Assembly: GCA_017431625.1 (NCBI GenBank)
Contig: JAFRKQ010000031.1
Location: 1 to 52,770, forward strand
Length of the DNA stretch: 52,770 nucleotides
Direction of reading: 5' to 3'
Origin: a bacterium
GTDB lineage: Bacteria > Patescibacteriota > Microgenomatia > UBA1400 > PJMF01
The notes under the pieces were generated by a model. It did no database searches. It worked only from the letters and a program-made list of their open reading frames with translations, and was not told the DNA's origin. Positions 1 to 52,770 of the stretch are shown piece after piece (the stretch's first letter is position 1; the number at the start of each line of letters is the position of its first letter). A program made the position numbers and the translations under genes.

Positions 1-257
1 CAAAAAAAGAACTTCAATACTCGTCCTGAGAAAGGACGAAAATTCAATCTTGAGTTGTTGAGCTTGACTTAACTCAACTTGGAGACTTTCGTCTCCAGAA
101 TTAACGGATTTCACTGCTGTTCGTTAATAAACTGATAGTGAAACCCGTCATCAAACGACTTTCCAGCTACCAAATTTATTCCCGATCTCTTGATTTTTGA
201 CAATCAAAAATTTGCTACCTGTTAAAGACCAAAAAATCTTAAGTTGTTTTTAAGATA
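1..257 (-). ncRNA. candidate structured ncRNA with pseudoknot
   Basis: No ORF of note lies here, but on the minus strand a consensus promoter (264-291) fires into a chain of stem-loops. In order from the 5' end: 236-242/250-256 followed by a U-run; 194-200/204-210; an 11-bp stem 137-147/105-115 whose loop segment 124-128 pairs with 100-104 to give an H-type pseudoknot; a 7-bp stem 91-97/80-86 closed by a GAAA tetraloop; 71-77/50-56; and 33-39/21-27. A run of seven U (8-2) at the window edge could be the end of the transcript, or the RNA may continue outside. It has no RNase P, tmRNA, SRP or 6S signature that I recognise. The structure is seen in the sequence; its expression is inferred. Confidence 0.6.
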
Positions 258-263
258 ATTTGT

Positions 264-291
264 ATTTTACCACTAAAAACAAGATTGTCAA
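264..291 (-). promoter_or_regulatory. promoter of the left-edge ncRNA
   Basis: On the minus strand a perfect -35 TTGACA (291-286) is followed by a 16-nt spacer and TAAAAT (269-264) preceded by TGG (extended -10). The predicted start is near 257. Most genes in this window have only an extended -10, so a full -35 is notable. It lies directly after the stop of the 312-1463 gene. Confidence 0.65.
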
Positions 292-311
292 GGGGCAATT
301 TGGACCAATTT

Positions 312-1463
312 TTACAAAATCGCTGCCTGCACGGAAAAATCAAGGACCAATCGGCCAAATTTCACGCGAGCATTTTCCAAATCATCCAAATTTCCCTCAA
401 TTACCTGCTGGCTGTCACCCATAATCTGACCCAAATACTCCTGAAATTGAATCACTTCCTCCACCAAATCACGCCAAAAACGACGATCTTCGGGTGGAAT
501 TTCCGCCCCTTCAAAGCGCTTGCCCACCTCAGTGATTAATACCTGAGCTACCTGTCGGTCAAAATCCAGCAAAAGCTCGGCGACTGTTTTTTGCAACTGC
601 CGGGTCTGCCAAACTTCATTTTCAGTCTTGAGGCCAAAAAGAATCTCTCTTGTCGTCTGGTTTTGCCCCACAATGGAACCCAAATGTATGTCAATCCGAT
701 GCAGTTGTTCAATCCCTTGATCTATCAAGTTATTTGTCTGATTGAGCAATGACGTACGCAAGACTGTTGTCGCTCGAATTTCGGCCAATAGTTCTTTATA
801 AGCCTGATTTTGCCGCACCAATTCCTCACCACCTTCATCATCACCACGACCTGCCTCGGCATGAATTTGTTCCAGTTCACGCTGCTCACGACGCTTAAGT
901 TTCGCCAACTTTTTGGTTTTTTCCGCAATTTGCTGCTGCAAAGCCCGCCCTTCATCGACCAAGCTTGACATTTTGTCAATGGTTGCCCGTACCACTTGAT
1001 CAAAAAACTTCGCGCCCGACTCCGGCAATCCTTGGACTTCCATCGAGTTAAACTGCGAAAAATGTTTGGTTAAATAATCAAAAATTTCCAACTGCTTGAG
1101 CTGATATTGACTTTGTTCTTCTTGCAAAGGAGCAAAATTTACCTTTTCCAAGGTTTCGGGATGAGCTGTCAATTGTCGTTCCAAGGCCACAAAACGGCTG
1201 CCCTCACGTGCCTGTTCGATCAAATCTTGCGCCTGCTGGGCCAACATATCGGTATAGGTTTTTTCTTGAAGGTGATTGATCAGCTTTTGTTCTTGAGCTA
1301 GTGTCTCGATATCCACTCGCCCACCAGGCACCGCCACGTCAGGTACGCTTAGACCAATCTCCCGCATGCGCCCCAAAACATTCTCCCGAGCTTGATTGAG
1401 AGTGGCAATCCGAATTTCCAGCTGTTTTTGTTTGGCTAGTTGGCGATAATCTAAAACTGTCAT
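312..1463 (-). CDS. hypothetical coiled-coil protein
   Basis: 383 aa, not recognised. It is rich in Glu, Gln, Lys, Arg and Leu, with long predicted helices (for example the KTKKLAKLKRREQREL stretch near residue 190) typical of coiled coils. It has no signal peptide or membrane segment. The start ATG at 1463 has the SD AAAGGG 4 nt upstream and overlaps the stop of the preceding gene by 4 nt (ATGA), so the two genes are translationally coupled and probably work together. A cytoplasmic scaffold or structural role is only a guess. Confidence 0.75.
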   Translation of the reverse strand: MTVLDYRQLAKQKQLEIRIATLNQARENVLGRMREIGLSVPDVAVPGGRVDIETLAQEQKLINHLQEKTYTDMLAQQAQDLIEQAREGSRFVALERQLTAHPETLEKVNFAPLQEEQSQYQLKQLEIFDYLTKHFSQFNSMEVQGLPESGAKFFDQVVRATIDKMSSLVDEGRALQQQIAEKTKKLAKLKRREQRELEQIHAEAGRGDDEGGEELVRQNQAYKELLAEIRATTVLRTSLLNQTNNLIDQGIEQLHRIDIHLGSIVGQNQTTREILFGLKTENEVWQTRQLQKTVAELLLDFDRQVAQVLITEVGKRFEGAEIPPEDRRFWRDLVEEVIQFQEYLGQIMGDSQQVIEGNLDDLENARVKFGRLVLDFSVQAAIL

Positions 1464-3505
1464 GCGACCCTTTGTAATTCATCATGCAAACGCAATAAAG
1501 CCTCGGTTTGTCGGGTTAATTCCTTACTCAAACGTCCATAATCCGCGATAGCTTTGACCCGAGCGTCAGCATTGGCTTCTGCTGCCTGACGCTTCTGAAG
1601 CCACTCGATTTTGGTGTCATGTTTGCTCAAGCGCCGACTCGTGACGGCCTCCAAGCTCGCATAAAACTCTGAGTCCACCTGTCCAGGCGGCAAATCTGGT
1701 GTCTGCCCGTCATGCTTGTCGGCAGCAAATTGCTCCACCGCCAGCAATCTTTCATCAGTCACCGGCGCTTCACCAGCCAGATATTCACCCTGTGGGTCCA
1801 TGATTTGCTCGACCTGCTGGGTCATTACTGGAGTAAAATCTACTGTTTCCAAGCCCCTCAAGGATTCATCAGCGATGTTTTCCTCTGGTACAGACTCAGT
1901 CTCTTGATTAATATTATCACTATTTTCTTGATCAATCAATTCTTTTTTGGTATTTTGATCACTTTCTGTCTCTAAATCATAAATTTTTGGCCAACCATCA
2001 ATATTTTCTTCCACTTGTCCTTGTGACTCTCCAGTTATCTGACCAGAATTTTTTACTGATTCATCAGTATTTTCTGTGATTTCAAAACTATTGTCTATCT
2101 TTACCTCTGGTAACTTTGGCTCAGGCAAAGGTGGTTCACTCGCCACCGGCGCATTTTCTTGAGCCTCACCTACAATTTTCCCTTCATCATCCACCTCAAA
2201 AATTTGTGGTTTTGTGTCCGCGCCACCCTCCTGTACCCGCAGTTGCGACTGATATTGTTGGATGCCATCCACAGTTTCTTTGACAATGTCTTCGGTATCG
2301 GCCCATGATTGCAAGAAATTTTGTCGTTCCTCTTGTGACAAACGTGACAAGCGATCATTGAGCTGGTCAGGAGACAATTTAGAGGCTTCCTCTGGAGTTA
2401 AATGTTCTACCTCGGCCGCTAACCCTTCTTGATTATCAGCGGCATTTACCGTCACTTGACTATCGCTATCAGTTTCAAGCGGGGTAGTGGGTGTCTCCAT
2501 CGCAAAAGTCGGCACCGGAATACCCGTATCATTAACTTCAAAACCTGCCTCATCTTGACTCTGTTCTGGAAGGCGAGTAGTTGTCTCGCCTGTCGCCTCT
2601 GGCGTGACGGTTTCCAGACTAGTGTCGGTACTTTCTGCACTTGCCTCGCCTGGGGCTCCACTATCATTGGTCTCAACTGCAACGCCACCATCAGATACTC
2701 TACCAGCTGGGGCCAATTCCTGTTCACTCGTAGTGTCATTCGTATTTAGCTCAGGAGTTGTCAGCGACGACTCGGCCGGCACGGACTCCACTGCTATCTC
2801 TGGTACTGATTCGATGACCGTCTGCGCGGTATCATTCACCGGCTCAATTGCACTCACCTCTAGTGGCGTAGACGACTCCGGCTCGCTTGTTGCTGGTGCT
2901 GTCGCTTCCAAGGTGTTAAAAGGTGCGTCATCCAAACCATTTGGCAAATTTTGCTCCTGATCAAGCGTCCCAGAAGCTGGTGTCTTGACGGCTTCCAATG
3001 GCGTACCCGTAGACATATCAGCCTCGCCAACCACTGATGAGCCACCGACTGGTAACTCACCTAAGCCCATCGTCATCAAATTTTTGACTTGAGAAAGAGT
3101 TTTAGCTGGATTAACCGGGGCTTTTGGTGTCTCGCTGACCGCTCCTGCCAGCACGTCTGTTGGATTTTCAGCCTGCAAAGCGGCCAGCTTTTGGTCAAAA
3201 AGTGCCTCCAACTCTGGATTAATCTGTACTGGTGGCAAGTCATCAACCTCATTTGTCTGTGACTTATCAAAAAGAAAACCCTCACTCTGGCGCATAGTGT
3301 CGATCAAAGCCTGATTCTCTTCTTGCCCCCGGGTATCACGACCTCTGGTCACGCCGCCCATGATCTGCTTAAGCTGCGCAAAAGTTTTTTCTTTCATTCT
3401 GGGGAAGAAAACCGTCGCAGCCTCAGATTTGGGTAAAATCACTGGATCAGGAGCGTTACCCGCGGCAATGGTCTCTGGTAGGCTATATTCTGTATTCACC
3501 GGCAT
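1460..3505 (-). CDS. large acidic low-complexity hypothetical protein
   Basis: 681 aa from the ATG at 3505. An ORF start 27 nt further upstream is rejected because the extended -10 TGTTACAAT (TACAAT at 3520-3515) would overlap it and sits 9 nt before 3505. Residues about 110-560 are very rich in Thr, Ser, Glu, Pro, Ala and Val, with no clear domain, and look disordered. The C-terminal 120 residues are more ordered and charged. There is no signal peptide or transmembrane helix. It is the first gene of a two-gene operon with the coiled-coil gene. Function unknown. Confidence 0.75.
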   Translation of the reverse strand: MPVNTEYSLPETIAAGNAPDPVILPKSEAATVFFPRMKEKTFAQLKQIMGGVTRGRDTRGQEENQALIDTMRQSEGFLFDKSQTNEVDDLPPVQINPELEALFDQKLAALQAENPTDVLAGAVSETPKAPVNPAKTLSQVKNLMTMGLGELPVGGSSVVGEADMSTGTPLEAVKTPASGTLDQEQNLPNGLDDAPFNTLEATAPATSEPESSTPLEVSAIEPVNDTAQTVIESVPEIAVESVPAESSLTTPELNTNDTTSEQELAPAGRVSDGGVAVETNDSGAPGEASAESTDTSLETVTPEATGETTTRLPEQSQDEAGFEVNDTGIPVPTFAMETPTTPLETDSDSQVTVNAADNQEGLAAEVEHLTPEEASKLSPDQLNDRLSRLSQEERQNFLQSWADTEDIVKETVDGIQQYQSQLRVQEGGADTKPQIFEVDDEGKIVGEAQENAPVASEPPLPEPKLPEVKIDNSFEITENTDESVKNSGQITGESQGQVEENIDGWPKIYDLETESDQNTKKELIDQENSDNINQETESVPEENIADESLRGLETVDFTPVMTQQVEQIMDPQGEYLAGEAPVTDERLLAVEQFAADKHDGQTPDLPPGQVDSEFYASLEAVTSRRLSKHDTKIEWLQKRQAAEANADARVKAIADYGRLSKELTRQTEALLRLHDELQRVA

Positions 3506-3819
3506 TAGACCCACATTGTAACATAAAAGCATTTTTTAGGCAATCACTCAAACTATACCAATTTAATCTGCAGAATATATTTTGTGTTTTTTCGTACGCC
3601 TGTTGTACTCACAATGACATTTTTTGTAAATTTTATTGTTAAATAAATTATTTTTTGTACTGACATTGTACTGACAAAAAATATTTTCGTATTTTAATCG
3701 TATTTTTTATTACCAAATAACCATTTTTGGGTTATCACTGGTTTCCAAACTTCATGCCAGCTCACAGCTGTAATTGATCACCTGGTAGCGCTGGCCGATC
3801 TGTGTTACAATATGGGTGC
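3506..3819. other. divergent intergenic region with TTGTAC repeats
   Basis: An AT-rich gap between divergent genes. It holds the leaderless promoter of the 3505 gene, an R1-like piece (CGTACGCC...GTACTCACAA, 3591-3613) and a doubled TTGTACTGACA (3656-3676) flanked by T- and A-runs. The extended -10 TGTTACAAT of the next gene ends at 3811. No small ORF is convincing. Confidence 0.5.
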
Positions 3820-4848
3820 ATGTACAAATGGGTAATAAGCCTTATCATACTGGCAACACTGGGGATTGGTCGCGCCTTAGCGCAAGAAGTGAGACCGCCT
3901 GCTCTAGGAGTCCACATCCTTCATCCTGGCGAAATCACTGATGCGGCCGCCCTGATCAAAACCGAAGCCAATCGCGATCAATGGACTTATGTGACTCTCC
4001 CACTTTCACTTGATGACCTTGAGCGACACGATGAATGGCAAGCGGCTTTCACCGAGGCGAAAAAACACCGGATCAATCCTATTGTTCGGCTCACCTCGCG
4101 CTTTGACCCCCAACTCAATGCTTGGAGTGTACCCACCCGGGGTGAAATTATTCAGCTTTTCCACTTCCTTTCTAGGCTCGAATGGCCTCAAGACGCTAAA
4201 TTTATTATCGCGTTTAATGAACCCAATCATGCCAGCGAGTGGGGTGGTCAGCTTGATCCCGCGGGCTACGCGAAGGTCTTAAACTTTATTACTCACTGGG
4301 CCCACACCGAGCATTATGGTTATCGTGTCCTGCCAGCGGCCATGGACCTCGCTGCCCCCAATGGCCCTGACACCATGGAGGCTTTTGGCTTTTTGGACGG
4401 CATGCTCGCCGCCAATCCTCACGTTTTTGATAATATTGACTATTGGAATTCTCACTCTTACCCCAATCCTGCTTTTAGTGCCAGCCCTGAGCGCACGGGA
4501 CAAAACTCTTTGCGTGGCTACCAGTATGAGCTTGCCTGGCTGCAAGAAAAAACCGGCTTGACGCGCTTTGTTTTCATCACGGAGACCGGCTGGGATGACA
4601 ACCGCGCTACCAATAGTCATTTGGCTAGCTGGTACGCTATCGCTCGCGAGCAAATCTGGTCAGATACCAGGATCCTGGGCGTCACTCCCTTCGTCCTGCG
4701 TGGCGACCCCGGGCCATTTGCTGGTTTCACATTGATTGATCGCAATAATTTTGCTACAACGCAATACGAGGCCTACGCGGCCCAAATTGACCTCAATGCG
4801 CAAAATTATCGCCGATACATCGAGTCTTTCCAGGTACCGAAGTTTTAG
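3820..4848 (+). CDS. secreted glycoside hydrolase, clan GH-A type
   Basis: 342 aa. The N-terminus (about residues 1-22, ending RALAQ) is a signal peptide. The body fits a TIM-barrel glycosidase: FNEPNH at 132-137 would hold the acid/base Glu134 and ITETGW at 253-258 the nucleophile Glu255, the usual order in clan GH-A. Substrate and family (GH39, GH128 or GH5-like) cannot be told. The start ATG at 3820 is 8 nt after the extended -10 TGTTACAAT (3806-3811), so the mRNA is predicted to be leaderless; an earlier GTG at 3802 would lie upstream of the transcript. It probably acts outside the cell on host or environmental polysaccharide. Confidence 0.75.
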   Translation: MYKWVISLIILATLGIGRALAQEVRPPALGVHILHPGEITDAAALIKTEANRDQWTYVTLPLSLDDLERHDEWQAAFTEAKKHRINPIVRLTSRFDPQLNAWSVPTRGEIIQLFHFLSRLEWPQDAKFIIAFNEPNHASEWGGQLDPAGYAKVLNFITHWAHTEHYGYRVLPAAMDLAAPNGPDTMEAFGFLDGMLAANPHVFDNIDYWNSHSYPNPAFSASPERTGQNSLRGYQYELAWLQEKTGLTRFVFITETGWDDNRATNSHLASWYAIAREQIWSDTRILGVTPFVLRGDPGPFAGFTLIDRNNFATTQYEAYAAQIDLNAQNYRRYIESFQVPKF

Positions 4849-4895
4849 GAAAGCGATCTTGACATAAATAGATAATTATGTTATAATGTGACCGT

Positions 4896-5114
4896 ATGTC
4901 GTCAACTAAAAAATCATTACAAAAGCGCCGATCAGTGACATCTCTGGCTGAGAGTCGTTACTCCTCGGCAATAAAAACTCTTCATCTTGATAGTAAATTT
5001 AGCCGTGCTTTGGATGAGCTACGACATCAATATGCTGGTCGTGTACCCGGACTGGAAACCTACGAAGACGCTCTCCAAGCCGTCATGGAAATTCGTTACC
5101 CACATAATTCATGA
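4896..5114 (+). CDS. antitoxin candidate of a PIN-type TA pair
   Basis: 72 aa, basic N-terminus then a short helical C-terminus. It has no clear DNA-binding family, but its place and size fit an antitoxin: it directly precedes and overlaps the PIN gene by 4 nt (ATGA). TATAAT (4882-4887) lies 8 nt before the ATG, so the operon mRNA should be leaderless. The assignment rests on context. Confidence 0.65.
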   Translation: MSSTKKSLQKRRSVTSLAESRYSSAIKTLHLDSKFSRALDELRHQYAGRVPGLETYEDALQAVMEIRYPHNS

Positions 5115-5530
5115 AAGTGTTAGTAGACACTAATATTTTGGTTTCTGCGGTTTTTAATCACCAGACCGCTCTTTCTGCAACTCTCAAATATGTGAATAAA
5201 TATCACCAAATATATTTAACTACACAAATCATAGAAGAACTCTTTGATGTCGTGTCCAGAAAATTACTCAATCGTCTTCAAACAGCAATTATTCTTTTAC
5301 ACAACTTAAATTACATTCTTTTAGATTCATCAAGTGCTGAAAACATACAAACTATTCGTGATGCAACTGACCAACCAATTATCAACGCTGCTATTGAGGC
5401 CAATGTTGATATTATTTTTACTGGTGATCAGGATTTTTTAAGTCTACAATTAGCTCAACCACAATGCTTAGATATTAAAGGTATGATCGCTATATTCCCA
5501 GAACTACAGATATTTTTACCCCAAGAATAG
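5111..5530 (+). CDS. PIN-domain toxin (ribonuclease)
   Basis: 139 aa, the usual size of PIN-family TA toxins. The acidic metal-binding residues are visible: Asp6 in LVDTNIL, Glu42/43 in IIEEL, Asp84/Asp87 in the central helix and Asp106/Asp108 in FTGDQDFL. These proteins cut RNA in a Mg-dependent way when the antitoxin is lost. It is translated from an ATG overlapping the stop of the partner gene. It converges on the 5642 gene and shares the hairpin terminator between them. Confidence 0.8.
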   Translation: MKVLVDTNILVSAVFNHQTALSATLKYVNKYHQIYLTTQIIEELFDVVSRKLLNRLQTAIILLHNLNYILLDSSSAENIQTIRDATDQPIINAAIEANVDIIFTGDQDFLSLQLAQPQCLDIKGMIAIFPELQIFLPQE

Positions 5531-5564
5531 TTAAGTTGCGCACCCGCGTCATGCAAAATGACAC

Positions 5565-5618
5565 AAAAAAATCTTTGCCCGCGCTCGATAGAGCGCGGGC
5601 AAAGAACGAAACGAAATA
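5565..5618 (-). terminator. hairpin terminator plus conserved 3'-UTR motif
   Basis: On the minus strand, 19 nt past the stop codon, comes the motif TATTTCGTTTCGTT (5618-5605), then a 14-bp perfect stem 5604-5591/5586-5573 with a 4-nt loop, then U7 (5571-5565). The same stem sequence and the same UUUCGUUUCGU motif follow the paralogue at 17513, and the motif alone follows the paralogue at 43440. The hairpin also serves the convergent PIN operon. Confidence 0.8.
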
Positions 5619-5641
5619 AAAAAAGTATTAAGACTGCAAAG

Positions 5642-6757
5642 TTAATTAAGCCGAGTGATGCGGGCAGCACCATGGCCAATTTTGGCACAATCAGCAGTAG
5701 GCACTTCTTGCGCACAAGTATTACTAATAGTGAGCGTGGCGCTGTCAGTTGACTCCGGACATTCATGACAAGTCATATGTTTAGTGACATCACCAAGACT
5801 AATAAGATTGGACGAGCCAATATACCCAGAGCCGCCACCACCGGAAGTATAAGCCGAGCCACCCCCACCATACCAACCACCACCGCCACCAGCGCCGTCT
5901 TCAGAAATAGGATAGCCATTGCCTCCTTGACCAAAGACACCTGATGGTTGACCAGCATTAGTGCAAGCATGCGGATTACCGGTCACCCCACCGGCCGTCT
6001 GGCTACCACCGATAGCACCGCATTCAGGTCTACCGGTCACAATCGGCGATACCCCCTGATAGCCACCACCGCTGGCACCGTAGCTAACATAAGAGATACC
6101 ATTGCCGGCGCCACCACCAGCAACAACAAGAATTTCCCGAGAAATATTCAAGCCAGCAGTATCTTTATATGCAGACAAAGTACTTAAAACTCCGGGTACA
6201 GTCGCGATGTGAGTCGCCCCACCACCAGAGCCTTCTTTTCTGGTTTTGTTTAAACTTGGAAAAGTATTGCCCCGACCATATGCCGCTCCACCACCATTGT
6301 AAGTAATCGGAGCAAAAAACTCGCTGCCAGGGATATTGCCGCCAACACCAATGCCAGCCTCACCCACTACTACCCAAAAAGCACTACTGTTCTCTGGCAC
6401 AAACACACCAGTAGCATAACCGCCATAGCCACCCCGACCAGCGCTACCAGGACCTCCCTGTGCACCCCACACCTCCAACTGATAAGTGCTCCCGGCGCAA
6501 GTGAAAAATTTTTGCTGGCCACCTGTATACTCAAATGTCTTGCTCTCGCCAATCTCTAACTCATCGCAGGCTGGTCGCATTGCTATGTACTGATTGGTAC
6601 CCACCTTCACAAACTGAAACTCCCCCAATTGGACGATTTTGCCAACCGGCACATCTTTAGGTTTCATGGTTTTATTGCCAGAAGCCGCTTGACTGACTGT
6701 CACCATCAGGATAAGAAAAATTGCCAGCAAAAAGATCCGCCCAAATACTCTGGACAT
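5642..6757 (-). CDS. secreted glycine-rich surface protein (modular family, member 1)
   Basis: 371 aa. Signal peptide (about 1-24, ending SQA). Residues 25-65 form the shared N-terminal module of this family (GNKTMK...VGKIVQLGEF.FVKVG.NQY). A glycine-rich domain follows, opening with a LEVWGAQGG motif and containing long GGGG blocks, like the glycine-rich domains of other surface proteins. The C-terminal end (KHMTC..C.EST...SNTCAQE...CAKIG.GAARIT) matches member 2 closely and has paired Cys. SD GAAAGG 5 nt before the ATG. A ~295-nt leader separates it from its promoter. It is probably exported and cell-surface bound; the function is unknown. Confidence 0.8.
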   Translation of the reverse strand: MSRVFGRIFLLAIFLILMVTVSQAASGNKTMKPKDVPVGKIVQLGEFQFVKVGTNQYIAMRPACDELEIGESKTFEYTGGQQKFFTCAGSTYQLEVWGAQGGPGSAGRGGYGGYATGVFVPENSSAFWVVVGEAGIGVGGNIPGSEFFAPITYNGGGAAYGRGNTFPSLNKTRKEGSGGGATHIATVPGVLSTLSAYKDTAGLNISREILVVAGGGAGNGISYVSYGASGGGYQGVSPIVTGRPECGAIGGSQTAGGVTGNPHACTNAGQPSGVFGQGGNGYPISEDGAGGGGGWYGGGGSAYTSGGGGSGYIGSSNLISLGDVTKHMTCHECPESTDSATLTISNTCAQEVPTADCAKIGHGAARITRLN

Positions 6758-7064
6758 GGTTTCCTTTCGTCTTGTCTATGTATTCCGGGTTGGTCGCCTC
6801 CACTTTTAGTAGCTACTAAAAGTGGGCGATACAAGAACTGTCGTTCTCCCGGTGACCTAACTAATACACAGAGGTAGAAAGGAAAAATTATGCACTAGAA
6901 CCGGGTAAAGTATCTCCCACTTTATCGCGTGCACAATTCCAAAGCTTCTTCATCTCTGCTCCGTTGTCCAAGGACTCAGCAACAACCAACTTGTCATTCA
7001 TCCTCAAAATTTCACTCAGACTCCTTTCTCTACTCCTGTATAAGTTAGGTCAACAATCATTATA
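6758..7064 (-). promoter_or_regulatory. promoter and long structured leader of the 5642 gene
   Basis: The extended -10 TGATATAAT (TATAAT at 7064-7059) predicts a start near 7052. The first ten nucleotides of the RNA (7052-7043) are perfectly complementary to 6862-6853, which closes a ~180-nt domain that contains a 37-codon ORF. Further down, 6825-6800 is a perfect 26-bp palindrome, between CCGGG (6785-6789) and CCCGG (6848-6852) that can also pair. The SD is only exposed after this. The same plan is seen in the leaders at 18644 and 43191. Confidence 0.65.
6888..7001 (-). CDS. possible 37-aa leader ORF
   Basis: It starts at ATG 7001 and ends at TAA 6888. The peptide begins MNDKLVVAESLDNGAEMKKL and ends GDTLPGSSA, a normal-looking composition. 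GAGG touches the start codon, which is too close for a good SD, and AAAGGAG lies 19 nt upstream, which is too far. It sits wholly inside the loop closed by 7043-7052/6853-6862, so it could be an upstream ORF that controls the glycine-rich gene, or chance. Confidence 0.35.
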   Translation of the reverse strand: MNDKLVVAESLDNGAEMKKLWNCARDKVGDTLPGSSA

Positions 7065-7087
7065 TCATGGTTTTCACTTTTTGAGAA

Positions 7088-7208
7088 AGCACTTTTACCG
7101 CATTTTTTGCGCGAATAATTGGTAATCACTTGTACGCCTCCTGGACTCACAAGATAAAATTACACCTATCAATCAAGATATTTTTGTACGCCTTTGAGGC
7201 TCACAAAA
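7088..7208. repeat. dispersed element R1, copy a
   Basis: A ~120-bp element shared almost end to end with copy b at 18859. Order: AGCACTTTTACCGCA, a TGCG hairpin, GAATAATT, TTGTACGCC...GACTCACAAGATAAAAT, then TTTTTGTACGCC/GGCTCACAAAA. It lies between the promoter of the 5642 gene and the trpS stop. Confidence 0.75.
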
Positions 7209-7211
7209 GAC

Positions 7212-8579
7212 TCACCCCACCAGCGTGCCGGCGGGTACACGCGCGTCCACCTCAAAACGTTGGGGCGCCGCTCCTGGCACTTCCACGGCCAAAATCATCC
7301 CCTCACTGACACTCTCGCCCATCTTGCGCGGCGGAATATTGGTGACGTAGACCAAATTCTTGCCGGTGAAGTCCTCTGGCGTATACCAGGCGCGCAGCGC
7401 CGAACAAATCGTGCGCGTACCCAAGGGACCAAAGTCAATCGTCTGGACAATGAGTTTATTGCTCCACGCCGGCGCTTCAGCCTTGAGCACGTGACCCACT
7501 CGCAGCTCCAGCTTGAGAAAATCATCAAAACTCACCACCGGACGCGCCTCGCCCAACATCCTTTCGGGCGAGACAAAATCCGCGCTCAGCCCCAAGGCCG
7601 CTTTGGCTTTGGCTACGGTCATATTGGCGACCAGCCGTGCCCGCGCCGCGCCATCATTCAGGATTTTTTGCACCTCCAGCGGATGCGCTTGCAAATACGC
7701 ATACCGCTCCCGGATCGGGGCAAAAAACTTCTGATGCGCCGCCAGCAGCTTTTGTTTGACCTCCACGTCGCCCACCGTGCCCGCCTGATAGCGCGCTTTC
7801 AAAGCCTCCACTTCATCCTTGTCGTCATTCCACAGCTGGTGATAAAGAAAAATTGGGTTGCCCTCCACATGCCCGGGATCAGTCGCCTTTTGGCGTGTGG
7901 GATCAGTATAGCAGCTCATGATTTGCTTTTCAATGATTTTATAGTCGTCAAAAATCCCAATGATATTGCCCAAAGACTTACTCATTTTGCGCTCGCCATC
8001 AGTGCCAATAATTTTGCCAATACTTTTGTCAATCAGCGGTTGTGGCAGTTTAAAAACTTTTTTTCCAGTTTTTTTATTAAAATTCTCTGCGATGTCACGG
8101 GCTATTTCCAAATGTTGCTTTTGGTCTACCCCCACTGGCACTCCGTCAGCATTGTAAGCCAAAATGTCCGCTGCCATCAAAATCGGATAATTAAAAAGCC
8201 CCATGTTAATATTGTCGGTGTCCACGCCTTTTTCCAATTTGTCTTTGTAAGCGTGCATGCGCTTCATCTGTCCCAAACCCACAAAATTGGTCAAGATTGT
8301 CTCTAGCTCACAATGAGCCGACACCTGTGATTGACGAAAAAAAACGAAATTGTCGCCCTCAATCCCACAAGCCAAATACTGCAACACTACATTTTGGATA
8401 TTGTGAGCCAGTACCTTGGCGTCTTGGATCGTCGTGAGCGCGTGTAAATCCGAAACAAAACAATAAACCTGCACTTCTGCTTGTCCTTGCTGCACCAGTG
8501 GCCGCAGCGCCCCAAAATAATTACCAATGTGTAAGTTGTCACCGCTAGGCGTCACGCCCGTCAAAATCGTCTTGCTCAT
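7212..8579 (-). CDS. trpS: tryptophanyl-tRNA synthetase with C-terminal tRNA-binding domain
   Basis: 455 aa. Class I motifs are present: PSGDNLHIGN (11-20) with the HIGH equivalent and KMSKS at 198-202; GVDQKQH near 150 fits TrpRS. Residues about 348-455 form an OB-fold tRNA-binding domain (TRBD, as in MetRS C-termini, EMAP II and Arc1p), with LELRVGHVLKAE and the later PRKM...SEGM signature. Standard bacterial TrpRS is about 330 aa, so this is a fusion. The start ATG at 8579 is 7 nt after TGTTACAAT and begins MSKTILTGV; the longer ORF is rejected. It charges tRNA-Trp in the cytoplasm. The following DNA is repeat R1. Confidence 0.92.
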   Translation of the reverse strand: MSKTILTGVTPSGDNLHIGNYFGALRPLVQQGQAEVQVYCFVSDLHALTTIQDAKVLAHNIQNVVLQYLACGIEGDNFVFFRQSQVSAHCELETILTNFVGLGQMKRMHAYKDKLEKGVDTDNINMGLFNYPILMAADILAYNADGVPVGVDQKQHLEIARDIAENFNKKTGKKVFKLPQPLIDKSIGKIIGTDGERKMSKSLGNIIGIFDDYKIIEKQIMSCYTDPTRQKATDPGHVEGNPIFLYHQLWNDDKDEVEALKARYQAGTVGDVEVKQKLLAAHQKFFAPIRERYAYLQAHPLEVQKILNDGAARARLVANMTVAKAKAALGLSADFVSPERMLGEARPVVSFDDFLKLELRVGHVLKAEAPAWSNKLIVQTIDFGPLGTRTICSALRAWYTPEDFTGKNLVYVTNIPPRKMGESVSEGMILAVEVPGAAPQRFEVDARVPAGTLVG

Positions 8580-8601
8580 ATGGGCTATTGTAACACAAAA
8601 A

Positions 8602-9747
8602 CTATCTGCTGGAGCCAGCAAATTGGGTGGAGTTTTGTGATCGCAAATATCGGTAAGAAACCAGCAATAATAACCCCAAATACCAATAAGTACCAGTAGA
8701 AATCAGCCACGCCGGTATTCGCTGACTCACTACATTGGCATTGTCAAAATGTAATTGCAATAGTAGCCAGGAAATTCCCAGCCACCACCACTGACGATCA
8801 AAACTTAAAATCGCCACCGGATACAGATACACCATATAATGCGGCCAAATCGGTGCGCGTGCCATCAAACCTATCACCAAAAGCATCAAAGGCGGTATAA
8901 CTGTCAATTTTCGCTCACGCCACGACCAAAAAAGCCACCATCCATACCACCAGCCGGCCCAGGCCAAAGCCACCCATTCCCACAGACTACTGGCCCCAGC
9001 CAATCTCGCCAAAGCCGATGACAATGATTGATCATAATAATTGTCCGCACTCACACCATAAATATTGAGCGTGGGTGCCACCCGTGTTGCGTATTGCCAA
9101 CTCAAAGCCGGGGTTAAAAGTGAGTACACCGCTGTCGCGACCATAAATGCACAAACTACTCGCCACTGTTTTTTGACCACAAAATAGGGCACCATAAAAA
9201 TCGGCATGACTTTCAGTCCTGTCGCCAAAGCCAAAAATATCCCCGCCAAAACGGACTTTTGCCGCCACTGCCAACAGTAAAGTGCTAGCATCACCAAAAA
9301 TATCACTAGCAGATTGATCTGCCCCATCCCCAGATTAAACTTAAAACTAAAAGTCTGCATCCCCAAGGCTGTCACTACCGCCCACCGTGCCCACGTGACC
9401 GGCCGATCAAGAAGGCTTAATGTCAAATAAATCATCGCGCCAAAAAAGACATAACCACTCAACACCCACACGCCGACTGCCACGTCACGAGGCACATAAG
9501 TCAAAGGTCGCATCAACACTAGCGCCAGTGGAGGATAAAAAAATGATAAAGCCGGCCCATAGCCCAAATCTTGATAAGGATCCCCACCCTCACGCCATAC
9601 CCGCGCCGCCTGCAAATAAATATCCACATCCAAGGGCCACTGAGTAGGTTTGAGGGTAGCAAAAACTTTAGTGGTCTGTCCAACACTCAGCACTAACAGA
9701 AAGGTTGCAATTATTTCTCGCCAGCTATTTTTGAGTCTTTGCCACAT
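8602..9747 (-). CDS. polytopic mannosyltransferase-like protein (GT87/DUF2029)
   Basis: 381 aa with about 9-10 transmembrane helices. Features of GT-C enzymes of the GT87 family: an acidic DVD after the first helix (near residue 40), FYPPLALVL (69-77), GQINLLV in the middle and GLKVMP. Such enzymes transfer mannose from polyprenyl-phosphate donors to envelope glycans outside the membrane. The start ATG 9747 follows TGATATAAT by 7 nt (leaderless). It ends just before the trpS promoter, so the two genes are tandem but separately transcribed. Confidence 0.75.
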   Translation of the reverse strand: MWQRLKNSWREIIATFLLVLSVGQTTKVFATLKPTQWPLDVDIYLQAARVWREGGDPYQDLGYGPALSFFYPPLALVLMRPLTYVPRDVAVGVWVLSGYVFFGAMIYLTLSLLDRPVTWARWAVVTALGMQTFSFKFNLGMGQINLLVIFLVMLALYCWQWRQKSVLAGIFLALATGLKVMPIFMVPYFVVKKQWRVVCAFMVATAVYSLLTPALSWQYATRVAPTLNIYGVSADNYYDQSLSSALARLAGASSLWEWVALAWAGWWYGWWLFWSWRERKLTVIPPLMLLVIGLMARAPIWPHYMVYLYPVAILSFDRQWWWLGISWLLLQLHFDNANVVSQRIPAWLISTGTYWYLGLLLLVSYRYLRSQNSTQFAGSSR

Positions 9748-9879
9748 GACGCGTATTATATCACACGCAAATGAACCACACTCCAGCAATCACAATTATT
9801 TGTTCTCAAATTGTACAAATTTTTTATACAATAATTACCAGCCTTGTGTACACAATTTTTACTCAATATTTCGACTAAT

Positions 9880-9921
9880 TTGTTAAACATTTGTTAAACG
9901 AATGTTTAACAAATATTAAAC
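9880..9921. repeat. 11-bp phased TTGTTAAAC array, copy A
   Basis: Four 9-mers at 9880, 9891, 9902 and 9913: two TTGTTAAAC, then ATGTTTAAC and ATATTAAAC, with an exact 11-bp step. It lies in the 306-nt gap 9748-10053, which otherwise holds only AT-rich DNA with CTGG and ACAAATTTACAGAC pieces also found beside other copies, and no gene. Confidence 0.85.
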
Positions 9922-10053
9922 GTCTATATCTGGTTTTAAATAACACACAAAATACACAAATTTACAGACAAAAAACATAAAATAATTTTACGAGTCTAAG
10001 CACAAAAAATAAAGTGCCTTTTGAGCACAAATTTTGTATAATTTTGACAAGAA

Positions 10054-10800
10054 TTAAGACGCCTCACTAGTGGCTGCTGGCGTCAAAATCGACATATAAC
10101 TTAGCGTCAGATCATCAATGTCCACACCCACCAAAATACCTAGCAATTCTCCGCGAGCATTAAAAACCGCCCCGCCCGAATCGCCCAAATTGGCCTCCAG
10201 ACGCACTGGCCAGACACTGATTTGCGGATAGCGGATATTACCCCAAGTCTCTTGCAGTGCCAGAGTGTGCAATCCCTTGATCACTCGTCCAGAGACAGGT
10301 TGGTCGTCGTCCAAATAGGCCAGCACGGCCTCGCCCGTGGCCACCCTTTGCGCTATCGGTAGCGCGGGTAATGTAGTGAGACTATTGATGTGGCCCCAAG
10401 CTAGATCATGAGCTAAATCGCTGCGTATCGGCAAAACTGGCCACAAGCCCAATTGCTCATGATAAAAAAACAGGTCTGGCCGACTCATCACGTGAGCCGC
10501 CGATACCACCGTCTGACCATCCAACATGACAGCACGACCCAAAATCCGCCAATGGCCATCAGCCAAAAGTGTTGATGCTGCGGCCGACTGGGCGTCATCA
10601 TCAGCCGCCACCACTATCCACCCCAAATATGATTGTTCCGACTCCGCCACAAAACTACTACCCGGAGTCCGCAACAGCCACTCTGGCAACTGCCCCGCAT
10701 CGTGAAGATGCGTTGCCAGCCACACCAAGCTCACTATCACCAACAACACCCCCAAAATCTGTCCGGTAAGCTGTAGGTAGCGACCTAAGTAGTTTGTCAT
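10054..10800 (-). CDS. membrane-anchored trypsin-like serine protease
   Basis: 248 aa. One N-terminal membrane helix (about 13-30), then a chymotrypsin-fold domain. The triad is visible: His103 (SAAHV), Asp132 (HDLAW) and Ser208 (GDSGG). It has no PDZ domain, unlike DegP/HtrA. SD AGAGGAG precedes the ATG and the gene starts 7 nt after the stop of the S41 protease, so the two form an operon and probably act together on envelope proteins outside the membrane. Confidence 0.85.
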   Translation of the reverse strand: MTNYLGRYLQLTGQILGVLLVIVSLVWLATHLHDAGQLPEWLLRTPGSSFVAESEQSYLGWIVVAADDDAQSAAASTLLADGHWRILGRAVMLDGQTVVSAAHVMSRPDLFFYHEQLGLWPVLPIRSDLAHDLAWGHINSLTTLPALPIAQRVATGEAVLAYLDDDQPVSGRVIKGLHTLALQETWGNIRYPQISVWPVRLEANLGDSGGAVFNARGELLGILVGVDIDDLTLSYMSILTPAATSEAS

Positions 10801-10807
10801 TACTCCT

Positions 10808-12088
10808 CTAAAAAAGCGTCAGCGCCCGCTCTAATATTTCGTCCGTTTCTGTTTCGTAATCTTGCTCCACCTCCACATCAGGCTCAATGCCTTCTTTATT
10901 CAGCCATTGCCCGCCAGGCAACATCCACTGGGCCACCGTGACATTGAGAGCCGCGTCATTGATTAAGTCAATGCGTTCTTGGATCAAGCCTTTGCCAAAA
11001 GTCTTTGTCCCAACAAGGGTGGTACGTTTATTATCGCGCAAAGCCCCGGCCACAATTTCCGAAGACGAAGCACTGCCACCATTGACCAGAGTGATTACTT
11101 TGGTCTTGGTCAAACGCCCCCCGCCACTGGCACGATAGTCATTACTGCGGGTTTTGCCTTTTTCGGTCACCACCACCCCATCATCAATAAACTCGCTGGC
11201 CACATGAATCGCCTCACTAAAATAGCCACCAGGATTATTACGCAAATCAAGAATCACTCCAGCCAGATTTTCCCGATTTACCAATTGATCCACGGCCAGA
11301 TTCCACTCAGTAAAGGTGCGCTCACTAAAGCGAGACAGCTTCAAGTGAGCTACTTGGCGGCCATCGGGCAAAGTCAAATATTCCAGTTTGACCGAATCCA
11401 CCTTGATTTCTTCACGAGTAATAGTGACCTCAAAAGGCTCACCATTGTTATAGTTTTCGCGGTAAATCATGATCGTGACCGTTGTGCCAATTTTGCCGCG
11501 CAAAACTTCTTGAGCGCGATTGAGCGTCCAGCCATAAGTGTCTTCATCAATACCAGCTTTTTCGTCTTTGACGTGAACAATGATGTCACCAGCCAGAAGG
11601 CCAGCGCGCTCTGCCGGTGTCCCATTCAAAGGCGCACCCACGCCGACCAGCGAGTCAATGTAACTCAACTCCACACCAATGCCGCCAAAACTCCCACTCA
11701 AGTCACCCTCGCTGATGGCATTACTCACTGGCGGAATGTACATGGTATAGGGATCACCCAATGAGGCCACCATGCCACCAATCGCCCCGTCTACCATTTG
11801 TTGGGCGTCCATTTCTTCCGACTTGTAGTAGCGACTTTCTAGTAATTCCCACACGCCCCAAAAAAGATTGAAGTCAACGGCTTTGTAGCGAGCCGGCTGC
11901 CCATCATAAGACAAAGTATAGACATCACGGTATTGCTTTTCCAAAAAAGGCACGTGCACACCAAAAAACGTACCCGTGCCCGCAAAATAATAACCGCCCA
12001 CGCCGCCAATAGCCAGCAACAAAATTGCGGTGATGATTTTTCCCAACAATTCTTTGCTTTTTATTGATCGATCCAGCGGCATATCCAT
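10808..12088 (-). CDS. S41 C-terminal processing protease (CtpA/Prc type) with PDZ
   Basis: 426 aa. N-terminal membrane anchor (about 16-37), PDZ domain about 130-215 (GSFGGIGVE, AERAGLLAGD), then the S41 domain with DLRNNPGG (281-288), the Ser in NGGSASSSE (about 336-344) and the general-base Lys366 in TFGKG. Length and order are typical of CtpA. The start ATG 12088 is 6 nt after TAAAAT (leaderless). First gene of a two-protease operon. It would cut exported proteins at their C-termini. Confidence 0.9.
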   Translation of the reverse strand: MDMPLDRSIKSKELLGKIITAILLLAIGGVGGYYFAGTGTFFGVHVPFLEKQYRDVYTLSYDGQPARYKAVDFNLFWGVWELLESRYYKSEEMDAQQMVDGAIGGMVASLGDPYTMYIPPVSNAISEGDLSGSFGGIGVELSYIDSLVGVGAPLNGTPAERAGLLAGDIIVHVKDEKAGIDEDTYGWTLNRAQEVLRGKIGTTVTIMIYRENYNNGEPFEVTITREEIKVDSVKLEYLTLPDGRQVAHLKLSRFSERTFTEWNLAVDQLVNRENLAGVILDLRNNPGGYFSEAIHVASEFIDDGVVVTEKGKTRSNDYRASGGGRLTKTKVITLVNGGSASSSEIVAGALRDNKRTTLVGTKTFGKGLIQERIDLINDAALNVTVAQWMLPGGQWLNKEGIEPDVEVEQDYETETDEILERALTLF

Positions 12089-12133
12089 ATCTCTATTTTA
12101 CCAATCGACTGTCAAATCAACGTCAAAAAAAAC

Positions 12134-12373
12134 CTACGCGTTTTGCACAAATGGCAATAAAGCCAAATGGCGCGCGCGCTTGATCTCTATGGCCAGCTGA
12201 CGTTGCTGTTTTTGGGTCAAACCAGTTTTGACCCGAGGCATGATCATGCCCTGACCCGTGACGAAGTTTTTGAGCACCTCGACATTTTTGTAACTAAAAA
12301 CATATTTGTGATCAATTGCTGATTTAGCAGCTTTGGTCACTTTTGGAGTTAAATCTCTTTTGGCTTTTCTCAT
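12134..12373 (-). CDS. rpsR: 30S ribosomal protein S18
   Basis: 79 aa with the S18 core ([19 protein letters not shown] and the Arg/Lys-rich end [11 protein letters not shown]). Third gene of rpsF-ssb-rpsR, the usual bacterial order. It binds next to S6 on the platform of the small subunit. A weak SD AGAAAG precedes the ATG. The Cys residues of zinc-binding S18 forms are absent. Confidence 0.95.
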
Positions 12374-12413
12374 AAATTCTTTCTAAATTGGCCCTCATGG
12401 CCTCAAAAACGGT

Positions 12414-12884
12414 TTAAAAAGGGATATCGCTTTCATCGTCTGTCGGCAAATCTTCAGCCGGTTCTTGCCCCTCTGACGACTCCTCAGTGGGATTCTCACT
12501 ATTGGGCAAAGGTGGCACTTCATTGTTACTCGCGCCAGCATCTCCTTGACGAGACGAAAGAATAATCATATTCTCCACCACGATCTCTGTTGTTTTACGC
12601 TTGACACCGTCATTTCCTTGCCAGTCGCGTGTTTGTAGACGTCCCTCGGCGTAAATTTTGGTGCCTTTATGCAAAAAACTCTGACAAATGCCAGCTAACT
12701 TTGACCAGACGACCAGACTGTGATACTCAACACTGCTTTGTTTTTCGCCATTGCCATTGGCCCATTCCCTATTGGTCGCCAAACCAAAAGAACACACTTG
12801 AGTACCGCTAGGAGTATAACGACACTCAGGGTCGCGGGTGAGATTACCAATTAACTGCACTTTATTCAAAGATCTTACCGACAT
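12414..12884 (-). CDS. ssb: single-stranded DNA-binding protein
   Basis: 156 aa. N-terminal OB-fold (about 1-108: SLNKVQLIGNLTRDPE, YHSLVVWSKLA, KIYAEGRLQTR) and an acidic disordered tail ending DDESDIPF, the tip that recruits replication and repair partners. It lies between rpsF and rpsR as in most bacteria. SD AAGGG upstream of the ATG. Confidence 0.95.
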   Translation of the reverse strand: MSVRSLNKVQLIGNLTRDPECRYTPSGTQVCSFGLATNREWANGNGEKQSSVEYHSLVVWSKLAGICQSFLHKGTKIYAEGRLQTRDWQGNDGVKRKTTEIVVENMIILSSRQGDAGASNNEVPPLPNSENPTEESSEGQEPAEDLPTDDESDIPF

Positions 12885-12957
12885 GATTTTTTCCCTTTTT
12901 ACCGATTCTTTTTCTGACTATAAATTATAAATTACCTAATTTACAAAATTTTTATTG

Positions 12958-13314
12958 TTATTTGGCTGACGATTCTTCCATATTTGCCGCTTGTGGCGCC
13001 ACTTCCACCAGCAGACTGCGGATAACCTCGCGCTTAAGCTCAATACTACGGATCAAGTCACGCGCTTTTGAAGCCGGCATTTTGACAATCAAATGCGTGT
13101 AAAGTGCCTCATTGTAGCGTTTGCCATCTTTTTTGATCACATAGGCAAGCTCTTTTTTACCCCAGTCCACGGTCTCCACGATCTCACCTTCATGACGACC
13201 TACCAAGGAGACAATTTCATCCTTGAGCGAATTAACCTCAGCCGTAGTGTAGGCGGGACCAAGCAAATAAGTAATCTCATACTGACGGATTTCATCTTGC
13301 TTTTGTACCAGCAT
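12958..13314 (-). CDS. rpsF: 30S ribosomal protein S6
   Basis: 118 aa. S6 features: EITYLLGPAYTTAEV, DWGKKELAYVIKKDGKRYNE and YTHLIVKMPASKARDLIRSI. The start is ATG 13314 with the SD AGAGAGG 5 nt upstream; a TTG 21 nt earlier would swallow that SD. First gene of the S6-SSB-S18 operon. Confidence 0.95.
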   Translation of the reverse strand: MLVQKQDEIRQYEITYLLGPAYTTAEVNSLKDEIVSLVGRHEGEIVETVDWGKKELAYVIKKDGKRYNEALYTHLIVKMPASKARDLIRSIELKREVIRSLLVEVAPQAANMEESSAK

Positions 13315-13414
13315 TTTTCCTCTCTCGAGAGCCAAACTCTCTACTTACTATTACTCTGCCAGTTCGTTTCTCTGGACCCGGCCAACGCCGAGCGAACAAG
13401 CTGACACTATTATA
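13315..13414 (-). promoter_or_regulatory. promoter and leader of rpsF operon
   Basis: The extended -10 TGTGGTATAAT (TATAAT at 13414-13409) gives a start near 13402 and an ~88-nt leader. GTTCG (13397-13393) pairs with CGAAC (13366-13362), and inside it CGGC/GCCG make a second stem. S6:S18 complexes bind a bulged hairpin in rpsF leaders of many bacteria, and this could be such a site. I cannot confirm the consensus by eye. Confidence 0.5.
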
Positions 13415-13428
13415 CCACACAATTGACC

Positions 13429-13457
13429 AAAAACCCCGGCCAATTTGACCGGGGTTG
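13429..13457 (-). terminator. terminator of the 13476 surface gene
   Basis: Stem AACCCCGG/CCGGGGTT (13456-13449/13439-13432) with T5 on the minus strand. It lies just before the rpsF promoter and isolates the two units. Confidence 0.85.
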
Positions 13458-13475
13458 ATTTTTCAGGCTCTTTTT

Positions 13476-15029
13476 TTAAAGAGAAGCGGTGATGGTGTAG
13501 GTAATTTCGTTATCATACACACCAGCATTGTTTTGCGCATCGACCACTAAGCGGTAACAAAAGTCATAGTAGTCACCCTCGGCAATGAGGTCACTGGAGG
13601 CGGCCACCGGTGGCTCATTATCAGAGGTAGAAGGAATCAGACCGACAATACCCGTACGATCGCGAGTAGCGAGACGAGAATACTTGTTACCTTCAAAGAT
13701 AGAATTGACTGTAGGCTTATTCTTGATACCGCTTTCTTGTTGGCCAGTATAGCGATTGACGGCTACCGTATAACCAAGACCGGTTTGGTTGCCATCAGCC
13801 CAGGCAGCTGAGGTATAAGGGGTGACATTGGGCCAACCAAAATTGGGAATACAATCACGGTTAATAGTGGTGTTGTTAATCAAGCCTGCGTCCGCATAGC
13901 AAGTGCTATTGTAGTCATTAGTATTACTAATATCATTAAGCGTGTCCTCACGGCGCATATTGCGATTCTGTGTCACGGTCACTTTGTAGCCATGGGCCAC
14001 CGAGGAGCTGACGAAAAGTCGTTGATTGGCATCTACTGGCACACCAACTGTTGCGGCACCGTAATCAATCTTCAAAGGCGTTGTAGAGACTGTAGGTTTA
14101 TTGGCGCATTTGCTCTCAGGATCACCGGCCTCGACACCATCAATGCGGAACATTAGCTGGTATTCTACCTTAGCCTTCACCAACACGTCCTGCATGATCG
14201 TACTGATCAAAACGTCAATGTCACTCAACATATTGGCAGACATGGGATTGGTGCCATCGAACATCTGAATCTTACCAGGAATAGTGATCGCCTCATTAAG
14301 GCTGGCATTGATTTGAGCGGCTGGATTAATGAGATCCTTGATGACAATATTGTAACTGCTGTCATCATTATTTTGAGCATACTCTCCACCACGATTGGGA
14401 GTCCCCGTGTAGGTACACGTGTAAGCGAGGTAACGAATATATTTGCCCGCTTGACCATCAGGAGTCGTGTTATCCAAACTGCTTGCCAGATAGCGATCAT
14501 TTTCCACGTCATAAAGAACCACCGTCGGGTGACCATCATTGGCAGCCGTAAAGGCGGCCGTGCCATTGCTAGCCGTCGGGCAAGTGAAGGTTGATGAATT
14601 CACGCCATTCTTGACAGTAAAGACTTTTTCGTTCGCCCGACCATTGCTCGCGCTCGCTGACTCCGTCGCCGTCGCTACCAAAACACGGATCGAACCATTG
14701 GCCACCGCCGTCTCAATCGGGAAACCAACCGTCAAGTCAGTCGTCACCAAATTGGTACGATCATACTCGTCAGTCATCACGTTGTAAGTAGTCGAGATCG
14801 CCGTCGAGCCAGTGGTCGCCGAACCCGTAGCCGCTATCGAAGCACCGTTATTAGCAGTTGACGTCGGGCCAGTCGCCTGGATGCCATTCGTATTTGGCAA
14901 ACCGGTATTATTTTGCGCCCAAATTGGATGTGCACTTACCGCCGTCACGAGTGACAAGACAGCAATGGCGCCCAGCACGGACATTTTTTGCTTTGTCATT
15001 GTTTCTTTCATCTTCTTTCTCATTCCCAT
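13476..15029 (-). CDS. secreted Asn/Thr-rich surface protein, unrecognised
   Basis: 517 aa. A signal peptide is clear (SVLGAIAVLSLVTAVSA, cleavage near AWAQ), followed by a Ser/Thr/Asn/Ala-rich mature part with four Cys and many beta-type stretches; it contains no known motif that I recognise. Several start codons are possible (ATG 15029, or internal Mets before the signal peptide), none with a strong SD. It follows the 15043 gene by 13 nt, so it is in the same operon, and ends at a strong terminator. Probably an abundant cell-wall or appendage protein; this is inference. Confidence 0.75.
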   Translation of the reverse strand: MGMRKKMKETMTKQKMSVLGAIAVLSLVTAVSAHPIWAQNNTGLPNTNGIQATGPTSTANNGASIAATGSATTGSTAISTTYNVMTDEYDRTNLVTTDLTVGFPIETAVANGSIRVLVATATESASASNGRANEKVFTVKNGVNSSTFTCPTASNGTAAFTAANDGHPTVVLYDVENDRYLASSLDNTTPDGQAGKYIRYLAYTCTYTGTPNRGGEYAQNNDDSSYNIVIKDLINPAAQINASLNEAITIPGKIQMFDGTNPMSANMLSDIDVLISTIMQDVLVKAKVEYQLMFRIDGVEAGDPESKCANKPTVSTTPLKIDYGAATVGVPVDANQRLFVSSSVAHGYKVTVTQNRNMRREDTLNDISNTNDYNSTCYADAGLINNTTINRDCIPNFGWPNVTPYTSAAWADGNQTGLGYTVAVNRYTGQQESGIKNKPTVNSIFEGNKYSRLATRDRTGIVGLIPSTSDNEPPVAASSDLIAEGDYYDFCYRLVVDAQNNAGVYDNEITYTITASL

Positions 15030-15042
15030 TCATTTGACTAAC

Positions 15043-16077
15043 TTATACGCGCGCTCGCACCAAGCCGATCAAATCTTTGATCTGAGCTTGACTCAAGCGG
15101 CCATCATCACGCAAGGTAATCTCGCGCAACAACTCGCCAGATTCCAAATAAGGATTCTCAATCATTTTTTGGATCTTGACTTCTTCTCTTTTTTGCACGC
15201 GGTCAATCAAGCGCTGACGTTGTGCTGTTGCCAGCCGACCATCAGAGCGGGCGGCCACGATATTAAGCAATTCTCTGGTATCCATGTACTGACTATCCAC
15301 GTAAGCACGCACAATTTCTTCTTCGCGTTGTTGTACCGCCCCAATCAGATCTTTACGCTGACTCTCAGACAACTCGCCGGTGGCAATTTTATCCAAAAGT
15401 TGTGAAGCTGACACCAAGCGATTGTCAATCATCTCGCGGATTTTGACTTCTTCACGATTTTGCAAAATTTCAATCAATTCTTTTTGCTGGCCAGGAGTAA
15501 TTTCGGCCATTGAGATCTGTCCCAAAAGATCAGGTGCTTGAGTGTTGGGGTTGGCGATCATTTTCTTGAGCTTTTCGTACTCGCGCTTTTGGACTTCACC
15601 TACCAAGGTGGCGATCTGATCAGGAGTCAAGCGACCATCAAAGCGCGCCCCAATTTGACGCAAAAGTTCACGCGAGGATAAGTACTCATTGGCAATCATC
15701 TTGCGCAACTTTTCCTCTTCTACCTTTTGCTCTTCAGTGGTGCGGAAAACATCTTTTTTGGGCTTACCTACAAAACTAGCTTGATCCCGTTTTTGATTGA
15801 TACCCATACCAAAATCTTTTTGCTTGGGCACAAAGTCCTGGTTGGGTTTACTCTCGGGCATCATGGGCGCTTGAGGACGTGGCACCACTTGTGTTGTCTG
15901 AGCGCTCTCGCGAGCGGACTCACTGCGAGCTGGGCGAGCACTGACTGGGGATTGGCTGGGACGAGCCGAGTTGTTAAATTGAGGTGGAGCCATCGGAGGC
16001 AAGAGATCATCACCTGCTCCGACAGGTCGACCCTGCATTGCTCCGGTGAAACTATTTGCTTTGAAATCATCAGCCAT
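15043..16077 (-). CDS. five-repeat helical protein
   Basis: 344 aa. A Pro/Ser/Ala-rich disordered first 115 residues is followed by five repeats of about 43-45 residues (near 121, 165, 208, 252 and 297). The repeat pattern is KIxKMIxNxxLxSxELLxxI, then RxDGRLxxxQxxxLIxxVQKRE, so two or three helices each. Cytoplasmic by sequence. The start is ATG 16077 with SD GAAGAAAG; TGTATAAT at 16118-16113 is the promoter. It is upstream of, and co-transcribed with, the exported 13476 protein. Function unknown. Confidence 0.75.
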   Translation of the reverse strand: MADDFKANSFTGAMQGRPVGAGDDLLPPMAPPQFNNSARPSQSPVSARPARSESARESAQTTQVVPRPQAPMMPESKPNQDFVPKQKDFGMGINQKRDQASFVGKPKKDVFRTTEEQKVEEEKLRKMIANEYLSSRELLRQIGARFDGRLTPDQIATLVGEVQKREYEKLKKMIANPNTQAPDLLGQISMAEITPGQQKELIEILQNREEVKIREMIDNRLVSASQLLDKIATGELSESQRKDLIGAVQQREEEIVRAYVDSQYMDTRELLNIVAARSDGRLATAQRQRLIDRVQKREEVKIQKMIENPYLESGELLREITLRDDGRLSQAQIKDLIGLVRARV

Positions 16078-16228
16078 ATATACTTTCTTCAATTTTACAT
16101 TAATTTTCTCTCATTATACACCCGCAAAATAAATTTTGCAAGTATCCGCATTGTAAACTATTATCTGCCAAAATGCAAGCGGCAATTTTTCTCCAGCTTT
16201 TACCTCTAGCGTGTGGTATAATACCCAC

Positions 16229-17329
16229 ATGTCACTCTCAATTGGAATTGTTGGTCTACCAAATGTGGGCAAATCCACCCTCTTTAACGCTTTGCTCAAA
16301 AGTGAACAAGCCCTTGCCGCCAATTATCCTTTTGCCACCATCGAACCCAATGTCGGCATCGCCGCCGTCCCCGATGAACGCCTGGCCGCTCTCGCTCCCA
16401 TTGTCCACACCACCACCATCAAACCCGCCACTATTGAATTTGTCGATATTGCTGGGCTTGTCAAAGGTGCCAGTCAAGGTGAAGGCCTCGGCAATAAATT
16501 CCTCTCTCATATCAAGGCCACCAGCGCCATCGCTCACGTTTTGCGCGTTTTTACTGACCCAGACATTATTCGCGACACCCCAGTCGATCCCTTAGCTGAT
16601 CTCGCTACTGTTCGCACCGAGCTCCAGCTGGCCGACCTCGAAATCTTAAGCCGTCAGACGCCACCCAAAGGAAGCGTCAGTCCCGCGGCCACACAACGTT
16701 TTGATTTGATCCAAAAATTCACTGCTACCCTCAATGAGGGCCACAATCTGAGCGACCGCATCAAGACTTTAAGCGACGACGAGCAGACGCTGGCCCGTCA
16801 AATCGCTACCGAGCTCAATCTGCTCACCCACAAAAGTGAACTTTTTGTCCTCAATGTTGATGAAAATGATCTGTCTCAAGCTGCTAACATTACTACCGAC
16901 TGGAGCCAAAAGTTACATGTTCCTGCCAAACAAATCATCGTCGTTTCCGCCAAAGTCGAGGCAGAGCTGGCGAGCCTGAGCGAACAGGAGGCTCGCGACT
17001 ATCTCCAGACACTGGGTCTGAGTGAATCAGGTCTTGATCGCCTCGCTCGTGCCGCTTATCAGACACTCCAGCTTCAATCCTTCTTGACTGCCGGCGAGCT
17101 CGAGGTCAAAGCGTGGACGATCCCTCAAGGGACCACCGCCGTCAATGCCGCTGGAGTCATTCACACTGATTTTATCAAGACTTTCATTAAGGCAAAGGTA
17201 GTCACCTTTGTGGACTTTGTCGCTTTAGGCGGCTGGAAAGCTGCCGCCGACGCGGGCAAAGTCCGCCTCGAGGGTCGCGACTATGTCATGCAGCCCGATG
17301 ACATTGTGGAGTTTGTTTTGGGCAAATAA
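16229..17329 (+). CDS. ychF: ribosome-binding ATPase YchF/OLA1 family
   Basis: 366 aa, normal length. P-loop GLPNVGKST (9-17), G3 DIAGLVKG, G4-like NVDE (the altered motif that gives ATP preference in this family) and a C-terminal TGS domain (about 280-366). TATAAT (16217-16222) lies 6 nt before ATG 16229, so leaderless. Works with ribosomes or the 50S subunit in the cytoplasm. Confidence 0.95.
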   Translation: MSLSIGIVGLPNVGKSTLFNALLKSEQALAANYPFATIEPNVGIAAVPDERLAALAPIVHTTTIKPATIEFVDIAGLVKGASQGEGLGNKFLSHIKATSAIAHVLRVFTDPDIIRDTPVDPLADLATVRTELQLADLEILSRQTPPKGSVSPAATQRFDLIQKFTATLNEGHNLSDRIKTLSDDEQTLARQIATELNLLTHKSELFVLNVDENDLSQAANITTDWSQKLHVPAKQIIVVSAKVEAELASLSEQEARDYLQTLGLSESGLDRLARAAYQTLQLQSFLTAGELEVKAWTIPQGTTAVNAAGVIHTDFIKTFIKAKVVTFVDFVALGGWKAAADAGKVRLEGRDYVMQPDDIVEFVLGK

Positions 17330-17394
17330 TTTTGTGGTTTTGTCACGCGGCTGTAAATTTCTGTACTTTGTTTGTCACCAAAAACCAGGCGTTT

Positions 17395-17436
17395 TTGTTA
17401 AACGTTTGTTAAACAAATGTTAAACAGCTGTTTAAC
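17395..17436. repeat. 11-bp phased TTGTTAAAC array, copy B
   Basis: Units at 17395, 17406, 17417 and 17428 (two TTGTTAAAC, ATGTTAAAC, CTGTTTAAC) with an 11-bp step, in the convergent gap between ychF and the 17513 gene. ACCAGG lies just before it, as beside other copies. Confidence 0.85.
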
Positions 17437-17446
17437 AAGGCATATT

Positions 17447-17490
17447 CTTTGCCCGCGCTCCAAGAGCGCGGGCAAAGACGAAACGAAATA
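17447..17490 (-). terminator. hairpin and conserved 3'-UTR motif of the 17513 gene
   Basis: The 14-bp stem CTTTGCCCGCGCTC/GAGCGCGGGCAAAG (17447-17460/17464-17477) is identical to the one after the 5642 gene, and on the minus strand it is preceded by the same TATTTCGTTTCGT motif (17490-17478). No U-run follows it here, so it may stabilise an RNA end rather than terminate by itself. Confidence 0.65.
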
Positions 17491-17512
17491 AGAAACTTAC
17501 TAGACTACAAAC

Positions 17513-18643
17513 TTAAATCCCCAAATAAACTGATAGTTGGGTAATCCGGGCAGCCCCATTACCAATTTTGGCACAATCAGCTATTGGAGTTTCGCTAGCA
17601 CAAGTGTTGGAAAATGTTAAAGTGGCACTACCAGTTGATTCTAGGCAATCATAACAGGTCATATGTTTGGAAAAATTCACAAGACTCAACAAGGCGGAAT
17701 TGCCTATATAACCAGAGCCGCCGCCACATGCACCTGACCAAGATGTGCCTCCGCCACCATACCAACCGCCGCCACCTCCGCAGCCGTAATCGCCGATGCT
17801 CTGAGAATATGCACCCCCTCCAAGTCCAAAGTCAGCCGCTGGATTATTGATCATTGTGTATGAACTATTACCAGATTTATTAGTTCCAGCGCTGGTCTGC
17901 GTGCCACCACTAGTACCAACACTAGCATTACTGTATTCATTTTTATGATAGCTGCTGCCAGCTGTACCTTGAACACCACCACCATTACCAGCATCGCCAC
18001 CCCACTCAATACCACCGCCACCACCGGCAACAATTAGAACCTCAGATTGATAGTTTTCATAATTGGCTAAGACTCCCCGACTGGTAACCGCAATATGAGT
18101 CGCCCCGCCTCCATTGGCAATAGCAGTTGTACTACTACCTCTACCGGCACCATTGCCCCCACCATTGTAACCATATGAATAATTACTAGTGCTAGTACGA
18201 CTGCCACCCACTTGGAGATATAGTTTCTCAGAAGACAGCAAGTTAGTCACTCCAATACCATAGCCACCCTTGCCACCACAATTGGTAGTTGTCGGTTTCA
18301 TCCAACCCATGCCATATCCCTGCGCACCCCAAACTTCCAATACATAATACCCGTCCGCTGGCGCCGTAAAAGTCTGCACATTGCCAGTGTAAGCAAAATC
18401 TGTAGTCTGGACCACACACCCCTTGTAAAAACTGGAGTAAGTACTCCCCTGTGGGCACAGACTGGTAGCCACCAATTGATTGCTAGCGGTTTTGACAAAA
18501 CTAACCCCACCAATTTTAACTACTTGACCGGTGGTGAGCTCATTGAGTTTTTTGGTCTTATTGCCAGTGGCGGCGTTAATTGATTGCCCTACCATGAGGA
18601 GAAAAATTGCCGCCAAAATGATCTGCCCACCACGTCTGGACAT
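17513..18643 (-). CDS. secreted glycine-rich surface protein (modular family, member 2)
   Basis: 376 aa from ATG 18643, which has the SD GAAAGG 5 nt upstream; an earlier in-frame ATG lacks one. Signal peptide (ending INA), then the shared N-terminal module (TGNKTKKL...GQVVKIGGV.FVK), a Cys pair, VLEVWGAQG and a long glycine-rich domain with GGGGG blocks, and the same C-terminal cysteine segment as member 1 (KHMTC..CLEST ... SNTCASE ... CAKIGNGAARIT). Probably surface-exposed. The two glycine-rich members lie 11 kb apart on the same strand. Confidence 0.8.
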   Translation of the reverse strand: MSRRGGQIILAAIFLLMVGQSINAATGNKTKKLNELTTGQVVKIGGVSFVKTASNQLVATSLCPQGSTYSSFYKGCVVQTTDFAYTGNVQTFTAPADGYYVLEVWGAQGYGMGWMKPTTTNCGGKGGYGIGVTNLLSSEKLYLQVGGSRTSTSNYSYGYNGGGNGAGRGSSTTAIANGGGATHIAVTSRGVLANYENYQSEVLIVAGGGGGIEWGGDAGNGGGVQGTAGSSYHKNEYSNASVGTSGGTQTSAGTNKSGNSSYTMINNPAADFGLGGGAYSQSIGDYGCGGGGGWYGGGGTSWSGACGGGSGYIGNSALLSLVNFSKHMTCYDCLESTGSATLTFSNTCASETPIADCAKIGNGAARITQLSVYLGI

Positions 18644-18835
18644 ATTGCCTTTCGTTTTGTTTGTCTGTCTGCGGGCTTTTTCTCGATCCACGAGAGCGTC
18701 CCCGGCTTCACGCTGAGTCTAAGGGGAAACAGTAATGAAATTATACGAGAACACTCTCACCAGCATTACTGTACCACATTGTACTGCATTTCCCAGGCAG
18801 CGCTGTAAGTCCCCTTAGACTCACTGATAATTATA
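18644..18835 (-). promoter_or_regulatory. promoter and structured leader of the 17513 gene
   Basis: TGTGGTATAAT (TATAAT at 18835-18830) predicts a start near 18823. The RNA 5' end (18822-18810) is a perfect 13-nt complement of 18727-18715, and an inner 9-bp stem (18772-18764/18737-18729) extends it. Very short ORFs (7 and 15 codons) lie inside. A second hairpin TCTCG/CGAGA (18681-18685/18691-18695) follows, then the SD. Same architecture as the leaders of the two relatives. Confidence 0.65.
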
Positions 18836-18858
18836 CCACAAGAAAGTCTTTATCAGCG

Positions 18859-18980
18859 AGCAGTTTTACCGCAATTTTTGCGTGAATAATTGACGGTTGT
18901 TTGTACGCCTTTTGTACGCACAAGATAAAATAACAGCCATACACCAAAATATTTTTGTACGCCTTTGAGGCTCACAAAAA
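18859..18980. repeat. dispersed element R1, copy b
   Basis: Nearly the same sequence and length as copy a (7088-7208), including the ACCGCA...TTTTTGCG hairpin, GAATAATTG, TTGTACGCC, CACAAGATAAAAT and the last TTTTTGTACGCC/GGCTCACAAAAA. Again it lies between the promoter of a glycine-rich gene and the 3' end of the next gene (recR). Confidence 0.75.
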
Positions 18981-19023
18981 TATTATCCTCACACACCAAG
19001 ATTTTTTAGCAATATGTCTAGTA

Positions 19024-19629
19024 TCACAGCGCTCGCCGTCCTTCGAGTGCGCGCGCCAGGGTGAGACCATCAGCATACTCGATGTCCGCCCCAATAGGAA
19101 GCCCGTGACCGATGCGCGTGATTTTGATTTTCTCAGCCCAACCGCGCTTTTGCAATAACTCCTGGATATAAAGAGCGGTGGCCTCACCTTCCATCGTCAG
19201 ATTGGTGGCCAAAATCAGCTCCTCCACCCCCTCCAGGCGACCAAGCAAGTCATGAAGATAAAGTTCGTCCGGCCCAATGTGATTGAGCGGGTCGATACAG
19301 CCGTGCAAAACGTGATAAAGCCCGTGATACTTATCCGAGCGCTCCAGCGCCAGCAGATCTAGTGGTTGTTCCACCACGCACATGAGGGTACGGTCGCGAT
19401 TTTTGTCAGCACAAATATCGCACGGATCCGTCTCGGCGATCTGGTGACACTGGCCGCACAAACAGGTTTCTTTTTTCAGAGCCAAAAGCCGAGCCGCAAA
19501 GTCCTCCAACTCACTTTGAGGATTGTGTAGCAGATAAAAGACCAGTCTTTGGGCGCTGCGCGGACCAATGCCAGGTAAAGCCTCAAATTTTTCCGCCAGT
19601 CTAGTGATGACTTTAGGTAGACGCTGCAT
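19024..19629 (-). CDS. recR: recombination mediator RecR
   Basis: 201 aa. N-terminal HhH (LPGIGPRSAQRLVFYLL, 18-34), a four-Cys zinc finger (CLCGQCHQ...CDIC), a Toprim domain (MCVVEQPLDLLALE) and the C-terminal ATNLTMEGEATALYI segment are all in place. It loads RecA at gaps together with RecO. It overlaps the tmk stop by 17 nt and so belongs to the tmk operon. Confidence 0.95.
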   Translation of the reverse strand: MQRLPKVITRLAEKFEALPGIGPRSAQRLVFYLLHNPQSELEDFAARLLALKKETCLCGQCHQIAETDPCDICADKNRDRTLMCVVEQPLDLLALERSDKYHGLYHVLHGCIDPLNHIGPDELYLHDLLGRLEGVEELILATNLTMEGEATALYIQELLQKRGWAEKIKITRIGHGLPIGADIEYADGLTLARALEGRRAL

Positions 19630-20248
19630 GGCTGTCCCATTCTTCTAGCAGTTTGACAATTTGCGCCGCGATGTGAGCAATTGGCTTGGTAGCATCAATT
19701 TTTTTGATCCGGCCAGTGGTATCTTCCTCATAAAGCTGTAGATAGCCGCGCCGGACTTTCTGGAAAAAAGAGTTTTTTTGCAACTCGATTAAATCGGGCT
19801 CCTCACCCTCACGCCGGAGTTTGCCAATTTTTACTGGTACATCAAGCAGAAATGTAATATCTGGTATTGTCTGGCGCGTGGAGACATCATTGAGCCGCTC
19901 GATCATCTCTCGTCCCATGCCCCCAGCAATGCCCTGATAAACAACACTGCTATCGCGCGAGCGGTCCATGATCACACTCGTGCCCCGCTCCAAAGCGGGC
20001 AAGACCACCTCACGGTAAATCTGCGCTCTGGCCGCCTGGAAAAGCAAGACTTGGGTGAGCTCATCCATACCTTTATTTTGGGGATCGAGCAAAATTTGGC
20101 GGATCTGCTCGGCAATGTAAGTACCACCTGGCTCACGCGTCAAAAGCACCTGCTCGCCACGTTTTTGCAAGTAATCTCGCAAAAGCTGCACTTGGGTGGT
20201 TTTACCTGCCCCATCTATACCCTCAAAAGAAATTAGTCGTCCACGCAT
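19613..20248 (-). CDS. tmk: thymidylate kinase
   Basis: 211 aa. P-loop FEGIDGAGKTT (8-18), the TREPGGT motif and the DRSRDSSVVYQG segment (the DRx motif that binds substrate). Makes dTDP from dTMP. The start is ATG 20248, 6 nt after TGGTATAAT (leaderless); the longer ORF is rejected. It heads the operon with recR. Confidence 0.95.
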   Translation of the reverse strand: MRGRLISFEGIDGAGKTTQVQLLRDYLQKRGEQVLLTREPGGTYIAEQIRQILLDPQNKGMDELTQVLLFQAARAQIYREVVLPALERGTSVIMDRSRDSSVVYQGIAGGMGREMIERLNDVSTRQTIPDITFLLDVPVKIGKLRREGEEPDLIELQKNSFFQKVRRGYLQLYEEDTTGRIKKIDATKPIAHIAAQIVKLLEEWDSHAAST

Positions 20249-20554
20249 ACCGGCATTATACCAGAAGTTTGCCCAAATCAACATCGACTATTAACGCAGT
20301 TTTTGCAAGAATAATTTAAACCGAGCCATGAATATTTCCGCAAAATCTGCAATAATAAGCCAGTTTTGCCCTCACGGTGGAAAAAAATTATAGTTACTGT
20401 TTAGAGTCCTATAAGATTTTAATCACTATCCTATAAAAGTTATTTAGGGAAAGTGAGTAACTGTTTTCCAGTCTTGAAAATGCAAAAAGAGGTTGTCAGC
20501 CCCAAATTGTGTTGGCGGCGGTTTTGCTCTCCACTTGTGATATAATACCTATTG
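20249..20554. other. divergent intergenic region
   Basis: Gap between tmk and dut. It holds a partial R1 5' piece (GCAGTTTTTGCAAGAATAATT, split around 20293-20312), a 7-bp inverted pair AGTTACT/AGTAACT flanking a TCCTATAA direct repeat (about 20390-20470), and the leaderless promoters of both genes. No gene seen. Confidence 0.45.
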
Positions 20555-20992
20555 ATGCAACAAGTACCCGTCAAAATCAAACTTTTTGACCACAGCTTTC
20601 CTATGCCTGCCTACCAAACGGCCGGTGCCGCTGCTTTTGACCTCTATGCCCGCATTGATGCCACCCTCGCACCCGATCAAATCCTCCCCATGCCCACCAA
20701 TATCGCCGTGCAAATCCCAGAAGATTACTGGTTGCTAGTGGCCGCTCGCTCCAGCTTGTACAAACGAAGTCTCAATCTAGTCAATGATATTGGAATCATT
20801 GACACCGACTATTGCGGTGACAACGACGAAATTACCATTATTTTGCACAACTTTGGCCAGCAGACAGTCCATATCAAGGCTGGTGAGCGACTCGCCCAGG
20901 GTATTCTCGTGCCAAGACTGCAGGCTCAATTTACCCAAGTAGAACATCTAGAAAGTGCCAATCGTGGCGGCTTTGGTTCCACTGGTTTGTAA
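20555..20992 (+). CDS. dut: dUTP diphosphatase (trimeric dUTPase)
   Basis: 145 aa with the five trimeric dUTPase motifs in order: AAAFDLYA, ARSSLYKR, IGIIDTDYCGD, GERLAQGILVP and the C-terminal RGGFGSTG. Converts dUTP to dUMP, feeding dTMP synthesis and, with tmk, dTTP. TATAAT (20541-20546) is 8 nt before the ATG; a TTG directly before it is not needed. Leaderless. Confidence 0.95.
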   Translation: MQQVPVKIKLFDHSFPMPAYQTAGAAAFDLYARIDATLAPDQILPMPTNIAVQIPEDYWLLVAARSSLYKRSLNLVNDIGIIDTDYCGDNDEITIILHNFGQQTVHIKAGERLAQGILVPRLQAQFTQVEHLESANRGGFGSTGL

Positions 20993-20996
20993 GCGA

Positions 20997-21075
20997 TTTT
21001 TTGTGCGTACATTGTACTCACAAAGTGAAATAATACCTATCCATCAAGATATTTTTGTGAGCCTCAAAGGCTCAC
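20997..21075. repeat. dispersed element R1, copy c
   Basis: Shorter copy: TTGTGCGTAC...GTACTCACAAAG, AAATAATACC, ATCAAGATATTTTT, then the perfect hairpin GTGAGCC/GGCTCAC (21058-21074). It lies in the convergent gap between dut and the reductase gene and touches the stop codon of the latter. Confidence 0.7.
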
Positions 21076-21629
21076 ACGGTTTCGTTGTCCATGGGCTTGA
21101 GATGCCAGACGGTAGTCTGGGTTGACAAATCAATTTTTTCCACAACTTCAAATCGCTGCAACGCCGACACCATCCCATCAGGCGTAAGCTTAATCCCACC
21201 CCCCAAAAACACTGGTTCGATGGTCACATACAATTCGTCCACTAAGTTTGCTGTCAAAAAAGACTGGTACACCCGGGCACCACCGCAAATGGCCACTTGC
21301 CGGAGTCCCTGAGACTCCAGCACCGCCAGCAAATCGGCCGGCGCGCGCGAGTCACTGCGCCAGACGGTATTTAACTGCACCTCTCGTTCGGTCACCTCTG
21401 GCAACTCAGAGCATTCGCCCGGACGGCACATGACAATGATCTGCCGCTCAGGCAAAGGCCGACCAATCGTCGCGTAAGTCGGCGCGCCCATGATCAAAAC
21501 ACCGATTTGTCGGGATATTTTGGCAAAAAACTGGCGATCTTCCCGACTTGTCCAGGCAGTGGACACTTGTTGCCGACTTTGGGCGATATAGCCATCCAGA
21601 CTCGAAGCCACAATCAAAATTTTTTGCAT
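21072..21629 (-). CDS. dihydrofolate reductase-like protein (RibD C-terminal/DHFR fold)
   Basis: 185 aa. DHFR-fold signals: KILIVASSLDGYIA at the N-terminus, GVLIMGAPTYATIGRPLPERQ split around residues 45-65, VAICGGARVYQSFL and VDELYVTIEPVFLGGG. It may reduce dihydrofolate or a pterin or flavin precursor; DHFR itself would support dTMP synthesis beside dut and tmk. The start ATG 21629 is chosen because a strong SD (GGAGGT) lies 4 nt upstream. Last gene of a three-gene operon. Confidence 0.8.
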   Translation of the reverse strand: MQKILIVASSLDGYIAQSRQQVSTAWTSREDRQFFAKISRQIGVLIMGAPTYATIGRPLPERQIIVMCRPGECSELPEVTEREVQLNTVWRSDSRAPADLLAVLESQGLRQVAICGGARVYQSFLTANLVDELYVTIEPVFLGGGIKLTPDGMVSALQRFEVVEKIDLSTQTTVWHLKPMDNETV

Positions 21630-21650
21630 GTCCACCTCCATTTGTCAGCT

Positions 21651-22313
21651 TTAGTCGCCAAAAAAGCGCAAGTGCCAGCTGGTGCGCGGCGCTTGGCTGG
21701 CGCTCACCTCGGTCTCCAAAGCCTGCAGATATTCAGCCAAATAGGCCAACAAAGCCACTGGCTCGACTAGAGCCACCGTTGATGCTTCCACTGTCTCCTC
21801 TTGCTGACGCCAAAAAGCCCGCGCCAACAGGAGTGAGAGCCGCCCCGTCAATTGACTGCGTTCACTGAGTTTGTACTTGTCAGCGAGCAGCTTTTTGTAA
21901 CGTTTTTGGATAATAATTTCATCTGAATTATCAGTATTTTCTTCTGGTTCGTTCACATTTTCACTACTTGAAACTTCGCCATCATACAAGTCACGATAAG
22001 CGCCGTCAGCGGCCATAATTTCATAAGTAAGTTCATCAATGAACGCTTTTACCTCTTGACTAGCAGCCGCCCAATCCTCACGGCGCACCGAAATTTGTAA
22101 AATCAACTCAACATTGGTGCGTCGATCGTGAATCTCGCGCCAAAACTCATCCAACTCGCCACGCGACAGGCCACTGCCATGATATTTGCGCGCCAACTGT
22201 TGCCAACGAGCCAACTTTTCAGCGCAACGACTTAACATACTATCATGCACCGATGCCGCCCGACCATTCATAATCGAGCGCAATTCCTGGCCAATCCGTG
22301 TGTGATCACTCAT
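21651..22313 (-). CDS. hypothetical helical protein
   Basis: 220 aa, not recognised. Mostly helical, with an acidic linker near residues 113-133 (ENVNEPEENTDNSDE). No signal peptide or membrane segment. SD GAAGGAG before the ATG, which overlaps the upstream membrane-protein gene by 8 nt, so the two are coupled. Confidence 0.7.
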   Translation of the reverse strand: MSDHTRIGQELRSIMNGRAASVHDSMLSRCAEKLARWQQLARKYHGSGLSRGELDEFWREIHDRRTNVELILQISVRREDWAAASQEVKAFIDELTYEIMAADGAYRDLYDGEVSSSENVNEPEENTDNSDEIIIQKRYKKLLADKYKLSERSQLTGRLSLLLARAFWRQQEETVEASTVALVEPVALLAYLAEYLQALETEVSASQAPRTSWHLRFFGD

Positions 22314-22749
22314 GTTTGCTTCTCCTTCGCCGCGCCCAGCCGCTCACAAAATGTCCAGCCAAGTCAACCCAGTATTTGGCCATTGTCAAATTGGGTTTGG
22401 TCTGAATCGACAGTGTTTTTTCAAAAAGTGCTTCCGTTTGCTCCTCCAGAGAGTGCAGTAAATCGTTGTAAAGACTCAAGTAATACCACACCCCGATCAA
22501 GCCACAAGCCAAAAGTCCACTCAAAACCCACAAAACAAAAATCCCACTGCTTAAAGAAAAACAAAAACTGATGGCCAAAATCAGCGACAAGCAAGTGGCC
22601 AAAAGCAAGTAGGCTTCGCGGTTTTTTTGAAAATAAGTCACCTGAAATTGGTGATACTGCAACCACATGCACCAACTCTCACCGCCTGCCGGCAAATCAG
22701 CCAAAACTTTTTCGATTTTTTTGTAGTGGACACGCATCTGACTAATCAT
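22306..22749 (-). CDS. small membrane protein with two helices
   Basis: 147 aa from ATG 22749. An extended -10 TGTGATATGAT (TATGAT at 22762-22757) is 7 nt upstream, so the longer ORF is rejected. Two adjacent membrane helices (about 48-90) are flanked by charged helical parts. First gene of the operon with the 21651 and reductase genes. Function unknown. Confidence 0.7.
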   Translation of the reverse strand: MISQMRVHYKKIEKVLADLPAGGESWCMWLQYHQFQVTYFQKNREAYLLLATCLSLILAISFCFSLSSGIFVLWVLSGLLACGLIGVWYYLSLYNDLLHSLEEQTEALFEKTLSIQTKPNLTMAKYWVDLAGHFVSGWARRRRSKHE

Positions 22750-22795
22750 ATTGGGCATCATATCACAAATACCGCCAAAATGCAACTTTTGGAAA

Positions 22796-22877
22796 ATTTT
22801 TGTACTCACATTGTACACACGCAAGAAAATTATACCTATAAATCAATAAATATTTGTTAGCCTTAAAGACTCACAGA
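22796..22877. repeat. dispersed element R1, copy d (degenerate)
   Basis: TTTTTGTACTCACATTGTACACAC, split around 22798-22822, then GAAAATTATACCTATAAATCAATAAATATT and a mutated hairpin GTTAGCC/GACTCAC. It lies between divergent genes; the hairpin is the weakest of the copies. Confidence 0.55.
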
Positions 22878-22921
22878 AATTGCTCGCCCTTAAGTCGCCC
22901 ATTGGTGATATAATTGGGCTC

Positions 22922-23734
22922 ATGACAAATCAAAAAAATACAACCAATAATGCGTTTACTTTGGTGAGCACTATTTTGGGTGGCACCTTTTTTGGCGGGA
23001 TTTTACTCAGCCTCGGGATTGCTTTGGGCAATAAAATTACTGGCCTGCCGCTACTTACCAGCAGTGTCAACATGGTGACTACCAATCAAGTCAATCTTTT
23101 TACCGCCCAAGGTGAAGCGCAACTAACCGTGGTCCCCGATCAAGCCGAAATCAATCTAGGCGTTAATATCACGGCTGATAGTGTGAAAGCCGCTCAAGAT
23201 CAAGCTAATGCCATCAGCAATAAACTCCAGGCAGATTTGGCGACTTTGGGCATTGATGCGGCCAAAATCAAGACCCAAGATTATTCAGTCTATCCTGAAT
23301 ATGACTGGAGTGGCGACACTAGGCGTATTGTTGGCTACAATGTCAATACCAGTATTCGTGTCACTGTCACCGATTTTGCCCTCCTTAATAGCATTATTGA
23401 CGCCGCCGCCAATGACGGCATCAATGAAATTGGTAATATCCGTTTCACCCTCTCGAGTGACAAGCAAAATGAACTCCGCCAACAAGCCCGTCAAGAGGCG
23501 ATCAAGCAGGCCGAAAACAATGCTGCTGAGCTCGCCAGGCTTTCTGGCTTGCGCCTGGGCAAAGTCGTCAATGTCACCGAAAACACTGATCGTACCACTA
23601 ATAATTTGTATACCACCAATATGAAAATGGCCACCTTTGACGCTGCAGCCCAAGAAGAGAGCTTGGGTACCAATATTGAGGCCGGCGAGACCACCTACCA
23701 CTACTACGTCACTTTAAGTTACCAGACACTTTGA
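22922..23734 (+). CDS. SIMPL-domain (DUF541) exported protein
   Basis: 270 aa. One N-terminal membrane helix (about 12-35) anchors an extracytoplasmic SIMPL domain: FTAQGEAQLTVVPDQAEINLGV, DYSVYPEYDW, RIVGYNVNTSIRVTV and ARQEAIKQAENNAAELA near the end (each quoted stretch is from a separate position). Related proteins are periplasmic or outer-surface and of unclear role (stress, oxidative defence). TATAAT (22909-22914) is 7 nt before the ATG (leaderless). Confidence 0.85.
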   Translation: MTNQKNTTNNAFTLVSTILGGTFFGGILLSLGIALGNKITGLPLLTSSVNMVTTNQVNLFTAQGEAQLTVVPDQAEINLGVNITADSVKAAQDQANAISNKLQADLATLGIDAAKIKTQDYSVYPEYDWSGDTRRIVGYNVNTSIRVTVTDFALLNSIIDAAANDGINEIGNIRFTLSSDKQNELRQQARQEAIKQAENNAAELARLSGLRLGKVVNVTENTDRTTNNLYTTNMKMATFDAAAQEESLGTNIEAGETTYHYYVTLSYQTL

Positions 23735-23789
23735 TGACAGACTAGACTGTTACATCGCTTTATTTTCTCGTCAACAGGGGTCCTGCCAA

Positions 23790-24332
23790 TTAGCTTTTGG
23801 CTAGCAGTAATTTTTTACGCTCGTCATATTCTTCTTGAGTCAGCGCCCCATCTTTCACCAGTTGCCACAGCGATGCCAATTCCTCAGCAACAAAAGCACT
23901 ATCATGAGGTTTTCCTTGTGGACCGGCCAAAAACCGATCGCGGTAAGCATTGACGCATTCCAGCAAAATATTGACAAACCGGCGTAAATCACCATTAAGA
24001 GCATAATCATAGAAATTGCGCCCTGTCTGGTCTTCGATGATAATTTTGCCAAAAAACAAACGAGTATTGTAGTCTACGCCCGAGATTTGCATGTAGGAAA
24101 TATCCTTGTGATCGGTGCCATAAAAAGTAAAATCATCCATGATAATCAGTCGTTTATCCGTAGCCACCAACAAAACAATCGTCGATTGACTAAAAGCCCG
24201 ACACAACCCCTTGATGTGTTCATCTTTAAACATCTTGTACTGAAGACTTTTGATCTCCTTGCGCACCCCCCAAAGGCTCACTTTGTGAGGCAGGGCTCTG
24301 ATTTCCGCGTCAATTTCTTTTTTATCCTTCAT
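23790..24332 (-). CDS. bacterial PH-domain protein with SHOCT tail
   Basis: 180 aa. Central PH-like domain (about 45-130: LLVATDKRLIIMDD, ISYMQISGVDYNT, GKIIIEDQTGR) and a C-terminal SHOCT motif (LWQLVKDGALTQEEYDERK). Such proteins bind phospholipids or partners; the role is unclear. SD AGGAAAG; overlaps the upstream Mur ligase gene by 11 nt. Confidence 0.8.
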   Translation of the reverse strand: MKDKKEIDAEIRALPHKVSLWGVRKEIKSLQYKMFKDEHIKGLCRAFSQSTIVLLVATDKRLIIMDDFTFYGTDHKDISYMQISGVDYNTRLFFGKIIIEDQTGRNFYDYALNGDLRRFVNILLECVNAYRDRFLAGPQGKPHDSAFVAEELASLWQLVKDGALTQEEYDERKKLLLAKS

Positions 24333-25656
24333 GGCTTTCCTGTCCGTTGGTTTTTACTGCTTGCAAGATTCTTTCTTGAATTGGTCGATAAATCGCTTGG
24401 CGACAAGATAATTTGGCTGCATCCGCCGGATCAGCCAGGAGACCTTCCACGATCGCCTCCAGGTGTCGACCTTGAGAGGCTTTAATCAAAAGTGTCTCGC
24501 CACCTTGCAGGTGATTATAAATCCAGGCGTAAGCCTGGGCCGCTTCATCAAAACACTGCACGCGCGCCGACCCCCAACGAGCCGAGAGCAGCGGATAAAC
24601 CCACTCGCGCATTTCTGGCGACACCAATACCACTTGCTCTACCATTGTCATTTGATCCAGAATAAATTGTGCCAGTTGCGTATGTTGGAGCTCTGCCTCG
24701 CGCCCAAGCTCACGAAATTCCCCTAACACCAACCATTTTTTGTCTGCAGGATAGTCACGGAAGGACTTGAGCATCGCCAGCGCCGAGCCAAGATTGGCAT
24801 TGTAGGTAGAGTCAATCAAAGTAGTCTCCCGAATGCCGGCAAAAAGACTACTGCGTCCAGGCTCTAGCTGATAATTATCAAAGTCGCGTCGCATCCGGAT
24901 ACCAAATTCCTCACACACGAGTCTGGTAATCTCAATCCCCATGGCTACCTCTTGTGGTAAGAAATAGGGGAAGTTAAAAGTCTGACCATTGATGACAAAT
25001 TGAGTGTGATCTGAGTAAATTTTATACTCACGCAGATAATCAGCTGCTTGCAAATACACCATACAATCACGAACTTCTTTTGGTAAATCAGTCTTTTCTA
25101 CCGTCTCAAAAAGAAGTTGATTGTCAGCATTAATAATCGCCCGCTTGGTAGCCCCACGCAAATACTTGACAAATTCCGCGGCCACCGCCTCAATAGCATA
25201 AAAATATTGCCCCTTGGTCACCAACTCATCAAAATAAGCTGAATGAGTCTGAAAAATATTGGTCACAATTACTGTTTTTGGCTGCAAAAGTCGCTGGATA
25301 AAATCAGCCTCGCCAGGTCGCTCTGCATCCGCCTCCACCACATAGAGTTTGGCGCGATTTTTGGCCACCCCAAAGCGAAAAGGCGCCAGCACAAAAAATT
25401 TGAGCCATTCCGCCAGCGAGTAAGTGTGACGCTCGAGCCCTAAGATATTGAAAGGAATGCCAAAAGCGGAATTGGAGTGATAAGCATACTCAGCCTTTGA
25501 TCCCAATTGCGCCTCCAACAAGCGAAAAACTGTAGTCTTGCCACTTGAACCCGTCACCAAAATCACCTCCGGCTGCCACGAGTGCAAAACCAACCGCGCC
25601 CAAAAAGCAAAATAACTAGCCACAATCAAGTAAAATTTTTTTTTCAAGCCTTCCAT
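24322..25656 (-). CDS. MurF-like Mur ligase
   Basis: 444 aa. A hydrophobic N-terminus (about 8-25) is followed by the P-loop VTGSSGKTT (34-42), a MurF-type NSAFGIPFNILGLE segment, LIDSTYNANLGSAL, LGEFRELG and LLIKASQGRHLE. The motif order fits UDP-MurNAc-tripeptide:D-Ala-D-Ala ligase, but the sequence is divergent and a related amide ligase is possible. SD AAGGAG and an extended -10 ATGGTATAAT lie just upstream (25680-25690). It adds to the MurL/MurD2 pair as evidence for peptidoglycan synthesis. Confidence 0.8.
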   Translation of the reverse strand: MEGLKKKFYLIVASYFAFWARLVLHSWQPEVILVTGSSGKTTVFRLLEAQLGSKAEYAYHSNSAFGIPFNILGLERHTYSLAEWLKFFVLAPFRFGVAKNRAKLYVVEADAERPGEADFIQRLLQPKTVIVTNIFQTHSAYFDELVTKGQYFYAIEAVAAEFVKYLRGATKRAIINADNQLLFETVEKTDLPKEVRDCMVYLQAADYLREYKIYSDHTQFVINGQTFNFPYFLPQEVAMGIEITRLVCEEFGIRMRRDFDNYQLEPGRSSLFAGIRETTLIDSTYNANLGSALAMLKSFRDYPADKKWLVLGEFRELGREAELQHTQLAQFILDQMTMVEQVVLVSPEMREWVYPLLSARWGSARVQCFDEAAQAYAWIYNHLQGGETLLIKASQGRHLEAIVEGLLADPADAAKLSCRQAIYRPIQERILQAVKTNGQESHEG

Positions 25657-25761
25657 TTAGATTTTACTCCTTTCAAGTATTATACCATAAATCTGGCACA
25701 TTCCTACACGCAATTTGTACCACCATTTTTGTCAATTTGTACACAAAAACTAAACACTACT

Positions 25762-25792
25762 TTGTTAAACACTTGTTAAACGTTTGTTTAAC
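25762..25792. repeat. 11-bp phased TTGTTAAAC array, copy C
   Basis: Units at 25762, 25773 and 25784 (TTGTTAAAC twice, TTGTTTAAC). TTGTACACAAAAAC precedes and CCTGGTTTTT and AAAATTACAGAC follow, all shared with other copies. In the gap between two minus-strand genes (25657-25892), which holds nothing else. Confidence 0.85.
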
Positions 25793-25892
25793 AAAAAAGC
25801 CTGGTTTTTCGTGACAAAAAATTACAGACCGAGTACAGAAATAATTTTCAGCACGTAATAAATGACTTGTATAATCTTAATTATCATTGTCC

Positions 25893-26948
25893 TTACTCCC
25901 ATTCATACAGTTGTAATAAATTCATCATTCTAATGGCCATACGGTCATAATAGTCATACTCAGTGTCGTTGGCGGCCCCAATTTTGTAAGTGACTTTGGC
26001 ATAATATTTACTCGTAGCCGCGTCTTGCAAATAATAATACATCGTCTCTGAATTATTTTGGTAAGCCACAAAAGAAAAACCTAGGTGCTCAGCAATACTC
26101 TCGCTGCGCTTACCCACATGCGTGACACCATTGGGCGCGTGCTCGTAGTCAGCATTGACGATCGTCTCCAAACTCCGACCATTGGTGGGCTGGACGGTAA
26201 TTATCATCACAAAACCAGAGACTGGTTCATCACCATTGACCTCGCCATAAGAAAGCCGAACATTTTGTTCATCGGCTGAGACTTTGAGACTGGGGATGTC
26301 TTTATAGATACTAAAGTTACCTTTTGGATCCACGTAAATAGGCAAATTGGCTGTATTGAGCTGATTTTCTTCTTGCAAGCCAGCAATCTGGACATAAAGC
26401 TGTTGGATCTGCTCTTGACTGCTTTCAGCCTGATAACGATAAGTCGCAATTTGCAAGTTGAGCTGATACCACATCCAATAAATCGCTACCCCCACGGCTA
26501 CCACCAGTAGCAAACACAAAATCGACCACACGAGCGCCGGGGTGCTTTTTTCTTTGGGGGCGGGGGGCGTGGACTCACTTGTATCAGTGATTTCTTGAGG
26601 CGGCAAAGCCGCCGGCTCTGGAGTGGGCACGCCAACAGCTGTCAAAACTCCATTTTGAAATTGAGGCAAAGGGGTATTATCTGGCTGCAGTGCTAGATCT
26701 TGCTGACTAATCGCTTGGCCAAAACTGTCACGACTATCATCTTGTGCTTCAGGATTGGGAGCAGTTTTTCCTGGCATCGGCCCGCCACGCAAACGCGCTG
26801 TCAATGATCCCAGACGATTATTGCCCACAGGCGCTGGCGCCGATGGCTGACCGCTTGTGGCCTGTAGCATCGCTGAGCGCGACATTTTACTGGCCACGGG
26901 CGTGGCCGGTGTTACGAGTGCGTCTGTAACCGCATTTTCATTTGGCAT
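25893..26948 (-). CDS. hypothetical single-pass membrane protein
   Basis: 351 aa. Disordered Pro/Ala/Gln-rich first 130 residues, one membrane helix (about 137-160), a short coiled-coil and an extracytoplasmic domain of about 150 residues rich in beta structure (YVDPKGNFSIYKDIPSLKV, GFVMIITVQPTNGRS). Topology is N-in, C-out. TAAAAT (26960-26955) is 6 nt before ATG 26948 (leaderless). No family recognised. Confidence 0.75.
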   Translation of the reverse strand: MPNENAVTDALVTPATPVASKMSRSAMLQATSGQPSAPAPVGNNRLGSLTARLRGGPMPGKTAPNPEAQDDSRDSFGQAISQQDLALQPDNTPLPQFQNGVLTAVGVPTPEPAALPPQEITDTSESTPPAPKEKSTPALVWSILCLLLVVAVGVAIYWMWYQLNLQIATYRYQAESSQEQIQQLYVQIAGLQEENQLNTANLPIYVDPKGNFSIYKDIPSLKVSADEQNVRLSYGEVNGDEPVSGFVMIITVQPTNGRSLETIVNADYEHAPNGVTHVGKRSESIAEHLGFSFVAYQNNSETMYYYLQDAATSKYYAKVTYKIGAANDTEYDYYDRMAIRMMNLLQLYEWE

Positions 26949-27007
26949 GAGCCTATTTTACCCAAAAAAACCTCGACCGTCAAGCAGGAATTTTGTATCA
27001 CTTGTCC

Positions 27008-27036
27008 TTGACAAAAAAACATTTTCGCGTTACAAT
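27008..27036 (+). promoter_or_regulatory. promoter of the CaCA exchanger gene
   Basis: TTGACA (27008-27013), 17-nt spacer, TACAAT (27031-27036). The predicted start is near 27043, giving a leader of about 22 nt without a clear SD. One of few full sigma70 promoters here. Confidence 0.7.
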
Positions 27037-27065
27037 TGTGGATATTATAAATCAATTGCAAAATT

Positions 27066-28076
27066 ATGTTGACAGGTTTACCGATTTCATTGTTAATTGT
27101 TATTTACATCATTGCCTTGATCGCTGGCTTTTTACTTTTGATCAAAGGCGCTGACATTTTTGTGGAGGGTGCTTCATCTATTGCTGGCAATCTCAAAGTC
27201 CCCAAAATGCTTATTGGCCTCACGATCGTGGCTTTTGGTACATCCGCTCCTGAGTTTGCTGTCAGCATTAGCTCTATTTTTGCCGGCAAGGGTGACATCG
27301 TCTTGGGTAATGTCATTGGCTCCAATATCCTCAATATTTTGCTGATTTTGGGCTGTGCTGCTATGGTTCACACTCTCAAGGTCAAACCCAATACCAGTAG
27401 CAAAGAGTTGCCAATGATGCTTTTGATGACCACTATTTTGGCGGTAACTATTGGCGATCACCTTTTTGACCCCACCGCCACTAATATGATTACTCGCGGC
27501 GAGGCAATTGTCATTTTGCTTTTCTTTAGTGTTTTTCTCTATTACCTTTTTGGCATGGCTAGAGGCGAAAAAGACAAATCCAAAGACAAATATATGCCGA
27601 TGAATAAAGCAATTATTTATACTGTTTTGGGTATTATTGGTATTGTCGCTGGTAGTCAATTTGCGGTCAATGGCGCCAGTGGTCTAGCTCAGCTTGCTCA
27701 TGTCAGTGAAGCCATGATCGCACTCACGATTGTGGCTTTGGGTACTTCACTGCCAGAACTCGTCACGAGTGTCATGGCTACCCGCAAAGGTGAATACGAT
27801 CTCGCCATTGGCAATGTGATTGGCTCCAATATTTTCAATATCGGCGTCGTCCTCGGGATTCCCATTGCTATTTTTGGCGGCGGCAGCGTCAATCACGTGG
27901 GTATCGCCGCGACCGGTTTTGAGTGGTACGATATTGCCGTCATGCTCCTATCGGCAATTTTACTTTTCATTTTTGGAGCCAATGATCGCCAGATCTCCAA
28001 AAAAGAAGGCATAGTTTTCTTGGTGTTGTTTGTCGTTTACTACGCTTACGTGATTGTCACGGGCATCAATGTTTAA
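27066..28076 (+). CDS. Na+/Ca2+ exchanger family protein (CaCA, YrbG-like)
   Basis: 336 aa, 10 membrane helices. The two inverted alpha-repeats are clear: FGTSAPEFAVS with GNVIGSNILN in the first half and LGTSLPELVTS with GNVIGSNIFN in the second, which hold the ion-binding Glu residues. It exchanges Ca2+ or another cation against Na+ or H+ across the cytoplasmic membrane. Normal length. Followed by a strong terminator. Confidence 0.92.
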   Translation: MLTGLPISLLIVIYIIALIAGFLLLIKGADIFVEGASSIAGNLKVPKMLIGLTIVAFGTSAPEFAVSISSIFAGKGDIVLGNVIGSNILNILLILGCAAMVHTLKVKPNTSSKELPMMLLMTTILAVTIGDHLFDPTATNMITRGEAIVILLFFSVFLYYLFGMARGEKDKSKDKYMPMNKAIIYTVLGIIGIVAGSQFAVNGASGLAQLAHVSEAMIALTIVALGTSLPELVTSVMATRKGEYDLAIGNVIGSNIFNIGVVLGIPIAIFGGGSVNHVGIAATGFEWYDIAVMLLSAILLFIFGANDRQISKKEGIVFLVLFVVYYAYVIVTGINV

Positions 28077-28096
28077 GTTTGCTCTCAAGTGCATTT

Positions 28097-28124
28097 AATG
28101 CCACCCGTCAGGGTGGCATTTTTG
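28097..28124 (+). terminator. terminator of the CaCA gene
   Basis: 10-bp stem AATGCCACCC/GGGTGGCATT with loop GTCA and T5. Confidence 0.9.
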
Positions 28125-28207
28125 TACTCACATTGTACGCCTCTTGTACTCACAGCCGCAAATCACAGCCATACACCAATATTTTTTTGTGAGCCTTTGA
28201 GGCTCAC
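28119..28207. repeat. dispersed element R1, copy e
   Basis: It holds TTTTTGTACTCACA, TTGTACGCC, TTGTACTCACA, ACAGCCATACACCAATAT (shared with copy b) and the perfect hairpin GTGAGCC/GGCTCAC just after the thrS stop. Overlaps the T-run of the terminator. Confidence 0.7.
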
Positions 28208-28213
28208 CGCTTG

Positions 28214-30025
28214 TTAGGCTTGCTCACGGATCAAAGCAATCACCTCAGCCACACTGGCAGTTTTTTGCTCTTTATCCTCGCGCTGGCGCAAGCTCACGGT
28301 CTGGTTTTCTGCCTCTTGATCCCCAATAATCAGCATCAAAGGCACTTGCTCCAGCTGGGCGTCCCGAATCTTGGCTGGCAGCCGTTCGCTACGTTCATCG
28401 AGTTCGCAGCGTACTTGAGCTGCTTCCAACTGCTGGCGCACTTGCTGTGCATACTCCAGATGACGATCTGCAATCGGCAGGATTTTCACTTGCACTGGCG
28501 AAAGCCACAAAGGGAGCCGACCCGCATGATGCTCCAAAAGCATGCCGATCATGCGTTCGTAACTGCCAAAAACGGCCGCGTGGATCATCACTGGAGTCCG
28601 CTCGCTACCGTCTTTTTCGGTGTAAACGGTACCAAAACGACCCGGAAGCTGGAAATCCAGCTGAATGGTCGCCACTTGCCAGCTGCGCCCCAAACTATCC
28701 TTAATATTGACATCGATCTTGGGTCCATAAAAAGCACCATCTTTGGGCTTGAGATCATATTGAATGCCCTTACCAGTCAAGACAGCGATCAGATCCGCCT
28801 CGGCCCGATTCCAGGTTTCGATCTCACCCATGAAGTCATCCGGACGAGTAGACAAAAAGTATTCAGGGGTGAGACCAAGTTTGGCGTAAAATTCTTTGAC
28901 CATTTCAATCAGACTCCCCACCTCTTGAGCGATTTGATCCTCGCGAATCAGCAAATGTGAGTCATCTTGGGTAAATTCGCGCAAACGAAAAAGACCATTT
29001 AGCTCGCCTGACTGTTCATTGCGAAAAACGTGCCCGATTTCCGTGTAACGGATTGGCAAATCACGATAGGAACGCTGACGCGTCTGAAAAATCTTGATAT
29101 TGAAGGGACAATCCATTGGTTTGAGACAAAAAGTTTCCTTATCAACATCAAAAACAAACATGTCATCATGATAGTGATCCCAATGTCCAGAGGTCTTCCA
29201 CAGCTCGCTTCTAGCAATTTCTGGCGTTTTTATCTTGATATATCCATATTTTTTGCGGATACTCTGGCCAAAACTCTCCAAAATATCCCAAATCACCATC
29301 CCCTTGGCATGCCAGAAAACTGCTCCCGGAGCCACCGGATCAAAAGAAAAGAGGTCTTGTTGTTTACCAATCCGCTTGTGATCGCGCTTTTTGGCCTCCT
29401 CGAGGAAATGCATATGGGCTTCCAGCTCCTCTTGAGAACCAAAAGCAGTCCCATAAATCCGAGTCAATTGTTTGTTGTTTTCATCAGCTAGCCAGTAAGC
29501 GCTCGAAACTCGCAAGAGTTTAAAAGCCTTGATTTCACCAGCTTTTTCCACATGCGGGCCTTTACACAAATCGATAAAATAACCACTCTCCCATGCCGAC
29601 TCAAAAGTCAGCGACTCAAGTTTTTCTACCGTCAACTGGTCATTTTTGTCCTTGGGGGCAAGCGAATAAAAAGTCACCACGAATGGATCATCATGACTCT
29701 CACTCTCCAGACGGTGGATAGTGTCCAATTTGTACTGATTACCAGCAAAAAATTTCGCCGCAAGCCCCAGTGAGACCTCCAGGCGTTTAAAGGTCCAGTT
29801 GGCCTTGATGATTTTGCTCATTTCTTTCTCGAGTGCCGGAAAATCTTTGTCAGAAATCGTCAACTCGTCCGCTTTGTCAAAATCAAAGTAAAAACCATCC
29901 TCAATCGCCGGCCCGTGCGCCATAGTAATGCTAGTTGTCCCGTACTTTTTGAGGGCAGCATATGTCAAAACATGCTCCGCTGAGTGTCTAATTTTCTCCA
30001 GTTGTACTAAGCGTTCGTCTTGCAT
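28214..30025 (-). CDS. thrS: threonyl-tRNA synthetase lacking the TGS domain
   Basis: 603 aa. It begins almost directly with the editing domain HSAEH (14-18), followed by the class II catalytic core (FRNEQSGELNGLFRLREF in motif 2, and motif 3 near VFGSYERMIGMLLEH) and the C-terminal anticodon-binding domain. The usual N-terminal TGS domain (about 60 aa) is missing. ATG 30025 is chosen: TGTATAAT lies 10 nt upstream, and the longer ORF starts before the promoter. Ends at repeat R1. Confidence 0.93.
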   Translation of the reverse strand: MQDERLVQLEKIRHSAEHVLTYAALKKYGTTSITMAHGPAIEDGFYFDFDKADELTISDKDFPALEKEMSKIIKANWTFKRLEVSLGLAAKFFAGNQYKLDTIHRLESESHDDPFVVTFYSLAPKDKNDQLTVEKLESLTFESAWESGYFIDLCKGPHVEKAGEIKAFKLLRVSSAYWLADENNKQLTRIYGTAFGSQEELEAHMHFLEEAKKRDHKRIGKQQDLFSFDPVAPGAVFWHAKGMVIWDILESFGQSIRKKYGYIKIKTPEIARSELWKTSGHWDHYHDDMFVFDVDKETFCLKPMDCPFNIKIFQTRQRSYRDLPIRYTEIGHVFRNEQSGELNGLFRLREFTQDDSHLLIREDQIAQEVGSLIEMVKEFYAKLGLTPEYFLSTRPDDFMGEIETWNRAEADLIAVLTGKGIQYDLKPKDGAFYGPKIDVNIKDSLGRSWQVATIQLDFQLPGRFGTVYTEKDGSERTPVMIHAAVFGSYERMIGMLLEHHAGRLPLWLSPVQVKILPIADRHLEYAQQVRQQLEAAQVRCELDERSERLPAKIRDAQLEQVPLMLIIGDQEAENQTVSLRQREDKEQKTASVAEVIALIREQA

Positions 30026-30135
30026 AATACTGGTTATTATACACCCAATTGTCAATAATGTCAGCGGCACTTGATATATCTAGCTTATTAATTTCGCCTG
30101 GGAAAATGCGTCCATTGACAAAATCTTGCTATGTC

Positions 30136-30297
30136 TTGACTTTTTTAATATTTTGTGTTACAATACATAACAGGATGTTCGCGAGACTCGCCAAATGCGG
30201 GTTCATCGCGGATCGCTCTGTAACATGCGCTTATTCACTATCCGACGCACCCCAAATGGGTGACATTTAAAACTCTCAACAGGAGGTAGTTTGTATC
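30136..30297 (+). promoter_or_regulatory. sigma70 promoter and structured leader of the 30298 gene
   Basis: TTGACT (30136-30141), 17-nt spacer, TACAAT (30159-30164), start near 30171. The ~127-nt leader has hairpins GCGAG/CTCGC and CACCC/GGGTG and ends with the strong SD AGGAGG. This contrasts with the leaderless neighbours. Confidence 0.7.
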
Positions 30298-31215
30298 ATG
30301 ATAGTCAACAACAGCTTCAGAAACGCGCTCGTGTCCGTCTGCTCAGCGCAGGCACAGGAAATCTTGGCCGCCAAAAGACACCTGGACAATGTCGTCTACA
30401 ACGTCCGGGCCCTCATCCTCAGCGACCTGAATGACCACCGCTTAACCACCTTCAAAATCAAGTGGGATCGCGGCACAGTCACAGTCAACAGCAATGAAGT
30501 GTTACTTTGCGGTATCATCGGCAAAGAAGAATTCGCCAAAACACTCGAACAGCTGCCGACAAAACTGAAAGATGTGCTCGGCCACGATGTGCTCCTCACC
30601 TATCACCAGCGCCACGAATTCAACGTCAAGCTTTTCCTTTCGACGCTAGAACTGGAGAAAGCCAAAAGGGCAGCTGGCATGCGCTCGGCCTTCGCCTACT
30701 GGAACCTCGATGACCCCGAGCTGCACGATGATGAAGTAATCGACAAAGTCGAGCTCGAGAAATTTGACGTTCAGCGCGGTGAACGCGGCTACAAAAAAAC
30801 GTGTCACATCAACAAGTGCGGCGAAATTGTTCGTGACAATAACACTGGTGGCAAAACTGATCGCGAACTCCTCGAAACTGAACGCCGACGCCTGGAAGCC
30901 AAGCGGCGACTCTTCGCTACAGCCAACGGCATCAGTGAACAGCACACTGTAGACGAGTACGGTCACATTCACCTGTGCGAGTCAAAGTCAACCGACAGCA
31001 GTCAGCATCAGTATGACACCAGGAGCACTTTGCGCGATGACGATGTTAATTCCGACACGCGCACAACGCTCAAAAACGACCAGCCGTCAAGCGAAGACGA
31101 AGAAGGCGTCCAGAAAATCATCCTGATCATCACCAACGACAAAGCCAACACCAGAATCAGGATGGTGACGCAGGGTGCAACCCAAATCAACCACAAGCCG
31201 GAAATCACCGACTAG
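30298..31215 (+). CDS. unrecognised 305-aa soluble protein
   Basis: No signal peptide or membrane helix. The first 120 residues look folded (mixed helix/strand), the middle is charged and the last 90 are Asp/Ser/Thr/Gln-rich and probably disordered, ending with a short ILIITND strand. It starts with ATG 11 nt after AGGAGG, with a full sigma70 promoter and a terminator, so it is a single gene built for good expression. Codons end in C more often than in its neighbours. Function unknown. Confidence 0.75.
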   Translation: MIVNNSFRNALVSVCSAQAQEILAAKRHLDNVVYNVRALILSDLNDHRLTTFKIKWDRGTVTVNSNEVLLCGIIGKEEFAKTLEQLPTKLKDVLGHDVLLTYHQRHEFNVKLFLSTLELEKAKRAAGMRSAFAYWNLDDPELHDDEVIDKVELEKFDVQRGERGYKKTCHINKCGEIVRDNNTGGKTDRELLETERRRLEAKRRLFATANGISEQHTVDEYGHIHLCESKSTDSSQHQYDTRSTLRDDDVNSDTRTTLKNDQPSSEDEEGVQKIILIITNDKANTRIRMVTQGATQINHKPEITD

Positions 31216-31229
31216 CGCATCATTTACTC

Positions 31230-31259
31230 ACCCTCGGGCCACAAACCCGGGGGTCTTTT
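31230..31259 (+). terminator. terminator of the 30298 gene
   Basis: 9-bp stem ACCCTCGGG/CCCGGGGGT (one G-U pair) followed by CTTTT. Confidence 0.85.
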
Positions 31260-31287
31260 GGTCTTGAGACGTGATATAATCGGACAC

Positions 31288-31908
31288 ATGGACGTATTTT
31301 TGCATGTATGTTGTGCCGATTGTCTCTTGCGCTTCCTGGTGGGGATCGGTTATCCCTTACCAGCAACAGTCCAGCCTTGGGTGCGAAATTATCGTGATTT
31401 ACCAGTCAAAAATGAAAAAATGCCACGTTTTACGCTTATTTTTTACAATCCCAATATCTATCCCAAAGCCGAATATCAAGCCCGCCTACAAGCCGTCAAA
31501 AAACTTGCCGCCAATTGCCAGCTGCCACTTCATGTCCTCGACTATCGTCCCCAAGACTACTTTGCCCTACCCACCAGCCAACAGCAATTTACCCAAGCCG
31601 CCTATTTGCCCGCTCGCTGCCTGGCTTGTCAAGACCAGCGTCTGCAAACTACCCTTGAATATATCCAAACCAAAAGCACGTCAACCATCAATTTTTCTAC
31701 GACCATGTTGGCCAGTCGTTACCTAGATCACCAACAAATCCGCCGACTCGGGCTCCAATTAGCCCAAAATCAGCACGCACAATTTTGGCAGCCAGAATTC
31801 CTCACCCCGCCCGACTCGCTCCACACCAGTGGCTACTACAAACAAAATTACTGCGGTTGTTTTTTCTCGCTTGGTGAGCTGACCCGGCGTAAATATCAAT
31901 CACTCTAA
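31288..31908 (+). CDS. queH: epoxyqueuosine reductase QueH
   Basis: 206 aa. DUF208/QueH motifs: LHVCCADC (5-12), FYNPNIYPKAEY, RCLACQDQRL and the end YYKQNYCGC. The Cys residues hold the iron-sulfur centre. It does the last step, epoxyqueuosine to queuosine, in tRNA. No other queuosine gene is in this window. TATAAT (31275-31280) is 7 nt before the ATG (leaderless). Confidence 0.9.
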   Translation: MDVFLHVCCADCLLRFLVGIGYPLPATVQPWVRNYRDLPVKNEKMPRFTLIFYNPNIYPKAEYQARLQAVKKLAANCQLPLHVLDYRPQDYFALPTSQQQFTQAAYLPARCLACQDQRLQTTLEYIQTKSTSTINFSTTMLASRYLDHQQIRRLGLQLAQNQHAQFWQPEFLTPPDSLHTSGYYKQNYCGCFFSLGELTRRKYQSL

Positions 31909-32095
31909 ATTGGTCACAAAAGTGTTTTTTGTTCATGATAAAATGTGCACAATCTTGTTTGCGCACCAGAAAGACCATCGCAATAATTAACAACTAATGT
32001 AATCAATAATTCGATAATATTTACATCAAAAACATTAAAATATTTTCCTCAACTTGTTTTTTTAGTAATTATTATGTCTCAATTTACATCTGGTT

Positions 32096-32126
32096 TTGTT
32101 AGACATTTGTTAAACGTTTGTTAAAC
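32096..32126. repeat. 11-bp phased TTGTTAAAC array, copy D
   Basis: Units at 32096 (TTGTTAGAC), 32107 and 32118 (TTGTTAAAC). TCTGGTTT precedes and TGTATACATTTTGTCTAC follows. The gap 31909-32237 is AT-rich and otherwise empty. Confidence 0.85.
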
Positions 32127-32237
32127 ACTGTATACATTTTGTCTACATTTTTTCTAACTATTTTCCAGGCGAAAAAATAAACGCAAAAACTGCAATATTT
32201 ATACAGTGAATTAATACTGTAATCGACCCTTCGATAT

Positions 32238-32795
32238 GGTATAATAACCTTTATCGTTTGCTCTGTAACACACATATCACCGCATCGAAGGTTACTTGTT
32301 GGATACAATCTCCACCTCAATGTATTTATCAGCCATAAAATCCAATTGAATGGTTGCTCTTCAGGAGCAAATAATCAGCACCGTGACGCAGTCACCCAAA
32401 GAAGGGCTCGCGGCGTCAGACGGCTCCTTTTGTTCCTCTATCTTGAGGGGGAAGTAGATTTTATTATCAGTACCTTGGTGCCGCATGATGGTGAGAAGAC
32501 AATCACCTGGCGTTTTTTTGGACAAGGATACCACGCCAGCCATTACCAGACTTCTCTCCAACGTGACCCCATCGACCCTCAGCGCTACTTTGAGTTTCAA
32601 GAGTTTCTTCCCTCTTTTGACTCTCGCTGCCGATCTCATCGCTTACAGGACTGGTGTTTACCACATTTGATCAGTGGCCACCAGTGCGATGAAATCATCG
32701 GCTGTTTTGACGTCGATGCTCTACTCGTCACGTGCTTTTACATCCTGGAGATAAGTCAACACAGACGATACCCGCCGCTTTCAACGGCGGGCTTT
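32238..32795 (+). other. transcribed region with no convincing gene (possible ncRNA)
   Basis: A plus-strand extended -10 ATGGTATAAT (TATAAT at 32238-32243) and a strong terminator (CCCGCCG/CGGCGGG then CTTTT, 32773-32795) delimit about 540 nt. No plus-strand ORF has a start with SD or a leaderless position: the frame open from before the promoter to 32855 has no ATG and runs through the terminator. A hairpin TTGCTC/GAGCAA (32353-32369) is visible. It may be an ncRNA, or the relic described on the other strand. Confidence 0.4.
32361..32765 (-). pseudogene. possible decayed minus-strand gene
   Basis: One minus-strand frame reads like protein across three in-frame stops: VLTYLQDVKARDE, TAG (32723), SIDVKTADDFIALVATDQMW, TAA (32660), TPVL, TAA (32645), then a 92-codon ORF (32639-32361) with normal charged composition (LKVALRVDGVTLERSLV, KIYFPLKIEEQK). 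Its codon-aligned antisense frame is Ser/Leu/Thr-rich, as expected when the minus strand was coding. No promoter or SD is seen for it. No family recognised. Confidence 0.35.
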
Positions 32796-32869
32796 TGCGT
32801 TTTGACCACCAATCACGTAAATTCGTACCGTGTTAAACTCACAAATGTGATATAATATGGCAGTTGTCT

Positions 32870-32943
32870 GGGTCAGTAGCTCAGTCGGTTAGAGCATCTG
32901 CCTCTTAAGCAGAGTGTCCCGGGTTCGAGTCCCGGCTGACCCA
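32870..32943 (+). tRNA. tRNA-Lys(CTT)
   Basis: Acceptor GGGTCAG/CTGACCC, D-arm AGCTCAGTCGGTTAGAGC, anticodon stem TCTGC/GCAGA with loop CTCTTAA (anticodon CTT), T-arm CCGGGTTCGAGTCCCGG. No encoded CCA. TGATATAAT (TATAAT at 32851-32856) lies just upstream. Confidence 0.95.
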
Positions 32944-33003
32944 CCGATTGTCGGCAACCATAGTTGTCGTATTGTTGGTTCTTTGTTTTTGATTAATACA
33001 GAC

Positions 33004-33079
33004 CGGAGCGTAGCGCAGATGGTAGCGCGCTGTGTTCGGAACGCAGAGGTCGCAGGTTCAAGTCCTGTCGCTCCGACCA
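33004..33079 (+). tRNA. tRNA-Pro(CGG)
   Basis: Acceptor CGGAGCG/CGCTCCG, anticodon stem CTGTG/CGCAG with loop TTCGGAA (anticodon CGG), T-arm GCAGGTTCAAGTCCTGT. CCA follows the discriminator A, so it is encoded here, unlike the other tRNAs in the window. It lies 60 nt after tRNA-Lys, probably co-transcribed. Confidence 0.93.
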
Positions 33080-33119
33080 ATGGTCGTGGTAGACATTTAC
33101 ATTGATAAATAGTTATTTT

Positions 33120-35105
33120 TTAAGGATTGATGGGGATGATTGCTCCTGCCTCGCTTCGCCAGACAGCCTCACGACTCGCGATCGGCATCTCCCAGTTTTC
33201 ATGCATCAGATCCCAGTCGTCCAAAACCACATAGTCCACCCCCAAATCTCGCGCCAAACCAAAGGCAATATCGAGTCGGGTGTCGTGAAGGACATCGCGG
33301 GCGGCTTGTTCACGCTCGGGCAGCTTGAGATCATGAGTCTCCAGGACGATTTGCGAGGAGACATAAGTCCGCCGGCCGGCAAGCGCCGGGTACAAACTGC
33401 CCGCTCGTACACGATCATTATCTGGATTGACCAACAAAATATCGTCCCAAGTGGTATATTTTTGTAAGTTGGCCAAAAGCTCAAGCTCACTGCAATTGAC
33501 CACTCGCCCGTGACCATCTAGACTTTGACCCAAATACTCACTCCAATTGTAAGCCAGTCGCGGCAGAAAAGATGCCAAAAGTGCGATGACAAAGATTTTA
33601 CCACCAATTGTTCGCCACCAGACATGACAATTGACCCCCAAAGGAATCAGTAAGGCCACCGCGGCAATAATCAAAAAATTAAAAGAGTTGTAATTGCCCA
33701 CTCCTTGCAAAAAATTAAACCCCACAAAAGTCCAGCCGACAGCGGGCACCACCAAAAACACATAATTACGCCCACTCAAGTAGCGCCGGGTTTGCCGACT
33801 CGTCCACCCGCCGACCAGCCGCGCCCCAAAAACATAAATCAAAGCGACCAGAGTGAGCAAGACATAGTCCCAAGTTTGGCGCTTCCAGCTTGGTACCTGC
33901 TGATAAACCTGCTGGCGCAAAGCCCATTCATCCCAGCCCAAATGTTCACTCGAGACCAAAAGTTTGGGCCACAAGAAGGGGACAAAAGCCATTTTGGCCG
34001 CTTGCCCGGTAGTGGCACTCGCCAAAAGCAGACCGCTACCTATACCCACCACCACTATCGCTACCAACTCAGACCACAAACTGGACATACGCCCTCGCCG
34101 CCACCAAGAGCGCCCCGCGCGCGCTAGCCACACCAAACACCAGCCACTGGCAAAAAGCACGCTCCAATAGACTTTAAAAAGGGTCAACGGGATCAACAAA
34201 CCCACCAGTAGCGCCAATACGCGCTTGTGGCGCGTCTGCCAAAAATGATTGAGTGTCACCCAGGCTAAAATAAATATGACCTTCGCCATTACGTAAGGCG
34301 GATTGAAAAACTGATCGGTGCCATTATCCAGACTCGCCATGTCCCAGCCTTGTCCGTGCGGAAAAAAGAATGTCAACCAAAACGCCCCATCACTAGCGAG
34401 CAAAAATACCAATGTCGTCCACCCAGCCACCCGGCGCGAGCGTGTCACTTCACGCACCCCCTCATAAATCACCCCCGTCATCACCAGTGACCACCACAAA
34501 GGGAAAAATTGGAAATACAGATGCAGACTCTTGACTCCCAAACGTACCAGTTGCGCTAGCACCAGATCGCTAAAGTAATGATAATTACTCAAAGGTAGAT
34601 TTATCTCTGGACGGATCGGGGGAAATTGATGACTCAAACTATTAATAAAGCCTATGTGCATCAAGCCATCGTGATAGTTACTCATGATAAAATTGAGACC
34701 AAACTGTCGCCGCAAGCCTGAACCAAAGACCGCTGGCAATTGCAATACCAAGCCAAAAAATAGTAAGTAGAGTAAAATTTTTTTGCCAGACAGCGTTGCC
34801 TGGAAACGTGCCCATGACCACCATGCCTGAGCCCGCCAAGCACTGTAAATAAAAGTAATCAAACAATAAATAAAATATGGATATACAAGCCAATAGACTC
34901 CAAGAAATCCACTGGTAGCAGCGATAATAGCCAACCACACTGTACCCACCACATTCCCAGCCCAAAAGCAAAAGGCTCGCGAGCAACGAGTCAACCGCCT
35001 GAGACACCACCAACCCGGCCACCAAAGACCGATAATCACCAAAATCGCCGTATAACATCCCTGCCACCACCACTGCCAGTCTGCCACGCCATAAAAACCA
35101 TCCAT
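33120..35105 (-). CDS. large polytopic membrane protein (GT-C-like)
   Basis: 661 aa, about 12-14 membrane helices and a soluble C-terminal part (about 530-661) ending in a segment with VLDDWDLMHENW. An extracytoplasmic loop near 140-180 has SNYHDGLMHIGFINSL, with acidic and His residues typical of GT-C glycosyltransferases and DUF2298-type proteins. Probably envelope glycan or polymer synthesis; the exact family is uncertain. GGTACAAT (TACAAT 35119-35114) is 8 nt before the ATG (leaderless). It converges on the tRNA pair. Confidence 0.75.
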   Translation of the reverse strand: MDGFYGVADWQWWWQGCYTAILVIIGLWWPGWWCLRRLTRCSRAFCFWAGNVVGTVWLAIIAATSGFLGVYWLVYPYFIYCLITFIYSAWRAQAWWSWARFQATLSGKKILLYLLFFGLVLQLPAVFGSGLRRQFGLNFIMSNYHDGLMHIGFINSLSHQFPPIRPEINLPLSNYHYFSDLVLAQLVRLGVKSLHLYFQFFPLWWSLVMTGVIYEGVREVTRSRRVAGWTTLVFLLASDGAFWLTFFFPHGQGWDMASLDNGTDQFFNPPYVMAKVIFILAWVTLNHFWQTRHKRVLALLVGLLIPLTLFKVYWSVLFASGWCLVWLARAGRSWWRRGRMSSLWSELVAIVVVGIGSGLLLASATTGQAAKMAFVPFLWPKLLVSSEHLGWDEWALRQQVYQQVPSWKRQTWDYVLLTLVALIYVFGARLVGGWTSRQTRRYLSGRNYVFLVVPAVGWTFVGFNFLQGVGNYNSFNFLIIAAVALLIPLGVNCHVWWRTIGGKIFVIALLASFLPRLAYNWSEYLGQSLDGHGRVVNCSELELLANLQKYTTWDDILLVNPDNDRVRAGSLYPALAGRRTYVSSQIVLETHDLKLPEREQAARDVLHDTRLDIAFGLARDLGVDYVVLDDWDLMHENWEMPIASREAVWRSEAGAIIPINP

Positions 35106-35186
35106 ACCACCCTATTGTACCACGCCTCACGCCTGATTGGCAGTCAAAATTAAGCAGTTTGGCTCAATGTTCACATTTTGTACTCA

Positions 35187-35217
35187 GCGTTTAACAGTTG
35201 TTAAACGTTTGTTAAAC
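35187..35217. repeat. 11-bp phased TTGTTAAAC array, copy E
   Basis: Units at 35187 (GCGTTTAAC), 35198 and 35209 (TTGTTAAAC), preceded by ATGTTCACATTTTGTACTCA as in copies F and G. In the divergent 500-nt gap 35106-35607, the rest of which is AT-rich DNA and the promoter of the next gene. Confidence 0.85.
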
Positions 35218-35405
35218 ACTTATTAGATTAAAAGCAAGCCAAATTTTACCAAACAAAAGACAAAAACACTTTATTGTTCACAAAATATCTACAAAATAAT
35301 GTCACTAATGCACAAAGTTATAGCCCTCATTAAGCTTGATCTGAGTGAGTTAAAATAATTACTCAAGATCATAGTTTTTTCCCAATACAACCCAAAAATT
35401 TCCTC

Positions 35406-35607
35406 TTGACAAAAATAAACATAAATGTTATAATAGTGTCTGTTTTGAGATACTCAAGCTGAAATTGCGTCACTGCAAGTGTCTCTAGACGTTCTTTAAC
35501 AGTTAGTTTTTATCAAAGCTAGCTGGTGGTCAAAATCCATCCGTTAGTCGCGCTCAAATGGCAATCCGACACACAAACTTTAACTAACACAAAGGAGAGT
35601 AATATTC
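35406..35607 (+). promoter_or_regulatory. consensus sigma70 promoter and leader of the 35608 gene
   Basis: Perfect TTGACA (35406-35411), 17 nt, TATAAT (35429-35434). The ~165-nt leader has GAGATACT/AGTGTCTC (one G-U) around an inner TTGC/GCAA hairpin, and GTTAGTT/AACTAAC closing a second domain before the SD AAAGGAG. This is the strongest promoter in the window. Confidence 0.8.
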
Positions 35608-36459
35608 ATGAAATACATTATGAAGTACGTTTGCAAACACGTTCGTCTCGTCACCATCGTAGTCGGCGCCCTCGCGTTGTTCGGTGTCTACCTCAGCTAC
35701 CTCAACACAGACACTCACTTGAAACAGGCCTTCTACACTCGCGCCAGTATCGCCAGAGTTCTCACCCCGTGTTCCAATGATTCTCTGGAAGCTGTCAGCA
35801 AAGACTTAACTGTCATCAAAAGAATTATTGACAGCGACGCCTTTATCAAGACAGCCCACGCCGCAGTGCAAGAAACCAGCGCCGATCAGTCTAAAGACAT
35901 CGATGTCAACATCATCGCCATCTGCGATATTGTCTTGGTCGATGAAAGCAACGACATTAAAGTCGGTGCTAGCACGGGCCAGCTGACCATCGAAATGATG
36001 GCGCTAAGCGATGCCGCTTTTGCTTTCCTACCCACCTACATCACCGAAGGCAAAGGCACCTACCGCAACATCATCCTGCCAGCAGACGGCGAAAAATACT
36101 TTGCTATTGGTGAGGACGCCTATCAACTCTATAGACGCGCACACCGTTGGCAGAGCCCCATTGCCAGAATAATCGCCAGAAAGCTGCTTGACGAGGGTTA
36201 TCTCGATCATTGTCAGGCGGCAGTCGTCTACCTCCCCTTTCAGTTTGGACTTCACTTTCCTCATCCAAAAGAGAGTGGTCGTCCCTACGCCACCCACGTT
36301 GACGGAAAGCTGGTAATTTTTGCTAGTGCTATGAGCAAACTCGATATGATCGGCAGTCGGCTGTATCATGCCGGCATCATTGAAAGACCAGAGCTTGAGC
36401 ACGAGTACAGCGATGATGTCACAATCGAAGAAGTGATCAGAACTCATACCGGCAAATAA
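35608..36459 (+). CDS. unrecognised membrane-anchored protein
   Basis: 283 aa. N-terminal membrane helix (about 13-31, VTIVVGALALFGVYLSYL) and a soluble domain outside. No known motif: HRWQSPIARIIARKLLDEGY and VVYLPFQFGLHFPHP are the most distinctive stretches. SD AAAGGAG 12 nt before the ATG, consensus promoter and own terminator. The codon style (many C-ending codons) is like that of the 30298 gene. Function unknown. Confidence 0.75.
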   Translation: MKYIMKYVCKHVRLVTIVVGALALFGVYLSYLNTDTHLKQAFYTRASIARVLTPCSNDSLEAVSKDLTVIKRIIDSDAFIKTAHAAVQETSADQSKDIDVNIIAICDIVLVDESNDIKVGASTGQLTIEMMALSDAAFAFLPTYITEGKGTYRNIILPADGEKYFAIGEDAYQLYRRAHRWQSPIARIIARKLLDEGYLDHCQAAVVYLPFQFGLHFPHPKESGRPYATHVDGKLVIFASAMSKLDMIGSRLYHAGIIERPELEHEYSDDVTIEEVIRTHTGK

Positions 36460-36497
36460 CCTCGCCACCTACACACATGATAAAAACTACTGTTTAG

Positions 36498-36521
36498 ACC
36501 CCGCTTTCACGCGGGGTTTTG
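36498..36521 (+). terminator. terminator of the 35608 gene
   Basis: Stem ACCCCGC/GCGGGGT (36498-36504/36511-36517) then TTT. Confidence 0.88.
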
Positions 36522-36563
36522 ACTATCTGGCAGTCTCAGAATATTGTTCACAAAATTTACTCA

Positions 36564-36594
36564 GCGTTTAACAGTTGTTAGACAAATGTTTAAC
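36564..36594. repeat. 11-bp phased TTGTTAAAC array, copy F
   Basis: Units at 36564 (GCGTTTAAC), 36575 (TTGTTAGAC) and 36586 (ATGTTTAAC). It is followed by CCAGGTCAAAATGTGCACAA and AATTGACAGC, almost identical to the sequence after copy G, so the full element is about 75 bp. Confidence 0.88.
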
Positions 36595-36696
36595 CAATCC
36601 AGGTCAAAATGTGCACAAAAATTGACAGCCAAGTGACACCAACTCAAAAATATCTTTTGGCCATAAATTGCCCCTTGCATTTTTCCCCAAGTGTGA

Positions 36697-36826
36697 TATA
36701 ATAGGCTCAATTGTTCCAAAGACAGCGCGTTTTGGGTTCATTCCCATATAATTCACGCCGAGGACACGAGAGTGTAGACTTGATGACTTTGGGACAACCA
36801 AAGTTTTTTTAATAAAGGAAAAAACC
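36697..36826 (+). promoter_or_regulatory. rplJ promoter and attenuator leader (L10 leader candidate)
   Basis: TGTGATATAAT (TATAAT 36697-36702) gives a start near 36709. TTGTTCCAAAG (36711-36721) pairs with CTTTGGGACAA (36787-36797; one G-U) and closes the leader. The same 3' segment can instead form the terminator CTTTGG/CCAAAG (36787-36792/36798-36803) followed by T7. The two folds exclude each other, which fits known L10/L12 feedback by attenuation. SD AAAGG before the ATG. Confidence 0.7.
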
Positions 36827-37336
36827 ATGCCAAGCAGCAAAAACGAGCAAAACTTACAACTCACCAAGGACAAAATCGGTCAGGCAAAATCTGTCCTCAT
36901 TGTTGATTATGCCGGCACCCCCGTCAACGACCTCACTCAATTGCGCCGCGACCTCAAGCAAAATGGTGGTGAGTTTTTCGTCACCAAAAATACTTTGATC
37001 AATTTGAGTTTTGACAAAAAACCAGAAGTAGCCGATGCCCTCAATGGTATGAACGCTTTGATCCTCTCTTATGATGATGAGGTGGGGGCGGTCAAAGTCA
37101 CCTATGATTTTATCAAAGATAAAGAAAAAATGACCGTCAAAGTCGGCTACTTGGACGGCAAATTTTTGACGGCCAGCGAGGCTGAGGCCTTAAGTAAAAT
37201 ACCTGGCAAGAAAGAAATGTTGGCTACCCTCTTGCGCACGGTCCAAAAACCAGGCAACGACTTGGCCGGTGTCCTCCAGGCGCCAGTGCGCGATTTGGTT
37301 TATGCCTTGCAGGCTATTGTTGATAAGAAAGAATAA
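36827..37336 (+). CDS. rplJ: 50S ribosomal protein L10
   Basis: 169 aa. L10 features: SVLIVDYAGTPVNDLTQLRR, GGEFFVTKNTLINL and the C-terminal helix that carries L7/L12 dimers (VRDLVYALQAIVDKKE). Forms the base of the ribosomal stalk. First gene of rplJ-rplL. Confidence 0.95.
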   Translation: MPSSKNEQNLQLTKDKIGQAKSVLIVDYAGTPVNDLTQLRRDLKQNGGEFFVTKNTLINLSFDKKPEVADALNGMNALILSYDDEVGAVKVTYDFIKDKEKMTVKVGYLDGKFLTASEAEALSKIPGKKEMLATLLRTVQKPGNDLAGVLQAPVRDLVYALQAIVDKKE

Positions 37337-37379
37337 AAGTTACAAAGTAGCAAAAGAGTAATCAAGCAGAAAGGAAATT

Positions 37380-37757
37380 ATGGCAAATATTGATGATATC
37401 GTCGCCAGCATTGAGAAACTGTCACTCATGGAAGTGTCTGAGCTGGTTAAAGCCCTTGAAGACAAATTTGGTGTCTCGGCTGCCGCTCCTGTAATGATGG
37501 GGGCCGCTATGCCAGGTGCCGCCGCTGCTCCTGCTGAGGAGAAGACAGAATTTACTGTCGTCCTCAAAGATGCTGGTAGCAACAAAATTGCGGCCATTAA
37601 AGCCGTCCGCACTCTCAAACCAGATTTGGGTTTGGGTGATGCCAAGAAATTTGTTGAGGAAGCTCCCAAGAACGTCCTCGAAGATGTCAAAAAAGAAGAG
37701 GCTGAAGCTGCCAAGAAGACTCTTGAAGACGCTGGTTGTGTCGTGGAACTCAAATAA
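37380..37757 (+). CDS. rplL: 50S ribosomal protein L7/L12
   Basis: 125 aa. N-terminal dimerisation domain, Ala/Pro hinge (about 40-58) and the C-terminal factor-binding domain ([40 protein letters not shown]). Binds translation factors at the stalk. SD AGAAAGG, 43 nt after rplJ. Confidence 0.96.
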
Positions 37758-37775
37758 TTTTCTCGACAGCAGTCA

Positions 37776-37806
37776 AAAAATCCCCGCCCACTGGCGGGGA
37801 TTTTTG
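37776..37806 (+). terminator. terminator of rplJ-rplL
   Basis: Stem ATCCCCGCC/GGCGGGGAT (37780-37788/37793-37801) flanked by A5 and T5. Confidence 0.92.
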
Positions 37807-37847
37807 TTGGTTGCTCGACCTTAATTAATGTATACATTTTGTACTCA

Positions 37848-37878
37848 GTGTTTAACAATTGTTAGACAAACGTTGAAC
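37848..37878. repeat. 11-bp phased TTGTTAAAC array, copy G
   Basis: Units at 37848 (GTGTTTAAC), 37859 (TTGTTAGAC) and 37870 (ACGTTGAAC). TGTATACATTTTGTACTCA precedes; CCAGGCCAAAATGTGCACAA and AATTGACAGC follow, as in copy F. Confidence 0.86.
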
Positions 37879-38019
37879 ACATCCAGGCCAAAATGTGCAC
37901 AAAAATTGACAGCAGTAATACAGACTGACAAAAAAATAATTCTTGTCCCTGCTTGCCGATTGTCTCGCCATCAGTTTTAAACTCTTCACAAATGCCCCCC
38001 GATATGCTACAATGACCTC

Positions 38020-39453
38020 GTGCACAAAAAACTATTCGCAATGAGCTTTGTGATTGCCTGGGCTAGCATTGGCCTGACACATTCGGTACATGCGGCCACT
38101 TACACCACACCCGCGATCCCTACTACTACCTATCCGGTAGAACAGCTGTCGTGGATTGTGACCAACCTCACGGATGTATCGCTCATCGTTCCTGAATATC
38201 AGACCAAAGCCACCAGCGATGAATCTGACCACTGGCAAGTGTTGTCGGATTTCAACTGTCAAGAGGACGAGCAGCTACTTAAATGTCGGGCCGCTATTCC
38301 CCCGTTACTTCAAGATATTTTGCAAGTACGCCTCACCTATCCCGACACTGCTTATCTGCAAACTTTCAATCTCACCCTCAGCCAAGACCAAAGCGAGATG
38401 CCCACTCACGAGCACGAACAGATTTATTACTCAGATTTCAAAATTCTTGATCCTAACTTGGAAGCAACAACTCTCTCTTGGCGTGAACAAGCCTTGACCT
38501 CAACTCCGCGCGATCGCTTAATTGTCCAAACCAGAGCCAGTCATGACGGCGTTTCCTGGACACCCTGGCAGGGCAATGCGAAGGCGCTAACGCTCACCGA
38601 TCTCAATCCCGAGGCTACCGCGGGGAGTCGCCCAGGACACTTGGATCTTTATGGCGTACCCACCAGTGGTTATGACTACCTACTGGCGACTTATCCCGAT
38701 GACAGCCGCCTCTACACCCTCGCTAGTCCTGCCGCCTTTGGCGCCGATGAAGCCGCGGCTTTTGCCCAATTGACACTTGCCCTAGAGAGCGTGGCCGATT
38801 TGCACCTCGGACAAGAAATCATGATCAGTGAAACTGTTGGTGCCGATACTTATCATCTCCGTGGCCTTATAAGCGACAAAAAAGACTCTACCAACGAAAT
38901 CTCAGTCTTCTCGTGGCAAGGAGCCATTCCGATCCAAAATGAGGCCATTTGCGGGACAGGAATGACCTTTTGTTACTCGCCGACCGCAACTATTCAGCCC
39001 CTGGTGACCAGTGTTTTCCCCACTCCCGAGACAAATGACGAGACTGATTACCCACAGCTGACTTTGGCTATCACTAGCAGTCGTGACGACCCCACTCCTG
39101 TCACCTACACGCCAGTACTAGAATCACTGGAGTTTTATCGTTATCTGGCTCCTACTTGTCTGGAATACTATCAGGACACTGCTGACAGTGCCACGAGCTC
39201 GGCCTCTCTCGCCTCCAGTTGTAAGACCCAAGCTATTGCTCTGCCAAACTCTCAAGAACACCAACCCCAGCAACTCCAATATCGGATCATTTATGGTTTT
39301 GCGGGTGATGTGGAGATCAGCGAGGTCTTTCTTCACCAAAACACCCCTGCCAATTACGCTTCCAGTAGCAATATTATGACCAATAGTAGCTATCGCTTGC
39401 GCGGCGGCAAAACCTTCCAGGCTGGCAATTCTCGGCCGTATTTCTGGCACTAA
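38020..39453 (+). CDS. secreted hypothetical protein
   Basis: 477 aa. Starts with GTG at 38020, placed 6 nt after an extended -10 TGCTACAAT (38008-38013), so leaderless with a GTG. Signal peptide about 1-25 (ending HSVHA). The mature part is Thr/Ser/Pro-rich and probably beta-rich, with conserved-looking Cys pairs; two regions read like repeated beta-sandwich domains (DRLIVQTRASHDGVSWTPW, about 168-186, fits a domain seen in surface proteins). No family is certain. Confidence 0.75.
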   Translation: MHKKLFAMSFVIAWASIGLTHSVHAATYTTPAIPTTTYPVEQLSWIVTNLTDVSLIVPEYQTKATSDESDHWQVLSDFNCQEDEQLLKCRAAIPPLLQDILQVRLTYPDTAYLQTFNLTLSQDQSEMPTHEHEQIYYSDFKILDPNLEATTLSWREQALTSTPRDRLIVQTRASHDGVSWTPWQGNAKALTLTDLNPEATAGSRPGHLDLYGVPTSGYDYLLATYPDDSRLYTLASPAAFGADEAAAFAQLTLALESVADLHLGQEIMISETVGADTYHLRGLISDKKDSTNEISVFSWQGAIPIQNEAICGTGMTFCYSPTATIQPLVTSVFPTPETNDETDYPQLTLAITSSRDDPTPVTYTPVLESLEFYRYLAPTCLEYYQDTADSATSSASLASSCKTQAIALPNSQEHQPQQLQYRIIYGFAGDVEISEVFLHQNTPANYASSSNIMTNSSYRLRGGKTFQAGNSRPYFWH

Positions 39454-39482
39454 AAATGCTCTGACCTCTTGGGTCAGAGCAT
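39452..39482 (-). terminator. bidirectional hairpin between convergent genes
   Basis: 11-bp perfect stem 39456-39466/39472-39482 with loop TCTTG. On the minus strand T5 follows, so it is mainly the terminator of the 39496 gene. It starts at the stop of the 38020 gene. Confidence 0.85.
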
Positions 39483-39495
39483 AATCTACTCACCA

Positions 39496-39762
39496 CTAGC
39501 AGTCAACGTGGGTTTTGCGACTCACCACCTGTAGACGATGGGTATCCCCCAGCTGGATGCCACCCATCACCTTTGACACCTCTTTGGGTCGGCAATAACG
39601 AGCCTCTTGTGAGCGTTGGAGACTGCGACGCAAAAATTTGCGGATCTCTTTGCTCAGGTCACTGCCACGCGAGGCAAACAGCTCTTCAGCTGCCTTTTTC
39701 AGGCCTCCATCCACCCGGACACCAATTGTTTCCACCGTGTTGGTTTTCTTTTTTGCTTTCAT
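39496..39762 (-). CDS. ribbon-helix-helix (RelB/DinJ-like) protein
   Basis: 88 aa from ATG 39762. Residues 8-45 (ETIGVRVDGGLKKAAEELFA, then SDLSKEIRKFLRR) have the strand-helix-helix pattern of RHH antitoxins of the RelB/DinJ type. No toxin gene follows (the neighbour converges), so it may be a solitary regulator. The promoter is weaker (TGATAGGAT 8 nt upstream). Copy H of the 11-bp arrays lies 54 nt upstream of the start. Confidence 0.65.
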   Translation of the reverse strand: MKAKKKTNTVETIGVRVDGGLKKAAEELFASRGSDLSKEIRKFLRRSLQRSQEARYCRPKEVSKVMGGIQLGDTHRLQVVSRKTHVDC

Positions 39763-39815
39763 ATACTTATATCCTATCAAATTTTATTATCACCGTCAAG
39801 AGGCAATTTCTCTTT

Positions 39816-39868
39816 TTGTTAAACACACGTTTAACAAACGCTGAACAGTCATTTAACAAATGTTTAAC
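39816..39868. repeat. 11-bp phased TTGTTAAAC array, copy H (five units)
   Basis: Units at 39816 (TTGTTAAAC), 39827 (ACGTTTAAC), 39838 (ACGCTGAAC), 39849 (TCATTTAAC) and 39860 (ATGTTTAAC), each 11 bp apart. The longest array, between the RHH gene and an HTH gene that diverge. Confidence 0.87.
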
Positions 39869-40343
39869 ATACATATCAAGAATAATTAAACAAAATGAGT
39901 ACAAAATTTGACAAAAATTTCCAGCGCTAAAACGAGATTTTGATTGACATGATCACTAAACTCGCAAGCGAAAGCCTCTAAGCCTGGTACTCTTCACGGC
40001 AAAAAGCACCAATATCTCATTAAAGCTAAATTGTATCGTCTGTACTACTAATCAATCAAGACTTTTTATTAATCCTATAAATAGTGAAAAAATTATTTAA
40101 GAAAAACCACGACTAAAAACTCCCAACCGCAAAAAATGCGAATGAACGGCATTTTTCGGGTAATCTTTCGGTAGCAATTTTACAAAATTTCGCATAAGCT
40201 TCGTTTTTAGGCCATTTTACCCCTTGACAATTGCTTGGTTTTTTGTTAAGTTACTATCAATCACGCACACACTCTGGCAAACAGATTGAAACGCGAGACA
40301 TATAGTATAAAATAAGTGAAAGAAAATAATATAGGAAGGAAAA
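39869..40343. other. AT-rich divergent gap
   Basis: No gene seen. It contains CCGCAAAAAATGCG (an inverted R1 5' piece, 40129-40142), ATCCTATAAATAG resembling the 20.4-kb gap, and the promoter and SD (AGGAAGG) of the 40344 gene. A short frame ending LIKAKLYRLYY near 40050 has no start. Confidence 0.45.
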
Positions 40344-40619
40344 ATGACTGACGCCATCAAAATGGACGAAAATGCCCTCAAAATCAAGAAATCGGGTTCA
40401 GCAGCGGAGGCCGCCAAACTTGATATCAACAACCTCCCCGATTTACTCACCGTCAAGGAAGTAGCCACGCTCTTGCGGGTTTCACCTTTGACAGTCAAGC
40501 GCTGGGGGGCGCGCGGCAAATTACCCGCTATTCGCATCAATTCTCGCGGTGATCGCCGCTACAAAAAAGAGGCTGTCATGTGGCTTTTGGGTATTGATCC
40601 TGAGGAGCGTGACGAATAA
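40344..40619 (+). CDS. excisionase/MerR-like helix-turn-helix protein
   Basis: 91 aa. Residues 33-75 match the HTH_17 fold: LLTVKEVATLLRVSPLTVKRWG, then a wing with AIRINSRGDRRYKKE (quoted in two parts). Such proteins bind DNA as excisionases or small regulators. Good SD AGGAAGG 5 nt before the ATG; TATAAAAT promoter about 35 nt further up. No integrase is near. Confidence 0.8.
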   Translation: MTDAIKMDENALKIKKSGSAAEAAKLDINNLPDLLTVKEVATLLRVSPLTVKRWGARGKLPAIRINSRGDRRYKKEAVMWLLGIDPEERDE

Positions 40620-40643
40620 AAGACACCTTTTCTTATTCATGTT

Positions 40644-41396
40644 TCACTGGTCAATGGTCCGCCACTGGCCAGTGATTTTTTTGTAGACAAAAACCGGCAA
40701 AGCCAGTTGTCGGCGCCAACGGTGAGGCTCTTGCCACAAGCGATACAGCCACTCAAGATGAAATTTTTGCCAGAGAGTGGGAGCGCGCCGCAATCGACCA
40801 GTCAAAAAGTCAAAACTGCCGCCCACAGCCATAGCTAGACGCACTCGTGATTGGCGCAAAAGCTCACGATGATCAATTAACCACTGTTCTTGGGTGGGCG
40901 CGCCCAAAGCCACCAAGACAATTTCTGGCCGCAGATGGGCAATTAAAGCCCGAATCGCCTGCTCTTCTTGATCAGTCGGTTGGCGTGCTTGTTGGTAGCC
41001 AGGGGCATAAGCTAGATCGTAAGTCTGGCCGTTGGCGACAACACGCAAGCGTCCGTCTGGCGCTTGGTAGCGACCGCCCACGAGCAAAATTTTAAGATTT
41101 TGCTTGTGGGCAAGCGCCAAAAGCGCCAAACAAGTATCGGCTCCCGTCAGGCGCGCGGCCGCACCGCTGGCCCAGACGAGGCCCTGCCCGTCTGGGAGCA
41201 GGTAGTCGGCCGCGCGCAGGCAGTCATGAAAAGCCTCATCGCGCGCCGCCAAGACAATTTGCTCTGGATTGGGTGTCATTATGATGGTAGTCGACGCTGA
41301 TTGACGCGCCAAAAGTACGTGTAGCAACTCACCCCACTCTTGCCAGCTGACATCCACCAGTCGCAAATCCCAAAAGGCTTTAGTTTTGATTGACAT
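40644..41396 (-). CDS. WecG/TagA/CpsF family glycosyltransferase
   Basis: 250 aa, usual length for GT26. Motifs: TPNPEQIVLAARD (Asn and Asp near the active site), LLPDGQGLVWAS with the catalytic Asp, LVALGAPTQEQWL, and AVGGSFDFLTGRLRRAP. Transfers a sugar (ManNAc(A) type) to an undecaprenyl-linked acceptor for wall polymers or surface glycans. TGGTATAAT (TATAAT 41409-41404) is 7 nt before the ATG (leaderless). Confidence 0.88.
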   Translation of the reverse strand: MSIKTKAFWDLRLVDVSWQEWGELLHVLLARQSASTTIIMTPNPEQIVLAARDEAFHDCLRAADYLLPDGQGLVWASGAAARLTGADTCLALLALAHKQNLKILLVGGRYQAPDGRLRVVANGQTYDLAYAPGYQQARQPTDQEEQAIRALIAHLRPEIVLVALGAPTQEQWLIDHRELLRQSRVRLAMAVGGSFDFLTGRLRRAPTLWQKFHLEWLYRLWQEPHRWRRQLALPVFVYKKITGQWRTIDQ

Positions 41397-41424
41397 AAGA
41401 GGTATTATACCACGGCCCGCAAAT

Positions 41425-41622
41425 CACTACTTTTTGGCACGAGTTTTTGCGCAAAAACACTATTTTTCCATAGGAGTTTTGTGGCAAATTCACTACTTTT
41501 TGGTAGGAGTTTTTGGAGTAAAACACTATTTTTCCATAGGAGTTTGTTGACAAAAATGCATCAAATTGTCAGCAGTTTTGATAGCAATATTCATCAAATT
41601 AGCAGGAGTTGGTCAAATTAAA
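41425..41622. repeat. 33-bp tandem repeat array, left of the DUF4143 ATPase gene
   Basis: Six contiguous 33-bp units at 41425, 41458, 41491, 41524, 41557 and 41590. Units 1-4 start CACTA, have T5, then (A/G)GAG followed by T3-5 at positions 16-24 and end in A-rich DNA; units 5-6 keep the (A/G)GAGTT part. There are no unique spacers. The array ends 2 nt before the ATPase stop codon. Confidence 0.85.
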
Positions 41623-41624
41623 GG

Positions 41625-42944
41625 CTATTCGCCTGGAAAAGCATCATGATTTTTGAGCATAAAGGCGGCATACAAGGGCACAGCCTTGACACCATTTTCC
41701 AGACCAAAATTGCGCGCGGAGACACGGATGGAATACCTTGGCTGGTATTTTTCCCGATATACCCGTAAACTTTTGGACTGTTTATTACTTGATGCTTTGA
41801 CCTCCACGGGCACAATTTCGTCACCCCAAGTCAAGAGAAAATCTATCTCGGCGGTGTTATTGGACTTCCAGTAGTGCAAAGGCACGCCATTGGCGACCAG
41901 ATGTTGAGCGACATAGTTTTCGGCCAGAGCGCCTTTAGCCAAAAAATCCCGATCCAGCATGATGTCTTGGATTGGCACTTCAACCAGCGTGGACAACAAG
42001 CCTGTATCACTCAAATATAGCTTAAAAATATTGTTCTGTCGAAAAAACTTTAGCGGTCTTTTGACATTATTAACTAAAAAACATTGATATATCAAATTGC
42101 TAGACGCCAACCAATCAACAGCTGAGTATAATTCTCGCTTCCCTGCGCCCGCCTTTACTTGTCGATACTGAAAACGTTTGAGCTCGCTCGCCAACATTGA
42201 GGGAATTGCTTGATATACGCTTTCAATCCAGACCGACTCAGCCTTACTAGTGACAAATTTGTTCATATCTGACAAATATTGTTGAATCAAAGATTGGGAA
42301 AAGTGATTATTAAAGGCCATAATATCCTTGTCAGCAGCAATAAAATCATTTACTGCCTCTGGCATACCGCCAACCAATAAATATTCATGATACAACCGCA
42401 TTAATTTGTCATGAACCACACACTTTTGATTGGCAACAAAACAACGATGTATTTCCTCTGACCACATAGAATGATCGAGTGCCCACAAAAACTCTTCAAA
42501 ATCCAACGGATACATCTGGTAAATATCTACCTTCCCTACCGGAAATGACTTATTAAAATTCCTCAATTTGACACCAAGAAGGCTACCGGCACATAAAACC
42601 CGATACTTAGGCAACATTTCATCAAAATATTTTAATGAAATTATTGCTTGATCTGACTCTTGAATTTCATCCAAAAAAATTACCGTTTTCCCCGGAAGGA
42701 TGCGATGCTGACTTTCCAGCGAAAGTTCTTTTATTTTATCCTCAAATGACATTTTGCTCTCAAAAATATCACGAACTCTTTCTTGTTTCATCAAGTTAAA
42801 ATACACATAATCATTGAAGTACTCACGGCAATATTGCGTGAGTAAATAAGTCTTGCCCACCTGGCGCACACCAATAACCATTAGTGGTTTAGCGTTATTT
42901 TGATGTCGCCAATTTTCTAGTACTCGATAAAATTTTCTCTTCAT
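41625..42944 (-). CDS. AAA ATPase with DUF4143 domain
   Basis: 439 aa. N-terminal P-loop ATPase: GVRQVGKTYL (25-34) and Walker B VIFLDEIQ. The C-terminal DUF4143 part has GALAENYVAQHL, YWKSNNTAEIDFLL and VPVEVKAS, a PD-(D/E)XK-like core. The family is widespread and mobile in CPR and Bacteroidetes; its role is not settled. TGTATAAT (TATAAT 42957-42952) is 7 nt before the ATG (leaderless). Direct 33-bp arrays lie on both sides, and it is more AT-rich than its neighbours, suggesting acquisition as a cassette. Confidence 0.9.
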   Translation of the reverse strand: MKRKFYRVLENWRHQNNAKPLMVIGVRQVGKTYLLTQYCREYFNDYVYFNLMKQERVRDIFESKMSFEDKIKELSLESQHRILPGKTVIFLDEIQESDQAIISLKYFDEMLPKYRVLCAGSLLGVKLRNFNKSFPVGKVDIYQMYPLDFEEFLWALDHSMWSEEIHRCFVANQKCVVHDKLMRLYHEYLLVGGMPEAVNDFIAADKDIMAFNNHFSQSLIQQYLSDMNKFVTSKAESVWIESVYQAIPSMLASELKRFQYRQVKAGAGKRELYSAVDWLASSNLIYQCFLVNNVKRPLKFFRQNNIFKLYLSDTGLLSTLVEVPIQDIMLDRDFLAKGALAENYVAQHLVANGVPLHYWKSNNTAEIDFLLTWGDEIVPVEVKASSNKQSKSLRVYREKYQPRYSIRVSARNFGLENGVKAVPLYAAFMLKNHDAFPGE

Positions 42945-42966
42945 AATCGATATTATACAACAGATT

Positions 42967-43098
42967 CACTACTTTTTGGCACGAGTTTTTTGGTGAAAAC
43001 ACTACTTTTTGGTAGGAGTTTTTTGAGTAAAACACTACTTTTCCATAGGAGTTTTTTGACAAAAATGCATCAAATTGGTAGAAATTTTAATAATGGGT
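42967..43098. repeat. 33-bp tandem repeat array, right of the DUF4143 ATPase gene
   Basis: Units at 42967, 43000, 43033 and a degenerate one at 43066, in the same orientation and with the same period as the left array. The junction GACAAAAATGCATCAAATTG is common to both arrays (41549 and 43058). An inverted piece AAAAACTCCTA follows at 43146. Confidence 0.85.
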
Positions 43099-43178
43099 GT
43101 AATTATATTGATAGATACAGGTTTTTAATATTTGTTTACTTGTAGAAAAACTCCTACTTGCAGCTGGCAAAAATGTGG

Positions 43179-43439
43179 TATAATAGACAACGAAACCAAC
43201 AATAATTAGTTGCAGAAGGGAGAAGCTGAGAGATAAGGATGAAGTTGCCAAACCAATAAAAACATAGTTTAGATGGGAATCGAATGCAAAAAGAAGCGGG
43301 GGACGCAATTTGGCTCTTAGCAAAGCATTTGATTTAGGTAGCCTTATAGGCTTCTCTTCAGACTAGTTTTGTTGGTTTCGGGTCAGAAAGTCGCCCGTTT
43401 CTTTTTGCCTCAAACCGCTTGCAACCACAGAAAGGTGCT
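43179..43439 (+). promoter_or_regulatory. promoter and structured leader of the FISUMP-type gene
   Basis: TGTGGTATAAT (TATAAT 43179-43184) predicts a start at 43191. The first 12 nt of the RNA (43191-43202, CGAAACCAACAA) are perfectly complementary to 43369-43380, closing a ~165-nt loop with hairpins (for example AGCCTTATAGGCT, 43350-43362) and a 15-codon ORF (43273-43320). The SD GAAAGG precedes ATG 43440. Same plan as the leaders of the two glycine-rich relatives. Confidence 0.65.
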
Positions 43440-44417
43440 ATGACGAACTGGTCACGATGGCTTATCTTTTTGGTAATGCTAACAACATATGTCTCTCCCA
43501 TCTGCATGAAAATAGGCGCGCACAGTGTCATCCACGCTGCCAAGGGCAACACATCCATGAAGCTCAAAGATGTGGCGCTGGGCAAAGTGGTACAGGTGGG
43601 AGAACTCAAATTCGTCAAGGTAGGAGATAATCAATATTTGGCCACCAATACATGTCCGCCTGGAAAAATGCTCGCTCCATTAGCTCACGATTGTGTAACG
43701 ATTCAGGAGTATGGTTGTAGCCAGCCAATTGGTACCATGCAAACTTGGAATGGTTGTACTAGCGCGAGTACACCAACAGGCACTAATTATTCCCTAGATA
43801 TCTGTCTAATGGATGAGCGCGACGGCAAGACTTATCAAGTGCGCAAATTTGCCGATGGTCATTGCTGGATGGTAACTAATTTAGCCTATGGACCTGGGTG
43901 TCAAAAAACCTCATTTAATAAAAGCAATGTAAGTCAAGTAGATGTAGTTGGCCCTGGACTTTATGGTGAATGTCGTTGGGATGAAACCAAGTCACTCAGC
44001 CTTACCTATAAATATGGCTATATGTACAATTGGCAAGCGCTGATACAAGATCCTCAAGCTTATTATGGTAATAATTATCAGCCATCAGAACCAGTACAAG
44101 GCATTTGCCCACATGGCTGGCATGTACCGCGAGGCAATACTAACAGCGAATATAAAGCTTTATATGAAGCTATTGGTCAACAAATATCATTCTTCTCTAC
44201 CGGTGGCAATTTTTTAATCGCTTTAGCCGGTCAAATTAGAGACACTAATGGGAACATTATAAGTCAAGACGCAAATGTTCAATTGTTCACTTCTACTCAG
44301 GGCAGTGGTAATAAAACCAATGCTGCTTATTATTGGTGGTTGCCACAAAGAAATTATGAATACTTAGACGATGGTAAATATTTTGGCGGTGCCCTGCGTT
44401 GTATTCAGGATTATTAA
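43440..44417 (+). CDS. secreted FISUMP-type protein (modular family, member 3)
   Basis: 325 aa. Signal peptide (about 1-35, ending IHAA), then the family N-terminal module (GNTSMKLKDV, GKVVQVGELKFVKVG, NQYLATNTCPPG). The rest is a Fibrobacter-succinogenes-major-paralogous-type domain (TIGR02145-like): DERDGKTYQVRKFADGHCWM, NLAYGPGC, YMYNWQAL and GICPHGWHVPRG, with a second half ending in GALRCIQDY. SD GAAAGG decides the start. It shares the N-module but not the C-terminal domain with the glycine-rich members. Confidence 0.82.
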   Translation: MTNWSRWLIFLVMLTTYVSPICMKIGAHSVIHAAKGNTSMKLKDVALGKVVQVGELKFVKVGDNQYLATNTCPPGKMLAPLAHDCVTIQEYGCSQPIGTMQTWNGCTSASTPTGTNYSLDICLMDERDGKTYQVRKFADGHCWMVTNLAYGPGCQKTSFNKSNVSQVDVVGPGLYGECRWDETKSLSLTYKYGYMYNWQALIQDPQAYYGNNYQPSEPVQGICPHGWHVPRGNTNSEYKALYEAIGQQISFFSTGGNFLIALAGQIRDTNGNIISQDANVQLFTSTQGSGNKTNAAYYWWLPQRNYEYLDDGKYFGGALRCIQDY

Positions 44418-44440
44418 CTTTGCAGTCTAACAACTTTTCT

Positions 44441-44489
44441 TATTTCGTTTCGTTCGCTCCCACACTCAGGTGTAGGAGCGAAAATTTTA
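44441..44489 (+). terminator. conserved 3'-UTR motif and hairpin of the 43440 gene
   Basis: TATTTCGTTTCGTTC (44441-44455) as after both relatives, then the stem CGCTCC..ACAC/GTGT..GGAGCG (44455-44480). GTTTCG (44447-44452) is complementary to the RNA 5' end CGAAAC (43191-43196). The T-run is weak. Confidence 0.7.
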
Positions 44490-44521
44490 TTGTATAAATT
44501 TCTGTACATATTTTTTGATCA

Positions 44522-44541
44522 GTGTTTAACAAATGTTAAAC
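44522..44541. repeat. 11-bp phased TTGTTAAAC array, copy I
   Basis: Units at 44522 (GTGTTTAAC) and 44533 (ATGTTAAAC), then a decayed third. Preceded by TGTACATATTTTTTGATCA, similar to the sequence before copies E-G. Confidence 0.7.
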
Positions 44542-44695
44542 GTTTTTATCATATTTTAAGATACAAACAAAATACAAAAATAAAAAATTATTGATCTAAA
44601 ATCTGTACACAAAATTTACTCAATAGCCTTCATCACCCGAAAGTTTAGATAAGATTTATTTTCGGGTTCTTTACAGGTGTGGTATAATAATACAG

Positions 44696-46261
44696 ATGCC
44701 AAAAAAAGCCAAATATACGAGTGAACAGCTACGAGCCCAATACCCCATCTTCACTTATCTTAAGTATAACTGGCAATTGATTGATCATGATGACGGCCAG
44801 TGCGACCTTGAACTTACTTTTGTTTACACTCTGGGAGACAGTTATACTTTTACACATCACGTTACCTTATACCAGGTGGAGCGCCAGCATCTTGAAAGGC
44901 AGCAAGCAGGATTAATAGACAATCTCGCCTTTCATCTCGGGATTGTGGAAGGATTTTCTTACTGGAAACTAACAGCTTCACCTCAGTATGTTATCGCCGC
45001 TGGCAGCCTGAGCTCAAGACAACTGCAATACTGGCATGAATGGCTCATCAATGGCATGAGTGAATACTTTTATGTCAATCAAATTGATTTCACCGCTCCG
45101 GATTTTGTGACTATCACGAATGCTCAACCAAAGCCAGAGGAACGTGGCTGGACCACCTATCATTTGCGTCCTTCACATCAAGGCAGACACAGTCTGGTCA
45201 ATCTTGGCGGCGGTAAGGACTCGGCAGTGATGCTCGATTTACTAGGAAAAGCCGGCGAAAAATGTGGTGCTTTCATTATTGCCCCCAATTCGCCCGCCGC
45301 CGAGACTCAAGCGACCTTAGCATCCTTACCAATTCATCGTGCTCGACGAGTATTTGATCCTCAATTGCGACAACTTAACGATCAAGGATTTCTCAATGGT
45401 CACGTACCCTTTAGCGCCAGCGTCGCTTTTATCGACTTACTAGCAATGGTGGCTTACGACTATAATTACGCCCTTGTGGGCAATGAGGCTAGTGCCGATG
45501 AGGTGAGTCTCACTTGGCTGGATCAACCAATCAATCATCAATATTCAAAGAGCACAAAATTTGAACGGTCATTTTTTGAATACCGTAGAGAATATTTGAT
45601 CAATAGAGTTGAATATTTCTCATTTTTACGTATTTTTAATGAGTTTCAGATTGCGCACATTTTTTGTTCAAACCCCAAATACTGGACAGTAACCCGCTCT
45701 TGCAATCGTGGCCAAAGGCAAAATATCTGGTGTCATCAGTGTGCTAAGTGTCTTTTCGTTTATTTGCTACTAGCTGCTCACTTGCCACTAAAAACTGTGG
45801 CTAGCGACATCTTTGACCACGATCTTTTGGACGACGAGCGGCTAGCACCACTATTAGAAGAGCTTTTGGGCCTGCGTCCTAGCAAGCCACTGGAATGTGT
45901 GGGTACGCGCGAAGAGTGTCAAGTGGCTTTTTACCTTGTGTACACAAAATGTGTACAAGAGTCTCAGCCATTACCAAAATTAATTGCTCGCTATTATAGG
46001 CAGATTTTACTACTGCACAATGATTGGCTCTCTTTAGTAGACAAATTGTATACATTTTTTAACTACCAGGCTTTTAAGCAATCAGAAATGGCCCAGTTGC
46101 GCACCGTCCCAGCACCGTGCCATTTTCTTATGGCTGATTGGGCCGTACCTATCGTCTTAGCCGCACACGAACAAGTGCTGCACGACTCCTACGAAATCTT
46201 GAAAAATCTATATGAAGAACAATTACCAAAAGTCAAGAGTAAAAAGGACGGGGACGTATGA
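44696..46261 (+). CDS. murL: UDP-MurNAc-L-Ala-L-Glu epimerase MurL
   Basis: 521 aa. A PP-loop-like ATP motif NLGGGKDSA (169-177) and the later segment SNPKYWTVTRSCNRGQR with WCHQCAKCLF fit MurL, which turns the L-Glu of UDP-MurNAc-L-Ala-L-Glu into D-Glu using ATP. The next gene, murD2, makes that substrate, and the two overlap by 4 nt, as in Xanthomonas and other bacteria with this route. TATAAT (44683-44688) is 7 nt before the ATG (leaderless). Confidence 0.9.
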   Translation: MPKKAKYTSEQLRAQYPIFTYLKYNWQLIDHDDGQCDLELTFVYTLGDSYTFTHHVTLYQVERQHLERQQAGLIDNLAFHLGIVEGFSYWKLTASPQYVIAAGSLSSRQLQYWHEWLINGMSEYFYVNQIDFTAPDFVTITNAQPKPEERGWTTYHLRPSHQGRHSLVNLGGGKDSAVMLDLLGKAGEKCGAFIIAPNSPAAETQATLASLPIHRARRVFDPQLRQLNDQGFLNGHVPFSASVAFIDLLAMVAYDYNYALVGNEASADEVSLTWLDQPINHQYSKSTKFERSFFEYRREYLINRVEYFSFLRIFNEFQIAHIFCSNPKYWTVTRSCNRGQRQNIWCHQCAKCLFVYLLLAAHLPLKTVASDIFDHDLLDDERLAPLLEELLGLRPSKPLECVGTREECQVAFYLVYTKCVQESQPLPKLIARYYRQILLLHNDWLSLVDKLYTFFNYQAFKQSEMAQLRTVPAPCHFLMADWAVPIVLAAHEQVLHDSYEILKNLYEEQLPKVKSKKDGDV

Positions 46262-47691
46262 GCGTTACATTCACCAAGACTCAACAAAAGCAACTAGCAA
46301 TACTCACCAACAAAAAAATTGTCATTTTGGGTGGCGGGCGTGAAGGCGTCTCCACCTATAAATTTTTGCGCTCAGTCTTCCCAGAAATGCTCTTGACTAT
46401 TGCCGATCGTAACGAAGACCTCATGGAGACTGACCCTTGGCGAGAAATCCTCACTAATGACGGTATGCTTCAGCATGTTTGCGGCCAGCACTATTTGCGT
46501 TGTTTGTCGCGTTTTGACACAGTCTTTAAGACTCCTGGTCTCCCCCTCTCCACCCCAGAAATTCAAGAGGCCATAGCCCAAAAGATCACTATCACTTCCA
46601 ATATGGAGTGGTTTTTTCGCCTCGCCCGCGGCCAGATTATTGGCATTACTGGCACCAAAGGCAAATCGACCACAAGCTCTTTAATTGCCCACGTCTTGCA
46701 GCAAGGCGGCCTGACGGCTTTTCTCCTGGGCAATATCGGCACCGCACCACTGTCATATGTCAGCCAGACCAATAGCAAAACTATCACGGTTCTCGAGATG
46801 TCAGCCCATCAACTCCAAGAGCTTCATGTCAGCCCCCATATCAGCGTGGTGCAAAATATCACCAGTGAGCACCTGGATTATTATCACTCGACCAGCGAGT
46901 ACGTGGAAGCCAAAACGTCCATTGTCCGCTATCAGAAAAAAACCGACACGATTATCTATTGTGATGAGTTTGACAACTCTCGCTACTTTGCCAGTCTCAC
47001 ACCCGCCCGCCGACTTACGTATGGGCTCAAAAACGGCTCCGGACATCGTGCCTTTATCCACGGCCACGGGCTCTTTTACTACGACCCACAAACAGGCCGT
47101 AGCGAGTCCGTCCTCAACTTACGCCTAACCAAATTACTCGGTCGACATAACTATTACAACATTATGCCTGCGGTCATTTTGGGTAAGTTATTTGGACTCA
47201 CAAATGAACAGATAAGTACAGCTATATATAGCTTTACACCTTTACGCCATCGTTTGGAATATGTCGCAACAGTAAATCACACCAATTACTACAATGATTC
47301 ACTTTCAACAACTCCAGAGGCGACCATTGCCGCCATCAAGACTTTCGCCAAGAAAAATATTCACCTAATTGCTGGTGGCTATGAAAGGCATCAGAATTAT
47401 ACAGCTCTAGCCACAACGATCCTAAAAAATCCAGTTCGATCAGTTATCCTCTTACCAGAGACTGGCCGTCGCCTACAACAGAATCTTCTTGAGATCGCTG
47501 AGCAAAAAAAGCTGGATTTGCCAACTATTCAATCTGTCTCTAATCTAGAAGAAGCAGTGGCTTTTGCCCAAAAAACCGCTCAGCCGGAAGACGTCGTCTT
47601 AATGAGTCCTGCGGCTGCTAGTTTTGGTCACTTCAAGGATTACGCTGAGCGTGGCGATCGCTTTTGTCAGCTTGTCAAAAATCTGTTATAA
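46258..47691 (+). CDS. murD2: UDP-MurNAc-L-alanine--L-glutamate ligase MurD2
   Basis: 477 aa. Mur ligase: N-terminal UDP-binding Rossmann part (VILGGGREGVSTYKFLR), P-loop GITGTKGKSTTSSL (near 129-142), EMSAHQLQEL and SEHLDYYHS, and a C-terminal domain with YNDSLSTTPEAT. Together with murL it is assigned as MurD2 (adds L-Glu) rather than MurD (adds D-Glu). It starts at an ATGA overlap with SD GGACGGGG. Confidence 0.88.
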   Translation: MSVTFTKTQQKQLAILTNKKIVILGGGREGVSTYKFLRSVFPEMLLTIADRNEDLMETDPWREILTNDGMLQHVCGQHYLRCLSRFDTVFKTPGLPLSTPEIQEAIAQKITITSNMEWFFRLARGQIIGITGTKGKSTTSSLIAHVLQQGGLTAFLLGNIGTAPLSYVSQTNSKTITVLEMSAHQLQELHVSPHISVVQNITSEHLDYYHSTSEYVEAKTSIVRYQKKTDTIIYCDEFDNSRYFASLTPARRLTYGLKNGSGHRAFIHGHGLFYYDPQTGRSESVLNLRLTKLLGRHNYYNIMPAVILGKLFGLTNEQISTAIYSFTPLRHRLEYVATVNHTNYYNDSLSTTPEATIAAIKTFAKKNIHLIAGGYERHQNYTALATTILKNPVRSVILLPETGRRLQQNLLEIAEQKKLDLPTIQSVSNLEEAVAFAQKTAQPEDVVLMSPAAASFGHFKDYAERGDRFCQLVKNLL

Positions 47692-47699
47692 TACCAACT

Positions 47700-49100
47700 A
47701 TGGCCCAAAAACACACCACACCAGCAACATCAAAGCAAGATGTACAAAAAAATGTCCATACACCAATAAAAAATTGGGGTGGTCTCATTTACACCCTGAT
47801 TTCCGCCGTGATTATCATCTCTGGGACCTACTTTGCCATTCGCTGGGCTCAAGGCGATTTTCGCGTTGATGAGAGCTCTAGTCTACTGGCTCGCGAGACT
47901 GGACTACTCCACGCTACCTCCAATCCCAAAGGGGCCGAGGTTTACATTGATGGTAAGCTCGCTTCAGTCACTGACAACACCATTTATTTATCACCCGGAG
48001 AATATGACGTCAAAATCAGTAAAGATGGCTATAGCTCCTGGAATAAGCATATTATTATTGAAAAATCACTGGTAGCTCAGACCGGAGCTACGCTTTACCC
48101 CTACTCGCCCAATATCACCAGTATTACTTACACCGGTGTTAAAAACCCACTCGCCTCACCCGATGGCTCCAAAATTCTTTTCTACACCGATGCCGCCTCA
48201 GTCCGCACCAAAAATGGACTTTATGTACTCGACACTACAAATTTAAGCCATTCACCGCAACAAATTTGCGATGATGATCCTGACTATGACTTAGAAAACG
48301 CCCGCTTCGTCTGGTCTCCAGATAGCAATGAAATTTTGATTGTCACGCCAGTAAAAACGCTCTTGCTTAATGCCAATCGCTTTGTCAATCTCCAAGCAAG
48401 TCCAGACGTAAGTTTTCAGTTAGCAGCTACTTGGCCAGCCTGGGAATCAGACATTGCCGCTCGCGAACAACAATTTGCCAACAAAATACCGCCAAAAGCC
48501 CTACAAATCATTCAAAGTAACGCCAAAAACCTTTTTCTCTCACCTGATCAAACCAAATTGCTCTACACTGCCACCGCCAGTGCCACTATCCCTGAAGGCT
48601 TGATTGCTGCCCTCCCAGCTCCCAATTCTCAGCCGGAAGTGCGTGACATTGAGGCTAACAGACTCTACGTCTACGATTCTTATGAGGATAGAAATTACCT
48701 AATTGGCAATGTAGAAGCTACTAGTAGTGCAAAATATTTGCTCACAGTGCCTGAGCCTTTGTCTACCAGTCATCGGCTAGCTCAAAATACTGTTACCCCA
48801 GTTTTGTGTCACTTGCAAACTGACGACTTGACACATACAATGAAAAATTTCACTGAATACTACGGCTCAGCTACCACTCGCGACTGGATTTGGATGCCTG
48901 ACTCAACTCACCTGGTGGCTGTCGGCGACGGACAAATTAACATCATCACCTATGATGGCACCAATCAGACGGCTATTTATTCTGGCCCGTTTGTTGATCA
49001 CTTTTTGTTGCCAGCAGCCAACAACACCTCTATCCTGACACTAGCCAATTTTAACCCTGGTACACCAGATAATATCTACGCTATCGAGCTCACTAAGTAA
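47700..49100 (+). CDS. PEGA-domain membrane protein with beta-propeller-like domain
   Basis: 466 aa. A membrane helix (about 29-49), then a PEGA domain (ATSNPKGAEVYIDGKLAS ... LSPGEYDVKISKDGYSSW), then WD40/TolB-like repeats (LASPDGSKILFYT, FVWSPDSNEILIV, WMPDSTHLVAVGDG). Extracytoplasmic. Start ATG 47700: its -10 TATAAT (47687-47692) overlaps the murD2 stop and is 7 nt away, so it is separately transcribed and leaderless. The earlier in-frame ATG is inside murD2. Confidence 0.85.
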   Translation: MAQKHTTPATSKQDVQKNVHTPIKNWGGLIYTLISAVIIISGTYFAIRWAQGDFRVDESSSLLARETGLLHATSNPKGAEVYIDGKLASVTDNTIYLSPGEYDVKISKDGYSSWNKHIIIEKSLVAQTGATLYPYSPNITSITYTGVKNPLASPDGSKILFYTDAASVRTKNGLYVLDTTNLSHSPQQICDDDPDYDLENARFVWSPDSNEILIVTPVKTLLLNANRFVNLQASPDVSFQLAATWPAWESDIAAREQQFANKIPPKALQIIQSNAKNLFLSPDQTKLLYTATASATIPEGLIAALPAPNSQPEVRDIEANRLYVYDSYEDRNYLIGNVEATSSAKYLLTVPEPLSTSHRLAQNTVTPVLCHLQTDDLTHTMKNFTEYYGSATTRDWIWMPDSTHLVAVGDGQINIITYDGTNQTAIYSGPFVDHFLLPAANNTSILTLANFNPGTPDNIYAIELTK

Positions 49101-49173
49101 GAGTTGAGATACTTGCATTTCCTCGCGCATTGCGCTATTTTTGTGGTATAATACCAAGTATTAACATTACAGT

Positions 49174-49247
49174 GGGTCCGTAGCTCAGTCGGTTAGAGCG
49201 ACAGCCTTTTAAGCTGTGCGTCCTGGGTTCGAGTCCCAGCGGACTCA
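49174..49247 (+). tRNA. tRNA-Lys(TTT)
   Basis: Acceptor GGGTCCG/CGGACTC, anticodon stem ACAGC/GCTGT with loop CTTTTAA (anticodon TTT), T-arm CTGGGTTCGAGTCCCAG. No encoded CCA. TGGTATAAT (49147-49152) upstream. Confidence 0.95.
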
Positions 49248-49269
49248 CTGAAATTGTTGGCTTATCCAG

Positions 49270-49512
49270 TTATTTTTGTTTTGATTTATCTTTAATTCGT
49301 TTGTTTAGGTCTTTGAGGGCCTTTTTACCTAGGCTATCAATGCCGATGGTTGTCCGATAATAAATACGGTTATAAAGGGCTTTTTTCGGATTGGTAATCC
49401 AACCCCAACCTCGTGGCATTTTCAAGCCGAGACGATGACGCAAAAAGCGTTTCCACGACAAACGCGCAGCGAGTCTCTTTTTGAGCGAAAATTTGCGAAT
49501 TCCCACTTTCAT
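49270..49512 (-). CDS. small highly basic hypothetical protein
   Basis: 80 aa with about 35% Lys/Arg (FSLKKRLAARLSWKRFLRHR, then MPRGWGWITNPKKALYNRIY), no membrane helix. TGTGGTAAAAT (TAAAAT 49524-49519) is 6 nt before the ATG, so it is a real leaderless gene. It could bind nucleic acid. Family unknown to me. Transcribed toward tRNA-Lys. Confidence 0.7.
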   Translation of the reverse strand: MKVGIRKFSLKKRLAARLSWKRFLRHRLGLKMPRGWGWITNPKKALYNRIYYRTTIGIDSLGKKALKDLNKRIKDKSKQK

Positions 49513-49574
49513 GTGGCTATTTTACCACAAACTGCCTCAACAAAAAAGACATTTTTGCGGTATAATACCAGCAT

Positions 49575-49646
49575 CGGAGTGTAGCGCAGTGGTAGCGCGC
49601 GCGCTTTGGGAGCGTGAGGTCGCAGGTTCAAATCCTGTCACTCCGA
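49575..49646 (+). tRNA. tRNA-Pro(TGG)
   Basis: Acceptor CGGAGTG/CACTCCG, anticodon stem CGCGC/GCGTG with loop TTTGGGA (anticodon TGG), T-arm GCAGGTTCAAATCCTGT. TATAAT (49561-49566) places the start within 2 nt of the mature 5' end. No encoded CCA. Confidence 0.94.
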
Positions 49647-49765
49647 CAGAAAAATGATATTGTTTGTCACCACTATCACCAAATTGATTTAATTTGTTTC
49701 TGGAGTTTTTTACCCCTAGACAAGCGGCTTACACTTGTGCTAAAATGTCTTTCAGAAAGGCAACT

Positions 49766-51169
49766 ATGGAAAACTTGGCAATCGACCCATCTGTAGCACA
49801 GGAATTTAGTGCCCAGGTCAATCGTCTCCCAACACAAGAAAACGACCCTTTAAGTGGCCTTAATCCTGAACAAACACCCACTGATCCAACTGTGCCAGAA
49901 ACTGCGACAGAGAATCCTCCCGATCTTGATCCAGCCGCTTTACTTGAACAAAAATATCATCTTGACCCGAATGGCTTGAGCGAACTTGAACGGCGCAATT
50001 TAGAAACAGCAGTTAGAATTAACCTTGACACCGCCGAATTTGGCCTAATGGGTGATAAAATCATTGCTTATGACTCACAAGGGAACCAAACTGCGATCAG
50101 CCTAGAGCAGGCCGCCAAGATCTGGGGCGTGAGCGGCAAATTTCGAGAAGAAATGCGACGTATGGCTGATTTGCAGCGCGAGCAAGGCGGCGGCACCACC
50201 CCTGAAGACCAAGAACATTCACCAATCGCTCCAGATGAATCGTTCATCGACCATTTGAATGAGTACACACCAGGCAACATTGATCGCGCGATCCATGACC
50301 AAATTGCCGGCGGTAGTTACGATATTGCGGTAGATTTTAATCTTCTAGGCAAACAGCTGGCCGCGCTCCCTCCAGAACAACAAGATCGTATTATTGCTGG
50401 TTTGCCGCTAGAAATGCAAAATTTCATCCACTCAGAGCGTTTTGATCAAATTTTGCGCGCGCAAACACCAGGGGATTTGGGAATGGTACTAGCCCCTGGC
50501 AACGGCGAAATAGCACGCATTGCCACCAGCCCCGAATACCAGCAAGCCACTCGCTTGGCCGACAGTCAAACACCAACAGAATTTCTTGATCAAGTAGTCG
50601 CCAATAATCCAGACGCTGCCCGCGAGGCAGGCATCACCCCTGAGACAATCAACACTATGGATCAAATCAGACACGCCGAGTCTATGAGTGACGTTGTTCG
50701 GACAGTGGCGGAACACTCCAATATTCCTGGTGCCCAAGAAATGCTCAATTCAGACGAGTTTCGCGGCCTCGCCACTTTTCTTGACAATACTGATCTTACC
50801 AGATTTGTTGATATCATCAATAGCCCGATGGTACCAGACTTTGTCAAACAGTTTTTGAAGGAAATCAATGCTGGCCTCGACAAAATTGGCGCCGACTATC
50901 AACAATTGGACCAAATGACTGGCGGTCAATTGGGCATTCTCAAACAATTTAAGCATCTCATCTCTGATCTTCTTACCAAACAAGGAAGGATGTGGGGAGG
51001 CATGTTTGGGCCCTCTTACTTTTTCAATATGGGGATACCTGGCTATGGACAAAATGGAGGCAACTTCATGGGTAGTTATTATCCAGGCTATAATCCGGGC
51101 TACAATCCGGGATTTACCCAATATGGCAATACCAATCCAGAAAGGATAAATGACAGCCAACAGCACTAG
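49766..51169 (+). CDS. hypothetical protein with Gly/Tyr/Asn-rich tail
   Basis: 467 aa from ATG 49766 (SD AGAAAGG; TGCTAAAAT at 49738-49746). Pro/Thr-rich start, helical middle rich in Gln and Ala, and a C-terminal tail (about 415-455) with PGYNPGYNPGF-type repeats. No signal peptide or membrane helix. Overlaps the next gene by 20 nt. Not recognised. Confidence 0.72.
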   Translation: MENLAIDPSVAQEFSAQVNRLPTQENDPLSGLNPEQTPTDPTVPETATENPPDLDPAALLEQKYHLDPNGLSELERRNLETAVRINLDTAEFGLMGDKIIAYDSQGNQTAISLEQAAKIWGVSGKFREEMRRMADLQREQGGGTTPEDQEHSPIAPDESFIDHLNEYTPGNIDRAIHDQIAGGSYDIAVDFNLLGKQLAALPPEQQDRIIAGLPLEMQNFIHSERFDQILRAQTPGDLGMVLAPGNGEIARIATSPEYQQATRLADSQTPTEFLDQVVANNPDAAREAGITPETINTMDQIRHAESMSDVVRTVAEHSNIPGAQEMLNSDEFRGLATFLDNTDLTRFVDIINSPMVPDFVKQFLKEINAGLDKIGADYQQLDQMTGGQLGILKQFKHLISDLLTKQGRMWGGMFGPSYFFNMGIPGYGQNGGNFMGSYYPGYNPGYNPGFTQYGNTNPERINDSQQH

Positions 51170-51389
51170 TCCCATTAACTATGATACGCTTCAATATGCC
51201 CAAAGGACTTGTCAGATCTTGGATAGTTTCGATACTACCGACAGTCCCGTCAAATGGGAATGTTTTGACACTCAAGCCTCAGGCGAAAGTGTCTGGGACA
51301 TGATCATGACAGCTTTCAAAAACAAGAAAAATCCGCCTGGAGTTTCCAAACAAGCATTGTCAATTAACAATCATCAAAAAGGTGCGTGA
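51150..51389 (+). CDS. small hypothetical protein
   Basis: 79 aa. ATG 51150 lies inside the end of the previous gene with SD GAAAGG 5 nt upstream, so it is coupled. Soluble, mixed composition (YAQRTCQILDSFDTTDSPVK). Function unknown. Confidence 0.6.
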   Translation: MTANSTSPINYDTLQYAQRTCQILDSFDTTDSPVKWECFDTQASGESVWDMIMTAFKNKKNPPGVSKQALSINNHQKGA

Positions 51390-51474
51390 AAGATAATTTA
51401 CAAGTGCTGAGCAAAGAGGTTACACACCACCATCAGAGATACAGCCAAGAAATGCAATGATTGATGCTGTTGTG

Positions 51475-51546
51475 TGTCCGCGCCGGGAATCGAACCCGGA
51501 TTTGCCGCTTAGGAGGCAGCCGTTCTCTCCATTGAACTACGCAGAC
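51475..51546 (-). tRNA. tRNA-Arg(CCT)
   Basis: On the minus strand: acceptor GTCTGCG/CGCGGAC, D-arm with GTTCAATGGAGAGAAC, anticodon stem GCTGC/GCGGC with loop CTCCTAA (anticodon CCT), T-arm CCGGGTTCGATTCCCGG. The 5' half overlaps the end of the NUDIX gene, whose TAA stop is in the anticodon loop. Confidence 0.92.
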
Positions 51547-52018
51547 GCTTTAAAGCAACCAAGTCAGGCGGCACCTCACCGTAAAAATCAGTCCACGCCT
51601 GAGTTAGTGAACAAAAATCTTCCTCAAACTTCGAGTGCATATTAAGAGGCAATTGATCGATGGCAAACCAACCCACTTGATCAAATTTTGTTGGCTCACC
51701 ATTACGAGCTTGTGTGCGCTCAATTTGCACCAAATAGGTCAAAATCAGCCAGTGCGACTTTATCCCATTATTTATGCGAATTGCGTTCACAGGAGCCCCT
51801 TTTTGCCATTTAATAGGACTACAGCCATATTCTTCACGCAACTCACGGATCATGCACTCTTCAGGCGTTTCGCCAAACTCCACCTTACCCCCACTATTGT
51901 CCCAACGCCCCCACTCATCACGACAGTTCTTCCCACGCAGGTTCAAAAACAAATTCTTCTGGCCGTCATGACAGACAGCGCATGTACCCACACCAATGTA
52001 ATCAATTCCCGGTTGCAT
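51509..52018 (-). CDS. NUDIX hydrolase
   Basis: 169 aa. Complete Nudix box: GGKVEFGETPEECMIR followed by ELREEYGC (about 43-66). It hydrolyses a nucleoside diphosphate linked to some group; the substrate is unknown. TTATAAT (52031-52026 TATAAT) is 7 nt before the ATG (leaderless). The last 12 codons are encoded by the tRNA-Arg gene, so mRNA and tRNA are alternative products of one transcript. Confidence 0.88.
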   Translation of the reverse strand: MQPGIDYIGVGTCAVCHDGQKNLFLNLRGKNCRDEWGRWDNSGGKVEFGETPEECMIRELREEYGCSPIKWQKGAPVNAIRINNGIKSHWLILTYLVQIERTQARNGEPTKFDQVGWFAIDQLPLNMHSKFEEDFCSLTQAWTDFYGEVPPDLVALKRLRSSMERTAAS

Positions 52019-52113
52019 ACCTTGTATTATAAATCAAAATTCCCTCAAAACCGAGGCAATTTAAGCTCAATTTGTGGTATAATACGCCCAAGTTAGAAAG
52101 AAAGGCGTACCTT

Positions 52114-52593
52114 ATGAACATGCAACGTACAGCTGTCCTCGTCAAGCCAGATGGCCTTCAACGTGGACTTATCGGGGAAATTATCTCACGCTTCGAACGC
52201 AAAGGTCTCAAACTCGTCGGTATGAAAATGATCCAGATGAGCGATGAAATGCTTTCTGACTGGTATGCCGAGCACAAAGACAAGAGTTTTTTCAATGATC
52301 TCAAGGAATTTATGGCTGAGTTACCAATTATCGCCATGGTCTGGGAAGGCATTGATGCTGTCATGGTTGTGCGCCGTCTGGTAGGTACTACTCTCGGTCG
52401 TGAAGCCGAAGGTGGTTCCATTCGCGGCGACTTTGGTATGAGTCAACAATACAATCTCATTCATGCCTCAGCTAAGGAAGAAGACGCCAAACGCGAAATC
52501 GCCATCGTTTTTAATAGCAACGAATTATTCTCATATCACAGCGTTATCGACAGTGTCATCTACGCCCAATATGAGGTTAAAGAGTGTTCTTAA
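52114..52593 (+). CDS. ndk: nucleoside diphosphate kinase
   Basis: 159 aa. TAVLVKPDGLQRGLIGEII, GGSIRGDFG and the phosphorylated His117 in NLIHAS. Makes NTPs and dNTPs from the diphosphates, completing the tmk/dut dTTP pathway. TGTGGTATAAT (52078-52083) and SD AAAGG give a leader of about 24 nt, so not leaderless. A second Met two codons later is also possible. Confidence 0.95.
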   Translation: MNMQRTAVLVKPDGLQRGLIGEIISRFERKGLKLVGMKMIQMSDEMLSDWYAEHKDKSFFNDLKEFMAELPIIAMVWEGIDAVMVVRRLVGTTLGREAEGGSIRGDFGMSQQYNLIHASAKEEDAKREIAIVFNSNELFSYHSVIDSVIYAQYEVKECS

Positions 52594-52604
52594 ACACTCT
52601 TTTT
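52581..52604 (+). terminator. terminator overlapping the ndk stop
   Basis: Stem AGAGTGTT/AACACTCT (52581-52588/52593-52600) then T4. The stop codon (52591-52593) lies in the loop. The tRNA-Arg gene starts 3 nt after the T-run. Confidence 0.85.
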
Positions 52605-52606
52605 AG

Positions 52607-52678
52607 GCTTTCGTAGTGCAACGGATAGCACGTGAGTTTCCGGAACTTAAAATGTGGGTTCGATTCCCGCCGAAAGCA
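52607..52678 (+). tRNA. tRNA-Arg(CCG)
   Basis: Acceptor GCTTTCG/CGAAAGC, anticodon stem TGAGT/ACTTA with loop TTCCGGA (anticodon CCG), T-arm GTGGGTTCGATTCCCGC. No encoded CCA. No promoter of its own is seen; read-through from ndk is likely. Confidence 0.9.
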
Positions 52679-52731
52679 CCCAAAGGTTTTTCTCCATCTG
52701 CTTTTGTTAAATGAGTGCGTTTTTTGCTCTG

Positions 52732-52770
52732 GGATTTTTTTGTGAGCCTTTAAGGCTCACAAAAAAATCC
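52732..52770. repeat. dispersed element R1, hairpin core copy g
   Basis: A perfect 39-nt palindrome with a single central T: GGATTTTTTTGTGAGCCTT, T, then its complement, ending at the window edge. It is the hairpin part of R1 in its most perfect form. Confidence 0.75.

Follow-up and report, generated by a model that had tools for sequence, protein, structure and literature searches.

Helically phased 33-bp arrays at the promoters of PDC-S01 (AAA_14-DUF4143) genes are probably private autoregulatory operators

Iterons, with a spacing of roughly 20-22 bp, and Orc/Cdc6 origin boxes are arranged in tandem and in helical phase, next to the gene of the initiator-like protein that binds them. At toxin-antitoxin and defence operons, autoregulatory operators form repeats or palindromes at the promoter of the gene that encodes the presumed binder, and CRISPR arrays place short regular repeats near a defence gene. 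The arrays described here share these features, and the gene between them belongs to PDC-S01, which is reported to rank fourth in frequency among prokaryotic defence types and whose make-up of an ATPase and a PD-(D/E)XK domain has been described; antiviral activity is unvalidated for most such candidates (PMC12988326). The window, i.e. the whole stretch of 52,770 nucleotides of patescibacterial DNA that was analysed, encodes a protein with both a full-length match to a PDC-S01 model and this ATPase/PD-(D/E)XK make-up.

Within the window, a 20-bp core ACTCSTRYSRAAAARTAGTG, read on the minus strand as is the gene, is found seven times (0.13 matches expected in shuffles), and both direct reading and a TRF/repeat search place the cores of either array exactly 33 bp apart. 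Six left and four right units in direct orientation with an exact 33-bp period had been claimed in the original prediction; this description holds, the left array comprising four intact and two decayed units and the right array three intact units and one decayed unit. Likewise confirmed are the junction common to both arrays, the end of the left array 2 nt from the stop codon of the ATPase gene and the position of the right array, estimated at about 10 nt from the -10 box, with 9 nt actually separating its proximal unit from the TATAAT (Table 1). The left array lies 15 nt from the TATAAT of the wecG-type gene, immediately upstream in the reading direction of that gene. Hence, each array sits close to a promoter in the same way, and both are oriented like the two minus-strand genes. 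The ATPase gene shows no good -35 element, the -35 position being occupied by the proximal array unit, as is also the case at the wecG promoter. Some cores contain a small dyad with covarying arms, which reads CTAC-N6-GTAG in one unit and CTAT-N6-ATAG in another. Outside the two arrays, the 1.14-Mb assembly contains no exact copy of the core, and a search of 41 other genomes of the family yielded no array and nothing above the control pattern. Divergence of core and linker between the two window copies does not differ significantly (p = 0.09), and we therefore do not claim selection on the downstream copy.

Table 1. Positions of the features discussed, in window coordinates unless a contig (C) or locus (L) is named.
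Feature	Position	Strand	Basis
AAA_14-DUF4143 protein gene, 439 aa, PADLOC PDC-S01	41625..42944	minus	Pfam, PADLOC, conservation, AlphaFold2
WecG/TagA/CpsF glycosyltransferase gene, promoter abuts left array	40644..41396	minus	Pfam
Left (downstream) array, 4 intact 33-bp units, upstream of wecG promoter	41425..41543	minus	direct reading and repeat search
Left-array cores ACTCSTRYSRAAAARTAGTG	41425-41444, 41458-41477, 41491-41510, 41524-41543	minus	
Two decayed left-array units	about 41557-41589, 41590-41622	minus	direct reading
Right (upstream) array, 3 intact 33-bp units	42967..43052	minus	direct reading and repeat search
Right-array cores ACTCSTRYSRAAAARTAGTG	42967-42986, 43000-43019, 43033-43052	minus	
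Decayed fourth right-array unit	about 43066-43092	minus	direct reading and repeat search
Junction CAAAAATGCATCAAATTG common to both arrays	41551-41568 (left), 43060-43077 (right)	plus	
TATAAT -10 box, ATPase gene	42952..42957	minus	sequence
TATAAT -10 box, wecG-type gene	41404..41409	minus	sequence
Interval missing from relative G003: ATPase gene, both arrays, second gene (43419-44417)	41397..44695		
Array units of the paralogues: AAAAGTGTGTAAAAT, AAAAAGTTGCAATTTCAATCTAAAAGTGGGCAT, TTCATTTTGTGAAAAA, GATTTGGGGATTTTGGGCAAAT, TTACATTTCGTGAAAAA	L002, L003, L004, L005, L006 (in this order)		
Orphan array before Fic gene	C7:10557-10669 (L152 10557-10669)		
Orphan array before ParE-type toxin operon	C11:5680-5764 (L153 5680-5764)		
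Orphan array near Fic operon	C28:2680-2760 (L157 1681-1761)		
TTTGTTAAACA sites	9879-9913, 17405-17415, 25761-25795, 32117-32127, 35208-35218, 39815-39825, 44523-44533		
GC-rich repeat TGCGGAGCTCGGTGCACAGCTCGGCA	L159 1400-1457 and 13001-13075, L160 12733-12792, L161 15778-15835, L164 18956-19017		

The product of the gene between the arrays, whose neighbours in the window are wecG, a gene for a Fib_succ_major protein and a Mur ligase gene, matches the Pfam families AAA_14 (E = 4.7e-25) and DUF4143 (E = 3.1e-31), both above the curated cut-offs. The PDC-S01 model PDLC04786 of PADLOC is matched over residues 1-433 (E = 4.8e-145), and the paralogues match PDC-S01 models over their full length as well. 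In an alignment of 83 sequences, G25, GK30-31 and DE92-93 (Walker A/B), together with E342, E381 and K383, are invariant and D368 is kept in at least 90%; E342, D368 and E381-x-K383 are the residues of a PD-(D/E)XK-type C-terminal domain. The AlphaFold2 model (mean pLDDT 94) consists of an AAA+ ATPase, a winged helix (about residues 234-311) and a PD-(D/E)XK nuclease domain, and the best-matching folds in the PDB are those of the Walker ATPase 2qen and of Cdc6/Orc1 or ORC in structures with origin DNA. The predicted winged helix and the fold matches, which include Cdc6/Orc1 bound to origin DNA, would be in keeping with binding of the protein to its own arrays. The Cdc6/Orc1-like matches, the conserved nuclease-type residues and the iteron-like phasing could also speak for arrays that take part in the defence reaction itself, whether the ATPase-nuclease lands or is stored on them or whether they work like the iterons of an initiator-type protein. 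We consider this quite unlikely, as the position of the arrays is tied to the promoter, the scanned window proteins include none for replication and an exact scan of viral contigs returned no match to the window unit.

The genome contains six genes of the subfamily, the other five encoding proteins 28-37% identical to the window protein. All six have their own 33-bp array upstream of the promoter, and the unit sequence is different each time (Table 1). A scan of the gene neighbourhoods and of ten 20-kb control stretches found 13 lag-33 arrays (score of at least 14) in the 120 kb with these genes versus none in the 200 kb of control DNA from the same genome. The lag-32 matches in the control DNA stem from a dispersed GC-rich repeat, TGCGGAGCTCGGTGCACAGCTCGGCA, which has a 16/32-bp period and is unrelated to the arrays. 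A seventh DUF4143 gene of the genome, belonging to another PDC-S01 subgroup (PDLC04787), is located directly upstream of the L006 gene (L006 34-1107).

Using a profile of the six genes, we picked 80 loci from the genome collection on protein similarity alone, of which 79 were usable, and scored the 300 bp upstream of each gene for repeats at lags of 32/33 bp. Hereby, 49 of the 79 homologues reach the threshold score of at least 10, although the loci are not fully independent (L092 and L095, for example, are 84% identical), as compared to a mean of 1.18 for other lag pairs and 1 in shuffles. The proposal that such arrays should be found beside DUF4143 genes in related genomes is thus borne out, with about one case expected. 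Among other genes at the same loci, only 7 of 349 upstream regions reach the threshold. A lag of 33 scores best at 32 loci and a lag of 32 at 13 loci, and the homologues span Clostridia, Bacteroidota, Chlamydiae, Elusimicrobia, an archaeon and others. Copies on plasmids and phages reach the same threshold in seven of nine cases. Elsewhere in the order there are three clear arrays (L054-L056), and in Patescibacteria outside the order an array is present at four of five loci, with three different arrays within one genome. About 38% of the homologues show no clear 32/33-bp array within 300 bp upstream. ATPase loci of this kind had been named as a potential refutation; they weaken the link between array and gene without overturning it, and we count them against the operator reading favoured below.

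Of 25 more distant DUF4143 genes, 5 reach the threshold; several of these distant genes have, in place of an array, a dyad over the -35, for example AGTTTTCATTGACAGTGAAAACT. The upstream regions of L024, L027, L030 and L034 have in common a dyad AGTTTTC...GAAAACT centred on the -35. The -35 dyad at some distant genes suggests self-regulation there as well.

The array is usually located just upstream of the -35 in Clostridia, whereas at several Bacteroidota loci the units run across the promoter up to the start codon. The helically phased A-tracts just upstream of the -35 at many Clostridia loci would suit a phased A-tract or UP-like promoter element, to which RNA polymerase or some general host factor, and not the ATPase, would bind. 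Yet a host factor would not need a different unit sequence for each paralogue in one genome, such arrays are missing from other genes at the same loci and from the 200 kb of control DNA, and the Bacteroidota units extend over the promoter itself. A role as a general promoter element thus appears highly improbable.

Aligned units share a variable left part of 5-8 nt, followed by an A-tract and then TG(T/C)R. The corresponding half-site AAAA(N)DTG(T/C) occurs at 10.8 per kb, mostly in gene orientation, versus 0.9-1.3 per kb in controls, i.e. an approximately twelvefold enrichment. In Acinetobacter and Vibrio the half-site forms an inverted repeat within each unit, e.g. ACACTTTTATGCGCATAAAAGTGT. 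Unit similarity tracks protein similarity, albeit weakly (Mantel rho 0.23, 3 of 500 permutations). In a sliding-window covariation analysis no protein window was conspicuous for tracking the unit sequence and the winged helix was not singled out, which we also count against the operator reading.

The sites are located at the gene's own promoter and are private to this gene, as is typical of an autoregulatory operator. We favour the reading that the arrays are private operators of the adjacent ATPase gene, bound and autoregulated by the PDC-S01 protein, and assign to it a probability of roughly 0.6. Judged from the comparison of loci, the binder is most likely the gene's own product, because a host factor would not explain a private sequence together with a shared core. 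Two suggestions of the original prediction gain strong comparative support in this way: that protein binding is more likely than spacers and that the gene may recognise the repeats. Arrays accompany the ATPase subfamily across phyla, while the unit sequence differs between paralogues in one genome. According to the proposed mechanism, the PDC-S01 protein, probably as an oligomer, would use its winged helix to bind the A-tract/TG(T/C) core in every unit. With a spacing of 32-33 bp, i.e. three turns, all units would face the same side of the DNA helix. Binding beside, over or just after the promoter would then set expression of the protein's own gene. We infer an action on transcription, its sign and a role in defence, whereby repression is more likely than activation. 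Most likely, autorepression would keep a potentially harmful ATPase-nuclease at a low level until an invader titrates or activates it. The Bacteroidota layout, with units over the promoter, fits repression best. The Clostridia layout upstream of the -35 fits either sign, and its equal suitability for activation counts against the operator reading.

The original prediction had described the gene as enclosed by arrays and had considered a mobile or duplicated cassette. A second, downstream array, about 1.5 kb from the first, exists at four of the six loci of the genome (L001, L002, L004 and L006) and is almost never seen elsewhere, i.e. at about 80 other loci and five distant Patescibacteria loci. 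Enclosure applies to these four loci, is not a general rule and is secondary. In a cassette, the arrays would be recombination or integration sites; a unit of array and gene would enter an array or duplicate to yield array-gene-array, and recombination between the arrays would remove the gene and leave an orphan array behind. The identical geometry of direct copies at the four loci and the three orphan arrays of Table 1 could be read in this manner. So could a gene-free locus, which had been proposed as a check and is found in the relative G003: there, the wecG homologue directly adjoins a divergent homologue of the window gene at 44696-46261. This locus also lacks any array, so that, contrary to the single array expected at an empty site, the arrays were not a pre-existing target there. 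Since gene and arrays are both absent from G003, the arrays, the ATPase gene and the next gene were either gained here or lost in G003, the direction not being polarised. This shows that gene and arrays come or go as one block and supports loci that come and go, whereas a dedicated mobility mechanism is not demonstrated by G003. Moreover, the downstream copy is nearly missing elsewhere, no recombinase or other mobility gene was found beside the gene, and the two window copies have diverged, speaking against a recent event. The suggested cassette is supported in part, and the recombination model as a whole is improbable. Acinetobacter and Bacteroides plasmids, searched for clean gene-free sites, gave no simple result.

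Arrays without an adjacent ATPase gene, the second potential refutation, occur at the three orphan sites; the link to the gene family is again not overturned, and both these arrays and the second window array, which faces a glycosyltransferase gene, count against the operator reading. They raise the possibility of a small regulon, in which the ATPase would control toxin or defence-candidate genes nearby (Fic, ParE, wecG) via extra arrays. One and the same CATTTYGTGAAAAA unit stands in front of three genes, namely the L004 ATPase gene, the Fic gene that immediately follows it and a further Fic gene about 6 kb away. On a different contig, a Fic operon is preceded at about 0.35 kb by a related array. 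PADLOC candidates are among the matches of two Fic proteins, and both window arrays abut -10 boxes. However, the window array has no other site in the genome and wecG is not a defence gene. Although the C11 orphan array follows the L002 ATPase gene at a distance of about 0.2 kb, its unit is a different one and is found nowhere else. A regulon, which would be compatible with the operator explanation, is therefore rather unlikely.

An extension of the operator reading would be that PDC-S01 is a self-addressed defence family, in which a private phased array serves as an address that co-diverges with the protein; we put this forward tentatively and regard it as unlikely. If true, many paralogues could share a genome without cross-talk, and invading DNA or replication could draw the protein off its array by titration or displacement, thereby releasing the ATPase-nuclease. 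On plasmids, the gene adjoins a type III restriction-modification system in Glaesserella (L168) or HipA toxins in Parabacteroides (L169), neighbours that are compatible with, and fit, a role in defence.

Two further elements were seen in the window. On the plus strand, positions 43140-43410 hold a single AAAAACTCCTAC half-site in front of a TATAAT box and of a leader that may be structured, its inverted repeats lying at 43191-43202/43369-43380 (perfect) and 43286-43304/43390-43408; a Fib_succ_major gene is located downstream, and no Rfam match was found. The sequence TTTGTTAAACA occurs nine times in the window (0.07 expected), partly as 11-bp tandem or inverted copies and mostly in intergenic regions, and is another promoter-associated repeat of the same genome.

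The conserved promoter array gives each PDC-S01 protein a predicted DNA ligand and thus offers a direct handle on a very common family. It may serve as a signature in searches for additional members, for orphan sites and for possible regulons, and paralogues with different sites in one genome represent a natural data set for specificity. Compared to known systems, a CRISPR array is rejected on anatomy: the 33-bp period is made up of a 20-bp core and a linker of about 13 bp, the core varies between units, and there are neither unique spacers nor cas genes. An iteron replicon is rejected on the same grounds, with a spacing of 32-33 bp, no plasmid context and no replication gene in the set of scanned window proteins; in addition, site sequences here diverge between paralogues of one genome. 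While the PDC-S01 family as such is known, a conserved, phased and gene-private array or operator of this family is, as far as shown by the open-access literature searched, undescribed. From the autoregulatory operators known at toxin-antitoxin and defence operons, the present arrangement differs in that a single ATPase-nuclease would regulate itself, without a separate gene for a DNA-binding partner.
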